Positions 1-64,000 of a stretch of 64,000 bases of DNA are shown piece by piece (position 1 is the first letter of the stretch; each line of letters starts with the position of its first letter). Below the pieces are notes generated by a model. That model ran no database searches. It was not told where the DNA came from and saw only the letters and a program-made list of their open reading frames with translations. This DNA comes from Proteiniphilum sp. GTDB lineage: Bacteria > Bacteroidota > Bacteroidia > Bacteroidales > Dysgonomonadaceae. Both the position numbers and the translations under genes were made by a program. The stretch spans positions 33,101-97,100 of the forward strand of contig JADMKJ010000026.1 in the NCBI GenBank assembly GCA_015478855.1, in the 5' to 3' direction.

Positions 1-54
1 TAGAGCATCTGACTGTTAATCAGAGGGTCGTTGGTTCGAGTCCAACCTGAAGAG
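1..54 (+). tRNA. tRNA-Asn (GTT), 5' truncated by window edge
   Basis: Identical to the 3' part of the complete copy at 86-159: anticodon loop CTGTTAA, T-arm GGTTCGAGTCC, 3' acceptor strand CTGAAGA-G. Confidence 0.9.
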
Positions 55-85
55 CAGAAAAGTAAATTGCACATTTTGAATATAT

Positions 86-159
86 TCTTCAGTAGCTCAG
101 TTGGTTAGAGCATCTGACTGTTAATCAGAGGGTCGTTGGTTCGAGTCCAACCTGAAGAG
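86..159 (+). tRNA. tRNA-Asn (GTT)
   Basis: Acceptor stem TCTTCAG/CTGAAGA, D-arm AGCTCAGTTGGTTAGAGC, anticodon stem-loop ATCTGACTGTTAATCAGA, T-arm GGTTCGAGTCC. Confidence 0.95.
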
Positions 160-165
160 CGGAGA

Positions 166-191
166 AACGAGTCTAAAGGCTCGTTTTTTTT
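166..191 (+). terminator. Intrinsic terminator after the tRNA-Asn pair
   Basis: AACGAG-TCTAAAGG-CTCGTT followed by a T run. Confidence 0.7.
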
Positions 192-303
192 GATTTATAC
201 CATATCAAAGCCTATCTTTATCAAAAACAATTCACTCTGATAACCCGTTAAACGGAGAGCTGCTTTCCGGTAATAATAACAGATCGAATAACAATTGTGA
301 CAA

Positions 304-1260
304 ATGAAGAAAGTATTGATTGCATACCGCTTAAAACCTGAGGGACTACAAGAGCTGGAGGGGAAGTACGCAGTGACGCTTCCCCGGGAGAAATCCTATT
401 TCACCAAAGAGGAGGTGATGGAGATGATCCCCGATTATGAGGTGCTCGTTCCCAACTTCAGTTTTTATACCGACAAGGGGATTTTGGATAAGGGACGTAA
501 GCTGGAGCTGATCAGCAATTATGGTGTCGGCTTCAATAATATTGATGTGGATTACGCAACCCATAAAGGAATTGCAGTAACCAATATCCCCAATTCCACC
601 CGTGAGCCGACAGCCGAGTTTGCATTTGCGCTCCTGATGGCTGCAGGCAGACGGATAGGATACTACGATCGCAGGCTGCGTACACCGGAGGGTGTGAGCT
701 GGGGTGTCTATGCTGAAGGCGGATTGCCTGTCTATGGCAAGACATTGGGTATTATCGGCATGGGACGCATAGGCCAGTCACTGGCACGACGTGCCGTGGC
801 AGGGGGGATGGAGATCATCTATTACAACAGGAGCCGCCTGGACACGATGATAGAGAAGCAGTACAATGCACGGTATGTCTCATTGGATGACCTACTGCAA
901 ACGTCCGACTATATTTCTCTCAACGCCCCATCCACACCTGAAACATTTCATATGATCGGTGAAAAACAGTTCCAACGGATGAAATCAACGGCCGTGTTTA
1001 TCAATACAGCCCGTGGCAACATGGTGGATGAGAAGGCATTGGTACATGCATTAAAGGAAGAGAAGATATGGGCTGCTGCACTGGATGTGTATGAGAACGA
1101 ACCGCATATTCTTCCGGAATTGCTGGCACTTGATAATGTGCTGCTGGCACCTCATGCAGGAACAAAAACGATGGAGGACCGTATCAGCATGTCTGTTGAG
1201 ATGGTGCAGAACATCATCGGTTTTTATGAAGGCAGCTACAACATATCGAGGGTAAACTGA
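304..1260 (+). CDS. D-isomer-specific 2-hydroxyacid dehydrogenase (NAD-binding)
   Basis: Rossmann motif GKTLGIIGMGRIGQSLARRA, then NTARGNMVDEKALVHAL and AALDVYENEP typical of the family. Confidence 0.93.
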   Translation: MKKVLIAYRLKPEGLQELEGKYAVTLPREKSYFTKEEVMEMIPDYEVLVPNFSFYTDKGILDKGRKLELISNYGVGFNNIDVDYATHKGIAVTNIPNSTREPTAEFAFALLMAAGRRIGYYDRRLRTPEGVSWGVYAEGGLPVYGKTLGIIGMGRIGQSLARRAVAGGMEIIYYNRSRLDTMIEKQYNARYVSLDDLLQTSDYISLNAPSTPETFHMIGEKQFQRMKSTAVFINTARGNMVDEKALVHALKEEKIWAAALDVYENEPHILPELLALDNVLLAPHAGTKTMEDRISMSVEMVQNIIGFYEGSYNISRVN

Positions 1261-1269
1261 TCAGAACAG

Positions 1270-1992
1270 ATGAGAGCAACAAATATCAAAGAGCAATTGC
1301 GGCAGTTGGGTAATCCGGCAAAGGCGGATCATTCGGCTTATTTTTTCAAAACAGGTAAGGGAGAATATGGTGAAGGTGACCGGTTTATCGGTTGCACCGT
1401 ACCTGAGACACGGAGCGTAGCGAAAGCAAACAGGTATACACCACTTTCGGAGCTGGAGAAGCTGCTCGCTGATGAGATGCATGAGTGTCGTCTCTGCGCG
1501 CTGATCATCCTGGTGGAGCAGTTTAAGCAGGCCGATGAGCCGAAACGTAAGGAGATTGTCGACTTTTATCTGTCACATACCCCCCGCGTCAACAACTGGG
1601 ATCTGGTCGATTTATCGTGTTACCACATTGTGGGTGAATGGCTGAAGGAGAAAGATGATCGCACCTTATTGTACGGGCTGGCAGCAAGCAGCCTGCTGTG
1701 GGATCAGCGTATAGCGGTGGTGTCGACCATGGCTTTTATCCGCAACAATGATTTTGATGACATACTCAGGTTATCGGAGATCTTCCTTGCACACAAGCAT
1801 GATCTTATGCACAAGGCATGCGGATGGATGCTGCGTGAAGCGGGGAAACGGGACGAGACAATCCTCACCGGCTTTCTTGACGACCACTGCACGGAGATGC
1901 CCAGGACCATGCTTCGCTATGCCATTGAGAGATTATCGCCGGAACAGAAAACAAAGTACATGCAACGGCCGGCTCGCCAAACAACATTATAA
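1270..1992 (+). CDS. DNA alkylation repair protein (AlkD-like HEAT-repeat glycosylase)
   Basis: GCTVPETRSVAK, NNWDLVDLSCYHIVGEWL, HKACGWMLREAGKRD as in AlkD-like proteins. Confidence 0.9.
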   Translation: MRATNIKEQLRQLGNPAKADHSAYFFKTGKGEYGEGDRFIGCTVPETRSVAKANRYTPLSELEKLLADEMHECRLCALIILVEQFKQADEPKRKEIVDFYLSHTPRVNNWDLVDLSCYHIVGEWLKEKDDRTLLYGLAASSLLWDQRIAVVSTMAFIRNNDFDDILRLSEIFLAHKHDLMHKACGWMLREAGKRDETILTGFLDDHCTEMPRTMLRYAIERLSPEQKTKYMQRPARQTTL

Positions 1993-1993
1993 A

Positions 1994-3208
1994 ATGGTTC
2001 AGACATACAGATTAACAAACGGTCTTCGCATTATTCACCGTCCTTCACTTTCCGAAATCTCCTGTTGTGGTATCGTAGTGAACACAGGCACGCGTGACGA
2101 GTACCCCGATGAATACGGCATGGCACATTTCGTGGAACACATGCTTTTTAAGGGAACAACAAAACGCAAAGCACACCATATCGCTAACCGCATGGAAAAT
2201 GTAGGTGGGGAGCTGAACGCTTACACGACAAAAGAAGAGACATTCTATTACACCGCATCTCTCAGTGAGTATTTCCCCCGGGCTGTGGAGTTGCTGAGTG
2301 ATATCCTTTTTCAATCTGAGTTTGCACCCTCACAGATAGAACGCGAGAGAGAAGTCATCTTCGATGAGATCAGCTCATATCAGGACGCTCCCTCTGAGTT
2401 GATCTTTGATGATTTTGAAAACATGGTGTTTGCACGGCATGAGATAGGACACTATATATTGGGTGAGCCGGAGTCACTGCACTCTTTCAACAGGGACAGC
2501 ATCCTTCGTTTTGTGAGAAGACAGTACCAGCCATCGGAAATGGTTTTTTTCTCTACCGGAAAAACAGCCTTTGATAAAGTGGTGCGTCAGATTGAAAAAT
2601 ACTTCTCCTTCTTCCCTGAGCAGTCCCACGTAAAACAGAGGGTAGCTCCCGCTCAATTTACACCATGGAGTGAGAAAGTGAATAAAAATACCTCACAGTC
2701 GCATGTGATGCTTGGGTACAACACTTTCGACATGCATCATCCGCATAAGTATGCTTTGTATATGATCAATAATATATTGGGAGGTGGCAGCATGAACAGC
2801 CGGCTGAATGTATCTCTCAGGGAGAAGCATGGTCTTGTTTACAACGTGGAGTCGAACGTTAATTTTTACACCGATACAGGACTGTTTGCGGTTTATTTCG
2901 GCTCTGACCCTAAACATAGTGAGAGATGCATCCGCCTGATTGGGAAAGAGATTAAACGGTTGAAAGAGGAAGAACTGACACCCATGCAGCTCTCACTGGC
3001 AAAAAGACAGTGGAAGGGGCAGATGAGTATCGCAGCGGAAAACAGTGAAACACGTGCACTCTCTATGGGGAAGAATTATCTGCACCTTGACCGCTACACC
3101 TCGCTTGATGAGATCTTCACCCGGATTGATGCGATCACATCCTCACAGGTGAGAGAGGTGGCAAATGAGTTATTCTCCTCCACACCCTTTGAATTGAGTT
3201 ATTTATAG
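1994..3208 (+). CDS. M16 family zinc metallopeptidase (insulinase/processing protease-like)
   Basis: HxxEH motif HFVEHMLFKGT and downstream E (GGELNAYTTKEETFY). The track start (1748) lies inside alkD; ATG 1994 (MVQTYRLTNGLRI) is the likely start. Confidence 0.92.
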   Translation: MVQTYRLTNGLRIIHRPSLSEISCCGIVVNTGTRDEYPDEYGMAHFVEHMLFKGTTKRKAHHIANRMENVGGELNAYTTKEETFYYTASLSEYFPRAVELLSDILFQSEFAPSQIEREREVIFDEISSYQDAPSELIFDDFENMVFARHEIGHYILGEPESLHSFNRDSILRFVRRQYQPSEMVFFSTGKTAFDKVVRQIEKYFSFFPEQSHVKQRVAPAQFTPWSEKVNKNTSQSHVMLGYNTFDMHHPHKYALYMINNILGGGSMNSRLNVSLREKHGLVYNVESNVNFYTDTGLFAVYFGSDPKHSERCIRLIGKEIKRLKEEELTPMQLSLAKRQWKGQMSIAAENSETRALSMGKNYLHLDRYTSLDEIFTRIDAITSSQVREVANELFSSTPFELSYL

Positions 3209-3344
3209 TGATGTACAGCTGACGATCTCTTGTCAAACAGGGGTAGGATTCGAACAAAAAAACAGCTGAACTGTTTTATGTGTAGTTTGGAAGAGACAAT
3301 CTTCAAACAAACAAACGAAGAAACTTAATTTAAAGAATTGAATT

Positions 3345-3965
3345 ATGAAAAAAATGAGATTAACAGCAGTAGTTGTAATGCTTGCCATAGTCACAGCTGT
3401 AAGCGCACAGATGAGCTTAGGCATCAAAGGTGGAGTGAACATGTCCAATTTGGTCTATGATGATGAGGTGGACGACAAAAATCCAAAGATTGGATTTAAT
3501 ATTGGTCTCGCCGCAGACTTTGAGTTTGCACCAAGTGTAGCGTTGCAGACCGGATTGTTTTTCACTACAAAAGGATTCAAGGCGGTGAATGAAACTATCG
3601 ACGCTGAGTATACCGAAAACCTGATGTACGTGCAACTGCCTTTACATCTGGCCTATAAAATTGATGTGATGCCCGGAACACGTGTTGTATTGCATGCCGG
3701 TCCTTATGCAGCTTATGGAGTAGGGGGAAGCAGAAAGGCAGAAGTTGGGAATCTTTCCACTGAATGGGATGTAGATAAAATTTTTGGTGACGCTGCCCGT
3801 CAGTATAAACCTTTTGATGCCGGTGTAGGCTTAGGTGTAGGTGCTGAATTTGGTGCTATCCTCGTTGATCTTGGCTGGGACATGGGACTGGTTAATATCT
3901 CCAACATTGACAACGGAAGCGTGAAGAATCAAAATGCATACCTCTCGGTAGGATACAAGTTCTAA
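3345..3965 (+). CDS. Porin-family outer-membrane beta-barrel protein
   Basis: Signal peptide, then GIKGGVNMSNL...; alternating beta-barrel pattern ending in aromatic F (YLSVGYKF). Confidence 0.85.
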   Translation: MKKMRLTAVVVMLAIVTAVSAQMSLGIKGGVNMSNLVYDDEVDDKNPKIGFNIGLAADFEFAPSVALQTGLFFTTKGFKAVNETIDAEYTENLMYVQLPLHLAYKIDVMPGTRVVLHAGPYAAYGVGGSRKAEVGNLSTEWDVDKIFGDAARQYKPFDAGVGLGVGAEFGAILVDLGWDMGLVNISNIDNGSVKNQNAYLSVGYKF

Positions 3966-3990
3966 TTTGCATATATAAGCTATTATGTCA

Positions 3991-4020
3991 GCCCCGCATT
4001 GAAAAATGTGGGGCTTTTTT
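3991..4020 (+). terminator. Intrinsic terminator
   Basis: GCCCCGCATT-GAAAA-ATGTGGGGC followed by TTTTTT. Confidence 0.8.
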
Positions 4021-4257
4021 ATTTTCGGCAACCTTCCACTATTGGTGATGACTCCTCAAATTAATACCTCACATTCTAAATCTTACTGAAATACCTGTGC
4101 ATAAATGATGAATGGTGTTGCCTGCCGTGGATCGTTGAATCCTCTATTTCATAGAATATCATCCTGTTAATAATATGCACCATCCCGGATGATCATATAT
4201 TCCTACCTGCATATATGTTAAAATTATATTATTTAGGGTTATTTATTTAAATATTAC

Positions 4258-4265
4258 TATTTTTG
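4258..4265 (+). promoter_or_regulatory. Candidate Bacteroidetes -7 element (TATTTTTG) upstream of susC
   Basis: Matches TAnnTTTG consensus 88 nt upstream of the SusC start. Confidence 0.45.
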
Positions 4266-4352
4266 TTCCGCGATTCAATGAGCGAAATACATTAACTAAC
4301 CTATTAGTAAATAGCCTATTCGTGAGATATTCTAACCTTTAAGATTGAATTT

Positions 4353-7300
4353 ATGAGAAAAAAAATCAACATTTTTTTATTCCTGTTCTTTCTAGGTACA
4401 GGAACTCTTTTTGCACAGACCCGTGTGACGGGGAGTGTAGTGGATGAAGGAGGTGAACCTGCTATCGGGGCAACCATCCTGATTAAAGGGACATCTGAAG
4501 GAGCTGTTACTGACAATCAGGGCGTTTTTACAATTACAGCTCCCTCCACAGGAACGCTTGTCATCTCTTATGTAGGATATGTTACACAGGAGGTGGCTGT
4601 TCGTTCCAATGTCAGGGTTGTTTTGGTCCCTGACACGGAGATGCTGGAAGAGGTGGTGATCACCGGTGAGTTCGGGATGAAACGTATCGCCCGTTCTGTA
4701 GGATCAGCTGTACAGAATGTGAAAGCATCCGATATCATTGATTCGGGAAGAGATAATTTTGTTTCGGCATTGCAGGGACGTGTTTCAGGGATGAATGTCA
4801 CCTCTACCGGTGGAGCACCCGGTTCTTCCACGACAGTTGTCTTAAGAAATATCACCTCTATTTCCGGAAACAATCAACCATTGTATGTGATAGATGGGGT
4901 ACCGATGAATAATTCAACATTCGATCCGATCAATATGTGGATTGGGGGTACAGAGAGGTATTCAGTTAGAAATCTCGATTTTGCCTCACGAGGGAATGAT
5001 CTCAATCCCCAGGATATTGAATCAATGACTGTTCTGAAAGGTGCAGCAGCTGCAGCACTCTATGGTTCTGACGCTTCCAACGGAGCAATCATCATCACCA
5101 CCAAAAAGGGGCAGACAGGAAAGGGGAGAGTGCAGTACAGCAACTCCTTCCGTTGGGACAATGCATATGGTTTTCCCGAATTGCAGGATAAGTACGCCAA
5201 CGGTGCTTACGGAACGACCAATTATTATTATACCAGCCGGTTTGGTGGATCATATCCTCCGGGTATGAAGCTGTATGATAATGTGGGTGCCGTTATGCAG
5301 ACCGGTTTTGTAAACAAACATAACCTCGCTGTCGATGGAGGAAGTGAAAAAGCCACCATACGTGCCAGTGCCTCTTTTCTGGATCAGGTAGGTGTTGTGA
5401 AAACGACCGATTATACAAGGATGAATCTATCGCTCTCAGGCCAGGCAAAGATAACTGACTGGTTTGATTTTGAGGGATCCATGCAGTATACCAATACAAA
5501 CAATTCAAAAGCACTGAGAGGTACCGACGGTCCTCTCTACCGGGCCATGCTCTGGCCTCTTGTCGATAATATGTCGAACTACCTTGATGCCGACGGTGCG
5601 CATATGAGGTACCCCGATTACTATATTGATACCGATTTGCTGAATCCTCTTTTTGCGATGAACCGTAACAGATACTTCGACAAGTCGGACCGCTTTCTTA
5701 CCAACATTGCAGCAACGCTGTTCCCGTTAGAGAACCTCTTCCTGCGTGCACAAATTGGATGGGATGTGGGTATGCAGACATTTGAAACATCATTGCATCC
5801 CTATTATGCCGCAAATAACGGAGGAGTGGGTGAGTACCATATATCACAGTCCAATTTTTCTGATCCCACCCTGAATATACTTGCCGGGTACAATACCTCT
5901 TTTTTTAATGAGGAGCTGACCTTTGGTGCTCAGCTAGGGTATCACCAGCAGGAGAACGGAGTGATCCGATTGACAACGATGGGATCGAAATATAAGGTGA
6001 TTGACTTTCAATCGATCAATAACACAGATCCTGCAACCATCATCTCTGCACAGAGAAATACCAAAAGGAGGATACAGGCATTATCTGCCCAGTTTGAGTT
6101 TGGCTATAAAAACATTGTTTTCCTCAATCTCAGGGGCAGGAACGACTGGTCATCGACGCTGCCAAAGCACAATAACAGGTATTTCTACCCGGCTATGGAA
6201 TTATCATTCGTACCCTCTGACCTCTCTTTTCTGAAAGATAACAGCTATCTCAGCTATCTGAAGCTAAGAGGTTCGATCGCACAGGTAGGGAAAGATGCAG
6301 GTCCACTGGAGATTGATCCTGAACTGATTGCTACAGAGCTGACCGGTGGGGGATATAAGTATGGTTTTACAGGCCCCAACAGAAATCTGCGGCCGGAGAT
6401 GACCACCTCTAAAGAGATTGGTTTCGATACCCGTCTGTTCAATGATCGTGTCACAGCTGATTTTACCTATTTTGCCACCCACTGTGCCGATCAGATCGTG
6501 AAAGGTTTCAGGTTAAGTTATGCCACCGGGTTCGTGTTGAACAATATGAATGTGGGTACATTTGATACGTGGGGATGGGAAACCCACATTGATGGTGATA
6601 TTATTCGCGCCCGGAACGGGCTCACATGGAATGTGGGATTGAACATGTCGCATGTGAAATCAGAGATTGTCTCGCTTCCTGAGAATGTGACTGAATATTA
6701 CAATCCCTACACCTGGAACTCGGGGAACATACGTAACGGGATAATGGTGGGACACCCCATCACCACTCTCACCGGCAGAGCCTACGAAAGGAATGATGCC
6801 GGAGAGGTGTTAATCAGCCCAACCACAGGACTACCGGTTGTCTCTCCCCAGTGGAGTGTGATCGGTGACAGAGAGCCTAAATTAAGATTTGGTATTACAA
6901 CCAGTATCAGCTTTAAGGAACTTTATCTTTCAGCCATGTTCTCCGGCAGGTACAAAGCAACCGTGGTGAATGGCACAAAACGATCGATGATGACAAGTGG
7001 CACAAGCTGGGAGTCGGTTACGCTGAGAGAGAGTAAGCCTGTAATTTTCAACGGGGTCTTAAAAGATGGCAATGAGAATACCGATAACCCCACCGCAAAC
7101 AGGATAGCTGTTGATTACAGTGCTTATGGATCATCTATTTACGGCGGTGGAGATGAAGACTGGCTGGAAAAAGATGTCAACTACCTCCGTTTACAGGAGC
7201 TGAGACTATCCTACAGGATCCCTGCCAGTTTGTTAAGCAGAAGCAGCCTGATCTCTTATGCGAACATCTTTATTGCCGGAAATGATCTGTTGACATGGAC

Positions 7301-7436
7301 CAACTACTCCGGTATCGATGCAGTAGGAAATACAGTCTCGGCAGCTGCCGGAGGCACGGGAGGTGAAGGGTACGATGTATGGTCGTTACCAAATCCAAGG
7401 AGTATATCGGTAGGTTTTAGTATTACAGTAAATTAA
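4353..7436 (+). CDS. SusC/RagA family TonB-linked outer-membrane protein
   Basis: Signal peptide, carboxypeptidase-regulatory-like N-terminal domain (VTGSVVDEGGEPAIGATILIKGT), plug (PLYVIDGVPMNNS, AALYGSDASNGAIIITTKKG), beta-barrel; followed by SusD. Confidence 0.97.
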   Translation: MRKKINIFLFLFFLGTGTLFAQTRVTGSVVDEGGEPAIGATILIKGTSEGAVTDNQGVFTITAPSTGTLVISYVGYVTQEVAVRSNVRVVLVPDTEMLEEVVITGEFGMKRIARSVGSAVQNVKASDIIDSGRDNFVSALQGRVSGMNVTSTGGAPGSSTTVVLRNITSISGNNQPLYVIDGVPMNNSTFDPINMWIGGTERYSVRNLDFASRGNDLNPQDIESMTVLKGAAAAALYGSDASNGAIIITTKKGQTGKGRVQYSNSFRWDNAYGFPELQDKYANGAYGTTNYYYTSRFGGSYPPGMKLYDNVGAVMQTGFVNKHNLAVDGGSEKATIRASASFLDQVGVVKTTDYTRMNLSLSGQAKITDWFDFEGSMQYTNTNNSKALRGTDGPLYRAMLWPLVDNMSNYLDADGAHMRYPDYYIDTDLLNPLFAMNRNRYFDKSDRFLTNIAATLFPLENLFLRAQIGWDVGMQTFETSLHPYYAANNGGVGEYHISQSNFSDPTLNILAGYNTSFFNEELTFGAQLGYHQQENGVIRLTTMGSKYKVIDFQSINNTDPATIISAQRNTKRRIQALSAQFEFGYKNIVFLNLRGRNDWSSTLPKHNNRYFYPAMELSFVPSDLSFLKDNSYLSYLKLRGSIAQVGKDAGPLEIDPELIATELTGGGYKYGFTGPNRNLRPEMTTSKEIGFDTRLFNDRVTADFTYFATHCADQIVKGFRLSYATGFVLNNMNVGTFDTWGWETHIDGDIIRARNGLTWNVGLNMSHVKSEIVSLPENVTEYYNPYTWNSGNIRNGIMVGHPITTLTGRAYERNDAGEVLISPTTGLPVVSPQWSVIGDREPKLRFGITTSISFKELYLSAMFSGRYKATVVNGTKRSMMTSGTSWESVTLRESKPVIFNGVLKDGNENTDNPTANRIAVDYSAYGSSIYGGGDEDWLEKDVNYLRLQELRLSYRIPASLLSRSSLISYANIFIAGNDLLTWTNYSGIDAVGNTVSAAAGGTGGEGYDVWSLPNPRSISVGFSITVN

Positions 7437-7538
7437 TAAAATAGATCATATGAAACGAGCATGTGAATCATTTTCACACAAGTAAATGATTAAAGCGAGT
7501 TCCATATGATACCATTGAAAATAAATAATTTTAATCAT

Positions 7539-9419
7539 ATGAAAAAAATATCAATATACCTCATATCACTCTTTCTTCTGATCACTGGTTGCGAAGAATA
7601 TCTGGATGTAAATAAGAATGTGGATGCCCCCGATTATGTGGAGGGATATCTCTATCTGGCAGGTATCACACAGCAGTATCAGGGAGTCTATTGGGATATA
7701 CGGGCTATTGGCCCAATGACGCAGATGATGGGTACCACCGGCTATACAAGCTTTGCTACCCATTATTACAGCGAGGGGAGCGATGCTGCGGGAGAAATAT
7801 GGCGTGTTGTCTACTGGAACCAGGGAATGAATCTTGAAAATATGATCAATCAGTCGATTGAAGCTGAGGAGTGGACACTGGCCGGTATCGGCTATGCGAT
7901 CAAGGCCTTCTCCTGGGATATGATGACGAAAGTACATGCAGAATTGCCCATGGAGGATGCCTTCGTGGATGGCCTGTTGGCACACAATTACGATTATCAG
8001 AAGGATATCTATGCACAGGTGAGGGAGTGGGCATACAAGGCTATTGAGTTACTTGAAACACCCGACAGTCATGAGTATGGCTCCAAGATAAGTGGCAATG
8101 ATTTTATCTATGGTGGCGACAGGGACAAATGGATCAGGTTTGCCTATGCCGTGATCGTGAGAAACCTCTCTTCTCTTTCCAACAAATCCAATTTTGTTGC
8201 TGAGTATGCACCTGAGTTGCTGGAATGTGCCGCCAAATCATTCCAGTCGCCGGATGATGATGCTGTGGTCAGCATAGCCGGTGGCTCACAGCAGGCCCCC
8301 TACAGTGGGTACAATAATTTCTGGGGTACGGCAAGAGGGAATCTCTCCTATTCCTATTTCCAGCACGAATATGCAGTGCAGGTTTTCACGGGTACCGTAC
8401 CCAGGTATGATGAGTCAAATGGAGAGAAGATCAGGGTGGAGGAGAATGATTATTATCCTTATGCTCTTGCCGAAAAGCAGATCGTTGCTGACACCCTGCT
8501 TGATGTTCCGGGACATTACGATCCCCGTGTGGCGGTAAAATTATCGACCACCTCCAACCCGATGTACGAGGATATTGACAATGCCGACAGCGTGAAAACC
8601 TACCGTTATTATGGAGGCTCTTTCACCGGTGCATCAGGTCCCATTGGTACGGCACCCTCGTTCTTTGGCAGGACAAGGACATCGCAATATCCGACCCCGG
8701 AAAACCCCTTGACCAGTCATGACGGCATCGGCAAATGGATCTATCGTGACGATGCACCCTATATCCTGACCACCTGCGCGGAGGTGAAGTTCTGTTTGGC
8801 TGAAGCACTCTGGAAGATGGAGAGAAAACCGGAAGCACTGGAAGCATTCAAAGAGGCTGTAAAGGCAGATATCGGTTTTACCGGCCGATATATCTATCCC
8901 GGCAAGGAGGGGGCAGCCCAGGGAGGTGACAAGATAACCGTCTCTGCGTTCAACACCCTGGCACAGGAGTATATTGCGGGTCCCTATGTGGAGGGGTTGT
9001 CGTTAGCCGATTTCAGCCTCTCCCATATCATGATGCAGAAATTTGTCGCACTCTATCCCTGGGGAGCACCTGAGGTGTGGGTCGATCAGAGAAAGTATCA
9101 TTATGATGTGATATTCACCGGTGATCATCCTTCCAAAGGCAATGGCTGGGATGAGACGCAGGTAGAGCAGAAATGGGACAGTGACCCCACCAAGGTTTAC
9201 AAAGGATTTTATCTTAGTCCGGCTCAGGTAACCAGTCGCAAGGGTACATACAATGTAAAGAATGAAGGATCACCGGCTTACAGGATCAGACCACGATACA
9301 ATTCAGAATATATGTGGAATCTGAAATCGCTGGAGACGCTCATCCCCATCCCGGGTACTGCTGATAATTACCACACATCTATACCCTGGTTTGCTTATCC
9401 GGGTGACTTACCTCAATAA
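7539..9419 (+). CDS. SusD/RagB family nutrient-binding lipoprotein
   Basis: Lipoprotein signal (LFLLITGCEEYLDVNKN), SusD-like sequence, directly downstream of SusC. ATG 7539 (MKKISIYL) preferred over track start 7506. Confidence 0.95.
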   Translation: MKKISIYLISLFLLITGCEEYLDVNKNVDAPDYVEGYLYLAGITQQYQGVYWDIRAIGPMTQMMGTTGYTSFATHYYSEGSDAAGEIWRVVYWNQGMNLENMINQSIEAEEWTLAGIGYAIKAFSWDMMTKVHAELPMEDAFVDGLLAHNYDYQKDIYAQVREWAYKAIELLETPDSHEYGSKISGNDFIYGGDRDKWIRFAYAVIVRNLSSLSNKSNFVAEYAPELLECAAKSFQSPDDDAVVSIAGGSQQAPYSGYNNFWGTARGNLSYSYFQHEYAVQVFTGTVPRYDESNGEKIRVEENDYYPYALAEKQIVADTLLDVPGHYDPRVAVKLSTTSNPMYEDIDNADSVKTYRYYGGSFTGASGPIGTAPSFFGRTRTSQYPTPENPLTSHDGIGKWIYRDDAPYILTTCAEVKFCLAEALWKMERKPEALEAFKEAVKADIGFTGRYIYPGKEGAAQGGDKITVSAFNTLAQEYIAGPYVEGLSLADFSLSHIMMQKFVALYPWGAPEVWVDQRKYHYDVIFTGDHPSKGNGWDETQVEQKWDSDPTKVYKGFYLSPAQVTSRKGTYNVKNEGSPAYRIRPRYNSEYMWNLKSLETLIPIPGTADNYHTSIPWFAYPGDLPQ

Positions 9420-9452
9420 AAAGATTCAGAAATAAATTTAAACCATTCAATT

Positions 9453-10316
9453 ATGAGTAATTTAAAATATATTTCATCGATGCTCCTGTTGATCGGATTG
9501 ATGTCGTGCGATAAGCATGTCATTGAATACGATGCAGAAGCAATATCGGGCGTTGCTGAATTTCAACTGCATTATTTTGTTCCCGTCACCTCCGGTGCTG
9601 CCAACAATATCTATAAGGTTGAGATCAATGATCAGCTCTATGCCAATGATCAGGCAGCCTTGACCACCTACAACGCTATCCCTGGCGGATCCGTGGGACG
9701 TTTTTATACGACCGGAGTAGGTGCGACTAATATCAAGCTGTATCAAGGAACGGACCTCAACCTGGTCTACGATCAGAATTGTACATTGACAGAGGGTAAA
9801 CAGAACATCTTTGTGTATGATTTTGATGAACCACCAGTTGTGATTGATAACGGGTTCCCCTATGTAGCCAATGTCACTGAACATTCAGATACCACTGCCT
9901 GGATTAAGTTTTACAATTTTCTGTTCGAGGAGGATGATCAGCCTACGGACCTCAGGTTACAATATCAGTACCAGTATCCTATTGAGTACAATGAACAGGG
10001 AGCCGTTATTCGCAAGAGTGAATGGACCAATCTGGGAGCACCTGTATCCTTTGGCGAGACAACAGGCTGGGTGCCCGTGATTGTACATAAGAGTGTGCAG
10101 ATCTCCTCCTCCTATGCACGCCTGGATTATAAGATAAAGGTGATTGATGCCAGTGGAAATGATACAGGTGATCTGCAGATCATGAACTCAAGTAATAATT
10201 TTGTCAATTATTCCGACTGGTGGACCGCTTATGTAGGCCGAAGATATCATCATGTGATATCAGGCATGAGGGCTGCAAAACCCACTTCAGCCGTGAGACA
10301 GTTCACTGCTTTATAA
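9453..10316 (+). CDS. PUL-associated lipoprotein of unknown function (possible surface glycan-binding protein)
   Basis: Lipobox LIGLMSCDKH; third gene of the susCD-led co-directional cluster. Confidence 0.6.
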   Translation: MSNLKYISSMLLLIGLMSCDKHVIEYDAEAISGVAEFQLHYFVPVTSGAANNIYKVEINDQLYANDQAALTTYNAIPGGSVGRFYTTGVGATNIKLYQGTDLNLVYDQNCTLTEGKQNIFVYDFDEPPVVIDNGFPYVANVTEHSDTTAWIKFYNFLFEEDDQPTDLRLQYQYQYPIEYNEQGAVIRKSEWTNLGAPVSFGETTGWVPVIVHKSVQISSSYARLDYKIKVIDASGNDTGDLQIMNSSNNFVNYSDWWTAYVGRRYHHVISGMRAAKPTSAVRQFTAL

Positions 10317-10326
10317 ATACTACTGG

Positions 10327-10353
10327 AAAAGAGGGAGTTGCTCTCCCTCTTTT
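10327..10353 (+). terminator. Intrinsic terminator-like hairpin
   Basis: AAAAGAGGGAG-TTGCT-CTCCCTCTTTT, 11-bp perfect stem. Confidence 0.7.
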
Positions 10354-10376
10354 CTTACTAAGAACGTATTTTTATC

Positions 10377-11228
10377 ATGGTTTTCCGCAAGCACGTCATA
10401 CTTATTTCATTCATTCTATTTTTTTTTGCCTATTCATGCAACACATCTAAAATAACAATGCTGGAACAGGATAATGCTCTACCAAAAAGAGCTGAGGGAG
10501 CATTAAGCGGATCAGATTTTTATTATCAAGCTTTACATATTTCGAATGAGGCACGTGAAAATATGATATTGAAAGAGATTACCTCCGGCAATTTTCCTGA
10601 TTTTATGCGAAAATGGGTGCGGATAGATAAATCGATTCTTACAAAGGATGGAAATTCGCTTTCAGCCTTCTATTATGTCATGCCTGATTATTTAATGATA
10701 GGCTGTGATGATGATTTTTTCAGGATTCCTATGCAACCTCAAACTGCGCAGAAAATTGCCGATGCATTTGGATGTTTTCTTACAACAAGTAAAATCTGTG
10801 ATGATGTGTATGAAGCAGCAATCGTTCAATTGACACCTATGCCTCTCAATCAAAATAGAGATTCATTTACAACCTTTTATCAGCATCATCAGCTTATTGA
10901 AAAACAACGGAAAGGAAGAGAAGGATTAATAGCAGGAATCAAAAAAGATGTGATTATAAGCTCAGCTATAAAGCCGGATAGCCGGCCCAATAGAGTTGCG
11001 ATATATGGTTGGCATAAGCCTGACGGTAATCCCATTCAACCCGTCTATGCCGGTCATGTAGATTGGTATGTTGATTACAGCCACGGTATCAGGCTTGTTT
11101 ATAGGATCATTCATGTGAATGGCAGACCAATGGATTATGAAGATGTATTGAAAGATCCCGAATTAAAAGAGCTGCTTTCAAACGAAAATGGGGCAATGGA
11201 TTTTTTTGCTTACCCATACAAAGAATAA
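10377..11228 (+). CDS. Secreted protein of unknown function
   Basis: N-terminal lipoprotein signal (FFFAYSCNTSK); His/Asp-rich segment YGWHKPDGNPIQPVYAGHVDWYVDYSHGIRLV; no family recognised. Confidence 0.6.
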   Translation: MVFRKHVILISFILFFFAYSCNTSKITMLEQDNALPKRAEGALSGSDFYYQALHISNEARENMILKEITSGNFPDFMRKWVRIDKSILTKDGNSLSAFYYVMPDYLMIGCDDDFFRIPMQPQTAQKIADAFGCFLTTSKICDDVYEAAIVQLTPMPLNQNRDSFTTFYQHHQLIEKQRKGREGLIAGIKKDVIISSAIKPDSRPNRVAIYGWHKPDGNPIQPVYAGHVDWYVDYSHGIRLVYRIIHVNGRPMDYEDVLKDPELKELLSNENGAMDFFAYPYKE

Positions 11229-11239
11229 AATATCATCGT

Positions 11240-13708
11240 ATGAAAAAAATAATCATTCCCTGGTTACTATTATTGGAAGTCACTGTCGTTATAGGTCAAC
11301 AGAGTTGGATCCGTGTGAATCAGATAGGTTATCTGAAAGAGGATGTGAAGGTGGCTGTCTGGATCAGCAAAGAGAAGCAGACACCAGATCAGTTTGAGCT
11401 GATCGATGCCGTTACAGGTAAAGTAGTCTGTCACAGTGAGATGGTAAAGGATAGTGGTGGCCTGTGGGGTTTTGACGCCTCCGCCCGTCTCAATTTCTCC
11501 ACTTTCACCGTTCCAGGCACCTACATCATCAGAGCCCATGGCGTGCAGTCAGTCCCATTTAAGATAGGCAACGATATTTATGCCGGTGCGACGGAGATAC
11601 CGCTTAAGTATATGCGTCAGCAGCGGTGTGGGTACAATCCCTTCCTGGAGGACTCATGTCATGTGCATGATGCCATCTCTGTGGGTGATCCCAAAGGAGA
11701 AAGAGACGGTCAATATTTCAATACTACCGGCGGGTGGCACGATGCTTCGGACTACCTGCAATATGTCACCACGTCGGCCAATGCTGTCTATCAGATGCTG
11801 TTTGCTTACCGTCAGTACCCCGAGGCTTTCGGTGACCACTACGATGCCAATGGTCATGAAGGTGCCAACGATATCCCGGATATCCTGGATGAGGCGAAAT
11901 GGGGACTGGACTGGCTGGTGAAGATGAATCCTGATACCGCCACCTACTTCAACCAGCTGGCGGACGACAGGGATCATGTGGGTTTCACGCTGCCCAACGA
12001 ACAAAAAGTAGATTACGGATGGGGTGCCGGAAAAGAACGTCCTGTCTATTTTGTAAGCCCTAAACCACAGGGTTTATTTACACACAAAAACCGAAGCAGA
12101 GGTATGGCTTCCACTTTGGGGAAATATGCCTCCTCCTTCTCACTGGGTGCTAAAATGCTGGCTGCCTATTATCCTGAATTTTCGGTGATGTTACAACAGA
12201 AAGCGGCAGATGCCTACCGGAAAGGGGCGGAGAACCCGGGTGTCTCACAGACCGCACCCGGCGGGGCACCCTACTTTTACGAAGAGGATAACTGGGCGGA
12301 TGATATGCAGCTGGCAGCTGCGGAGATGTACCACACCTCCGGTGAGGGAGCATACCTGAAACAAGCTGTGGACTACGGGCGACTGGAGCCGGTGACACCC
12401 TGGATGGGTGCCGACTCGGCACGCCATTACCAGTGGTACCCTTTTGTGAACCTCGGAAACTACCATCTGGCGGTGCAGCACGACGACCTCCGTGCGCAGA
12501 AGGAGTTTATCCGCAATATGCGGAGCGGCCTGCAGCGCGTGAAGGAGAGGGCAGGGGAGAATGCTTTCATGCACGGGATACCCTTTATCTGGTGTTCCAA
12601 TAACCTGACGGTGGGCTTTATCACACAATGCCGTCTCTACCATGAGATCACCGGCGATGATGCTTTCCTGGAGATTGAGACAGCCATGCGTGACTGGCTC
12701 CTGGGGTGCAATCCCTGGGGCACCTCCATGATCGTGGGATACCCCTCCCACGGCGATACGCCGGATGATCCCCATTCCGCCTTCACCCACCTGCATCAGA
12801 TACCTGTCACCGGCGGTATCGTGGATGGTCCCATCTACCACTCCATCTTCAGCAGCCTGATAGGGATCTACCTGGCCGGGGAGGATGAGTATGCCCCCTT
12901 CCAGTCAGGCTACGTGGTGTATCACGACGATTATGCCGATTACTCCACCAATGAACCCACCATGGATGGTACAGCCTCGCTCACCTACTATCTCGGTTAT
13001 CTGACATCCCAAGCAGGTCATTCCACCATTGTGGAGGGTGGAATCGTACGGGGCGACAGCACCAGAAAACAGCTCTCGCTGGTCTTCACCGGACATGCAT
13101 ATGCCGATGGTGCTGAGGTGATCATGAAAGTGCTGAAGAAGTACGATGTGAAGGCCTCCTTTTTCCTTACAGGCGATTTTTACAGGAAGTTCCCCACCAT
13201 CACCCGTGGTTTGCAGAAAGAGGGTCACTACCTTGGGCCCCATTCCGACAGGCATCTGCTCTATGCCGACTGGCAGAGGCGCGATTCCACGCTGGTTACT
13301 CGGATAGCCTTTGAGAAAGACCTCAGGGATAACTACCTTGCGATGGAGAAAGCAGGAGTGAGAACAGACACGCCACAATATTTTATGCCACCCTATGAGT
13401 GGTACAACAGTGAGATCAGCGGCTGGGCCGGGGCGATGGGGGTAAAGCTGGTGAACTTCTCACCGGGAACAACCTCCAACGCCGACTATACCACACCGGA
13501 GATGAGGAATTATCTCTCTTCGGAGACCATCTATCGCAATATCATCGCTTATGAAGAGCGTGAGGGCCTGAATGGTTTCCTGCTGCTGATGCATATAGGG
13601 ACGGATCCCGGACGAACGGATAAACTATACAACCGGCTGGATGAGCTGATCAAAGAGTTGCAAAGAAGAGGATATAAGTTCTCTGGAATAGATGAGTTGT
13701 TAAAATAG
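11240..13708 (+). CDS. Bimodular secreted enzyme: CelD_N Ig-like + GH9 catalytic domain + C-terminal NodB-like polysaccharide deacetylase
   Basis: GH9 signatures GGWHDASDYLQY and YSTNEPTMDGTASLTYYLGYL; C-terminal NodB features KYDVKASFFLTGDF, GPHSDRH, MPPYEW, LLLMHIG. Confidence 0.9.
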   Translation: MKKIIIPWLLLLEVTVVIGQQSWIRVNQIGYLKEDVKVAVWISKEKQTPDQFELIDAVTGKVVCHSEMVKDSGGLWGFDASARLNFSTFTVPGTYIIRAHGVQSVPFKIGNDIYAGATEIPLKYMRQQRCGYNPFLEDSCHVHDAISVGDPKGERDGQYFNTTGGWHDASDYLQYVTTSANAVYQMLFAYRQYPEAFGDHYDANGHEGANDIPDILDEAKWGLDWLVKMNPDTATYFNQLADDRDHVGFTLPNEQKVDYGWGAGKERPVYFVSPKPQGLFTHKNRSRGMASTLGKYASSFSLGAKMLAAYYPEFSVMLQQKAADAYRKGAENPGVSQTAPGGAPYFYEEDNWADDMQLAAAEMYHTSGEGAYLKQAVDYGRLEPVTPWMGADSARHYQWYPFVNLGNYHLAVQHDDLRAQKEFIRNMRSGLQRVKERAGENAFMHGIPFIWCSNNLTVGFITQCRLYHEITGDDAFLEIETAMRDWLLGCNPWGTSMIVGYPSHGDTPDDPHSAFTHLHQIPVTGGIVDGPIYHSIFSSLIGIYLAGEDEYAPFQSGYVVYHDDYADYSTNEPTMDGTASLTYYLGYLTSQAGHSTIVEGGIVRGDSTRKQLSLVFTGHAYADGAEVIMKVLKKYDVKASFFLTGDFYRKFPTITRGLQKEGHYLGPHSDRHLLYADWQRRDSTLVTRIAFEKDLRDNYLAMEKAGVRTDTPQYFMPPYEWYNSEISGWAGAMGVKLVNFSPGTTSNADYTTPEMRNYLSSETIYRNIIAYEEREGLNGFLLLMHIGTDPGRTDKLYNRLDELIKELQRRGYKFSGIDELLK

Positions 13709-13749
13709 TGGTTTGGCTGAAAGTATAAGGTGTTCCATCGATTTTTTGC

Positions 13750-13757
13750 TATTTTTG
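13750..13757 (+). promoter_or_regulatory. Candidate -7 element TATTTTTG upstream of dacB
   Basis: Matches TAnnTTTG, 24 nt upstream of ATG 13782. Confidence 0.45.
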
Positions 13758-13781
13758 TAAAAAACAAAAGCCATTGATCGT

Positions 13782-15248
13782 ATGAAAAGAGCATTTGCCT
13801 TCACGAATTATTTAAAAATGAACCTCCTGTTGCTCACGCTCCTGCTGCTTGTATCTCCCTCATTAGCACAGACAGCATTGCAGCGTTTCGTCACTCATCC
13901 CGCGCTGAAGCATGCTTCGGTGGGCATCTCGGTGACTGATCTGGAGACAGGCAGGAGTATCGTGTCGCACAACGGAGAGCAATCGCTCACACCCGCATCT
14001 GTATTAAAACTGATTACAACAGCTACAGCTGTTGAAACACTGGGTGAAAATTTTCGCTACAAAACAGATATTGGGCTCGATGCCGGGAATCCTTCTCGCA
14101 TACTGGTGATCGGATCAGGCGATCCCACCCTGGGTAGTGAAGCTTTTAATGATGACCTCCACACTTTTTTTATCACTGTGGCAGACGCCCTCAGGAAAAC
14201 AGTTCCCGGCAACAGGGAATATACGCTTTATGTGGTGGATAACCTGTTTGGTTACGATGGGATTTCGCCGGAGTGGACCTGGATTGATATGGGGAACTAC
14301 TACGCTGCGGGTGCCTACGGCATCAGCATTTTTGATAACAGTTATAAGCTCTTTTTCAATACGACTGATTTGAACAGCTGTCCGAAAATTCTACGTACTG
14401 AGCCGGAGATTAAAAATCTTACATTTCAAAATGCAGTTACCCTGAACAGCACTGGACGCGATAACGGTTATATCTACGGAATACCTTTTTCCAACGAGAG
14501 AGCTGTCAGAGGGAATATTCCTTCAGGAAGAAAGGAGTTCAGCATTAAAGGGGATATACCTGACCCGGGAATGTTGCTGGGCAAGACACTGGCCGGCTAT
14601 CTCACCCGCGCCGGATTGAACATAGGTAATGTGGAAACAGCAAGGATGGATTATCTTAAAGCAAATTGTATCTCAGAAAGAAAAGATCAAAACAGGATTG
14701 AAAAGGTGCTTTGTACATTTGTTTCACGCCCTTTGAAAGAGATTATCCAAGAGGTGAATGTAGAGAGTAACAACCACTATGCAGAACATCTTATTCGTAC
14801 CATCGGGAGAAAGAGCAGGAGTGATATATATGACGATGCGCTGGAGGCTGGTGTGACCTATGTGAAGGATTTCTGGACCAGCAAAGGTCTTGCGGCCACA
14901 TCGCTGCAGATGCATGACGGCAGTGGCCTGGCTCCTCAGAATAGCGTAAGCCCACAGTTTCTGACCGATCTGCTGGTTTATATGTATGGCAGGAGTGAAG
15001 AGTCGTCTGTGTTTTTCAATTCGTTGCCGAGAGCCGGGCAGGAGGGAACACTCAGATCCTTCCTGAGAGATACGAGACTGAGCGGCAGAATAGCAGCCAA
15101 GAGCGGCAGCATTGGTGGGGTGCAGTGTTATTCCGGCTATCTGATCGACGGGAGAAAAAAATATGCATTCACCGTGATGGTGAACAAGTTCAATGGCACA
15201 CGTCCACAGGTAAGAGAGGCTATAGAACAGTTTCTACTGGGTTTGTAA
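13782..15248 (+). CDS. dacB: D-alanyl-D-alanine carboxypeptidase/endopeptidase (PBP4, peptidase S13)
   Basis: SxxK in TPASVLKLITTA, SNN in VESNNHYAEHL, KSG in AAKSGSIGGV. Confidence 0.93.
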   Translation: MKRAFAFTNYLKMNLLLLTLLLLVSPSLAQTALQRFVTHPALKHASVGISVTDLETGRSIVSHNGEQSLTPASVLKLITTATAVETLGENFRYKTDIGLDAGNPSRILVIGSGDPTLGSEAFNDDLHTFFITVADALRKTVPGNREYTLYVVDNLFGYDGISPEWTWIDMGNYYAAGAYGISIFDNSYKLFFNTTDLNSCPKILRTEPEIKNLTFQNAVTLNSTGRDNGYIYGIPFSNERAVRGNIPSGRKEFSIKGDIPDPGMLLGKTLAGYLTRAGLNIGNVETARMDYLKANCISERKDQNRIEKVLCTFVSRPLKEIIQEVNVESNNHYAEHLIRTIGRKSRSDIYDDALEAGVTYVKDFWTSKGLAATSLQMHDGSGLAPQNSVSPQFLTDLLVYMYGRSEESSVFFNSLPRAGQEGTLRSFLRDTRLSGRIAAKSGSIGGVQCYSGYLIDGRKKYAFTVMVNKFNGTRPQVREAIEQFLLGL

Positions 15249-15260
15249 TCTGACACCTAC

Positions 15261-15307
15261 TAAATAATGAAAGAGCCTGCTCCATTTGCAGGCTCTTTCA
15301 TTATTTA
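15261..15307. terminator. Bidirectional intrinsic terminator, perfect 20-bp inverted repeat
   Basis: TAAATAATGAAAGAGCCTGC-TCCATTT-GCAGGCTCTTTCATTATTTA between convergent genes. Confidence 0.85.
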
Positions 15308-15847
15308 GTCTACGATAGCAACCAGTTCGATCTCAAAAACAAGAGTGGAATAACCCTGTATACTGTTGTTCCCCGATTCACCATACCCGAGCTTCCAGGG
15401 GATCCAAACCTCCCATTTGTCACCCACCTGCATATGTTGTAATGCTGTTGAAAAGCCATCTACAACACCATTCACTGCAAATGTTCGGGCAATATTATTA
15501 TTGTTCGTGGTATCAAAGATTACCTTATTGTATATGATATTACCTTTCTCATCGGTATAGTTGTCCTCTTTTGACCAGATATTTTTATACCATCCGGTGT
15601 AGAGCACCTTCACCTGATCGGTAAAAAAAGGTGATGCACCCTCTCCCGATACAATCTCTTTGTACATGATAAATCCGTTACCGGATTGGGAATTTATTCT
15701 TGTATATGCTGTGTTGGCAGCTATCGCCGCGAACTGAGCCTCGTTGTCCAGCTTCCACTTGTCATCGAAAGTCTCTGTCTCGTCGCATGACGAAAAAAAG
15801 ATGACGGCACTCATCATAAGGAATATGGATAGGTTTAATCTCTTCAT
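15305..15847 (-). CDS. FKBP-type peptidyl-prolyl cis-trans isomerase lipoprotein
   Basis: Lipobox FFSSCDE; FKBP features VKVLYTGWY, VNGVVDGFSTALQHMQVGDKWEVWIPWKLGYGE, LVFEIELV. Confidence 0.92.
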   Translation of the reverse strand: MKRLNLSIFLMMSAVIFFSSCDETETFDDKWKLDNEAQFAAIAANTAYTRINSQSGNGFIMYKEIVSGEGASPFFTDQVKVLYTGWYKNIWSKEDNYTDEKGNIIYNKVIFDTTNNNNIARTFAVNGVVDGFSTALQHMQVGDKWEVWIPWKLGYGESGNNSIQGYSTLVFEIELVAIVD

Positions 15848-15848
15848 T

Positions 15849-17396
15849 TTATTTTGATATTTGTTTTAGCAGATGTTTCATATCGGTCTTCTCCGAGATG
15901 GTTTGTTGTAATGCATCGATCGAGACTCTTTCCTGTTCCATCGTGTCACGGTAACGGATGGTGACGGTGTTATCCTCCAGTGTCTGATGATCGATGGTCG
16001 CGCAGAAAGGGGTGCCGATGGCATCCTGACGCCTGTAACGCTTGCCGATGCTGTCTTTCTCATCGTACTGACAGGAGAAGCTGAACTTGAGCTCATCCAT
16101 GATCGCACGTGCTTTCTCAGGCAGTCCGTCCTTCTTCACCAGCGGCAGGATGGCCAGCTTCACAGGCGCGAGGGCCGGGGGCAGATTCAATAACACGCGT
16201 GTCTCACCACCTTCGAGGGTCTCCTCACGATAGGAAGCAGCAAGGACAGAGAGAAACATGCGGTCCAGACCGATGGAGGTCTCCACCACGAACGGCACGT
16301 ATGATTTGTTGAGCTCCGGATCGAAGTATTGCAGTTTCTTGCCGGAGAATTTCTCATGCTGGCTCAGGTCGAAGTCGGTACGTGAGTGAATACCTTCCAC
16401 CTCCTTGAAGCCGAAGGGCATCTCATACTCAATGTCTGTCGCTGCATTGGCATAGTGCGCCAGCTTGTCGTGATCGTGAAAACGATATTTGTGCGCACCA
16501 AAACCAAGTGTCTGGTGCCATCTCATACGAATTGCCTTCCAGTGTTCGAACCACTTCAGCTCTTCTCCCGGCGCGACGAAGAACTGCATCTCCATCTGCT
16601 CGAACTCACGCATGCGGAAGATGAACTGGCGCGCCACGATCTCATTGCGGAACGCCTTGCCTATCTGAGCGATGCCGAAGGGGATTTTCATTCTCCCTGT
16701 CTTCTGCACGTTGAGGAAGTTGACGAAGATTCCTTGTGCTGTCTCGGGACGAAGATAGATCTTCATGGCTCCGTCGGAGGTTGATCCCATCTCGGTGGAG
16801 AACATCAGGTTGAACTGACGCACCTCCGTCCAGTTGCGGGTGCCGCTGATGGGACAGACGATCTCACAATCGACAATGATCTGCCTCAGCTCTTCCAGGT
16901 TCTCGTCGTTGAGTGCTTTCGCAAAACGTGTGTGAACCTCGTCCCTTTTCTGTTGGTACTCCAGCACACGAGGGTTGGTCTCGCGGTACATCTTCTCGTC
17001 GAAGGTCTCCCCGAAACGTTTGGCCGCCTTCTGCACCTCTTTCTCTATCTTATCGTCCTGTTTAGCCAGATAATCCTCGATAAGCACATCAGCACGGTAA
17101 CGTTTTTTGCTCTCCTTGTTGTCGATGAGCGGATCGTTGAAGGCATCCACATGCCCTGATGCTTTCCATATGGTAGGGTGCATGAAGATGGCGGAGTCGA
17201 TACCCACCACGTTCTCATTCAGCAACACCATGCTGTCCCACCAATATTTCTTGATATTATTCTTGAGCTCCACACCCATCTGACCGTAATCGTAGACAGC
17301 TCCCAGGCCATCATAGATCTCACTCGACGGGAATACATACCCATACTCTTTGCAATGCGATACCAGTTTTTTAAAAACCTCTTCCTGTTGTGCCAT
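15849..17396 (-). CDS. glyS: Glycine--tRNA ligase
   Basis: GLGAVYDYGQMGVELKNNIKKYWW, GSTSDGAMKIYLRPETAQGIFVNF, FRMREFEQMEMQFF class II signatures. Likely start MAQQEEV at 17396. Confidence 0.97.
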   Translation of the reverse strand: MAQQEEVFKKLVSHCKEYGYVFPSSEIYDGLGAVYDYGQMGVELKNNIKKYWWDSMVLLNENVVGIDSAIFMHPTIWKASGHVDAFNDPLIDNKESKKRYRADVLIEDYLAKQDDKIEKEVQKAAKRFGETFDEKMYRETNPRVLEYQQKRDEVHTRFAKALNDENLEELRQIIVDCEIVCPISGTRNWTEVRQFNLMFSTEMGSTSDGAMKIYLRPETAQGIFVNFLNVQKTGRMKIPFGIAQIGKAFRNEIVARQFIFRMREFEQMEMQFFVAPGEELKWFEHWKAIRMRWHQTLGFGAHKYRFHDHDKLAHYANAATDIEYEMPFGFKEVEGIHSRTDFDLSQHEKFSGKKLQYFDPELNKSYVPFVVETSIGLDRMFLSVLAASYREETLEGGETRVLLNLPPALAPVKLAILPLVKKDGLPEKARAIMDELKFSFSCQYDEKDSIGKRYRRQDAIGTPFCATIDHQTLEDNTVTIRYRDTMEQERVSIDALQQTISEKTDMKHLLKQISK

Positions 17397-17630
17397 AATT
17401 AAAATATGCATGTTTCAGCTTGTCTCAATACAGTGTCAAACATGCTTTCAATGCTGATTTTTTTCTGTTCATTTATTTCAACCTGCAAAGTAAACGGTTT
17501 TTTTCGAAATTCTGTCAACAGGAATGCTTAAAGATAAATAATGATGGCCATTTTAGCGGAGCCTTTACAGAAAAGTTGTACTTTTGCATCTGTATCATAT
17601 AAGACATCTTCAAAAAACCAGAGCAACAGT

Positions 17631-19130
17631 ATGGCAGGTGGCATGAGAACGTTGGCAAAGGAGACCTTCTTCTACGGCATGGGAAGTGTGCTTCCGAAGC
17701 TCCTGAGCTGGTTCCTCTCCCTCTACTGGGCATTCGCACTGCCAAAGATCTCTGATATCGGGGTGCTGACCAACTTTTATGCATGGGTGGCGCTGCTTCA
17801 GGTGATCCTCACTTACGGCATGGAAACAGGTTTCTTCCGTTATGCCAATAAAGAGTCCGATCCTGTGAGGGTGTTCTCCACCACCTTTATCAGTATTGCC
17901 TCCACTACCTTACTTTTCTTCATCGCAGCCATGTTTTTTCTCAAGCCGGTGGCTTTTGCACTGGGCGGCGTTGAGATGAAACCGCACTATCTGGCGCTGC
18001 TGGTGATGATCCTATGCCTCGATGTGTTAGGAGCAATCCCCTTTGCCAACCTCAGGTTTAAGAAACGACCCGTGCGTTTCGCGCTGATCAAGATGGCGAA
18101 TGTGGTCCTTACTATCCTCTTCAATCTGTTCTTCTTTCTGGCATGTCCCTGGCTTCAGACAAAATTCCCCGGTAGCTTTGCCTGGTTTGATATCAGCAAG
18201 GGAGTGGATTATATTCTTATATCCAATCTTGCTGCATCCATCATTCAGTTGCTGATGGTCTCACCGGAGCTGAGGGTCCGTTTTACGTTCGACAAGGTAT
18301 TGCTACGAAAGATACTGAGATACTCATTCCCCATCCTTATCCTTGGCATCGCAGGTATCCTTAACCAGACCGTGGACAAGATCGTCTTCCCATGGATTTA
18401 TCCCGACAAAGCAAATGCTTTTACTGAGCTGGGTATCTACGGTCAGAACTTCAAGATCGCCATCATCATGGTGATGTTCACGCAGGCGTTCCGTTACGCC
18501 TTCGAGCCGTTTATCTTCGCGAGGAACAGGGATGCTGCCGATGACCGCCAGTCGTTCAGCGATGCCACCAAATATTTTATCATCTTCGGGTTGCTCATCT
18601 TCCTGCTGACCGTTGGTTACATTGACCTGATCAAATACCTGATACCCGTGAAGTATCATGTGGGACTGAAAGTGGTGCCCATTGTCCTCCTGGGTGAGCT
18701 TTTCTTTGGTATCTACTTCAATCTGTCGCTATGGTACAAGCTCACCGATCAGACAAAATGGGGTGCTTACATGTCCCTGTTCGGTTTCATCATCACCATT
18801 GCGATCAATATTCTGTTTATTCCTCACTTTAGTTATATGGCCTGCGCCTGGGCATCTTTTATCGCGAATATGGTGATGATGCTGATCTCCTATTACCTGG
18901 GACAAAAAAACTACCCCATCCCCTACAATCTCAAATCGGCCGGGTTCTTCTTTTTGTTGTCGATGATCCTCTTTGCAGGAATCAGATTAACCTATATGAA
19001 CGTAGGCAATATCTGGCTTCGTTTGGGGATTAACAGCCTGTTTATCGCCATATACCTCTTTGTTGTTTTGAAAAAGGAGTTATCTTTGCACAGCTTACCG
19101 CTCATAGGAAAATATTTTAATAAGCAATAA
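17631..19130 (+). CDS. Oligosaccharide flippase / polysaccharide biosynthesis membrane protein (MATE/Wzx-like)
   Basis: Multiple TM segments, LAKETFFYGMGSVLPKLLSWFLSLYW N-terminus. ATG 17631 preferred over track start 17541. Confidence 0.88.
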   Translation: MAGGMRTLAKETFFYGMGSVLPKLLSWFLSLYWAFALPKISDIGVLTNFYAWVALLQVILTYGMETGFFRYANKESDPVRVFSTTFISIASTTLLFFIAAMFFLKPVAFALGGVEMKPHYLALLVMILCLDVLGAIPFANLRFKKRPVRFALIKMANVVLTILFNLFFFLACPWLQTKFPGSFAWFDISKGVDYILISNLAASIIQLLMVSPELRVRFTFDKVLLRKILRYSFPILILGIAGILNQTVDKIVFPWIYPDKANAFTELGIYGQNFKIAIIMVMFTQAFRYAFEPFIFARNRDAADDRQSFSDATKYFIIFGLLIFLLTVGYIDLIKYLIPVKYHVGLKVVPIVLLGELFFGIYFNLSLWYKLTDQTKWGAYMSLFGFIITIAINILFIPHFSYMACAWASFIANMVMMLISYYLGQKNYPIPYNLKSAGFFFLLSMILFAGIRLTYMNVGNIWLRLGINSLFIAIYLFVVLKKELSLHSLPLIGKYFNKQ

Positions 19131-19190
19131 GCAATAAGCAGTAAGCTGAATATTGAAAGCTGAATACTGAACATCAAATATTTAACATCA
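19119..19190 (+). repeat. Degenerate A-rich array with 7-nt periodicity overlapping the flippase stop codon
   Basis: AATAAGC AATAAGC AATAAGC AGTAAGC TGAATAT TGAAAGC TGAATAC TGAACAT CAAATAT TTAACAT. Confidence 0.65.
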
Positions 19191-19194
19191 CTAT

Positions 19195-21321
19195 ATGAAA
19201 AAATTAATTTTATCGCTGGCAATATTTTTTGTGGCGATTTTCGCGAGAGGCGATGAAGGAATGTGGCTTCTGAAAGAGCTTAACAGGGAGAGTGCAGCCC
19301 GTATGCAGGAGCTGGGATTTACCTTTCCTGTGAACAAACTGTACAACGAGAAAAATCCGTCGCTGAAAGATGCGGTGGTGATTTTCGGAGGAGGATGTAC
19401 CGGTGTCGTCGTTTCTGACAAGGGATTGGTGTTTACCAACCACCATTGCGGTTATGGTGCCATTCAGAAGCTGAGTGCTGTGGAGCATGATTACCTGAAG
19501 GATGGTTTCGCTGCAAAAAACTATGGCGATGAACTTTATGCCGATGGGTTGACGGTTTCGTTCCTGAGGTCGATGGAGGATGTGACCGATCAGATTGCAC
19601 CAAAAGTACCACTGGTGCTTAGCGAGATACAACGTGAGCTGGCGATCGACTCTATCTCCGACGAGTTGATTAAAAAATATGAAGATGATCGTTTCACCAC
19701 CGCGAGGGTGGTACCTTTCTACGCCCGCAACAGATATTATGTGGTACTCTATGACGTCTTTCGTGACGTGCGGCTTGTGGTTGCACCTCCCTCCTCGGTG
19801 GGTAAGTTTGGTGGTGATACCGACAACTGGATGTGGCCCCGCCATACGGGTGATTTCTCCTCATTCCGTGTCTATGCCGGCAAGGATAACAAACCGGCCA
19901 GCTACAGCCAGAACAATCAGCCCTACAAACCCAGATATGTGGTTCCGGTATCACTGGAAGGGGTTACGGAAGGTGATTACTCCATGACCGTGGGTTACCC
20001 GGGCAGCACGCAGCGCTACATCTCCTCCTGGGGTATTCGTCAGAGGATGGAGGCAGAGAACAAACCACGTATAGAGGTACGCGGTGCCAAGCAGGCGATC
20101 TGGTGGGATGCCATGACGCAAAATGACACCATTCGCATCAAATATGCAAGCAAGTTTGCCGGGAGCTCCAACTACTGGAAGAACTCCATGGGGATGAATG
20201 AGGCACTCACCAACCTGGGTGTACTGGCAAAGAAAGAGGAGCTGGAAGGACGTTTGAACAGATGGATCAACAGCAGCCCTGACAATAAGGCTAAGTATGA
20301 CAGTACGCTTGTCATGCTGAGAGATACCTACACCGGGTCTGATGAATTGTCGCTATATACCACCTATTTCCTGGAGACGTTCAATAACGGTATCGAGTTG
20401 ATCCGTTTTGCCAATACGATCCTGCGCTTTGACACTGATGGTACGGAAGAGGACAAACAGGCTTTTATCAATGACCGCCTGATAGAGTCGTACAAGAACT
20501 ACGAGCCAACACTGGACAGGAAGGTGTTGCCGGTGTTGATGAAGCTCTATGCCGAGCAAGTGCCAGCACAATACCATCCCGACATCTACAGTAAGATCAA
20601 TGATGAGTTTGGTGGAGATTATGAGAAATATGCCGACTGGTTATTTACAAATAGTAAGTTTACTTCACTCGATTCGCTGATAGCGTTATTGAAAAACGCC
20701 GACACACAGCTGTTGACGAAGGACCCGGCAATGGAGCTGGCACTCTCTACCACCGATATGGGGTATGAACTGTCGGAACAGATGATGTCTTCCTATGAGC
20801 ATATCCTCCGCGGTGAACGTGAGCTGATGGCTGCCCTGATGGAGATGGATGCGGACAAAACTTTCTACCCTGACGCTAACTTCACGCAACGGATGAGTTA
20901 TGGAACGGTAGAAGGTTACTGGCCGCGTGATGCTGTCTGGTACAATTATTATACCACCTCAAAGGGTATCATGGAGAAACAAAAGCCGGGTGATCCCGAG
21001 TTCAATGTGCAGGACTATATCCTTAATGAGATCCGATCAAACGATTTCGGACCTTATGCCGATAAGAATGGTGCATTACGCGTCAACTTTCTTTCGAACA
21101 ACGACATCACCGGAGGTAACTCAGGCAGTCCCGTATTCAATGGGAAGGCAGAACTGATTGGCCTTGCTTTTGATGGCAACTGGGAGTCGTTGAGCGGTGA
21201 TATCCTCTTTGAGCCGGAGATGCAGCGTATGATCAGCGTAGACATTCGTTACGTGTTATATACGATCGACAAGGTGATGAAGGCATCACACATTGTGGAA
21301 GAGGTTAAAGTGGTCAAATAA
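19195..21321 (+). CDS. S46 family dipeptidyl-peptidase (DPP7/DPP11 type)
   Basis: TNHHCGYGAIQ (catalytic His), GGNSGSPVFNGKAELIGLAFDGNWESLSGD (catalytic Ser). Confidence 0.95.
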   Translation: MKKLILSLAIFFVAIFARGDEGMWLLKELNRESAARMQELGFTFPVNKLYNEKNPSLKDAVVIFGGGCTGVVVSDKGLVFTNHHCGYGAIQKLSAVEHDYLKDGFAAKNYGDELYADGLTVSFLRSMEDVTDQIAPKVPLVLSEIQRELAIDSISDELIKKYEDDRFTTARVVPFYARNRYYVVLYDVFRDVRLVVAPPSSVGKFGGDTDNWMWPRHTGDFSSFRVYAGKDNKPASYSQNNQPYKPRYVVPVSLEGVTEGDYSMTVGYPGSTQRYISSWGIRQRMEAENKPRIEVRGAKQAIWWDAMTQNDTIRIKYASKFAGSSNYWKNSMGMNEALTNLGVLAKKEELEGRLNRWINSSPDNKAKYDSTLVMLRDTYTGSDELSLYTTYFLETFNNGIELIRFANTILRFDTDGTEEDKQAFINDRLIESYKNYEPTLDRKVLPVLMKLYAEQVPAQYHPDIYSKINDEFGGDYEKYADWLFTNSKFTSLDSLIALLKNADTQLLTKDPAMELALSTTDMGYELSEQMMSSYEHILRGERELMAALMEMDADKTFYPDANFTQRMSYGTVEGYWPRDAVWYNYYTTSKGIMEKQKPGDPEFNVQDYILNEIRSNDFGPYADKNGALRVNFLSNNDITGGNSGSPVFNGKAELIGLAFDGNWESLSGDILFEPEMQRMISVDIRYVLYTIDKVMKASHIVEEVKVVK

Positions 21322-21344
21322 GCAGTTAAACAATAATAAATAGT

Positions 21345-21380
21345 TAGCCCCTCAACATTTAACTTGAGGGGCTATTTTTT
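21345..21380. terminator. Bidirectional terminator between convergent genes
   Basis: TAGCCCCTCAA-CATTTAAC-TTGAGGGGCTA followed by T run. Confidence 0.8.
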
Positions 21381-21389
21381 TGTGTATTA

Positions 21390-21848
21390 TTATGGTTTTG
21401 TTATTGTTCTCTCATATTTCTCATACTTTGGAGGCATGGGAACATAACTCTCATCATCCCACAAATTGCTGGTAATCATCAGGTCGGCGCTATATCGGTT
21501 GCAGGCAATGGGCACATTGTGTACCCGGCACTGCCGCAGCAACATCATGATATCTGCCTCATGGGGTTGCGCATTCAGGTCGTCGATAAGAAAGACTGCC
21601 AGATCAATCTCTTTGCGTACCACCATGGCTGCAATTTCTGCATCACCTCCCATGGGGCCGGAATTCATTCTGGTGATTTCAGGATATACTCCCTCACCCT
21701 GAAGGGCTTCCTGTACCAAACCCCCGGTAGTACCTGTACATACAAGATGATGTACAGAGAGAAAATCGGAGTTGAAGATCACCCATTCAACCATATCTGC
21801 TTTGCGGTGGTCATGTGCAACCAGCGCTATTGTTAGTTTTCTTCTCAT
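21390..21848 (-). CDS. mgsA: Methylglyoxal synthase
   Basis: IALVAHDHRKADMVEW, TGTTGG, SGPMGGDAEIAAMV, FLIDDLNAQPHEADI. Confidence 0.97.
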   Translation of the reverse strand: MRRKLTIALVAHDHRKADMVEWVIFNSDFLSVHHLVCTGTTGGLVQEALQGEGVYPEITRMNSGPMGGDAEIAAMVVRKEIDLAVFLIDDLNAQPHEADIMMLLRQCRVHNVPIACNRYSADLMITSNLWDDESYVPMPPKYEKYERTITKP

Positions 21849-21860
21849 AATTATTATTGT

Positions 21861-21966
21861 AATAAGCTATAAGTAAGAAGTAATAAGCGGATGTCAAAAT
21901 TATATCATCCCTCTGAACTCATTTACTTTTTACTCTTTAATTCTAAATTGGTTAATTCTTAATTGT
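21861..21966. repeat. Two degenerate A-rich arrays with 7-nt periodicity (21861-21894 and 21921-21966)
   Basis: AATAAGC TATAAGT AAGAAGT AATAAGC on +; AACAATT AAGAATT AACCAAT TTAGAAT TAAAGAG TAAAAAG on -. Confidence 0.6.
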
Positions 21967-23715
21967 TTATATCCCCAGCTCCTGACGGATGTCGTTGATT
22001 CTGTCATTGACCTCATTCTCAGTCCGGGTCAGATCTTCACGTGACTTTACTGATCCCCTCACTTCAATGTAGAATTTAATCTTAGGTTCCGTTCCGGAAG
22101 GACGAACAGATAGTTTTGTACCCTCTTCAGTGAAATATTGTAATACGTTTGATGTAGTGGGCATCTCAATTGCTATATGTTCGTTATGCACGTAATCCAC
22201 AGCTTCCAGTTTCGCAAAATCTTTTGTGAATGTAACAGGTGAACCACCCAGTGATTTCATCGGATTATTACGGAAATTTTTCATCATCGCCTCAATCTCG
22301 TCAGCTCCCTCCTTACCTTTACGAACGAGAGAGATACCCACCTCTTTTGAATAACCATATTCCAGGTAGATGTCCTGCAGAAGCTGATACATCGTCTTTC
22401 CCCTGTCTTTTGCCCAGGCAGCAATCTCTGCAAAAAGCGTACATGCCGATACGGCATCTTTGTCACGAACAAAATCGCCGGCTAGAAAGCCGTAGCTCTC
22501 TTCACCGCCACCAATATACTTTTTCACACCTTCGTTTTTACGGATGATGTCCGCGATCCATTTGAACCCGGTATAACAATCGAATATCTCAATCCCATTT
22601 TTGGTGGCAATATCTTTCACCAACTCAGTGGTGACAATGGTTTTCACCACATATTCCTTTCCGGTAAGCAGTCCCAGCTCAGCTCGTTTGGTCATCAGGT
22701 AATAGAGATAGATCAGCATCGTCTGATTACCATTCACCAGCATGAAGTTGCCATCATCATCACGAATGGCCGTACCTATACGGTCACCATCGGGGTCAGT
22801 TGCCATCACCAGTTCAGCACCTGTCTCTTCAGCCTTTTTGATGGCCATGTCGAGTGCCGCCGGCTCCTCCGGATTGGGTGAGATAACAGTTGGGAAATCT
22901 CCGCTGATCACATCCTGTTCCGGGACACGGATGATGTTGGTGAAGCCCACTGCTTTCAGCGCATCAGGAACCAATGTGATGCTGGCGCCATGGATAGGGG
23001 TGAACACCATTTTAATGTCATGATGACGTTCAATGGCTTCGGGTGAGAGGATAAGCTTCTTAACCTCTTCAATAAAAGCCCTGTCCATATCTTTTCCGAT
23101 GATCTCAATCAAACGCTTATTCCCCTCGAAACGTATATCGTCGACAGAGGAGATGCGGTTTACTTCCGCGATGATATTTTTGTCGTGAGGTCCCAATACC
23201 TGAGCACCATCATTCCAGTATGCTTTATAGCCGTTGTATTCTTTAGGGTTATGAGATGCAGTGATCATGATACCGCTCTGACATCCCAGTTTTCTGATTG
23301 CATACGATACTTCAGGGGTAGGGCGAAGGTGCTCGAAAAGATAAACCTTGATGCCGTTGGCGCTAAAAATGTCGGCAGATATCTCCGCAAATTTACGGCT
23401 GTTGTTACGGCAATCATGACCGATCACCACCTTTATTTCATCCAGGCCGGCAAACTCTTCCTTGAGGTAATTCGATAGTCCCTGTGTTGCTGAGCCGACA
23501 GTGTAGATATTCATTCTATTGCTTCCGGCACCCATGATGCCCCGCAGACCACCTGTTCCGAACTCCAGATCCTTATAGAAAGCATCGATAAGTTTCGATT
23601 TATCATCGTTGTCGAGCATACGCTGCACTTCATCCTTTGTTTCTGCGTCGTAGTTACCTTTAAGCCATGACAGTGCTCTGTCGGTGACTTGCGCCAATAA
23701 TGTTTCTTCTTGCAT
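21967..23715 (-). CDS. Phospho-sugar mutase (phosphoglucomutase/phosphomannomutase family)
   Basis: Catalytic loop GIMITASHNPKEYNGYKAYW, ATDPDGDRIG, GGGEESYGFLAGDFVRDKDA, RPSGTEPKIKFY. Confidence 0.95.
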   Translation of the reverse strand: MQEETLLAQVTDRALSWLKGNYDAETKDEVQRMLDNDDKSKLIDAFYKDLEFGTGGLRGIMGAGSNRMNIYTVGSATQGLSNYLKEEFAGLDEIKVVIGHDCRNNSRKFAEISADIFSANGIKVYLFEHLRPTPEVSYAIRKLGCQSGIMITASHNPKEYNGYKAYWNDGAQVLGPHDKNIIAEVNRISSVDDIRFEGNKRLIEIIGKDMDRAFIEEVKKLILSPEAIERHHDIKMVFTPIHGASITLVPDALKAVGFTNIIRVPEQDVISGDFPTVISPNPEEPAALDMAIKKAEETGAELVMATDPDGDRIGTAIRDDDGNFMLVNGNQTMLIYLYYLMTKRAELGLLTGKEYVVKTIVTTELVKDIATKNGIEIFDCYTGFKWIADIIRKNEGVKKYIGGGEESYGFLAGDFVRDKDAVSACTLFAEIAAWAKDRGKTMYQLLQDIYLEYGYSKEVGISLVRKGKEGADEIEAMMKNFRNNPMKSLGGSPVTFTKDFAKLEAVDYVHNEHIAIEMPTTSNVLQYFTEEGTKLSVRPSGTEPKIKFYIEVRGSVKSREDLTRTENEVNDRINDIRQELGI

Positions 23716-23739
23716 ACTGATATACTGTTATTTTATCTG

Positions 23740-25380
23740 TTATTCCACTGATTGTACTTTGTATTTGTCACCTGTCTGGTCGACAATCTTTTTGTAATAT
23801 TCATTTGAATATCCCGGTCGGGTAGGGAATGCGGGCAAACCATGCGGGTTACGTTTGAACTGACCGTTCTCCTCTTTCTTGACAACCCCATCGATATATT
23901 TCACCATGAGATACTCACCCAGCTTTTTCCATTCTGCTACCCCTTCTTTCACCAGGTTGTTGGTGTATTGTGTGAGATAATGAATGGCTTCGGGTTGAGA
24001 TCTCTCATACAATTCTGCAGCTTTTTTCTCAATTTCGGGTTGAGATGCTTCAAACTGTACTTCAAGCCTTGACTGCACATTTTTCATATCTATGCTCATA
24101 TCACTGTAACGGGTATAAACCATGTTAGAGACCCAGTTGTGAATCCAGAAAGCGGAAGTCCATGAGAAATTCAGCAGATCACCATTGCCCGGCGCCATCT
24201 CGTGAGGTACCACAGCATGACCGCTATAGAATGGATAATAAACCGTTTGAGCGGCATCATCTATTCCAAACCAGAGAATCCCGCCGATGGCATCGGGCAG
24301 CCATGATCGCATCTGTGCGACAAAGGAGAAGCCTGTCTGTTGCGTGGCTATGGGTCGTTCGTTGCAGTATTCAACCGAATCCACTTCGAAGGTGAGAGGT
24401 GACCAGCGATAAGGTGAATTGAAAGGACCTGCACCCACATCAAAGCGCCAGTCCAGCTCGGTACCTTCATAATGATCACGCATCATCTGCTGAATGTCCT
24501 GGGCGCTCAGTTTTTTGTCCGGTTTGATGTAGAGCGGCATCGGGTCGGTTGTTTTACCCTGGGCATAGGTGATATACTCACCCATCTCCTTGTTCACCCT
24601 GTTGAAGAAAGACCATACACGTGCTTCGCAAAAACGAAGTGCCCCAAAATCGATAGGGGCATAAGCCTGAGCAAAGCTGAAATCGGCATCTTCACCTGTG
24701 AAGTAACCCTTCCCGCGTGCGAAAGAGATTACGTCGGGAGAATAAAGACAATTTTCGGGATCATTGAGCGGGAACTGTTGTATGCGTGCCTGGTTGGCAT
24801 GTGCTGCCACACAGTCGTCAGGTATACGTACAGCTACCCACACGGCGCCCTTGTTACCAACACCCTTGCCTATCATCTCCATGATCCATACCTCATTGGG
24901 ATCGGCAATAGAGAACGATTCGCCGGAACTGTAATAACCATGTTCTTTCACCAGACCGGTCATGATGGTGATCGCTTCACGTGCATTTTTTGCCCGTTGA
25001 AGCGTAATATATATAAGGCTGCCATAATCCATGATTCCGGTTGAATCGGTCAGCTCACTGCGCCCTCCAAAGGTGGTTTCACCGATGGCAAGCTGATGTT
25101 CATTCATATTCCCTATCACATTGTATGTCTGAATCGCCTGTGGAATATCGCCCAGATATTTCCCTGTATCCCATTCATAGACCTTGAGCAGCTCTCCCGG
25201 CCTGTATTGCTTAGCCGGCCAGTGGTATAGCTCTCCATAAAGTCCATATGAATCAGCAGCATAGGAAATGAGCGTTGATCCATCAGCGGATGCATTTTTT
25301 CCTACCAATAAATTTGTACAGGGATAAGCAAAGGAGTTGGCCAGAATCACCATAATTGAGGTCAAAAAAAGTTTCTTCAT
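23740..25380 (-). CDS. C69 family dipeptidase (Ntn hydrolase)
   Basis: Signal peptide followed by nucleophile Cys in AYPCTNLLVGKNASADGSTLISYAADSYG. Confidence 0.93.
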   Translation of the reverse strand: MKKLFLTSIMVILANSFAYPCTNLLVGKNASADGSTLISYAADSYGLYGELYHWPAKQYRPGELLKVYEWDTGKYLGDIPQAIQTYNVIGNMNEHQLAIGETTFGGRSELTDSTGIMDYGSLIYITLQRAKNAREAITIMTGLVKEHGYYSSGESFSIADPNEVWIMEMIGKGVGNKGAVWVAVRIPDDCVAAHANQARIQQFPLNDPENCLYSPDVISFARGKGYFTGEDADFSFAQAYAPIDFGALRFCEARVWSFFNRVNKEMGEYITYAQGKTTDPMPLYIKPDKKLSAQDIQQMMRDHYEGTELDWRFDVGAGPFNSPYRWSPLTFEVDSVEYCNERPIATQQTGFSFVAQMRSWLPDAIGGILWFGIDDAAQTVYYPFYSGHAVVPHEMAPGNGDLLNFSWTSAFWIHNWVSNMVYTRYSDMSIDMKNVQSRLEVQFEASQPEIEKKAAELYERSQPEAIHYLTQYTNNLVKEGVAEWKKLGEYLMVKYIDGVVKKEENGQFKRNPHGLPAFPTRPGYSNEYYKKIVDQTGDKYKVQSVE

Positions 25381-25672
25381 AAATATAAAATGTAAACAAT
25401 TAATAAGAATCAGACAAATCAGTGTAAAGGTACTTTTTTTTGTTTAATCTGCACAAAGAGTGGTCCGGATATTTTCATGCGATTTTTTTACTATTCTCTT
25501 TAAAGCAGTCATGCGAAATTCTATCTAAACGAAAGCGAAGGACAAGTCCGGGTGAAGAATATCTGTCCGTTAAAGGGTAAGCTGTCAGTAACCACATGCA
25601 TCTGTGTGAATGATTCTCAGTCGTGTTTCATTTATTTCTCTGAAATGGGTCGCATAAATGAAAAATATAACC

Positions 25673-25680
25673 TATTTTTG
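25673..25680 (+). promoter_or_regulatory. Candidate -7 element TATTTTTG
   Basis: TAnnTTTG match upstream of the 25714 gene. Confidence 0.45.
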
Positions 25681-25713
25681 TAACACGAATCACAATCTTT
25701 CGTACGATCTGAG

Positions 25714-26019
25714 ATGAAACATATAGTGAAAATATTACAATCAAAGAGAATACTGGGGTTCACCTCCTATCAGATTGTCATACTCCTTTTTTTGATTGTG
25801 ATGTTGTTTTTTTTAAGTGACAGCAGTATCACAAAAAGAATTAAGTTTGATACTCAGATTAAAGACCTTGAATCACAAATTGAATTTTACCATCAACAGA
25901 CAGAGACGGATAAGCAGAAATTGAATGAACTCCAATCCAACAATGATGATCTTGAAAAATTTGCCCGTGAGAATTATCTGATGAAAAAAGAGAACGAAGA
26001 TGTTTTTATCATTGAATAA
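25714..26019 (+). CDS. Septum formation initiator family protein (FtsB/DivIC-like)
   Basis: Small single-TM protein with coiled coil, then FARENYLMKKENEDVFIIE typical of DivIC/FtsB. Confidence 0.85.
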   Translation: MKHIVKILQSKRILGFTSYQIVILLFLIVMLFFLSDSSITKRIKFDTQIKDLESQIEFYHQQTETDKQKLNELQSNNDDLEKFARENYLMKKENEDVFIIE

Positions 26020-26169
26020 CAAAAATTGTGGTCAGTTTATTATGACTTATTGGAACTCTTTTAATTACGGAAAGTCAAAAAAAATTAATATATTTGTATG
26101 ATTGATTCCCGGTTGCATACCGGTTTTTGGATTTTGTTTGACATTTTCCAATAAAAATGTGAACACAAG

Positions 26170-26517
26170 ATGCATAACACAAAGAATATTTTACTTCAAA
26201 TTTCCGGTATTTTAATATTGTTATCGGCTCTTCTGTATCTGTTTATTCCGGTTGTGGCACCATGGATAATGGCATTTGCCGTGGCACTGTTCTCTGTGAT
26301 TACGGTTACTACTCCTTACCCGGGTAAGAGCATTCGTGGAAAAAGACTCTTTAATTTTCAGGTTTTTTCCTGTCTGTTTATGATAGTAGCTACCTATCTG
26401 ATGTTCAGATCACGAAATGAATGGGTGTTGATAATGGTTGTCGGAGCTGTTCTTCAGTTGTATGCATCAATTGTGATTCCTAAAGAATTGAAAAATGAAA
26501 AGAACAGAGAATTATAA
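26170..26517 (+). CDS. Small integral membrane protein of unknown function
   Basis: ORF with several hydrophobic segments, co-directional with neighbours. Confidence 0.65.
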   Translation: MHNTKNILLQISGILILLSALLYLFIPVVAPWIMAFAVALFSVITVTTPYPGKSIRGKRLFNFQVFSCLFMIVATYLMFRSRNEWVLIMVVGAVLQLYASIVIPKELKNEKNREL

Positions 26518-26556
26518 TAATGTACACGGTACAGCATTGAATTCTTTTATAACAAT

Positions 26557-27855
26557 ATGAACAGAAGTATACTCGTTGTAGATGATAGTTTAACCGTTTG
26601 TTTGATGTTGAAATCCTGGTTGGTTAAAAGGGATTTCAATGTTGAAATTGCAACAAATGTCAACATTGCCAAACAGATGGTGAAGGATCAACCATTCGAT
26701 TTAATCCTATCCGACATAAAGATGCCCGATATAGATGGGTTTTCATTTTTATCGTGGGTGAAAAAGTTTGATGCGGAAATACTTGTCATAATGATGACCG
26801 GTTTTGCTGATATTGAGTCAGCTGTAGCTTCCATGAAATCGGGTGCAGCTGATTTTATCTCAAAGCCGATTGAGCCGGAACAGCTTTTCAAAAAGATTGA
26901 GGAAGCCTTTCAAATCCAGAAGAACAGTCAAAAAAGAAACATGTTTTGCAATGAGTTCATTATGCCTCCTGGTGAGGAGTATTCAAAACTGTTGATTCAA
27001 CTTGAGATCTTTGCCGAAAACAAAGCCCATCTGCTAATTATCGGAGATAGAGGCACAGGGAAGAATTCCATTGTTAAATATTTGCACGAGAAAGGATTTC
27101 ACATCTGTAAGCCGCTTGTTATTGTTGATGTAGACGATGCGTTTCATAAATTAAACAGCAGGTATCTGGTAGATAGCTCTCATAATGCAGCGTCGTTGTT
27201 GATGAAGAAATTCAGAGAGGCCAAGGGAGGCATGTTGAGTATTCGAAATGCAGATCAACTGGATATCAATCTCCAGGATGAATTGTTGAAAATGCTCACC
27301 AAACAAAATAGAGACGATGACTTTACACAAGTAATTCTGAGCACCGAGAAAAAAGTGGCTGAGTTACAAAAGATACTCATACCCAAGCTTTTTCATTTAC
27401 TTGAAAAGGATTGTGTGGTTCTCCCCACATTGAAAGGTGAGAAGCAAGTGATTGAAGCATTTATCTCCTATTTCCTTCGATTTGCCAATTTCACCTTAGA
27501 TAAGGATATAGAAAGCATAGATTCAAAACTGCAGGAGCATCTGATTAATTATACATGGCCCGGAAATATCCAGGAACTGAAAAACATGATTATGAAAGCA
27601 GCGTTGCTTACTGATGAAAAACAAATATCCTCAAGGATCATACCTGAACTTTTCGGCAGGAAAGACACCAAAAAAGAGAATCGTTCCGTATCAGTAAATC
27701 CACTTCATAAACTACGGAAAGAAAATTACGAGAAAGAAAAAATTCTGGAAGCACTGGAGCTGGCCCGGGGGAATAAAACGATGGCTGCATCCATATTAAA
27801 CATAGACCGAAAAACATTATACAATAAAATGAAACTGTATAACGTGATGATATAA
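26557..27855 (+). CDS. NtrC-family-like response regulator with degenerate AAA+ domain and Fis-type HTH
   Basis: Receiver (SILVVDDSLTV, LILSDIKMPDIDGF, MMTGF, SKPIEPEQL), Walker A GDRGTGKNSI, sensor-II-like WPGNIQELKN, C-terminal HTH GNKTMAASILNIDRKTLYNKMKLY. Confidence 0.88.
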   Translation: MNRSILVVDDSLTVCLMLKSWLVKRDFNVEIATNVNIAKQMVKDQPFDLILSDIKMPDIDGFSFLSWVKKFDAEILVIMMTGFADIESAVASMKSGAADFISKPIEPEQLFKKIEEAFQIQKNSQKRNMFCNEFIMPPGEEYSKLLIQLEIFAENKAHLLIIGDRGTGKNSIVKYLHEKGFHICKPLVIVDVDDAFHKLNSRYLVDSSHNAASLLMKKFREAKGGMLSIRNADQLDINLQDELLKMLTKQNRDDDFTQVILSTEKKVAELQKILIPKLFHLLEKDCVVLPTLKGEKQVIEAFISYFLRFANFTLDKDIESIDSKLQEHLINYTWPGNIQELKNMIMKAALLTDEKQISSRIIPELFGRKDTKKENRSVSVNPLHKLRKENYEKEKILEALELARGNKTMAASILNIDRKTLYNKMKLYNVMI

Positions 27856-27878
27856 AACTGTTTGATCATTCTGCTGAT

Positions 27879-30398
27879 ATGGAAAAAAAAAGATCTTCAA
27901 GGATAAAATTGATCGTTATTGCAGGTTATTTACTGGTGTTGACTGTTCTGGTCATCGGGCTCTTTTCACTTTATCGTAATCTGGTGGTCTTTTCCAATAA
28001 CAGAATTAAGAATGAAGATCTGACCGAACTTTTACTCGTCGGAAACACACTTTCCAAACTCTACGAAATAGAAAGTGATCAAAACCTCTTCACAGCTGAA
28101 AGTGCACAGCAATACTTTCTCAAATTCGATTCTATCGTCCCGGAGATTAATGCACATCTTGTTTCTTTACAGCAGCTGACCGTTGATACCTCCAGGATTG
28201 CAAAACTTGATACGATTCAATTCTTGTTAGTGGATAAGAGGGAGAACCTGATGATTGTAGCTACACTGCTCGATTCTATCCGTCAGGCACCTGAAATAAC
28301 CCGACAGCTGGAGAGTAGCTACGTTCCCCGAGGACTGAACAGGGAGATCTCCGATTATCTTATAAGTAAAGATTTTAACACCCCTGACATAAACCGGAGT
28401 GATACAAGTGTTGTACTGGGAGAACGCAGGGGTTTTCTGGATCGTGTACGCAATGTTTTTGTTGCCTCGCAGGATTCAACTATTGTAATTGAAAGCAAGT
28501 CGATCCTGGCAGAAAAAGATTTCAGGCTTGTTGTCGATACCATCATCAATAAGGTTCGCTACTCTGAAAGATTGAATCTAGAGCGTCAGAAGCAATTTCA
28601 ACTCGCTTTTATTCAGCGACAGGGTGAAATGAGTCATACAAACCGCATGCTTACAGCCCGGATTGATGATTTGCTGAAAGGTATTGAGCAGGAGGAGTTG
28701 AGAAAGTCGCTTCAGCTTCTCACCGATAAAGAGCGTGCGCTCTCCGGTTCACAACGTACAATGCTTCTTGTTTCCTCCCTGGCTCTGTTAATTGCAATAA
28801 TATTCGGTATACTCTTTCTGATAGATATCAATAAAAGCCAGCGTTACAGAAGGCAGCTGGAGGCATCGAACAAAAGGATCTCAGATTTACTTGCATCGCG
28901 TGAGAAGCTGATGCTGACTATCTCGCATGATATCAAAGCTCCCATGAGCTCTATTCTTGGCTATATCGAACTGATGGAAGACGGGGTGGAGCAGGAGAAA
29001 GGAGATCTCTATCTGGGTAGTATGAAGCATTCGGGCGAGCATGTCCTGCGACTTGTTTCTACGCTGCTCGATTACCATAAAATTGATTCCGGGAAGTGGC
29101 AGCTGAATGAAATAAATTTCAATGTGAACCACCTCGTGAGCGAAACGGTATCGAGTTTCAAGCCGCTGGCGCTTCAAAAAGGACTTTCATTTATTGACGA
29201 TAGCAGCCTCCCGCCGGAGTGGGCGGGCTATGGTGATCCTTATGTGATCAGACAGATATTGAGCAATATTATATCCAATGCGATAAAATACACTGCTAAA
29301 GGGGAGGTTAAGATAACAGCAAGAGCGGAAACAGCGGTTGACGGCAACCGGTTGATTTTTTCTGTCTCTGACACAGGAACAGGGATAGCCACTGCGGACC
29401 AGCAGGATATTTTCCGTGAATTTCATCGTTTGGATCCTGATCCTGACGTTGATGCACCTTCAGAGGGTACGGGGCTGGGACTGGCGATCACAAAAAGGTT
29501 CACTGATCAGCTGGAGGGAGTGATCCATTTGCATTCTGAAAAGGAGAAAGGGTCTGAATTTATTGTTGAGTTACCGATAAAGCCTCCAACAGGTGTGGAT
29601 AAATACTTATCCGGTATTTCTATTGATGAATCAACACTGGAGAATGTTTCTGTTTTAGTGGTGGATGATGAACCTACGCAATTGTTGATGACTTCAGAGA
29701 TGCTTGTCAAAGAGAAAATGAAATGTGTCACTGAAACAAATCCCGACAAGGTATTCACCCATTTAAATGAGGATATGTTTGATATCATCTTTGTTGATAT
29801 TAAGATGCCGCGCCTGAATGGAGTTGATCTTGTAAGAAAATTGCGGAGTGACTATCCGAAAGGAACGATTCCCATTATCGCACTTTCTGCCAGATCGGAT
29901 ATCTCCAGATCAGATCTCCAGTCGATAGGTTTCACCGATTTTCTCACCAAACCATTTACCTCTCAACAGTTATATACAATCATTTATCACTATGTGAAGA
30001 GTGATAAGAAAGAGGACCTCGATCAATCAGCTCAGTTTATTCAATCAGAGCTGCTGAATGAAGTCGATGTTGAAGGTGTTAGCGCACTGATCGACTTTGT
30101 CAAGGATGATCTCTCCTCTTCCTGCAATATATTACAATCATTTATCAAAGAAACAACGGAGCACATACATCTCTTAAATGTTGCATTCTCTTGCAAAGAT
30201 TATGAGAGCATTGCTTCCATTGCACATAAAATACTGCCCCTCTATCGAATGATGCGAGAAAAGTGGTTAATTTCAATGTTGACACAACTGGAAAAAGAAC
30301 AACCTTTGACAGTGATAGAAGAGACCAGACTGCTGGATATGTTAAAGAGAAGTGTTACTGATGCTATTACACTTTACAATGAGATAGCGCAGAATTGA
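27879..30398 (+). CDS. Hybrid sensor histidine kinase with receiver and C-terminal Hpt-like domain
   Basis: H-box LTISHDIKAPMSSILGYIEL, N box NIISNAIKYT, DTGTGIA, GTGLGLAITKR; receiver VLVVDDEPTQ...FVDIKMPRLNG; Hpt-like SIAHKILPLYRMM. Confidence 0.93.
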   Translation: MEKKRSSRIKLIVIAGYLLVLTVLVIGLFSLYRNLVVFSNNRIKNEDLTELLLVGNTLSKLYEIESDQNLFTAESAQQYFLKFDSIVPEINAHLVSLQQLTVDTSRIAKLDTIQFLLVDKRENLMIVATLLDSIRQAPEITRQLESSYVPRGLNREISDYLISKDFNTPDINRSDTSVVLGERRGFLDRVRNVFVASQDSTIVIESKSILAEKDFRLVVDTIINKVRYSERLNLERQKQFQLAFIQRQGEMSHTNRMLTARIDDLLKGIEQEELRKSLQLLTDKERALSGSQRTMLLVSSLALLIAIIFGILFLIDINKSQRYRRQLEASNKRISDLLASREKLMLTISHDIKAPMSSILGYIELMEDGVEQEKGDLYLGSMKHSGEHVLRLVSTLLDYHKIDSGKWQLNEINFNVNHLVSETVSSFKPLALQKGLSFIDDSSLPPEWAGYGDPYVIRQILSNIISNAIKYTAKGEVKITARAETAVDGNRLIFSVSDTGTGIATADQQDIFREFHRLDPDPDVDAPSEGTGLGLAITKRFTDQLEGVIHLHSEKEKGSEFIVELPIKPPTGVDKYLSGISIDESTLENVSVLVVDDEPTQLLMTSEMLVKEKMKCVTETNPDKVFTHLNEDMFDIIFVDIKMPRLNGVDLVRKLRSDYPKGTIPIIALSARSDISRSDLQSIGFTDFLTKPFTSQQLYTIIYHYVKSDKKEDLDQSAQFIQSELLNEVDVEGVSALIDFVKDDLSSSCNILQSFIKETTEHIHLLNVAFSCKDYESIASIAHKILPLYRMMREKWLISMLTQLEKEQPLTVIEETRLLDMLKRSVTDAITLYNEIAQN

Positions 30399-30399
30399 G

Positions 30400-31302
30400 A
30401 TGGCACGTAATTCCGAGATCGATAAGTATAAACGATACCTACTGCTTGAGAAAGGTCTATCGGCCAATACGATTGAAGCATATATGCGCGATCTGGAAAA
30501 ACTGATCCTCTTCGCTGAAGCACATCAGCTCAACTCTTCAACCATTCAGCAAAGTGACCTGGAAGAGTTCCTCGCACAATTGCATGACAACGATATTTCA
30601 CCTCGTTCCACCGCCCGCATCATTTCCGGGATCAAATCATTCTTTCGTTTCCTTTTGCTGGATCATTTCCGTGAGGATGACCCCACTGAATTGCTGGAAG
30701 CACCTACCATTGGATTAAAACTACCGGTTGTAATGACAATAGATGAGATTGATTCATTGCTGAATGTCATTGATCTCTCTACGCCTGAGGGAACACGCAA
30801 TTATGCAATCATTGAAACACTCTATAGCTGCGGTTTACGGATCTCAGAGCTCATCAACCTTCGTTTTTCCGATCTTTTCCCCGAGGAGGGTTTTATACGC
30901 GTTGAAGGTAAGGGGAGTAAGCAACGGCTGGTTCCAATTTCCGGCACAGCTATACAAAAAATAAATAATTGGCTTCCATACCGTAATCAGATAACCATAA
31001 AAAAAGGAAGTGAAGATATTGTTTTTATCAGTTCGCGTGGAAAAGCGATCTCTCGTGTAACCGTTTTCTACTATATCAGACAATATGCCGAAGCGGTGGG
31101 ACTGCAAAAGAAAATCAGTCCCCACGTGCTTCGTCATTCTTTTGCTACACACCTCCTGGAGAGAGGTGCCAACATACGTGTGATTCAGGAGATGCTGGGA
31201 CATGAGAAGATTACCACCACCGAAATTTACACCCACATAGACCGAAATTTTCTCCGTCAGGAAATTATTGAACATCACCCTAGAAATAAAAATAAAAAGT
31301 GA
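30400..31302 (+). CDS. xerD: Site-specific tyrosine recombinase XerD
   Basis: SCGLRISELINLRFSD, HVLRHSFATHLLERGANIRVIQEMLGHEKITTTEIYTHI catalytic motifs. Confidence 0.93.
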   Translation: MARNSEIDKYKRYLLLEKGLSANTIEAYMRDLEKLILFAEAHQLNSSTIQQSDLEEFLAQLHDNDISPRSTARIISGIKSFFRFLLLDHFREDDPTELLEAPTIGLKLPVVMTIDEIDSLLNVIDLSTPEGTRNYAIIETLYSCGLRISELINLRFSDLFPEEGFIRVEGKGSKQRLVPISGTAIQKINNWLPYRNQITIKKGSEDIVFISSRGKAISRVTVFYYIRQYAEAVGLQKKISPHVLRHSFATHLLERGANIRVIQEMLGHEKITTTEIYTHIDRNFLRQEIIEHHPRNKNKK

Positions 31303-31363
31303 AAAGTGAAAAATTAAAAGCTGACTGCAAAACGCTATGCTGATAGCTGAACGCTGAAAACTG
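31283..31363 (+). repeat. Degenerate A-rich array with 7-nt periodicity overlapping the xerD stop codon
   Basis: AATAAAA AGTGAAA AGTGAAA AATTAAA AGCTGAC TGCAAAA CGCTATG CTGATAG CTGAACG CTGAAAA. Confidence 0.65.
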
Positions 31364-31534
31364 TGGATAAAATTATTGGAAAAAGAGACATCGCTCCAAG
31401 ATAATTTCATATATTTGTTCATTGATTTGTTCGTTAAGAAAAATGAAAAAAGGGGAAGCATGCAGAGTTTTTTACTCCGGCATGAAAAAATACGAACAAC
31501 AGGAAAATAAAACATAATAAAAGGAGATATCATC

Positions 31535-32659
31535 ATGAAATTTGTAGTATCAAGCGCCTCACTGTTGCATCACTTGCAGGCTATTAGCAGAGTTATCAAC
31601 TCCAAAAATACGTTACCCATCCTGGATTGTTTTCTGTTGGACCTGAAGGGCAATATGCTTTCCCTGACTGCTGCCGACAGTGAAACGCGACTGGAGACCC
31701 TGGTAGAGGTGAATAGTGCAGAGGGTGAGGGAAGCCTTGCCATCAACGCAAAGAACCTGCTCGATCCGCTCCGCGAATTACCCGATCAGCCGCTTACGTT
31801 CGATATCAATGATGAAACACTTGAGGTGTTTATCTATTATCATAACGGGAAATATAATTTCGTGGGATTGAAGGGTGATGAGTATCCTGAACCAAAGGAA
31901 CTGAAAGATTCGTTCATCACACTGAAAATTGAGGCTGAAACCCTTTTCTCAGGGATCAACAGGACCGTCTTTGCCACTGCGGATGATGAACTACGTCCCG
32001 TGATGAACGGAATCTATTTTGATATCACTGCCGATGATGTGACCTTTGTCGCTTCAGATGGACATAAGCTGGTACGTGTAACGACTACCGAAACCAAAGG
32101 TGAAGGACGGTCATCATTCATACTGCCCAAGAAACCTGCAAACCTGTTGAAATCACTCCTGCCAAAGGAGACAGGCACAGTAGAGATCAGGTTCGATGAA
32201 AACAATGCTTACATCACCATGTCAGACTATAAGATGGTGTGTCGTTTCGTGGAGGGACGTTATCCAAACTACAACTCTGTCATACCACAAAATAATCCGA
32301 ACACTTTCATACTCGACCGTTTGACATTGCTAAATGCATTAAAACGTGTTGCTGTTTTTTCCAATCCTGCAAGCAGCCTGGTGAAACTACAACTGTCGGA
32401 AGATAAGATCGTGGTCTCGGCACAGGATATTGATTTCCTTACAGCAGCGGAAGAGATGATCCCCTGCACTTATGAGGGGAATGTGATGAACATAGGCTTT
32501 AAAGCTGCTTTCCTTATCGATATACTTAATAATATACCTTCTTCCGACGTGCGGATTGAACTTTCTGATCCTTCACGGGCCGGTCTTGTCCTTCCCGTGG
32601 AGAAGGAAGATAACGAAGATATGCTGACGCTGTTAATGCCGATGATGCTAAATGATTAA
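31535..32659 (+). CDS. dnaN: DNA polymerase III subunit beta (sliding clamp)
   Basis: MKFVVSSASLLHHLQAISRVINSKNTLPILDCFLLDL..., C-terminal LTLLMPMMLND. Confidence 0.97.
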   Translation: MKFVVSSASLLHHLQAISRVINSKNTLPILDCFLLDLKGNMLSLTAADSETRLETLVEVNSAEGEGSLAINAKNLLDPLRELPDQPLTFDINDETLEVFIYYHNGKYNFVGLKGDEYPEPKELKDSFITLKIEAETLFSGINRTVFATADDELRPVMNGIYFDITADDVTFVASDGHKLVRVTTTETKGEGRSSFILPKKPANLLKSLLPKETGTVEIRFDENNAYITMSDYKMVCRFVEGRYPNYNSVIPQNNPNTFILDRLTLLNALKRVAVFSNPASSLVKLQLSEDKIVVSAQDIDFLTAAEEMIPCTYEGNVMNIGFKAAFLIDILNNIPSSDVRIELSDPSRAGLVLPVEKEDNEDMLTLLMPMMLND

Positions 32660-32669
32660 TTAATCCGGA

Positions 32670-33440
32670 ATGCAACTGAACCTTAAAAACCCACTGGTCT
32701 TCTTTGATCTGGAGACCACGGGTATAAACATCACACACGATCGTATTGTAGAGATATCTTTCCTGAAAGTACATCCCAACGGAAAAGAAGAGATCAAATC
32801 ACGCCGCATCAACCCTGAGATGCCCATACCACCACAGTCTACTGCCATTCATGGCATCACTGATGAGGATGTGAAGGATTGCCCTACATTCAAGCAGGTG
32901 GCCCGATCACTGGCAGATCATCTGGAAGGATGTGACCTGGCGGGATTTAATTCCAGTCGTTTCGATGTGCCTATGCTGGCGGAGGAGTTTCTTCGTACCG
33001 GTGTGGATTTTGATATGAGCAAGCGTAAGTTTGTGGATGTGCAGATCATCTTTCATAAAAAGGAACAACGAACCCTCGAGGCAGCATACACTTTTTATTG
33101 TGACAAGAAGCTCGAGAATGCCCATTCTGCCGAAGCTGATGCCATCGCCACCTACGAAGTGCTGAAATCGCAGCTCGATCGTTATCCTGATCTAACCAAC
33201 GATATAGAGATCTTGTCGAAAGATTATTCAAGTTTTAACAACAACGTCGATTTTGCGGGTAGAATCATCTTCAATGATAAGGGGATAGAGGTTTTTAATT
33301 TCGGTAAACACAGGGGTAAGCCGGTTTCGGAAATTTTTAAAAAAGAACCCAGTTATTACTCCTGGATGATGGACGGTGATTTTCCACTGAATACCAAACA
33401 GGTGCTCACACAAATACGATTAAGAGATTTAAACGGATAA
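32670..33440 (+). CDS. DnaQ-like 3'-5' exonuclease
   Basis: ExoI FFDLETTGI, ExoII AGFNSSRFDVPML, ExoIII HSAEADAIATYEVL; C-terminal FGKHRGKPVSEI domain. Confidence 0.92.
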   Translation: MQLNLKNPLVFFDLETTGINITHDRIVEISFLKVHPNGKEEIKSRRINPEMPIPPQSTAIHGITDEDVKDCPTFKQVARSLADHLEGCDLAGFNSSRFDVPMLAEEFLRTGVDFDMSKRKFVDVQIIFHKKEQRTLEAAYTFYCDKKLENAHSAEADAIATYEVLKSQLDRYPDLTNDIEILSKDYSSFNNNVDFAGRIIFNDKGIEVFNFGKHRGKPVSEIFKKEPSYYSWMMDGDFPLNTKQVLTQIRLRDLNG

Positions 33441-33451
33441 CCCCTGATTGC

Positions 33452-34201
33452 ATGCCCCGTTATTTCATCACCCTTTCATACAACGGTAAGAATTATGTTG
33501 GATGGCAGGTTCAGCCCAATGGTTTAAGTGTACAACAGGTATTGCAGGAAGCTATCTCCACCATCATGCGGGCGAAGGTGGAGATTGTAGGGGCAGGCAG
33601 AACCGACGCAGGAGTACATGCACGAAAGATGATAGCTCATTTCGATTGGGATGGTGACTCCTTTGTGGCAGCTGATCTTGTGCACAAGCTCAATAATTTC
33701 CTCCCCAAAGATATTTCCATCTCCGCCATTCAGCAGGTGAAACCTGATGCCCACGCACGCTTTAGTGCTACTTCACGTACCTATAGCTATCATATCATTA
33801 CGAGAAAAGATCCCTTTCTCAACGAACAGTCGTTCAGGGTACATTATGTGCCGGAACTGGATATAATGAACACATTGTGTACGGTGCTGAAAGAGTATGA
33901 AGATTTCACCAGCTTCAGCAAGTTGCATACCGATGTGAAGACGAACATTTGCAGGATATCAACTGCCCGGTGGGAGAAGAAGGGTGATTTGTACATCTTT
34001 ACCATCACTGCTGACCGTTTTTTAAGAAACATGGTGCGAGCCATCACGGGTACACTGCTGGAAGGGGGTAGAGGGCGACTCGATGAGCGGGGTTTGCGAC
34101 GTATCATTGAATCAAAAAACCGTCAGGTTGCAGGTGATTCTGTACCGGGATATGCACTCTTCCTTGAAGATGTGAGTTACCCCGGTGATATCTGGTTGTG
34201 A
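33452..34201 (+). CDS. truA: tRNA pseudouridine(38-40) synthase TruA
   Basis: GAGRTDAGVHA catalytic motif; FLRNMVRAITGTLLEGGRG. Confidence 0.96.
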   Translation: MPRYFITLSYNGKNYVGWQVQPNGLSVQQVLQEAISTIMRAKVEIVGAGRTDAGVHARKMIAHFDWDGDSFVAADLVHKLNNFLPKDISISAIQQVKPDAHARFSATSRTYSYHIITRKDPFLNEQSFRVHYVPELDIMNTLCTVLKEYEDFTSFSKLHTDVKTNICRISTARWEKKGDLYIFTITADRFLRNMVRAITGTLLEGGRGRLDERGLRRIIESKNRQVAGDSVPGYALFLEDVSYPGDIWL

Positions 34202-34292
34202 ATTGATATGTACAGGCGAACAAAACATCAACCTGAGGGATGATTGTACAGATCATCCGCCGCTTCCTTTCCAATAATTCAGGCATACATTA

Positions 34293-34327
34293 AAAAAAAC
34301 GCAACGGTTTTGCCGCTGCGTTTGTAT
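34293..34327. terminator. Hairpin terminator between convergent truA and rho
   Basis: A-run, AACGCA-(ACGGTTTTGCCGC)-TGCGTT, T-rich tail. Confidence 0.55.
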
Positions 34328-34367
34328 TGTTATCCTATAGTGTCACTATCTCAATTTCACCAAATGA

Positions 34368-36398
34368 TTAATCATTCATGGAAATCAGGAACTCTTCGTT
34401 GTTTGAAGTGCGTCGCATACGATTCAACAGGAACTCCATTGCTTCCACCGAATTCATATCGGAGAGGAAATTGCGGAGTACCCACATGCGGTTGAGCGTC
34501 TCCGCAGAAAGGAGCAAGTCGTCGCGACGGGTACTTGATGCGATAATGTCTATCGACGGGAACACACGTTTGTTGGAGAGCCTGCGATCGAGCTGCAGCT
34601 CCATATTACCTGTACCCTTGAACTCTTCAAAGATCACATCATCCATCTTGGAACCGGTGTCGGTAAGCGCAGTTGCAATGATGGTGAGTGAACCGCCGAA
34701 CTCGATGTTTCGTGCCGCTCCGAAGAAGCGTTTGGGTTTGTGCAGGGCGTTGGCATCCACACCTCCCGAAAGTACTTTTCCTGAGGCGGGTTGCACGGTG
34801 TTATAGGCACGTGCAAGGCGAGTGATGGAGTCGAGAAGAATAACCACATCATGACCGCATTCCACCAGTCGACGTGCTTTGTTCAGCACGATCTCTGCAA
34901 TTTTCACATGGCGGTCTGCCGGCTCATCGAATGTAGAAGCGATCACCTCGGCATTCACACTTCGTTCCATGTCGGTCACCTCCTCGGGACGTTCGTCAAT
35001 AAGCAGGATAATCATATATACTTCAGGGTGATTATCTGCAATAGCATTGGCAATGTCTTTCAGTAACACTGTTTTACCTGTTTTCGGCTGCGCCACGATC
35101 AGACCACGTTGTCCTTTTCCAATGGGAGAGAACATATCAACTACACGACATGAAAGGTTGTCGTTATGACCTTTGGTGAGATTAAACTTTTCGTTGGGGA
35201 ATAATGGTTTCAGGTGATCGAAAGGAACACGATCACGTACATCATCCGGTTTACGACCATTGATGTTATCTACTTTTACCAGGGGGAAGAATTTCTCACC
35301 CTCCTTAGGTGGGCGGATAGGTCCCTCTACGACGTCACCGGTTTTTAATCCGAAGAGACGTATCTGCGACTGAGATACATAAATATCATCCGGTGATGAC
35401 ATATAATTGTAATCAGATGAACGTAGAAATCCATATCCGTCAGGCATTATTTCCAGTACACCCGTAGCTGTCAATATGCCATCGAAATCATAACCTGAAT
35501 CTTTCTCTTTCTCTTTTTGTTGTGGCGGCTGATTTTGATTAATTGCCGGAGTATGGCTTTTGTTTTGTTGTGCCTGAGGCTGTTGTTTATTCTGTAAGGG
35601 TGAAGGTGCCAGCAGATCCTGCAAAGAAACTTTTCCGCCTGTTGACGGAACCACATCATCGGGGAGGGATTGATCCACTGACGAGTCTTCAGCAACTACC
35701 GGAGGCAATGTTACCGGAGCAGGTGTGTTCTTCTTTTCGTCATCACGGTGTTTGGATGAACGAAATACCAATTGAATTGGTTTGCTCACAGCTTTTGCGT
35801 TACCCGCAATCTCCTCATTTTTTTCTGTAACCAATTTGTTCTCTTCAGGCTTTACCTCAGGCTTAACCTCAGCTTTAATCCCTTTATTAACCTCTTTATT
35901 TATGTCGGGTTTTATCTCACGTACAACATCAGGTTTAATTTCAGGTTTAGCTTCTGGTATATTCTGAGCTTTCGGCTGAACATGTGATGGTGTTGTGACT
36001 TCTTTTTTTACTTCCGGTATTCTCTTGTCAGAAACAGTGTCATCCTTCTTTACCAGTTTAGGTCTTTCAGTTGCTGTTGCAACTGGTTTTGATTGCGTTT
36101 TGGCTGGTTTTTGATTTTTATTGACAGGATTTTTATCCTTTGATTCCGCTTTATTTGATGTAGGTTTTTTTTTCTGACTCCTGGTGCTGTTATCGGAACG
36201 TTTTCTGCCGCTATTATTCTGTCTTCCTACTGGTTCAGGTCCCAGATTCTTTGTCTCGGCAATAGCTTGCTCATCGAGAATCTTGTATATGAGTTCTTCT
36301 TTTTTATATGCATCAGGTCGTCTGATACCCAGTTCTTTAGCAAGAACCCGTAATTCTGTTGTGAGCTTTTCGTTAAGCTCAATAATGTTATAAGCCAT
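34368..36398 (-). CDS. rho: Transcription termination factor Rho with long low-complexity insertion
   Basis: Rho core: [69 protein letters not shown]; ~220 aa K/P/E-rich region before the RNA-binding domain. Confidence 0.97.
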
Positions 36399-36592
36399 GT
36401 AGATCTATTAATATTCGTTATGGTTTTTGAATAAAATACTGTAAATGAAAGATGCCCGGTCTGAGCGATGGATGCAAAGAATCCATACTAATTCAGCAAT
36501 ATGACCGGATATAAATTTGTTTGAAATGAATATGCAAATGATTAACAGTAGTATGAGTATATGTACTGTTGAAGATTCTATCGCAAAGGTAA

Positions 36593-36600
36593 TGTTTTTT
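36593..36600 (-). promoter_or_regulatory. Candidate -7 element TACCTTTG upstream of rho
   Basis: CAAAGGTA on + strand = TACCTTTG on -, ~195 nt upstream of rho start. Confidence 0.45.
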
Positions 36601-36703
36601 TTGAAAACGAAGAATAACTTCGATAGTTTTTTTTCGATCGAAGCGAATTATTTCAAAAAGGGGGCTATAGACTCTTTTTTATAAGGGTTTTCTCCTGCAA
36701 AAA

Positions 36704-37753
36704 TTAAAGATCGTCCATATTAAGTCTGTTGCCCGTATTATTGCGTCTCATTATTTCGTTCTTGTAAAGGAGTGATCTTCTTCTCTCCAATGAGTTTTGT
36801 GTCGTTGACTGTACAAAGAGATCATTTGCAATGATTGCCCACTCAAGTGCTTTATCCATGTCATCGAGCATCTCATATGCCAGTGCGATATTGGTTGCTG
36901 CCTTTGCTTTATTGGTTTTGTTGGAACGGCTATTATAAAACGTTTCCCACTTTTCTATCGCTGAAAACCATTCTGCTCTTTTTGCAAAAGCTTCTCCTTC
37001 ACGCATCAACGATCCGGGTAGAGTGTAGTACCATCTGTCCTGCATCTCCCAGTGCGGGGCAAAGACATATGTCATCTTCTCTGCAGCCTCCACGGCCAGT
37101 AATTTCATACCCTCTTCACGTGAGGGAAGCATGGCGTCAGCATAAGCCAATTTATCCGGGATATCGAATCCTTCCCATCGTATACTGTCAATATAATGTA
37201 CTGCAGGAATTTTACCTTCCATGGTGGGTAGATAGACACGAAGTATGGAATGAATCTTACCTGTCATAGCACTATAAGTGTAGCCCTGCTGACGGTAAAA
37301 CTCCTGTTTCCTGGTCTCCATAATCAGTTTGTCGAGTGAGATGATCGCATCGGCACCTGTCTTACTTCTAATTTCATTCATCATTTCAGGTGTGAGTGGT
37401 TGTTCACGGAAAAAATCTTTGTCATCTCTCAAAGGTTCATCCAGAAATAGTACCCGTTGAAAATAATCCTCCTCCTCCAGAAACTGCGCCAGGGCTTCTG
37501 TATAGTATACTGCGATGCTATCAGATGAGCCCTTTTCTTTTTGAACATCTGAACGTCCTAATAATTTTGAGTCATGTCCGATATCATCGGGTTGTTCCAC
37601 AACATTATTCACCACAATCACCGAAAGCACGTCAGATGGTAAAGCGACCTGAGCAGGCTCACGTGTTTCCACGGTTAAATATTTAATACCTGCACAACTG
37701 CTCAGGAGCAATCCAACTAGAAGAACAATTAAAAAAGGAGTTATCCGTTTCAT
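36704..37753 (-). CDS. Bacteroidetes lipoprotein of unknown function (DUF6340-like)
   Basis: Lipobox LLLSSCAGIKYLTVETREPAQV; TPR-like C-terminus. ATG 37753 (MKRITPF) preferred over track start 37840. Confidence 0.75.
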   Translation of the reverse strand: MKRITPFLIVLLVGLLLSSCAGIKYLTVETREPAQVALPSDVLSVIVVNNVVEQPDDIGHDSKLLGRSDVQKEKGSSDSIAVYYTEALAQFLEEEDYFQRVLFLDEPLRDDKDFFREQPLTPEMMNEIRSKTGADAIISLDKLIMETRKQEFYRQQGYTYSAMTGKIHSILRVYLPTMEGKIPAVHYIDSIRWEGFDIPDKLAYADAMLPSREEGMKLLAVEAAEKMTYVFAPHWEMQDRWYYTLPGSLMREGEAFAKRAEWFSAIEKWETFYNSRSNKTNKAKAATNIALAYEMLDDMDKALEWAIIANDLFVQSTTQNSLERRRSLLYKNEIMRRNNTGNRLNMDDL

Positions 37754-38013
37754 ACGATTTATATATTTTTCATTTAAGTGTATCGAACAAGTGGCGATCA
37801 TATTAAAGTGTGATAAAATGCATCTTTTGGTTTCATACAATAATTGTAGGCAAAGAAAGATATTTTTGAGATTCGTTTCTTACACCTCTCTAACATTTTT
37901 CGGGTGTAAATGTTTTCTATATTATAAATAAGTCGATTCTATATAGAGAGTCATTTTATCATAATTGGTTTAATTATGAGACCTGTTTTTTTATGAAAGT
38001 TAGGTAAGATGTG

Positions 38014-38043
38014 ATTGTAATAGTGAATTTTTGTGTATATTTG
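38014..38043 (+). promoter_or_regulatory. Candidate Bacteroidetes promoter (-33 ATTG, -7 TATATTTG) upstream of etfB
   Basis: TTG at 38015-38017 and TATATTTG at 38036-38043, 18-nt spacing. Confidence 0.55.
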
Positions 38044-38081
38044 TTGCTTTCTTCCTAACACAAAAGAAACAAATAAACTCT

Positions 38082-38954
38082 ATGCAATTTAACATTATTG
38101 TGTTGGCCAAGCAGGTCCCTGATACCCGTAATGTGGGGAAAGATGCTATGAAGGCCGACGGAACTGTGAACAGGGCGGCACTGCCCGCAATTTTCAATCC
38201 CGAAGATTTGAATGCTTTGGAACAGGCACTCCGGATCAAGGATCAGCATCCCGGAACAAAAATAACTATGCTTACAATGGGACCCGGAAGGGCTGCTAAT
38301 ATATTGCGTGAAGGACTCTTCCGTGGTGCAGACGACGGGGTGCTACTAACCGACAGGGCTTTTGCCGGCGCCGACACACTGGCCACATCCTATGCGTTGT
38401 CTATGGCAGCAAAAAAGATCGGGTCCTATGATATCATTATCTCAGGGCGACAGGCTATTGATGGTGATACCGCTCAGGTGGGACCGCAGATAGCTGAGAA
38501 GCTGGGAATACCTCAAATCACTTATGCCGAAGATATCGAAAGAATTGAGAATGGTAAGGTGAGAGTGAAACGACGCCTGGAGCACGGAGTAGAAATTGTG
38601 GAATGCCCACTACCCGTAGTGATTACCGTGAATGGATCTGCTGCACCCTGCAGACCACGAAACGCGAAGCTGCTTCAAAAGTACAAACATGCCAAAACCA
38701 TCACCGAGCGGCAGGTGGAACATATCGACTATATCGACATCTACAGCAGTCGTCCTTATCTGAACCTTACAGAATGGAGTGTTGCCGATGTGGATGCCGA
38801 TCCGGTACAGTGCGGTCTTTCCGGATCACCTACGAAGGTGAAAAAGATTGAGAATGTTGTTTTTCAGGCGAAAGAGAGCAAACGTCTCAACGGTAACGAT
38901 GCCGAGATTGATGAGTTGATGAGGGAGTTGATAGAAAATCACACGATAGGTTAA
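38082..38954 (+). CDS. etfB: Electron transfer flavoprotein subunit beta
   Basis: MQFNIIVLAKQVPDTRNVG, GRQAIDGDTAQVGPQIAEKLGIPQITY. Start at ATG 38082. Confidence 0.95.
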   Translation: MQFNIIVLAKQVPDTRNVGKDAMKADGTVNRAALPAIFNPEDLNALEQALRIKDQHPGTKITMLTMGPGRAANILREGLFRGADDGVLLTDRAFAGADTLATSYALSMAAKKIGSYDIIISGRQAIDGDTAQVGPQIAEKLGIPQITYAEDIERIENGKVRVKRRLEHGVEIVECPLPVVITVNGSAAPCRPRNAKLLQKYKHAKTITERQVEHIDYIDIYSSRPYLNLTEWSVADVDADPVQCGLSGSPTKVKKIENVVFQAKESKRLNGNDAEIDELMRELIENHTIG

Positions 38955-38972
38955 CACAATTGAAATAAAAGA

Positions 38973-39992
38973 ATGAATAACATATTTGTATACTTGGAAA
39001 TTGAAGAGGGGATAGTAGCCGATGTGAGTCAGGAACTACTTACCAAAGGACGCTCACTAGCTAATCAGTTGGGATGTAAACTGGAAGCGATCGCTGCGGG
39101 AGCAACCCTCGGAACGGTTGAGCAGCAGGTGCTCCCCTATGGGGTGGATAAATTGCATCTCTTTGGTGAAGAGCGATTGTCACCCTACACCACACTGCCC
39201 CACACCTCAATCCTGGTTAAGCTTTTCACAGAGGAGAAACCACAGATTTGCCTGATGGGAGCCACCATCATCGGTCGTGATCTGGGACCCCGTGTTTCGT
39301 CGGCTCTGGGAAGCGGCCTGACGGCCGACTGTACATCACTTGAGATAGGTGATCACGAAGAGAAAAAAGCGGGTAAAACTTACAAAGACCTGCTTTACCA
39401 GATACGCCCCGCTTTTGGAGGTAATATTGTGGCATGGATCGTGAACCCTGATCACCGACCGCAAATGGCAACTGTTCGCGAAGGGGTGATGAAAAAAGAG
39501 ATCGTCGATCCCTACTACAAGGGAGAGGTTATTGAACATCAGGTGAGTGATTATGTGAAGGAGGAAGATTATGTCCTGACCATCATCGACCGTCATATTG
39601 AGAAATCGAAGGTGAATATTAAGAATTCACCCATCATCATTTCAGGTGGATATGGTGTAGGTTCGAAGGAGAACTTCGATTTGCTTTATAAACTAGCCGA
39701 TGTGCTGGGAGCTGAAGTGGGTGCATCGCGTGCAGCGGTCGATGCCGGTTTTGTTGAGCATGAACGTCAGGTTGGCCAGACCGGTGTGACCGTCCGCCCG
39801 AAGGTCTATATCGCCTGCGGTATCTCGGGACAGATACAGCATATCGCCGGAATGCAGGAGAGCTCTATCATCATCTCCATCAACAACGATCCCAATGCTC
39901 CTATCAATGCAATTGCCGATTATGTGATCACCGGAGAAATTGAACGGGTGATCCCAAAGATGATTAAACACTATAAGAGCAATACTAAATAG
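38973..39992 (+). CDS. etfA: Electron transfer flavoprotein subunit alpha
   Basis: SGLTADCTSLEI, GASRAAVDAGFVEHERQVGQTGVTVRPKVYIACGISGQIQHIAGMQ FAD-binding signature. Confidence 0.97.
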   Translation: MNNIFVYLEIEEGIVADVSQELLTKGRSLANQLGCKLEAIAAGATLGTVEQQVLPYGVDKLHLFGEERLSPYTTLPHTSILVKLFTEEKPQICLMGATIIGRDLGPRVSSALGSGLTADCTSLEIGDHEEKKAGKTYKDLLYQIRPAFGGNIVAWIVNPDHRPQMATVREGVMKKEIVDPYYKGEVIEHQVSDYVKEEDYVLTIIDRHIEKSKVNIKNSPIIISGGYGVGSKENFDLLYKLADVLGAEVGASRAAVDAGFVEHERQVGQTGVTVRPKVYIACGISGQIQHIAGMQESSIIISINNDPNAPINAIADYVITGEIERVIPKMIKHYKSNTK

Positions 39993-40020
39993 TGAAAAGT
40001 GAAAAATAAATAGTGAAAAC
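39990..40020 (+). repeat. A-rich heptamer array beginning at the etfA stop codon
   Basis: AGTGAAA AGTGAAA AATAAAT AGTGAAA. Confidence 0.65.
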
Positions 40021-40116
40021 AAAAGGGTGTACAACCAATAGAGAATAAGTGAGTAACAAAAATCCTGGTCAGACTATACCCGCAAACAGAATAATCAAAT
40101 AACAGAACGATATATA

Positions 40117-41835
40117 ATGGCAAACTTTTATACAGATACCCCACAGTTCAGACATTACCTTGACCATCCATTGATGAAACGAATTGTGGAATTGAAAGAA
40201 AGAAATTACGCTGATAAGGAAAACTGTGATTACGCACCGATGGATTTTGAAGATGCTATGGACAGTTACGATAAAGTGCTGGAAGTGGTAGGTGAGATAT
40301 GCGGAGATATCATTGAACCCAATGCAGAGGCAGTTGATCAGAGCGGTCCCACGGTCAGTGATGGTAGGGTAAGCTATGCAGCTGCCACGCAGGATAATCT
40401 CGATGCACTCAATAAAGCAGAGCTTATGGGGATGGGTCTTGCCCGTAAGTATGGAGGACTTAATTTTCCGATGGTTCCTTATATGATCTCGGCAGATATC
40501 GTCAGTCGTGCCGACGCCAGCTTTCAGAATATATGGATGCTGCAGGACTGTGGTGAGACCATCTATGAGTTTGCCGAAGAGGAGCAAAGGAACCGCTTCC
40601 TTCCGCGCATTGTGAAGGGTGAAACCATGTCGATGGACCTGACTGAGCCGGATGCCGGGTCTGATCTGCAGGCTGTGATGCTGAAAGCATCCTACAACCA
40701 GGAAGAGGGACAGTGGTATCTGAACGGTGTTAAGCGTTTCATCACCAACGGTGATGCCGATATACACCTGGTGCTTGCCCGTTCTGAAGAGGGTACGAAG
40801 GATGCCCGCGGTCTCTCCATGTTTGTATACGACAAAAAAAGTGGTGGTGTAAACGTACGTCGCATCGAGAACAAGATGGGTATCAAGGGAGCACCCACTT
40901 GTGAGCTGGTCTTCAAGAATGCCAAAGCCGAGTTGATAGGAACACGCCGGATGGGATTGATCAGGTATGTGATGTCGCTGATGAACGGTGCCCGGCTAGG
41001 GATCATGGCACAGTCGGTGGGCCTCTCAGAGGCAGCTACGCGTGAGGCCTACGATTATGCGATTGAACGTCGCCAGTTTGGTAAAGCGATCATTGAGTTC
41101 CCTCCGGTCTATGAGATGCTGGCCAACATGCGGGCCAAAACAGACGCTTCTCGTACACTGTTGTACGAAACCTGTCGTTTTGTGGATATGTACAAGACGC
41201 TGGAGGATATTGCCAGAGAACGTAAGCTTACACCGGAGGAGAGAACGGAGATGAAGTATTATTCACGCCTGGCCGATGCATTCACCCCTCTCGGTAAAGG
41301 TATGAGCAGTGAGTATGCCAATCAGAATGCCTACGATGCCATTCAGGTGCACGGTGGATCGGGATATATGAAAGACTACAAGTGCGAGCGCCTCTACAGG
41401 GATGCACGCATCACCAATATCTACGAGGGGACAACCCAGCTGCAGGTGGTGGCAGCCATCCGCCACGTAACAACAGGTACCTATCTCCAACGTATCAGAG
41501 AGTATGAAGCAATGCCGGTAACGCCCGAGCTGGAGCCGCTGAAACGTGTTTTATCAAACATGGCACAGATGTATGAGAAACTGATCGAGCAGGTGGCTGC
41601 CCCCAAGGATGAGGAATACCTTGACTTCCATGCACGCCGCCTAGTGGAGAGTGCAGGGCATCTGATCGCTGGACATCTTCTCTTGCAGGATACAAACAAG
41701 AATCAGGAGTTGTTCCGTCGCAGTGCCGAGGTCTACATACACTACGGACAGATTGAGGTGATGAAGAACTATCACTTCGTCACCAAAGCACGTATCGAGG
41801 ATATGGCCTACTATAAACCCGGCATCACGGAGTAA
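40117..41835 (+). CDS. Acyl-CoA dehydrogenase
   Basis: SMDLTEPDAGSDLQAVMLKA, GVKRFITNGDADIHLVLAR, QSVGLSEAATREAYDYAIERRQFGKAI, QVHGGSGYMKDYKCERLYRDARITNIYEGTTQLQ. Confidence 0.96.
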   Translation: MANFYTDTPQFRHYLDHPLMKRIVELKERNYADKENCDYAPMDFEDAMDSYDKVLEVVGEICGDIIEPNAEAVDQSGPTVSDGRVSYAAATQDNLDALNKAELMGMGLARKYGGLNFPMVPYMISADIVSRADASFQNIWMLQDCGETIYEFAEEEQRNRFLPRIVKGETMSMDLTEPDAGSDLQAVMLKASYNQEEGQWYLNGVKRFITNGDADIHLVLARSEEGTKDARGLSMFVYDKKSGGVNVRRIENKMGIKGAPTCELVFKNAKAELIGTRRMGLIRYVMSLMNGARLGIMAQSVGLSEAATREAYDYAIERRQFGKAIIEFPPVYEMLANMRAKTDASRTLLYETCRFVDMYKTLEDIARERKLTPEERTEMKYYSRLADAFTPLGKGMSSEYANQNAYDAIQVHGGSGYMKDYKCERLYRDARITNIYEGTTQLQVVAAIRHVTTGTYLQRIREYEAMPVTPELEPLKRVLSNMAQMYEKLIEQVAAPKDEEYLDFHARRLVESAGHLIAGHLLLQDTNKNQELFRRSAEVYIHYGQIEVMKNYHFVTKARIEDMAYYKPGITE

Positions 41836-41859
41836 AAAAAGTTCAAAAGAAAAGTGAAG

Positions 41860-41891
41860 AAAGACAGCCTATTTATTTGGGTTGTCTTTTT
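41860..41891. terminator. Hairpin terminator between convergent genes
   Basis: AAAGACAGCC...GGTTGTCTTTTTTT. Confidence 0.6.
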
Positions 41892-41900
41892 TTATGATGA

Positions 41901-42791
41901 TTATCTTCCCGGACGGAAGAGCAGTTCCAACTTGGGCTGGGGTCGCATCTTGCCGCTGAACATATCACGCATCCATATCACACCGGCCTCCACACCGGTG
42001 GTTGAGTTGAACCAGTGCTCCACCGAGCCGCCATAGTAAGGGGTGTTCATCATCGGCATCATGGGAGCTGCGGGACGGTTGTTCCGCTGCATCACAGGCA
42101 TGCCGCCGTAGGCATTCATAAACCAGTCATCGTTCAGCCGGTAACGGCCGTGCAGATCCATGGTCACGACCGACTGCTTAAGACCGAACATATTTCCTGC
42201 CGTCTGCATGTAGGAGAGACCACCGTCGATCATCATGTTCCTGCTGATCTGGTAACTCGCATCCAGCCCCGTGCTCCAGTGTGGAAGAATTCCGAAGTCG
42301 GAATGGTAGCTGCCGCTTGCCCCAAGGGTAAACGCAGGAGATATAAAATATTGCGATCCCGCGCTAAGGTTGTAGTAGATAGCCTTGCCAAAGTATGGTG
42401 TCTCCACCAGTCCCAGCGTGGTGGAGCTGTAGAGCAGCAGCCTGGGTGCAGGCAGCATCGTCGCCACGGCGGTACGGCTTTTTGTATTGATGAAATCGGT
42501 AGCGGCACCAGACCAATGAACGGGAGGCAGTAAAGAGTTGCCTCTTTCCCGGTTCAGGCTGATCCTGTGGCGTTCATAGGGAGTAAACTGCGGCTCCAGG
42601 TTCTCTGCCGGGTTGAGGCGGGGGAGTCGCAATGGTATTGTTCCGTTGCGGTCAGACGTCATTGAGTCGGTCTTCAGTTCCAAAGATCTGCCCGTTTCCA
42701 GCCTGAGGCTGTCCTGCTTCAGCGGGTTATCCTGGGCATAGATGGTTGAGTAAATGAAAAGCAATAGCAAAGAAATATAAACATGTCTCAT
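41901..42791 (-). CDS. Exported outer-membrane-associated protein of unknown function
   Basis: Signal peptide MRHVYISLLLLFIYSTIYAQ; beta-rich repeats. The -7 element at 42827-42834 overlaps the track start, favouring ATG at 42791. Confidence 0.7.
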   Translation of the reverse strand: MRHVYISLLLLFIYSTIYAQDNPLKQDSLRLETGRSLELKTDSMTSDRNGTIPLRLPRLNPAENLEPQFTPYERHRISLNRERGNSLLPPVHWSGAATDFINTKSRTAVATMLPAPRLLLYSSTTLGLVETPYFGKAIYYNLSAGSQYFISPAFTLGASGSYHSDFGILPHWSTGLDASYQISRNMMIDGGLSYMQTAGNMFGLKQSVVTMDLHGRYRLNDDWFMNAYGGMPVMQRNNRPAAPMMPMMNTPYYGGSVEHWFNSTTGVEAGVIWMRDMFSGKMRPQPKLELLFRPGR

Positions 42792-42826
42792 GTGAATAAC
42801 CGCTTTTGAGATGAATACTCTATCCA

Positions 42827-42834
42827 CAAAGGTA
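42827..42834 (-). promoter_or_regulatory. Candidate -7 element TACCTTTG
   Basis: CAAAGGTA on + strand upstream of ATG 42791 (-). Confidence 0.45.
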
Positions 42835-43005
42835 ATAAACTTTATAAGATCCTCAGAAATGGATCTCTCTATTTAACTTTTTCCGTTTGGTCGTTCCCTT
42901 AATTTTCTATTTCTTTGTTACTGAAAAATAACAAACGCTAAAATCGATTGCCTATAAGTCCTCTTTACTCGACTAAATTAACATAACAATTTAAGCAGTA
43001 AAGCT

Positions 43006-43599
43006 ATGGATACTCTCAGCACGATGGCCGATGAGGAATTGGTTATATCGTATGCCGACGGCAACAACAGTGCGTTTGATACTCTCCTCCACAGACACAA
43101 GCAGCAGCTTTATAATTATATCTTCTACACGGTACGCGACAGTGACCTGGCAGAGGACATCTTTCAGGATACTTTCATCAAGGCAATCACCACCATCAAA
43201 CAAGGGAGATATACCGAGACTGGCAGGTTTAAATCATGGATAATGCGCATTGCCCATAATCTGATGATAGACTATTTTCGTCAGAAAAAAAATGAAAACG
43301 CTGTTTCAAATGATGAGTATGAGGTGGATCTGTTCAATAACCCGGCGTTATGTGATGATACCGTGGAGGTAGAAATGGTGAGGACGCAGGTGTTGAGTGA
43401 TGTAAAAAAACTGATCGGGTTCCTGCCAGATTCTCAGCGCGAGGTTGTGGAGATGCGATACTACAGAGATCTAAGCTTCAAAGAGATCGCTGATGTGACG
43501 GGTGTCAGTATCAACACTGCCCTGGGACGCATGCGCTATGCCATACTGAACATGCGCAGGATGGCTGATGATCATAGGATGATACTTACAATGAGTTAA
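43006..43599 (+). CDS. ECF-type sigma-70 family RNA polymerase sigma factor
   Basis: Region 2 (DSDLAEDIFQDTFIKAI, FKSWIMRIAHNLMIDYFRQKK) and region 4 (LPDSQREVVEMRYYRDLSFKEIADVTGVSINTALGRMRYAI). Confidence 0.95.
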   Translation: MDTLSTMADEELVISYADGNNSAFDTLLHRHKQQLYNYIFYTVRDSDLAEDIFQDTFIKAITTIKQGRYTETGRFKSWIMRIAHNLMIDYFRQKKNENAVSNDEYEVDLFNNPALCDDTVEVEMVRTQVLSDVKKLIGFLPDSQREVVEMRYYRDLSFKEIADVTGVSINTALGRMRYAILNMRRMADDHRMILTMS

Positions 43600-43612
43600 G
43601 GAAACGTTATAA

Positions 43613-43650
43613 ACACAAAAAAGCCGGTTGAAAAGCCGGCTTTTTTGTGT
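43613..43650. terminator. Strong bidirectional intrinsic terminator
   Basis: ACACAAAAAAGCCGG-TTGAAAAG-CCGGCTTTTTTGTGT, perfect 15-bp stem. Confidence 0.85.
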
Positions 43651-44893
43651 TGGGTAGGAGTTCTCATCGTCCTGTACAGACGGTGCACATCCATCATGTG
43701 CGAAAAAAAGCTATATGAGTGATGTCTCAAAAACCGAAGAAATAACAAATAAACTTTGGGGTTCATAATATACTCCTCAGGGCAAATACTTCAAAACAGG
43801 GATACTTCAAAAAATGTCCATAACGGTGTTTGAAGCCGTTAAAGCAATTCAGAGAAGTCTTATATATCATTCAATTCGATAACATTAAACCGTTTGATAC
43901 TAATTTTCCGGATTTTGAAGCAGAATAGATACATGAACGCTTCCGTTAAGCAATAAATGCAGAATCAAAGTAAACTCTTCATCTGCCATTGCCGGAGAAC
44001 GCTCTTTTATGTACAAGTATTCAACCTAAGACTTTCATACCATCACTTTGTTACCGCAAGCGGAAAACCGATGTAGTAGAAGATCTTTTTTTGAAACAGG
44101 ATAATGCCTGCTATCTGTGTTCAAAAGAAATTTCCTTCGTCATCCATACCCATCCGAAGATTGGTCCTTTTGACAGAAAGAAGAAACAAATGATAAAATA
44201 ACTAATTCGGAAATCGGAAATTCTCAATTTGACATGGACATTACACATTGATATGCTCTTTTCATTTCATCTTCACTCCTGAGAGTTGGGATGGCCTGAA
44301 TAGAAAACGATACTCTCCGTCTAAATCACCTGAAACAGAAATAAAACATCCGTTTTACCTTTCATCTGATTTCTGTTTTTCGGCTCGTCCGCCAAAATCA
44401 TCTGTTCTTTTCTTTTGAGATAGTAGAGAAATTAAATTCCCTGAAGTATTATCCTTTCTATTCGGTAGGGTGGGTCAGTTCCATACTTTTGATACGGATT
44501 GACTACTTTCCCGAATACCTCTGTAGCTTTTGCGAGCTGTTGCTTCTATGCCGGTAGAATAAATAAACCCGTGAGAGTCTCCTATTCACCGATATAGCGT
44601 GCGCAGGCTGCCGCAGATTCTTTTTGTGCGATAGAATTACCATTCAGTTCTCATGAACTATTTCCCGCCATGACAAAAAACAAACAAGTTTGCCTTCTGT
44701 ACATAGGACTTATCAGAATAGGTCAGTTCATCCGATGAAAGCGGTAAAGCTTTATCATCATAAACAGAGAGAATAAACAGACGAGTCTGTTTAATTGCTG
44801 AATGAAATTCTTCCGGTCGTGTACAAAATGTCAAAGAACTCCTGGTATCTTTTGTACGATTATCGTACTGATATCTTTCGTTGATGTTGTTTG

Positions 44894-44901
44894 CAAATAT
44901 A
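44894..44901 (-). promoter_or_regulatory. Candidate -7 element TATATTTG reading leftward into an ORF-poor region
   Basis: CAAATATA on + = TATATTTG on -, with a TTTG 21 nt further upstream on the - strand. Confidence 0.45.
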
Positions 44902-45139
44902 ACATTACTCTTTCACGATAAGCAAATATTTAGTGGTGTAATTATAAACAACTTCTGAACAGCTTTTCAACATGTTATCAACAGTTCTGGTATATGGCTG
45001 ACAGAGAGTAATGTGTCTGATTGATGATGATGATATCGGTAGAAACTGGCTCTGACTTCTGGAAAAAGAGGAAGAAATAATCTCTATAAAGTGATGCTTT
45101 CTCTCTTTTTAGTGATCACCGGATGAGAATTGCAGGTGA

Positions 45140-45490
45140 TTATACATGATATGAAGAGGTGAGCTGAAGCCCTACAATAGAAAGGATGAGTGTGGTCAGA
45201 AAAAATATGCGCCATAATGTTACAGGCTCCTTGAAAAAAAGAATACCCAGAATCACCGTACCCACGGCACCTATACCGGCCCAGACAGCGTAGGCTGTGC
45301 CGGTAGGGATAGGGTGGGTACCCCCCATCGATTTGAAAAGCAAAAACATGCTCAGACTCACAGAAGCAATAAAAGAAAATAACCACAACCAGAACTCTTT
45401 CCCCGATGTCTGCTGCATTTTTCCAAGGCTGATTGCGAACAGTGATTCGAACACACCTCCGATAATCAATATGATCCAGTTGATACTCAT
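45140..45490 (-). CDS. Small multidrug resistance (SMR/EmrE-SugE family) efflux protein
   Basis: MSINWIILIIGGVFESLFAISLGKMQ, GTAYAVWAGIGAVGTVILGILFFKEPVT. Start at 45490 rather than 45589. Confidence 0.93.
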   Translation of the reverse strand: MSINWIILIIGGVFESLFAISLGKMQQTSGKEFWLWLFSFIASVSLSMFLLFKSMGGTHPIPTGTAYAVWAGIGAVGTVILGILFFKEPVTLWRIFFLTTLILSIVGLQLTSSYHV

Positions 45491-45755
45491 TTTTATTTCT
45501 GTTTCACGACAGGGAGGTTTAATCCTTTGCCGGCGCGTAAAGATAGAGAAAAATGAGGAAAACCGAAAAGCATTCACGGGGCCAGGCATCTCTGCTGCTA
45601 CTTACAAATAATGAAATAACAATAATTAAGTTAATATATTTGGGCTTTAATGTTTGAATCTGCACTTTTACCCATGTAATTCTATTGCCGCTTCGTTATT
45701 TTTTCTTTTTTCAGGTTCATGTAGCATATACAGAAGTAAATACCGGAAAATAACC

Positions 45756-46808
45756 ATGATGAATAAGATGAAGAATATTTATTTTTATCTCCTTGCTACT
45801 ACACTCCTTTCTTCCTTCAATAGGGTATCTGCTCAGGATATTCAACAGGGATTCATTATCCGGAAGTGGGAGCAGGGACTGCTGCTTGTTGATGTCAGCG
45901 AAGCTGCATATGATAGCTATCCTGCAGATCGCAAAGGAAGGCCTTATACTGATATCATTTCTAAAAATCCCATGGATCCCGGCATTCAGAAAGGGATGGA
46001 AACATCAATATTTACGAGTGAGGTGATCATACGTCATTTGCGTATAGGAGGACCGGGTGCGATTTGTAAAGTGGATACGGCAGGAAACATTGTTTCGGTA
46101 TCGTTTAAGCTGTATTCCGGTGAATTACCAGCCGGTGAACTTTCAATGTTTGCCGCTTTCAGGGAGCAACTGAAGAAAGAGGTTACCTACAAGGTCTCTT
46201 TCCCGCGCGGGATTGCTGCGGCTGGCTACATGTCAGCCATCTTCCCGATGTTTGGATATCAAATTCTCTCACACCAGGATCTCTATGGCCTGAATTTTAG
46301 ATGCAATGAACTATTTACCGATCAGGGTGATACTCAAATCATCTGTGAATGTTATGACAGCAAGTATCATATGTACATGAATCTTCCTGCCAAAGATAAG
46401 TCGGGAAATGTATTGGATGGAGCGCTCACCTTTCAATTTTCAAAGCAGAGACAGTTGGATGAAATTGTGCAAACACTGCTCACTGAACAGCCACATCTCT
46501 CAGCATTCATCCCTGCGGTCAGTTTCGCGGTAAGTGCGAATAGTGGAGAGATTGCGGCGATGAGCATTCAATTTTTACATGTTACTGATACCACATTGAT
46601 CGATCTGCAGCTTTTAGAACCGTTCATGGAGCGACTGAAAAATGAGCATCTCTATGAGCAGATTCTCTATGATGGCAAAAGGGCTGCATCCGGTTATTTG
46701 ATACATGCGCTGCGATTGTTCTCACCTGAAAGGAAAACAGATTATTCCATCCCCAATCTCAGAGATTGCCCAATGCTCAATAAACGTAATTTCCTGGTCA
46801 GGGAATAG
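45756..46808 (+). CDS. Exported protein of unknown function
   Basis: Signal peptide MMNKMKNIYFYLLATTLLSSFNRVSAQ; no recognised domain. Confidence 0.65.
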   Translation: MMNKMKNIYFYLLATTLLSSFNRVSAQDIQQGFIIRKWEQGLLLVDVSEAAYDSYPADRKGRPYTDIISKNPMDPGIQKGMETSIFTSEVIIRHLRIGGPGAICKVDTAGNIVSVSFKLYSGELPAGELSMFAAFREQLKKEVTYKVSFPRGIAAAGYMSAIFPMFGYQILSHQDLYGLNFRCNELFTDQGDTQIICECYDSKYHMYMNLPAKDKSGNVLDGALTFQFSKQRQLDEIVQTLLTEQPHLSAFIPAVSFAVSANSGEIAAMSIQFLHVTDTTLIDLQLLEPFMERLKNEHLYEQILYDGKRAASGYLIHALRLFSPERKTDYSIPNLRDCPMLNKRNFLVRE

Positions 46809-46820
46809 ACTGCATTGAAC

Positions 46821-49800
46821 CTACTCCTCCCAGCTGCGGCGGATCAGGCTACCCCTCTCCGGGTCGTTCTCAATACGCAGGTGTGCTTCAATCTCCTGCT
46901 GCATCTCCTCCACGTGGGAGATCACACCCACAATGCGGTTCTCCCTGCGAAGTGTTTTCAGCGTGTCGAACACCACATCGAGTGACTCCTTGTCGAGCGA
47001 TCCGAAACCTTCATCAAGGAAGAAGAAGTTCTGGTTAGAGCGGGTGATCTGCTGGATATTGTCTGCAAGAGAGAGTGCCAGCGAGAGGGAGGCCTGGAAC
47101 GTCTGTCCTCCCGAAAGGGTCTTGACGCTTCTCACCTTGCCGTCGTTCATGAAATCGCGCACCTGGAAATTGTTGTCGGCAGTGATCTCAAGGCTCAGCT
47201 TCTGTCGTGTGAGCCGGAAGAAACGGTCGTTGGCGGCGTTACAGAGATTCTGCAGGTAGACGGTGGAGATGTAATTCACGAACCCGCTTGCCTTGAAGAG
47301 CGATTTCATCGTTTTGATGTTTTCAGCCCTTACCTCCAGTTTCCCCAGTTCCGAACGGAGTGAGGCCATGCTTTGCAGATCCTCCTGTAGCTTTCTGAGC
47401 AGCCCTGTTATCTCTCCCTGTTCCCTGTTTTTCTCTGTCACCTCTTCCCTCAGTGCATTGATATCAGTGAGCAGTTTACCATGCGCTTCCTCATCATACA
47501 CCCTCTCACCAATCGCTTTCTGCAGCTGTTCAAGTGTCGATTTGCACCGAAGAAGGTGGTCACTGAAGATGGCCAGTTTTTTCTTTTCTGCTTCCAGATC
47601 CATCGCTTCAGCGAGGATCAGTGAGACCTCCTCCAAATCCCGGAAAGAGCTTTTCACCAGTGCTTCATCAAGCTGCTTCTGTAGCCTGTCTATGGCGGCC
47701 TGCTCCTGCTCCAGCTCCCTGCTGTTGATCCTCAGCGCTCCGGTCAGCCCGTCCCTCTTTCGCACCCTCTCCTGCAGCAGGTCGATGTTTTCCACATAGC
47801 GTTTCTCAATACGTTGATGCTCCTGCAACAGCCGCTGCTTCTCCTCTTCAATCTCCTTCACAGCTGTCTGCCGGTACTGTTCAGGTGTGATCAGCATCAA
47901 CTGCTGCCCGAGGGTGCTCAGCGTGGTCTCATGCACCGTGCGTGCGGTGCGTATCTTCTCCAGCTCTGAACGGTAGCGCTCTCTGTTGTTCTCCTCCTGT
48001 TCCAGCTGTGAGGATGCCAGAGAGAGTGCCTTCTCATGCTCCCTGAGCGCCTCCTGAATCTCTTTCGCCTCCATGAAGGCTGCGTTCAGCTGCTCTTCGT
48101 CACGGTACTTCTCCCAGATAAACTGTCCCTCATGGTCAGTCATCTTTCGGTTGAGTCTGTTGCTCTTTTCACTCCATTCACTTTTACTTTGAAGGATTTG
48201 CTCCTGCCTGCTTTCCAGCAATGTGAGTTTCCTGCCGAGCGATGCTGTATGAGTGAGCTTTAGCTCCAGCGCATGTTTCCCTTCTTCAATATGCTGAAGC
48301 TGTTTCCCGGTGTCGTCACTCTCATAGCGCTCCGGATGGTGTGTGGAGCCACAGAGCGGGCAGGGCTTACCCTCTTCCAGGTCGCTGGCATAACTCTTTA
48401 ACTGCTCTTTCACCCGCAGATGATTCTCCTCCACTGCCTGTAACCGTTGCAGCTCTTTGACCTTTGCGGTCTCTTTTTCCAGAAATCCCTCACATTCACG
48501 ATATCCTGCATCATGCGGGAGCTTTTCAAACAGCGGGTCAGAGAGAAGCATCGATTGCTCTTTCAGCAGCTCCTTCTCCTGTTTGACATATTTCTCCATC
48601 TCTCTTTCACCATCGAGAAGAAGGTGATTGAGATTTTTGTGTTCACTGTGCCAGCTTCTGATGGCAGAGAGAAGGGTCAGGTCGGGTGTCTTGTTGCGCA
48701 GCTCTCTGATCAATCCTTCGAGTTGTTGCTTCCCTGTTTTTAGTTTATCTGCCTGCCTCATCGCTTTATCAAGAAAGTCAGCTCCCGATCTCAGGCGGAT
48801 CTCCTCACCGGCGATGCTCTCTTCCACCTTTTTCATCTGCACCAGCAGCGCCAGCTCTGCCGCCTTTTTCTGCAACTCATCCCTTTTCTCATATGCCGGC
48901 CTGAGCTCACCTATCAGTTTCTCTATCCGTTCAATCTCTGCCTCTTCCTCTTGCAGTCTCTTCCTGTCATCCCTGATCTGAGCTGCTCTCTCCTCCCTTT
49001 TCCTGTCTCTCTCCTTCAGCAGGTCGAGCTGATGCTTAAACAGATAGAGACACTGTTCGTAGCGTGCTATTCTCTTTTCGAGAGATTTGTAGGCGGGCTC
49101 CTGCTGCCCCAGCTCCCGGAGCTCTTTCACTGCTTCATCTCTTTTGTGTATCAGCTCCTGCAAGGTGCGAAGCTGTTCCTCCTTTTGCTGAAATTCACCA
49201 AGCACCCTGTTCTGCCCTTCGATCGCCTCCTCCAGCTTCTGAAGCTGTGCCTGACGGAGGTTCACCTGCTCAGGGTCTATCTCACCCAGCTGCTGTAGCT
49301 GTCCTCCCAGGTGTTGCATCTGCGCGTTGTTTTTTGTCTCCAGCGATACCACCTTGTAGAAAAATTCGTACTTCTCCAGGTTGAAGAGCTCCTTTAACAT
49401 CTGCGTGCGGTCCTTGTTCCCCAGTTGAAGGAACTCCTGAAACTGTCCCTGCGGGATGATGATGGTGCGCTTGAAGTTCTCATAGCTTAAGCCGATGGCC
49501 TCCACCAACGCCTCCTGTTCGATGGGTAGCCATTCGTCGTCCACCTTTCTGTAGGCAGCACGCTCAAGGGTTTTCACCTCTTCGAACCGCCTGCTGTTGC
49601 GTCGCCCTCTCACGGTGGAGCGATAGGCTGTCTGCTCACTGCCTGTCTCAAAGATGAAGTCTATCAGCAGCTCTCCCGATTTGAGGTTCATCATGTTGTA
49701 GTTGCGGTTGTCACCCGACAGGTTCAGTCTGTCGGTACGACCGTAAAGGGCGAAGGTGATCGCCTCCAGGATGGAGGACTTGCCGCTGCCCACCGTGCCG

Positions 49801-49901
49801 AAGATGCCGAAGAGGCCGGCGGCGGTAAGACGGGTGAAGTCGATGGTCTGTTTTGCCTGGTAGGAGTAGAGCCCCTGCAGGGTGAGTTCTATGGGTATCA
49901 T
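46821..49901 (-). CDS. sbcC: Exonuclease SbcC (SMC-like ATPase)
   Basis: Walker A FGTVGSGKSSILEAITFALYG, zinc hook GKPCPLCGSTHHP, signature KTLSGGQTFQASLSLALSLAD, FFLDEGFGSLDKESLD. Confidence 0.96.
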   Translation of the reverse strand: MIPIELTLQGLYSYQAKQTIDFTRLTAAGLFGIFGTVGSGKSSILEAITFALYGRTDRLNLSGDNRNYNMMNLKSGELLIDFIFETGSEQTAYRSTVRGRRNSRRFEEVKTLERAAYRKVDDEWLPIEQEALVEAIGLSYENFKRTIIIPQGQFQEFLQLGNKDRTQMLKELFNLEKYEFFYKVVSLETKNNAQMQHLGGQLQQLGEIDPEQVNLRQAQLQKLEEAIEGQNRVLGEFQQKEEQLRTLQELIHKRDEAVKELRELGQQEPAYKSLEKRIARYEQCLYLFKHQLDLLKERDRKREERAAQIRDDRKRLQEEEAEIERIEKLIGELRPAYEKRDELQKKAAELALLVQMKKVEESIAGEEIRLRSGADFLDKAMRQADKLKTGKQQLEGLIRELRNKTPDLTLLSAIRSWHSEHKNLNHLLLDGEREMEKYVKQEKELLKEQSMLLSDPLFEKLPHDAGYRECEGFLEKETAKVKELQRLQAVEENHLRVKEQLKSYASDLEEGKPCPLCGSTHHPERYESDDTGKQLQHIEEGKHALELKLTHTASLGRKLTLLESRQEQILQSKSEWSEKSNRLNRKMTDHEGQFIWEKYRDEEQLNAAFMEAKEIQEALREHEKALSLASSQLEQEENNRERYRSELEKIRTARTVHETTLSTLGQQLMLITPEQYRQTAVKEIEEEKQRLLQEHQRIEKRYVENIDLLQERVRKRDGLTGALRINSRELEQEQAAIDRLQKQLDEALVKSSFRDLEEVSLILAEAMDLEAEKKKLAIFSDHLLRCKSTLEQLQKAIGERVYDEEAHGKLLTDINALREEVTEKNREQGEITGLLRKLQEDLQSMASLRSELGKLEVRAENIKTMKSLFKASGFVNYISTVYLQNLCNAANDRFFRLTRQKLSLEITADNNFQVRDFMNDGKVRSVKTLSGGQTFQASLSLALSLADNIQQITRSNQNFFFLDEGFGSLDKESLDVVFDTLKTLRRENRIVGVISHVEEMQQEIEAHLRIENDPERGSLIRRSWEE

Positions 49902-51178
49902 TCCTCTGCCATTATTTCGTTGAACAACTGCATGATCTCATCATTGGGTTCCTGCCCTTTCTCATGATGGAAATAGTCGCGGAACAGGTTCTCCATGCCC
50001 CGGCTCAGGTCGATCTGTTTCTGTCCGCTGCCCACCAGGTTCTCCACATCGGCTACCTCGGGGATGATGGTCACAATGCCCGAGTGTGCGGCGTTGAGCG
50101 CTCTCCGCTCCAGGGCGGTGAGGAAAGTATCCGTGACAATCGTCAGCTCCACCAGTGCATCACTGTTCTCAGAGAGCCATTGCAAAGCTTCATCGACACC
50201 GTGAGCCCGCTTTCGCAGCAGTCTCTTCACACGGGTCAGCGGCACCTCGCGCACAACGGCTGCTTCACCCGGCTCCACCTCAATCATCAGCACATGTTTC
50301 TGCTGACCCGCTTCGGCAAAACTGTAGGAGAGGGGGCTGCCGCTGTAAAAGACGGGTGATGATATGACTGATGTGGTCGCTGGAAGTGTTGTTGACGCTG
50401 GCAGTGATGTTGATAATTTTGTTGATGATGCATCCACCCTGTGCATGCGGTGCAGATGCCCCAGCGCCGTGTATTGTATCTGCCGCGGGATATTCCCGGT
50501 GTAGAGCACCTGTGCACCACCTACCTGCAGGATTGGTTTCTCCTCTTCCGGCTCTTCGGGAAGCTTGTCGCCTCTCTTCACCATAAAGAGATGGGAGAGG
50601 AGGATATTCACTCCCCGCCGGTCGCAATAGCTGTCGGCCAGCTGCTGCCATCTCTCCTGCAGGAGCAGACGCAGCTCCTCTTCGCTCTCTTCGTGACCGA
50701 GGAAAGTCCTGAGGCGGTACTCGTTGGCATAGGGTGTGAACAACAGACGTAGCGGTGTTTCATTGCCGGGAAGCTGCAGCTCCACGAACCCTTTGTCACT
50801 CTGCACCACCCTTAGTCCTGAATCGAGTGCGAAGGGAGGGATGAGGGTGTGGGGGTAACCGGCGAAGATAATCCCGCACTCGCGTGCCAGCGGGTCGGGT
50901 GCCTCAATACGATCGGGTGAGTCATGGTTACCGGCGATGGCAATCACTGGCCGTCGGCCTTCTGCCGTCAACCGCTTCAGTGTCTGGTAGAGCAGATCGA
51001 CCGCCTCGGTGGGGGGATTGAAGGTGTCGAACAGGTCGCCGGCTACCAGCACGACATCCGCCTCTTCACGGTCGGCGATCTCGCAGATCTCCTGCATCAC
51101 GACCTGTTGCTCTTCCATCCGTGAGCGATCATCTAACCGCTTGCCCAGATGCCAGTCGGCAGTATGTAGAATTTTCAT
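49898..51178 (-). CDS. sbcD: Exonuclease SbcD (Mre11-like nuclease)
   Basis: MKILHTADWHLGKRLDDRSR, DVVLVAGDLFDTFNPP, AIAGNHDSPDR; 4-bp overlap with sbcC. Confidence 0.96.
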   Translation of the reverse strand: MKILHTADWHLGKRLDDRSRMEEQQVVMQEICEIADREEADVVLVAGDLFDTFNPPTEAVDLLYQTLKRLTAEGRRPVIAIAGNHDSPDRIEAPDPLARECGIIFAGYPHTLIPPFALDSGLRVVQSDKGFVELQLPGNETPLRLLFTPYANEYRLRTFLGHEESEEELRLLLQERWQQLADSYCDRRGVNILLSHLFMVKRGDKLPEEPEEEKPILQVGGAQVLYTGNIPRQIQYTALGHLHRMHRVDASSTKLSTSLPASTTLPATTSVISSPVFYSGSPLSYSFAEAGQQKHVLMIEVEPGEAAVVREVPLTRVKRLLRKRAHGVDEALQWLSENSDALVELTIVTDTFLTALERRALNAAHSGIVTIIPEVADVENLVGSGQKQIDLSRGMENLFRDYFHHEKGQEPNDEIMQLFNEIMAEE

Positions 51179-51261
51179 GTGCAGTAAAAGATTATTTTAA
51201 ACAAAACGTACAATAAATGAATCAATAAGAGTGTGTTGTGATGCGTAATTGAATTAACGGT

Positions 51262-52509
51262 TCACTCGAACTGGATCGATTTTGCAGGGGTAATCTTTGC
51301 AACAAGGTAGGAGGGTCCGATCATCATCAGCAATGAAACAAGCAGTGTGCCAATATTCAACAGCAGGATATAGAGCAGGTTCATATCAACAGGTACCGCA
51401 GAGAGGTAGTAGGTGGTCGGGTCGAGCTTCAGAACCTGGGTCCACTCCTGAAACAGACAGGCTGCCAGTGCGATGATATTACCCCATAACATCCCCTGAC
51501 CGATAAGGAACGCCGAGAGGTAGAGAAACACCTTGCGGATACTGAAATCTCTTGCGCCCATCGATTTTAACATCCCGATCATGTTGGTGCGTTCCAGGAT
51601 GATGATCAGCAGGCCGGAGATCATGGTGAACCCCGATACGACGAGCATGAGAATGATGATGACCCATACGTTCATATCCAGCAGGTTGAGCCAGTTGAAT
51701 ATCATGGGGTTGATATCCTTGATGGAGCGGGTGTAGAGCGCATTGCCGAAGCGGTCTTTATAGGATGACATCTCAAAGAAGAGATCCTGAGCAGTTTTGT
51801 CCAGGTTGTTGTAATCCTTTACCAACACCTCAATGCCGCTCACCATATCTGATTCCCAGCCATTGAGGGAGCCGAGGATCTCCTTTTCGGTGATGATATA
51901 AAGCTTATCGTAATCTTCGAAGTTGGTGCGATAGATACCCACGATGTCAAACCGGCGGGCCCGCACGGGTTCCTGTACGAAATAGCAGGTGAAGTTGTCA
52001 CCCAGCTTCAGATGAAGCTTGTCGGCGATCTCTTTCGATATGATTGCCTGGTTGCCGGTGGTGGTGTCGCCCGGTTGTATGATGTTCCCTTCGATCAGGT
52101 TCTTCCTGAAAAAATCCCAGTCGTATCTCTCTGACACACCTTTGAGCACGATACCCAGAAAATCTTCGTCGGTCTTGATGATCCCCGGCTTGGTGATGTA
52201 CTCCTGGATGTAACTGATCGCAGGGTTTGTGGTCAGTGTCTCTGCAAGTGTGTCTGAAAAGGCAATAGGCATCTGCTCATACGAGGTGTTGCTATCGAAA
52301 GCCGTGATCTGTATGTGGGAGCCGAAGCCCACCACCTTGGCGCGGATTTCTTTCTTGAACCCTACGATGATACATACCGCCACGATCATCACTGCCAGGC
52401 CCAGCGCGATGCCGGCAATGGCAATTTTGATGGCGGGTGATGAGACACGTTTCTCGTTCTTCTTATCGCCCTTGTAAATCCGTCGTGCTATGAACAGTTC
52501 CGTATTCAT
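51262..52509 (-). CDS. FtsX-like/LolC-type ABC transporter permease
   Basis: N-terminal FIARRIYKGDKKNEKRVSSPAIKIAIAGIALGLAVMIVAVCIIVGFKKEI; C-terminal FtsX TM segments with IGMLKSMGARDFSIRKVFL. Confidence 0.9.
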   Translation of the reverse strand: MNTELFIARRIYKGDKKNEKRVSSPAIKIAIAGIALGLAVMIVAVCIIVGFKKEIRAKVVGFGSHIQITAFDSNTSYEQMPIAFSDTLAETLTTNPAISYIQEYITKPGIIKTDEDFLGIVLKGVSERYDWDFFRKNLIEGNIIQPGDTTTGNQAIISKEIADKLHLKLGDNFTCYFVQEPVRARRFDIVGIYRTNFEDYDKLYIITEKEILGSLNGWESDMVSGIEVLVKDYNNLDKTAQDLFFEMSSYKDRFGNALYTRSIKDINPMIFNWLNLLDMNVWVIIILMLVVSGFTMISGLLIIILERTNMIGMLKSMGARDFSIRKVFLYLSAFLIGQGMLWGNIIALAACLFQEWTQVLKLDPTTYYLSAVPVDMNLLYILLLNIGTLLVSLLMMIGPSYLVAKITPAKSIQFE

Positions 52510-52514
52510 CTTTG

Positions 52515-53711
52515 TTACCAGGTGTTATTATATGCCTCCAGTGCTTTTTCGAGTACCGTCAGCGCGTTGTCCAGGTCTTCCCTGTTAAGTACATATGCGA
52601 TGCGTACTTCGTTCCGCCCCAGGCCGGGTGTGACGTAAAAACCGGATGCCGGCGCCATGAAGATGGTTTGATCTTTATAACGGAAATCGGAGAGGCACCA
52701 GGCACAGAAGGCGTCGGCATCGTCCACCGGCAGTCGCGCCAGCGTATAAAAAGCTCCTTGCGGCATGGGGGAGTAGACACCGGGGATTTTATTGAGCCGC
52801 TCTATCAGGAAATCACGTCTGCTTTTATACTCATCAAAGTTGTGCTGCATGTAATCACCATTCTCCTGCAGTGATGCATTGGCTGCGATCTGTCCTATAA
52901 GTGGCGGACTCAGGCGTGCCTGACAGAACTTCATCACCGTGTCGTGCACCCTGCGGTTTTTGGTGATCAACGCACCTATACGGATACCACATTCGCTGTA
53001 TCGCTTCGACACGGAATCGATCAGCACCACGTTCTCTTCCACTCCCTCCAGATGACATGCAGAAACATACGGGGTATCATTGTAGATAAACTCTCTGTAC
53101 ACTTCATCAGAGAAGAGATAGATATTGAACTTCTTCACCAGGACTCTGATCTGCTCCATCTCCTGAGGTGTGTAGACATAGCCGGTAGGGTTGTTGGGAT
53201 TACAAATCAGGATACCTTTTGTACGTTCATTGATCAGCTCCTCGAATGCTTCAATGGGTGGGAGTGCAAAGCCCGACTCCATGGTAGAGGGGACAGAGCG
53301 TATAACCGCTCCGGCGGAGATGGCGAAAGCCATATAGTTGGCATATGCCGGCTCGGGGATGATGATCTCATCACCCGGGTTCAGGCAGGCCATAAAAGCA
53401 TAGAGCACAGCTTCCGAGCCACCCGCAGTCACAATGATCTCCTCGGGTGTGAGGTTGATATTGTACTTCTTATAATAGTTCACCAGGTTCTTCCTGTAAT
53501 AGCGATAGCCGTCACTGGGACTGTACTCCAGTGTGGTGCGGTCGATCCGGCGGATCGCTTCAAGCGCAGAAAGGGGTGAGGGCAGATCGGGTTGTCCGAT
53601 ATTGAGGTGATACACTTTCACACCGCATTCTTTGGCGGCATCAGACAATGGTGCTAATTTTCGTATAGGTGATGCGGGCATTCGCATTCCCCGCTGAGAA
53701 ATATCAGGCAT
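52515..53711 (-). CDS. Pyridoxal-phosphate-dependent aminotransferase (class I/II, aspartate aminotransferase-like)
   Basis: NIGQPDLPSP, NPNNPTGYVYT, SDEVYREFIY, PLP-lysine SVSKRYSECGIRIG. Confidence 0.94.
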   Translation of the reverse strand: MPDISQRGMRMPASPIRKLAPLSDAAKECGVKVYHLNIGQPDLPSPLSALEAIRRIDRTTLEYSPSDGYRYYRKNLVNYYKKYNINLTPEEIIVTAGGSEAVLYAFMACLNPGDEIIIPEPAYANYMAFAISAGAVIRSVPSTMESGFALPPIEAFEELINERTKGILICNPNNPTGYVYTPQEMEQIRVLVKKFNIYLFSDEVYREFIYNDTPYVSACHLEGVEENVVLIDSVSKRYSECGIRIGALITKNRRVHDTVMKFCQARLSPPLIGQIAANASLQENGDYMQHNFDEYKSRRDFLIERLNKIPGVYSPMPQGAFYTLARLPVDDADAFCAWCLSDFRYKDQTIFMAPASGFYVTPGLGRNEVRIAYVLNREDLDNALTVLEKALEAYNNTW

Positions 53712-53767
53712 AGTGACTACAATGATTGATGAATGTAAATAAAACTTACAATCTTTTATGTAGGGAG

Positions 53768-53775
53768 CAAAGGTA
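53768..53775 (-). promoter_or_regulatory. Candidate -7 element TACCTTTG upstream of the aminotransferase
   Basis: CAAAGGTA on + strand, ~60 nt upstream of the 53711 start. Confidence 0.45.
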
Positions 53776-54029
53776 ATAAAAAAGTTTCCCTTTCATTTGA
53801 TTTTTTTCTTTCTTTATGGATATTGATCCGGCATTATTTGAGTGGCCACAGTATAAAATTGAAACCTATACGTGGCATTAACACTTATTGTGCATAAACC
53901 GGAATTTGATATGGGAGATTATTCCTACTTTTGCATTGTTAAAAACTGATCAGGGAGATGGGTAGATCATCTTAACATCACTTTGAATGTGAACGATTCG
54001 TACACCTGAACTATAATTAAAGAAATATA

Positions 54030-54836
54030 ATGAATAAAATCTCACACTTACTATTGATAGCGATGTTTGTTGCAGGCCTCTATTCCTGCAACGGACAAAA
54101 AAAGAACGAAGAAGAAAAGGCAAGGAAAGGATGGACACTTGTTTGGGAGGATGATTTCGATGAGTCGTTGGATGCAAATGCCTGGTCAAAAACAGCCAAG
54201 GGAAAACAGCATATGAACAGATACATGAGTCAGCATGACGGGCTTTATCTTGTTCAGGAGGGTAACCTTGTGTTGCGGGCCGTTGAAAATTCGGCTCCCA
54301 ACGACACGATGCCTTTCCTCACCGGTGGAATCACCAGAGAAGGCGTGAAGAAGCAAAAAATCAGCAGGATTGAGGTCAGAGCAAGGATGAACCCGGCTGT
54401 GGGAGCAACCCATTACTTTTCACTTCTGCCGGCAGACAGGGCGAAAAACATCACCATCGACTTTATGGAACGATATGGAGTGGATGAGTTCGTCTATCAG
54501 TCCGTCTCCTCTGAATATACCACCACAGAGGGTATGCCCGACAACCCGCCATCAAGTGCACTGGTAGGCGTGAATCCCAACCTGTTCCAAATATACAGTG
54601 TAGAGAAATATCCCGACAGCCTTGTCTTTTATGTGAATGATATCCGTACGAAGAAATATCCCCGGATCCTTACTGATATGCCAGGTCAGTTTCCGTTTGA
54701 CGATCAGGATTTTGAACTTTTCCTGGGCATTAGGCTGAACAGTGATACTGATGCGGCCGGACTACCTGCGGACATGCTGATCGACTGGGTCAGGGTTTAC
54801 GAACCTGCTCCTGTGATACCGACTAAAGAAAAATAA
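54030..54836 (+). CDS. GH16-fold lipoprotein with altered active-site motif
   Basis: Lipobox VAGLYSCNGQ, LVWEDDFDESLDANAW, KISRIEVRARM, NITIDFMERYG at the usual ExDxxE position, MLIDWVRVYEP. Confidence 0.82.
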   Translation: MNKISHLLLIAMFVAGLYSCNGQKKNEEEKARKGWTLVWEDDFDESLDANAWSKTAKGKQHMNRYMSQHDGLYLVQEGNLVLRAVENSAPNDTMPFLTGGITREGVKKQKISRIEVRARMNPAVGATHYFSLLPADRAKNITIDFMERYGVDEFVYQSVSSEYTTTEGMPDNPPSSALVGVNPNLFQIYSVEKYPDSLVFYVNDIRTKKYPRILTDMPGQFPFDDQDFELFLGIRLNSDTDAAGLPADMLIDWVRVYEPAPVIPTKEK

Positions 54837-54862
54837 TAGGAATTGAATCACAAAGCTTTTAC

Positions 54863-54909
54863 GAGAGATTCATCAGGTGGTAAGATGCCACCCGGTGGAT
54901 CTCTTTTGT
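54863..54909. terminator. Hairpin terminator between convergent genes
   Basis: AGAGATTCATCAGGTGG...CCACCCGGTGGATCTCTTTT. Confidence 0.6.
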
Positions 54910-54910
54910 T

Positions 54911-55396
54911 TTAAATTGGAAATGAGTGTGTAAACAGTCGCTCCTCGGCCAGCTTTTCATATTTGGTACCATTGCGGCCGTAGTTGGCATAGGGATATAT
55001 ACTGATACCTCCACGGGGAGTGAAGATGCCGGTAACCTCGATATATTTGGGATCCATCAACCGAATAAGGTCTTTCATGATGATATTTACGCAATCTTCA
55101 TGAAAAGCACCGTGATTACGGAAGCTGAAGAGATATAGCTTGAGACTCTTGCTCTCCACCATCTTCACCTCGGGGATATAATCGATGCGGATGGTGGCGA
55201 AATCGGGTTGCCCGGTGATGGGGCAGAGGCTGGTGAACTCCGGACAATCGAACGTTACCCAGTAGTCATTTCCCTGGTGTTTGTTCACGAACGCTTCCAG
55301 TATCTCCGGCGCGTAATCCTGCCTGTATTCTGTTTTACCACCCAGGTGGCTGAGATTATCCTGTTGCATATGAAATCTGTGTTTAATGTGATACAT
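54911..55396 (-). CDS. queF: NADPH-dependent 7-cyano-7-deazaguanine reductase
   Basis: [14 protein letters not shown] (active-site Cys), [24 protein letters not shown]; start could be internal M at 55369. Confidence 0.95.
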
Positions 55397-55401
55397 TCAG
55401 T

Positions 55402-56070
55402 TTACTTTCCTCTTTCTGCCATATACTCCTGCAGACCCTTGTTGCGCAGAAGGCATGCAGGACAATGGCCACATCCTGCGGCGAGAATACCATTGTAGCA
55501 GGTGAGGGTTTCATTTTTCACAATATCAAAGACACCCAGTTCATCAGCCAGCTGCCACACCTGTTTCTTGTTGGACCACATCAGTGGTGTGTGAATCACG
55601 AACTGCTTGTCCATGGCCAGGTTGAGGGTGGTATTGGCAGAACGGATAAAGGTATCCCTGCAGTCGGGGTAACCGCTGTAGTCGGCTTCCGATACACCTG
55701 TCACTAGGTGGCGTATATTCTGCGCATAGGCGAGAGTGGCTGCAAAGGTGAGAAACAGCAGGTTTCTTCCGGGGACGAAGGTGTTGGGATAGGAACCGGC
55801 AGGCTTCTCTTTGTCCATCAGCATGGTGGCGTCAGTGAGTGAGTTGGGTGCCAGATGCGAGATGATGTTCGCTTCGAGGATACGAAAGGGTGTTTCAGCC
55901 ATCTCCGCTATTCGCCGTGCATTCTCCACCTCCTGTGAGTGGCGTTGTCCATAGGTGAAACAGAGAGCGTAGGTTTTTCTGAAATGCTGCTTAGCCCAGT
56001 AAAGGCAGGTGGTGGAATCCTGTCCGCCTGAAAAGAGGACGAGTGCATCCTGATTGCTGTATTCATTCAT
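55402..56070 (-). CDS. queC: 7-cyano-7-deazaguanine synthase
   Basis: PP-loop [20 protein letters not shown], zinc-binding [23 protein letters not shown]. Confidence 0.96.
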
Positions 56071-56129
56071 TCTTCTTTGTTTTTATGTGGTTTCCTAAGC
56101 TACACAGAGAAGCTATTGCTTTTCACCGG

Positions 56130-56137
56130 CAAAGGTA
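56130..56137 (-). promoter_or_regulatory. Candidate -7 element TACCTTTG upstream of queC
   Basis: CAAAGGTA on + strand, 60 nt upstream of queC. Confidence 0.45.
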
Positions 56138-56477
56138 TGAATATTTCAGGAATTTGTATAGCATACCTTGAAGAAGATGGCGGTGTGTAGGTATAACAGG
56201 TTACTGATATGTATGCAATCAAAAAAGCCGCTCAAATTTCACAATCTAAACGGCTCGTCAATTAAGGTGTCATATATTATGACATTACTGCAAAAATAAA
56301 CATTTATTTTATTTAACAACTGCAAAAATGCTTTTTCTTTTGGTTATGAGGTAATAAACCCTCTTTTTCAGTTCAGCTATTTGTAATCTTAACAAATTTG
56401 TAACTTTATTGTAGCCGCAATGTAACATTCATATCGTACATTTGTGAGGAAGTTTTTCTGCACATTTTATCACTGTT

Positions 56478-57170
56478 ATGGAAGAAAGAATTTTAGTTGT
56501 TGATGATGAGAAAGACATTTGCAACATCCTTCAGTTCAATCTGGAGAATGAAGGTTACATCGTGGATGTCGCCACATCTGCGGAAGAGGCACTGAATAGA
56601 ATAACTGACGTACACCAACTGATCATCCTGGATGTGATGATGGGAGGGATGTCCGGTTTTAAAATGGCTGAGATGCTGCGTAAAGCTGGGAATTATGTAC
56701 CTATCATTTTTCTGACAGCAAAGAACAGAGAAAATGATATGTTAACCGGTTTCTCGCTGGGAGCAGATGATTACATCGCCAAGCCGTTCTCAGTGAGGGA
56801 GGTGCTCGCACGTGTGAGGGCCCTTTTAAAACGTTCCTCACTTATTAAAATGCCTGCCGCGACGAATTGGTCCTATAAAGGATTAACCATTGATATTCCC
56901 GGTAATCGTGTGAAAATAGAGGGCGAGGAGCTGTCACTCACAAAAAAAGAGTTTGAGATCCTTTCACTGATGGCACAGGCTTCTCCCAACCTGCTTACCC
57001 GTTCTGAGATACTCAACAGCGTGTGGGGTGACAATGAGTTTGTGCTGGACAGAACGGTCGATGTACACATTACGCGGTTGAGGAAGAAACTGGGCAGCTA
57101 TGCGCATATCATTGTAAATCGATCGGGATTTGGTTATTATCTGAATATTAGCTCCGGGAATATACAATGA
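56478..57170 (+). CDS. OmpR/PhoB-family response regulator
   Basis: Receiver ILVVDDEKDI...LIILDVMMGGMSGF...LTAKN...KPFSVREVLARVRALLKR; winged helix LSLTKKEFEILSLMAQ...VDVHITRLRKKLG. Confidence 0.95.
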   Translation: MEERILVVDDEKDICNILQFNLENEGYIVDVATSAEEALNRITDVHQLIILDVMMGGMSGFKMAEMLRKAGNYVPIIFLTAKNRENDMLTGFSLGADDYIAKPFSVREVLARVRALLKRSSLIKMPAATNWSYKGLTIDIPGNRVKIEGEELSLTKKEFEILSLMAQASPNLLTRSEILNSVWGDNEFVLDRTVDVHITRLRKKLGSYAHIIVNRSGFGYYLNISSGNIQ

Positions 57171-58921
57171 GAAAGAAGGGATCATTTAAAAGACGTATCC
57201 TTGCATTCTTCTCGGTGATCATTGCTCTGTTCACCGTGGGGATCATTCTGTTTGAACAGCATCAGATTGAGAAAGAGCGTAGAGAGAGTCTTGAACGAAT
57301 GCTCGATAATGATGCGGAGATAGTCCGCTCCTACCTGAAAGAGAATAATCTGTTATCAGAGGGAGACATCGGTCAGGTTGAAGAGATATTGAGGTATATG
57401 CAACCTGAACTACGCCTTACCATCATCAATAACCAGGGAGCTGTGATGTACGACAACCTGCTGGAGGCTGACAGGATGGAGAATCATCTGCAGCGTCCCG
57501 AGATTGAGAAAAGTATCGCACTGGGCAAGGGGTCAAATATCCGTCTCTCCAGCAGCAACAGTGTGAAATACCTTTACCATGCAAAAAAATATGACGATGC
57601 TTTATTCATACGGGTAGCATTGCCCTATGATGTGGAGCTACAGTCATTTATCAATTCCGGAAACTCATTTGCCTATTATATTCTCCTCTTTTTTGTTGTT
57701 TGTGTGCTGATGATGGTCTATTTCGCCAATCGGTTTTCTAAATCGATGAGAGAGTTGAGAGGATTCTCACTGAATATGAAAAAAGGATCAGCCATACCGC
57801 CCTCATTTATTTTTACTGACGATGAAGTGGGGGAGGTGAGCAGAGATATTGTGGAGAACTATAACCTGTTACAGGAAAACAGGCGTAAGCTGGCGGCTGA
57901 GCGAGAGAAGCTACTACAGCATTTTCAGTTTTCCGAAGAGGGTATTGCCATCTTTTCTGAAGATCAGAAGGAGGTGTACAGCAACTCTCATTTTTTGCAG
58001 TACCTCAACGTGATCCTTGATAAACCCATACTGGAGACAGAGCAGCTTTTCGCCGCTCCCGTTTTTGGAGAGGTTGTCCGTTTTCTTAAAGAGGATAGAC
58101 GGGAGGGTAATATGTACTCCCAGCGCATAGCAAAAAGCGGCAAGCAGTTCAATGTACGAGTCATCATTTTTGATGATCAGAGCTTTGAACTCTATATCAG
58201 TGATATCACCAAGCTGGAGAAAAGACGTCTGCTCAAACAGGAGATGACCAATAACATCGCGCATGAGCTGCGTACACCGGTGACCAGCATCCGCGGTTAT
58301 CTGGAGACTATCCTGAGCCTTTCCGGGAGTAGTGTTGATGAGCGTACCCGAAGTTTTCTCGACAGAGCCTATACGCAGACTATCCGTCTGTCGGAACTGA
58401 TACAGGATATCAGCATGCTCACCAAAATTGAGGATGCCTCCGATCGTTTCGATATGGAGCCGGTGCAGATGAAAGAGCTGTTGAACGACCTGGAAGCCGA
58501 TGTGTCAGATAAGCTCCGAGAGAATGGTGACAACCTCCTGGTTGATGTGAGTGAAAAGGTGGTCATCTATGGAAGCCGTACGCTTCTCTATTCCATCTTC
58601 CGTAATCTGACGGAGAATGCCATCGATTATGCCGGTGAGAAAATAGATATTGTGATACGTTGTTACAGTGAGAACGACGAGGCCTATTATTTTGAATTTT
58701 ATGATAGCGGCACAGGGGTGGCAGAGAAGCACCTGGTGCGTATTTTCGAGCGCTTTTACCGCGTAAATGAGGGCAGAACACGCAATACGGGTGGCTCGGG
58801 ATTGGGGCTCTCCATCGTGAAGAATGCTGTGCTCTTTCACAAAGGAAGCATACTGGCTAAAAATCGCTCTGAAGGAGGACTCTCTTTCCTTATCACTTTC
58901 CCGAAGGTTCGTAAGCAGTAG
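57167..58921 (+). CDS. PhoR-like sensor histidine kinase
   Basis: Two TM segments, H-box TNNIAHELRTPVTSIRGYLETI, NLTENAIDYA, DSGTGVAEKHLVRIFERFYRV, GGSGLGLSIVKN; ATGA overlap with the regulator. Confidence 0.95.
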   Translation: MRKKGSFKRRILAFFSVIIALFTVGIILFEQHQIEKERRESLERMLDNDAEIVRSYLKENNLLSEGDIGQVEEILRYMQPELRLTIINNQGAVMYDNLLEADRMENHLQRPEIEKSIALGKGSNIRLSSSNSVKYLYHAKKYDDALFIRVALPYDVELQSFINSGNSFAYYILLFFVVCVLMMVYFANRFSKSMRELRGFSLNMKKGSAIPPSFIFTDDEVGEVSRDIVENYNLLQENRRKLAAEREKLLQHFQFSEEGIAIFSEDQKEVYSNSHFLQYLNVILDKPILETEQLFAAPVFGEVVRFLKEDRREGNMYSQRIAKSGKQFNVRVIIFDDQSFELYISDITKLEKRRLLKQEMTNNIAHELRTPVTSIRGYLETILSLSGSSVDERTRSFLDRAYTQTIRLSELIQDISMLTKIEDASDRFDMEPVQMKELLNDLEADVSDKLRENGDNLLVDVSEKVVIYGSRTLLYSIFRNLTENAIDYAGEKIDIVIRCYSENDEAYYFEFYDSGTGVAEKHLVRIFERFYRVNEGRTRNTGGSGLGLSIVKNAVLFHKGSILAKNRSEGGLSFLITFPKVRKQ

Positions 58922-58974
58922 AAAGAATCCTGCGAAGCATTCACAAAAAAGTGGTGCGTTTCATTTTATCGTTG

Positions 58975-58982
58975 TATATTTG
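58975..58982 (+). promoter_or_regulatory. Candidate -7 element TATATTTG upstream of nfo
   Basis: TAnnTTTG match ~95 nt upstream of nfo. Confidence 0.4.
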
Positions 58983-59077
58983 CTTTTTCTAAAATAAGAT
59001 CGTTTGGAACGACCATGCGCATCATTCACCGCCAAAGGACCATGCGACTTTCATGAAAAGAATAAAAATATTATCGT

Positions 59078-59920
59078 ATGAAATATGTAGGAGCACATAT
59101 CAGCGCATCGGGAGGAGTAGAGAATGCACCGGTAAATGCACACAAAATCGGGGCGGGCGCATTCGCCTTTTTCACAAAAAATCAGCGACAATGGTTTGCC
59201 TCTCCATACACGGAGCTGAACATCGATCTGTTCAGATCACGCTGTGAAGAGCTGGGGTTCTCACCCGATTATATCCTTCCGCACAGCAGCTACCTGATCA
59301 ACCTGGGTAATCCGGGTGAGGAGGAGATCAACAAATCACGTGCCGCCTTCAACGATGAGATGAAGCGGTGTGAGCAGCTGGGCCTGAACAGGCTCAACTT
59401 CCATCCGGGAAGCCATCTGAACAAAATCTCCATCGATGCCTGCCTCGACAGAATTGCCGAATCGATCAATCTGTCGCTGGAAAAAACAAGCGGTGTGACA
59501 GCCGTGATTGAAAACACGGCAGGGCAGGGGACCAACCTGGGGCATACCTTCGAGCAGATTGCGCAGATCATCGACAAGGTAGAGGATAAAAGCAGGGTAG
59601 GTGTCTGTCTTGATACGGCACATACGCTGGCCGCAGGCTACGAGATCAGAACAAGAGAAGGATATGAGGAGACTTTTGATAAGTTCGCTCAGATTGTCGG
59701 GTTCAACTACCTGAAGGGAATGCATATCAACGATTCCAAGAAAGAGCTGGCCTCACGTGTCGACCGTCACGACAGCATTGGCAAGGGTGTGATGAACATG
59801 GATCTCTTCTCCTTTATCATGAATGATCCACGGTTCGATGAGATGCCTCTTATTCTGGAGACTCCCGATGAAACGATCTGGGCTGAAGAGATTCAGTTGC
59901 TCCTTGCCCTACAAAAATAA
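59078..59920 (+). CDS. nfo: Deoxyribonuclease IV (AP endonuclease)
   Basis: [81 protein letters not shown]. Confidence 0.97.
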
Positions 59921-59942
59921 ACGTCAGCAGTGACAGCATAAA

Positions 59943-59976
59943 AAAGCGCCGTTTCCCGTGAGAAATGGCGCTTTTG
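59943..59976. terminator. Bidirectional hairpin terminator
   Basis: AAAAGCGCCGTTTC-CCGTGA-GAAATGGCGCTTTT (one G-T pair). Confidence 0.8.
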
Positions 59977-59995
59977 GTTTTAAACATATCGCAGC

Positions 59996-62338
59996 TTAGT
60001 TTAACCTGATCTCATCTACAAAGATAAAAGCCCTGTTACCGTTGCCGGGATGCCACGCAGGCATCACCGATGGTCTTACGGTCACCTTAAAGTAACGTGC
60101 TGTGACCGGTTCGAATGATAGCGAATGGGTAGATATCTCGGCCCAGTGCTCACTCTTCTCGTCAATGATTGTATCGTTGATAACGGTGGTGAATGATTGA
60201 TTGTCCGATGACGACTCAATCGTAATCCCGGAGGCATCGAAGATCCAGTCGCCGGTGACCACTGCATTGCGGATCTCAGCTGAGGTGATCTCCGTAGGTT
60301 GCAGCAGATCGATCACCACGATCAGGTCCTCACCCTGAAAACCGATCCACCTGCCGGTACGGTAGTTGGTGCTGGTTCCGTGGAGTCCGTCCACGAGCAT
60401 GGTGGCACCATTATAGCTGTAGTTGGGTGCCGGTGTGGATAGTAGTTCTGCCGGCATATAGCTTGATTTGCTGAACGCAATCGTTTCACTGAGGACTTTG
60501 CTTTTTCTTCCCTGACGAATGGCTGCCGCCTTCAATTCGGCATTATCCCTGATAGTGAACTTACCTTCATACTTCAACGATGATTCGGTTGGCTCATCGC
60601 CATCCAGTGTGTAATACACCGGTGCATTGTCGATGGTGTTCAATTCTACATCCAGTGCGTTGGAATCGAAGTTGGGTGTGAACGCAGCATCTACATCGAA
60701 TACATGTGTCGCATAGTTGTAGTCCATTTTCTCATACAATGTCAGCAGCCGTGGTAGTCTGGTGAGGAAATGATCATAATTTTTCTTCTCCGGTTGCATC
60801 CACTGTACTTCACTCATCGCGGCCAGCCGTGGTAAGGTCATATATTCCACATGCTTCCCTTCACGGATATACTCTGTCCAAAGATTAGCCTGTGCTCCCA
60901 GGATATGTGCTCTCTGCTCTTCCGTAAGGACCTCAGGTGCCGGCTCAAAGCTGTACACCAGCTCCAGGGGAACGTAACCTCCAATACCAAACGGTTCGTC
61001 ATCGGTGTGCTGCGTCTGGTAATAATCAAAATAACAGTAGGTGGTGGGTGTCATGATCACATCATGACCCATCTGTGCTGCCTGGATGCCGCCCTCCATG
61101 CCGCGCCACGACATCACCGTAGCGTTGGGAGCCAGCTCGCCTTCAAGGATCTCATCCCAGCCGATGATACGACGGCCCCGGTCATTAAGGAATTTCTCCA
61201 TGCGGGCAGTGACGTAGCTCTGCAGGTAGTGTTCAGCAGTATGTCCGTCGTGATCGGTCAGTCCCAGCTCTTTGATACGTGCCTGGCAATGGGGGCACTC
61301 TTCCCAGCGTGTTTTGGGTGACTCATCACCCCCGATATGGATATATTCGGAAGGGAAGATATCCATCACCTCAGTCAGCACTGCCTCCAGGAAGATGAAG
61401 GTGGAGTCTTTGCCGGGACAGAGTACATCCTCGAACACGCCCCATTCACCTGCAACCTCATACGGTCCGCCGGTACAACCCAGCTCAGGATAAGCTGTCA
61501 ACGCCGCAAGCATATGCCCCGGCAAATCTACCTCGGGGATAATGGTGATATATCTCTCAGCAGCATAGGCGACCACCTCTTTCATTTCCTCTTTGGTGTA
61601 AAACCCGCCATGAGGTAGGCCGTCATACTCTCCCGTGTTCTTGCCGATCACCGTCTCACTGCGCATCGATCCTATCTCGGTGAGCTTCGGATAAGCGTCG
61701 ATCTCTATTCTCCATCCCTGGTCATCTGTCAGGTGCCAGTGAAAGCGGTTGATATTATGCAGTGCCAGCAGGTCGATGAATTTCTTCACAAACGTCACCG
61801 GCTGAAAATGACGCGCCACATCAAGCATCATCCCTCTGTGCCCGAAACGGGGAGCGTCGTTGATGGTTACCGGTACGAACGATACTGACTTGTAGTTGCC
61901 CACAGGTATCGATTTCCTTAATGTCTGTATGCCATAGAACAGTGCCGCTTCGGAAGCACCCTGAATCCGTATCGATTCTTCCGTGACAGCAATCTGGTAG
62001 GTTTCGCTGTTCTCATGATCCAGTCCCAGGGAGAGGATAATGGCATTCTGCTCCGATGTGGCAGTGGTGATGGCTGGTATTATACCAGTGGATATCTCCA
62101 GGTATTCGGCCAGGAACGCTGCATTGCGTTGCATTTTTTCGTTCCCCTCGGGGAAGATGATTTTTGTCGCACCGGAGAGCGTGAACGCTGCTCCCTCCGA
62201 CGGGATGATCTCCCCGGGCAGGGGAACTACCTCATAGTCGGCTACTGTGGTACTGTTGCTGCCTTCTGACCCACAGGAAGCCATAAGGCAGATGAGTGCC
62301 ATTGTCATGCTTAGTTTGATGATACTCTTCATATTCAT
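59996..62338 (-). CDS. GH20 beta-N-acetylhexosaminidase lipoprotein with C-terminal F5/8-type (CBM32-like) domain
   Basis: Lipobox LICLMASCGSE, GHRGMMLDVARHF, HWHLTDDQGWRIEI, YIHIGGDESPKTRW catalytic Asp-Glu; C-terminal discoidin-like domain. Confidence 0.95.
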   Translation of the reverse strand: MNMKSIIKLSMTMALICLMASCGSEGSNSTTVADYEVVPLPGEIIPSEGAAFTLSGATKIIFPEGNEKMQRNAAFLAEYLEISTGIIPAITTATSEQNAIILSLGLDHENSETYQIAVTEESIRIQGASEAALFYGIQTLRKSIPVGNYKSVSFVPVTINDAPRFGHRGMMLDVARHFQPVTFVKKFIDLLALHNINRFHWHLTDDQGWRIEIDAYPKLTEIGSMRSETVIGKNTGEYDGLPHGGFYTKEEMKEVVAYAAERYITIIPEVDLPGHMLAALTAYPELGCTGGPYEVAGEWGVFEDVLCPGKDSTFIFLEAVLTEVMDIFPSEYIHIGGDESPKTRWEECPHCQARIKELGLTDHDGHTAEHYLQSYVTARMEKFLNDRGRRIIGWDEILEGELAPNATVMSWRGMEGGIQAAQMGHDVIMTPTTYCYFDYYQTQHTDDEPFGIGGYVPLELVYSFEPAPEVLTEEQRAHILGAQANLWTEYIREGKHVEYMTLPRLAAMSEVQWMQPEKKNYDHFLTRLPRLLTLYEKMDYNYATHVFDVDAAFTPNFDSNALDVELNTIDNAPVYYTLDGDEPTESSLKYEGKFTIRDNAELKAAAIRQGRKSKVLSETIAFSKSSYMPAELLSTPAPNYSYNGATMLVDGLHGTSTNYRTGRWIGFQGEDLIVVIDLLQPTEITSAEIRNAVVTGDWIFDASGITIESSSDNQSFTTVINDTIIDEKSEHWAEISTHSLSFEPVTARYFKVTVRPSVMPAWHPGNGNRAFIFVDEIRLN

Positions 62339-62368
62339 TCAATTTATATTTTGTGAAGTGATACTTTC

Positions 62369-63133
62369 TTAGTCCAGTGCCTGCAGCGTATTCCTTACGA
62401 TCTCAGCAGCGGTGACCTGCTGTGCATACTCGTCGATGACAACAACCTCCCCACCCATCTTAACATCCGGGTTGCGGTACATCATGCCACTCTCAATTGC
62501 TTTGCGCGCTGAGAGATGAAACTCTTTCGCCCCGCTCTCTTCTGCAATACGGGCTATGTTACCCGCATTGATGCCGCTGCCGGGCATGATGATGATACGA
62601 TCAACCGCTTTCTTTACCAGCTGCTTCAACAATGCGATGCCCTGCTCCGCTTTGGGTTGCTGTCCTGAGGTGAGGATCCTGTCACATCCCAGTGAGATGA
62701 TCTTTTCAAGGCTTTCGAACGGATCACGGCACATATCGAAGGCACGGTGGAAGGTGACGCTCATCGTCCCTGCCGCATCTATCAGCTCTCTGTTACGCTG
62801 CATGTCCACCTCACCTTCGGCCGTGAGACAACCGATCACCACACCGTCGGCACCCAGCTCACGGGCAATCTCAATATCTTTTAGCATGATCTTCTGCTCC
62901 AGGGAGGAATAGAGGAAATCGCCGCCGCGGGGACGGATAATCACATTGAGTTGGATCTCCAGGAGCTCCCTGGCCAGGGCAATATCACCATAGGATGGCG
63001 TGGTACCCCCTTCGGGTATGGCTGCGCAGAGCTCTACCCTGTAGGCACCTCCCTTTTGTGCTTCCAGAGAGCTGGCAACCGAATTGGCACATATTTCGAG
63101 TCTGTAGTCGGACATAAGGAATGATTGTTTCAT
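62369..63133 (-). CDS. cutC: Copper homeostasis protein CutC
   Basis: LEICANSVASSLEAQKGGAYRVELCAAIPEGGTTPS, IIRPRGGDFLYS, FHRAFDMCRDP, RILTSGQ, IIMPGSGINAGN. Confidence 0.97.
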   Translation of the reverse strand: MKQSFLMSDYRLEICANSVASSLEAQKGGAYRVELCAAIPEGGTTPSYGDIALARELLEIQLNVIIRPRGGDFLYSSLEQKIMLKDIEIARELGADGVVIGCLTAEGEVDMQRNRELIDAAGTMSVTFHRAFDMCRDPFESLEKIISLGCDRILTSGQQPKAEQGIALLKQLVKKAVDRIIIMPGSGINAGNIARIAEESGAKEFHLSARKAIESGMMYRNPDVKMGGEVVVIDEYAQQVTAAEIVRNTLQALD

Positions 63134-63281
63134 GCAAAATTAATCATTTTATTCATGAAAAAAATCCGGTGAGGGTGATTCTGCTTAAAAACATCCGTCA
63201 CATTTTGTAAAGATGTTACTATTTGTTTAAATTTACACCCTATTAGTGGTGATTCTACTAACATAATGTAAACAATTAGTG

Positions 63282-64000
63282 ATGAAGATAACCATACCCA
63301 GCCAATTACCACGCTATCCTTCGTTCCGCAAAGGAATCAGACGTGCTCCCGACCGTGGTTTCAGATTAACAGACAATCAGACGAGAATCGCACTGAAAAA
63401 CGCACTGCGTTATATCCCTGTTGAACTACATGAGCAACTGGCTGCCGAGTTTATGGAGGAGCTGAGAACACGTGGGAGGATCTATGCCTACCGATACCGA
63501 CCCGAAGGCGATTTAAAAGCCAAACCCATCGATGCGTACAAGGGAAAGTGCATCGAAGGAAGAGCTTTCCAGGTGATGATTGACAATAACCTCAGCTTCG
63601 ATATTGCACTCTATCCCTATGAACTGGTCACCTATGGCGAGACAGGGCAGGTATGCCAGAACTGGATGCAGTACAGGCTGATAAAGATGTATCTGGAAGA
63701 GCTGACACAGGAACAGACGCTGGTGGTGGAGAGCGGTCACCCGCTGGGACTGTTCCGGTCAAAGCCGGATGCACCCCGCGTGATCATCACCAACTCGATG
63801 ATGGTAGGCATGTTCGATAACCTGACTGACTGGGAGGTTGCTGCGCAGATGGGTGTGGCTAACTACGGACAGATGACTGCCGGCGGATGGATGTATATCG
63901 GTCCCCAGGGCATCGTCCACGGCACGTTCAATACGCTGCTCAATGCCGGTCGTCAGCAATTGGGTATCACCCTCGATGGCAATCTGGCGGGACACCTTTT
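63282..64000 (+). CDS. hutU: Urocanate hydratase, 3' end outside window
   Basis: Hand translation from ATG 63282: MKITIPSQLPRYPSFRKGIRRAPDRGFRLTDNQTRIALKNALRYIPVELH...YRYRPEG...VVESGHPLGLFRS...NYGQMTAGGWMYIGPQGIVHGTFNT. Open to the window end, so absent from the ORF track. Confidence 0.93.
   Translation, partial: MKITIPSQLPRYPSFRKGIRRAPDRGFRLTDNQTRIALKNALRYIPVELHEQLAAEFMEELRTRGRIYAYRYRPEGDLKAKPIDAYKGKCIEGRAFQVMIDNNLSFDIALYPYELVTYGETGQVCQNWMQYRLIKMYLEELTQEQTLVVESGHPLGLFRSKPDAPRVIITNSMMVGMFDNLTDWEVAAQMGVANYGQMTAGGWMYIGPQGIVHGTFNTLLNAGRQQLGITLDGNLAGHL

Follow-up and report, generated by a model that had tools for sequence, protein, structure and literature searches.

The GH9-NodB locus

The window, by which we mean the whole stretch of 64,000 nucleotides of Proteiniphilum sp. 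DNA that was analyzed, carries a gene whose product joins a CelD_N Ig-like domain and a GH9 catalytic domain to a C-terminal NodB domain, and which lies between genes for a SusC/SusD pair and two putative lipoproteins on one side and a PBP4-type carboxypeptidase on the other (Table 1). The gene opens with an ATG and runs without an internal stop, and Pfam matches cover both of these parts of its product (Polysacc_deac_1 at residues 622-737, E 3e-13), bearing out the sequence-only reading of an intact GH9 domain and a NodB-like domain in one protein. The motifs quoted in that reading (GGWHDASDY, STNEPTMDGTA, HSDRH, MPPY, LLLMH and VFTGHAYADGAE) were each found in the translation, and the adjoining SusC/SusD pair agrees with the PUL-type setting it had proposed. 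The protein begins with a signal peptide and lacks a lipobox, and we infer from this predicted export that it is periplasmic or secreted. The 283-aa putative lipoprotein encoded directly upstream drew no match in Pfam or NCBIfam and no significant one in the PDB; a single relative of it occurs in the genomes of 60 relatives, there again immediately ahead of a GH9 gene (G554). In that close relative the GH9 is present and no NodB was detected behind it (L248). A search of the openly accessible literature found no paper on a GH9-NodB fusion or on a frameshifted bacterial GH9.

Table 1. Features of the GH9-NodB locus in the window, and loci of relatives with NodB in the -1 frame
Feature	Position	Strand	Details
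SusC/RagA TonB-linked outer-membrane protein	4353..7436	+	upstream of GH9-NodB
SusD-like_2 lipoprotein	7506..9419	+	
287-aa putative lipoprotein	9453..10316	+	no Pfam or NCBIfam match
283-aa putative lipoprotein	10377..11228	+	directly upstream of GH9-NodB
GH9-NodB fusion gene	11240..13708	+	single in-frame ORF, 822 aa
CelD_N Ig-like domain	11297..11551	+	residues 20-104, Pfam E 3e-21
GH9 catalytic domain	11579..12994	+	residues 114-585, Pfam PF00759 E 2e-65
NodB/CE4-fold domain	13037..13705	+	residues 600-822
Motif 1, rebuilt (F616-G624)	13085..13111	+	FTGHAYADG
Motif 2 (H668-S-D-R-H672)	13241..13255	+	metal His pair, both His 122/122
Motif 3 (residues 716-720)	13385..13399	+	MPPYE; canonical Arg lost, new Glu720 122/122
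Motif 4 (D749-Y750)	13484..13489	+	Asp 122/122
Motif 5 (LLLMH with H785)	13580..13594	+	H785 122/122
R792	13613-13615	+	122/122
PBP4/Peptidase_S13 D-Ala-D-Ala carboxypeptidase	13782..15248	+	73 bp downstream of GH9-NodB
Relatives with NodB in the -1 frame			L036, L049, L057, L060, L068, L072, L083, L094, L095, L098, L100, L106, L108, L114, L118, L125, L126, L128, L131, L143, L149, L154, L195-L221 (part), L245, L247

The GH9 domain

The two motif Asp (D168 and D171) and the acid Glu (E572) are conserved at 97% or more in 95 relatives, and both the PF00759 profile and Foldseek matches to GH9 structures place the domain in the family (full-length GH9-NodB model: pLDDT 84.8, pTM 0.73). By profile and fold it is closest to 3x17, J30, CelD, BoGH9A and CbhA (E 2e-53 to 6e-30); its nearest structures are cellulases and xyloglucanases. 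A link to the GH9 exo-beta-D-glucosaminidases of Vibrio and Photobacterium type, exo-glucosaminidase activity having been raised from the sequence at first, found no backing: VC0615 (6gdt) scores E 2e-15, PBPRA0520 is likewise distant, and by profile and fold both rank well below the Ig-type endoglucanases.

A NodB family with a rebuilt catalytic site

The AF2 model of the C-terminal domain, built with 57 sequences, has the distorted beta/alpha barrel of the CE4 NodB fold (pLDDT 95.8, pTM 0.93); Foldseek matches it to many CE4 structures with a probability of 1.00, and PF01522 is found in 57/57 of the sequences. The nearest PDB profiles are MurNAc-type deacetylases (BaCE4, 2j13, E 1e-14; PdaA, E 1e-12), and the top Foldseek matches are BA3943, a CE4 pseudoenzyme according to its PDB titles.

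These NodB domains form a discrete family. When 396 Bacteroidota genomes were searched with the NodB domain, 42 matches at 43-59% identity scored above 200 bits, the window itself excluded, and the interval from 209 down to 41 bits was empty. Scanning GTDB genomes with NodB gave at least 539 relatives, and the best 80 of these are mostly from Bacteroidota (Proteiniphilum, Tannerella forsythia, Bacteroides luti, Paludibacter, Pontibacter, Chitinophaga, Pedobacter, Algoriphagus and Gelidibacter), along with some labeled Ignavibacteria, Acidobacteria/Pyrinomonadaceae, Marinimicrobia, Caldithrix and Aminicenantes; the window sequence groups with Proteiniphilum (Dysgonomonadaceae). The group of GH9-NodB fusions sharing FTGH-x-[YF]-ADG that had been predicted does exist. 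The family also has a member fused to a Beta-lactamase2 (serine hydrolase) domain (L063:8120-10024), and several other loci have separate Beta-lactamase2 genes 1-3 kb upstream.

Across an alignment of 122 NodB domains, mainly from Bacteroidota, motif 1 has the consensus F[TS][GA][HDG][ED][FY]xxG, and neither the base-Asp nor the metal-Asp position holds an Asp in any member. In place of the canonical (T/S)FDD, the residue corresponding to F616 is followed by T (112) or S (10) and then by G (106), A (15) or S (1), which upholds the view that this motif is non-canonical and incompatible with the usual Asp-base chemistry of CE4. In the model, strand 1 ends at T617-G618 and gives way to a loop, H619-G624, with a one-residue insertion relative to PdaA and BaCE4. 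Position 619 is H in 58 members, D in 53, G in 10 and A in 1, and 10 of the 11 members without H or D (111/122 have one or the other) carry D620. His619 alone was therefore rejected as a conserved replacement, and only the pattern of a His/Asp or a following Asp holds. Position 620 is acidic in 112 of the 122 (E98, D14), the Ala of the window being slightly off the family. The sequence-only reading had taken the Asp of ADG for a displaced motif-1 Asp; this part fell, as D623 (D95/E24 across the family) aligns with a variable residue of the PdaA FDNGYENG-type loop.

The H(S/T)xxH of motif 2 is retained, as are the motif-4 Asp and motif-5 His that make up the Asp-His pair, whereas in motif 3 (canonically RPPYG) the Arg has given way to L, I, M or V and the Gly to an invariant Glu, with the Pro-Tyr/Phe kept. 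Elsewhere in the same genome a CE4 protein has the canonical series (LTFDDGP...HTFHH...FRPPHG), and the odd motif 1 is therefore particular to this NodB family; nor is it due to chance or sequencing error, given that the family is discrete and all 122 members are without both Asp. According to PMC10967932, the base Asp of canonical CE4 enzymes is anchored by the Arg of motif 3. Because the two were lost together and a Glu became fixed in the same loop, the change reads as rewiring, and these coordinated losses alongside H668, H672, E720, D749, H785 and R792 at 122/122 point to selection. On this alignment, the altered site is a family trait rather than decay.

The losses are also what would be expected if NodB were a non-catalytic CE4 relative serving as a glycan-binding module that targets GH9 to peptidoglycan, a reading we consider unlikely, if deserving of serious weight. 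The motif-1 Asp pair and the motif-3 Arg are gone, the pseudoenzyme BA3943 is among the closest folds, and CE4 homologues without activity are known, namely BA0330/BA0331 (PMC4505593) and BA0150/4M1B (PMC10967932). A binding module, however, would not obviously need the His pair, the Asp-His pair, E720 and R792, all invariant in the 122 domains.

Gene neighborhoods

The SusC and SusD of the window are 39-41% and 28-32% identical, respectively, to those of Pontibacter GH9-NodB loci, and the GH9-NodB gene of T. forsythia likewise adjoins SusC/SusD (L084). In seven loci (L075, L083, L245, L250, L251, L252 and L257) PBP4 comes after GH9-NodB or after a NodB that stands alone. Three of these, from the genus of the window (L250, L251 and L252), have NodB alone, with no GH9 upstream and PBP4 still behind.

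Genes of peptidoglycan turnover recur around the gene in relatives. A Gelidibacter locus (L132) reads SSF (MurT-like symporter)-MurQ-GH3 (NagZ-like)-GH18-NamZ-GH9NodB, a Paludibacter locus (L091) SSF-GH9NodB-NlpC/P60-enolase-fold epimerase-golvesin protein-NamZ, and a locus from a Bacteroidia MAG (L078) SusCD-GH9NodB-golvesin protein-GT2-SpoIID-AmpG-NamZ, while Pontibacter loci have DigH-type GHL10, Amidase_2, MurQ and SSF around GH9-NodB. At least one of 12 reference genes, chosen after the clusters had been seen, was present at 32 of 121 loci, which are phylogenetically non-independent (eight are from Pontibacter), and at none of 40 random 20-kb regions drawn from genomes bearing the NodB family (Fisher p 5e-5); two or more were present at 17 loci and at none of the random regions. 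The other 89 of the 121 have none of the 12 within about 10 kb, and in the genome of the window NamZ and SpoIID lie together on another contig (C7).

These neighborhoods bear on the substrate. We regard it as improbable that the locus is an ordinary PUL for chitosan, acetylated beta-glucan or hemicellulose, with GH9 as a glucanase or exo-glucosaminidase and NodB as an acetyl esterase. The adjoining SusC/SusD genes and the endoglucanases and BoGH9A nearest to GH9 would suit such a role, but the exo-glucosaminidase branch is only distantly related to this GH9, Pfam finds no other plant-polysaccharide CAZyme among the local genes of the window, and those beside the relatives' gene are MurQ, NamZ, AmpG, SpoIID, DigH and amidases. 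The chitosan or beta-glucan substrate entertained from the sequence thus gains no support from gene context, which favors peptidoglycan, and the wider idea of an acetylated amino-sugar glycan as target is probably right.

GH9 and NodB in different reading frames

In the window GH9 and NodB are a plain in-frame fusion with no change of frame, as they are at 79 of the 148 loci that we classified. NodB is shifted into the -1 frame with respect to GH9 at 34 loci and into the +1 frame at 2; it precedes GH9 at 5, and at 28 there is no GH9 upstream. By parsimony on a quick NodB tree the -1 state involves 16 changes, at least four of which are forced by starred branches.

All 34 of the -1 junctions contain an in-frame A_AAA_AA[A/G] heptamer, compared with 6 of the 79 fused junctions and a background of 26 per 60,151 GH9 codons. 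Adding two loci from the family of the window (L245 and L247) gives 36 sites with the heptamer at the frame change, 26 of which have a 0-frame stop immediately past it. Every one of the 24 sites with runs of six or seven A has a Shine-Dalgarno-like sequence (GGAGG, AGGAG or GGGAG) 5-22 nt upstream, against a background of 2.5% of windows, whereas 11 of the 12 sites with runs of nine or ten A are without one. A stem-loop downstream of the heptamer is strong at some sites and absent at others (mean z -0.86). In these relatives the short-run sites would fit programmed -1 frameshifting of the dnaX type, stimulated by the Shine-Dalgarno-like element, and the longer runs would fit ribosomal or transcriptional slippage. 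In many relatives, the window not being among them, a programmed -1 shift would seem to determine the ratio of GH9 to NodB.

We give very little credence to the -1 junctions being sequencing errors or broken genes, or to NodB starting independently, an objection that touches only the recoding. Homopolymers are error-prone, 12 of the 36 sites are long A runs, some sites are in MAGs, and broken genes do occur (a stop within NodB at L133 and a disrupted GH9 at L253, possibly assembly errors or pseudogenes). Against this stand the heptamer at every one of the 34 shifted junctions, the upstream element at all 24 short-run sites, and the agreement of eight Pontibacter genomes. Nearly all -1 loci also have no NodB start codon upstream, in contrast to the two +1 loci, where NodB has its own start and a signal-peptide-like N-terminus. 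Programmed recoding remains our preferred account of the -1 loci.

Discussion

We propose that GH9-NodB is an exported two-domain enzyme that helps dismantle the peptidoglycan glycan for salvage. GH9, with its catalytic residues kept, would be expected to cleave a beta-1,4 glycan, and NodB would act on the same amino-sugar chain. In NodB the CE4 fold survives along with the metal His pair and the Asp-His acid pair; the base Asp, metal Asp and Arg were lost together, with H/D619 and the invariant E720 and R792 fixed in their place. It is most likely still a metal-dependent deacylase, in which H/D619 may serve as the third ligand and E720 as the base, and coupled deacetylation and hydrolysis by the one protein is a possible, putative activity. 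We put the probability of salvage by GH9 and a rewired NodB deacylase, whose substrate, metal binding and chemistry are all inferred, at about 0.5. In its favor we count the peptidoglycan genes near the gene in relatives and PBP4 in the window, the MurNAc-type deacetylases as nearest NodB profiles, the Beta-lactamase2-NodB fusion, and the fact that GH9 and NodB are fused, adjacent or recoded throughout the family. Against it stand the 89 loci without reference genes, the separate contig of NamZ and SpoIID, the cellulases and xyloglucanases as nearest GH9 structures and the BA3943 match.

A broader, tentative proposal, which in our judgment has rather less than an even chance of holding as a whole, would combine a rewired, active NodB deacylase in salvage with several Bacteroidota lineages that repeatedly switched between a fixed fusion and a dnaX-like -1 site. 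Recoding would then yield GH9 by itself together with a defined proportion of GH9-NodB, with short A runs stimulated by the Shine-Dalgarno-like element and runs of nine or ten A slipping by virtue of their length. A sub-stoichiometric supply of NodB would also suit the glycan-binding module considered above.

If the salvage reading is true, CE4-fold chemistry does not require the motif-1 Asp pair regarded as the hallmark of CE4, and pipelines that name such proteins deacetylases from nothing more than a Pfam score misinterpret the site. Peptidoglycan salvage in Bacteroidota, which MurNAc auxotrophs such as Tannerella forsythia need, would also gain a component. The recoding, if real, would be an example, replicated in nature, of frameshifting that sets the stoichiometry of enzyme domains, in a class whose ribosomes rarely pair with a Shine-Dalgarno sequence for initiation; in Bacteroidia, a Shine-Dalgarno-dependent +1 frameshift is nevertheless used in prfB (PMC8710568).

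Among known systems, PdaA (1w17/1ny1) and BaCE4 (2j13) share with NodB the fold, the best profile match, the HxxxH motif, the motif-4 Asp and the motif-5 His; NodB differs in having F[TS][GA][HDG] for FD(N/D)G, no motif-3 Arg, the gained Glu720, the longer motif-1 loop and the fusion to GH9. BA3943 (6hm9/7bkf) and BA0150 (4m1b) resemble it in their close fold and their departure from the canonical catalytic motifs, but the new residues of NodB are conserved across several phyla, suggesting a functional domain rather than a recent loss of function. BoPDA of Bacteroides ovatus, another Bacteroidota CE4 protein with a non-canonical metal site, shows the reverse losses, having retained the Asp of motif 1 (TQDD) but not the second His (PMC11713874). 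The murTKQ operon of Tannerella forsythia serves MurNAc salvage, and GH9-NodB is not among its members as described (PMC5790795); an SSF transporter and MurQ nonetheless turn up repeatedly next to GH9-NodB, namely in Pontibacter, Gelidibacter and L068. The Ig-type GH9 enzymes (3x17, J30, CelD, BoGH9A and CbhA) have the same CelD_N-GH9 architecture and catalytic residues as the window enzyme, which is set apart by its C-terminal NodB and by the peptidoglycan-salvage genes that neighbor its family.

The dnaX frameshift site combines an A_AAA_AA(G/A) slippery sequence, an upstream Shine-Dalgarno-like element and a nearby 0-frame stop, and the relatives of the window gene have these same features. 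Two reference papers on frameshifting, the second in its first 300,000 characters, name no deacetylases, cellulases or glucanases. A -1 frameshift is known from an archaeal alpha-L-fucosidase (PMC8037382); compared with this and with dnaX, the relatives would represent a bacterial glycosidase, predicted to be exported, to which recoding adds an optional enzyme domain.
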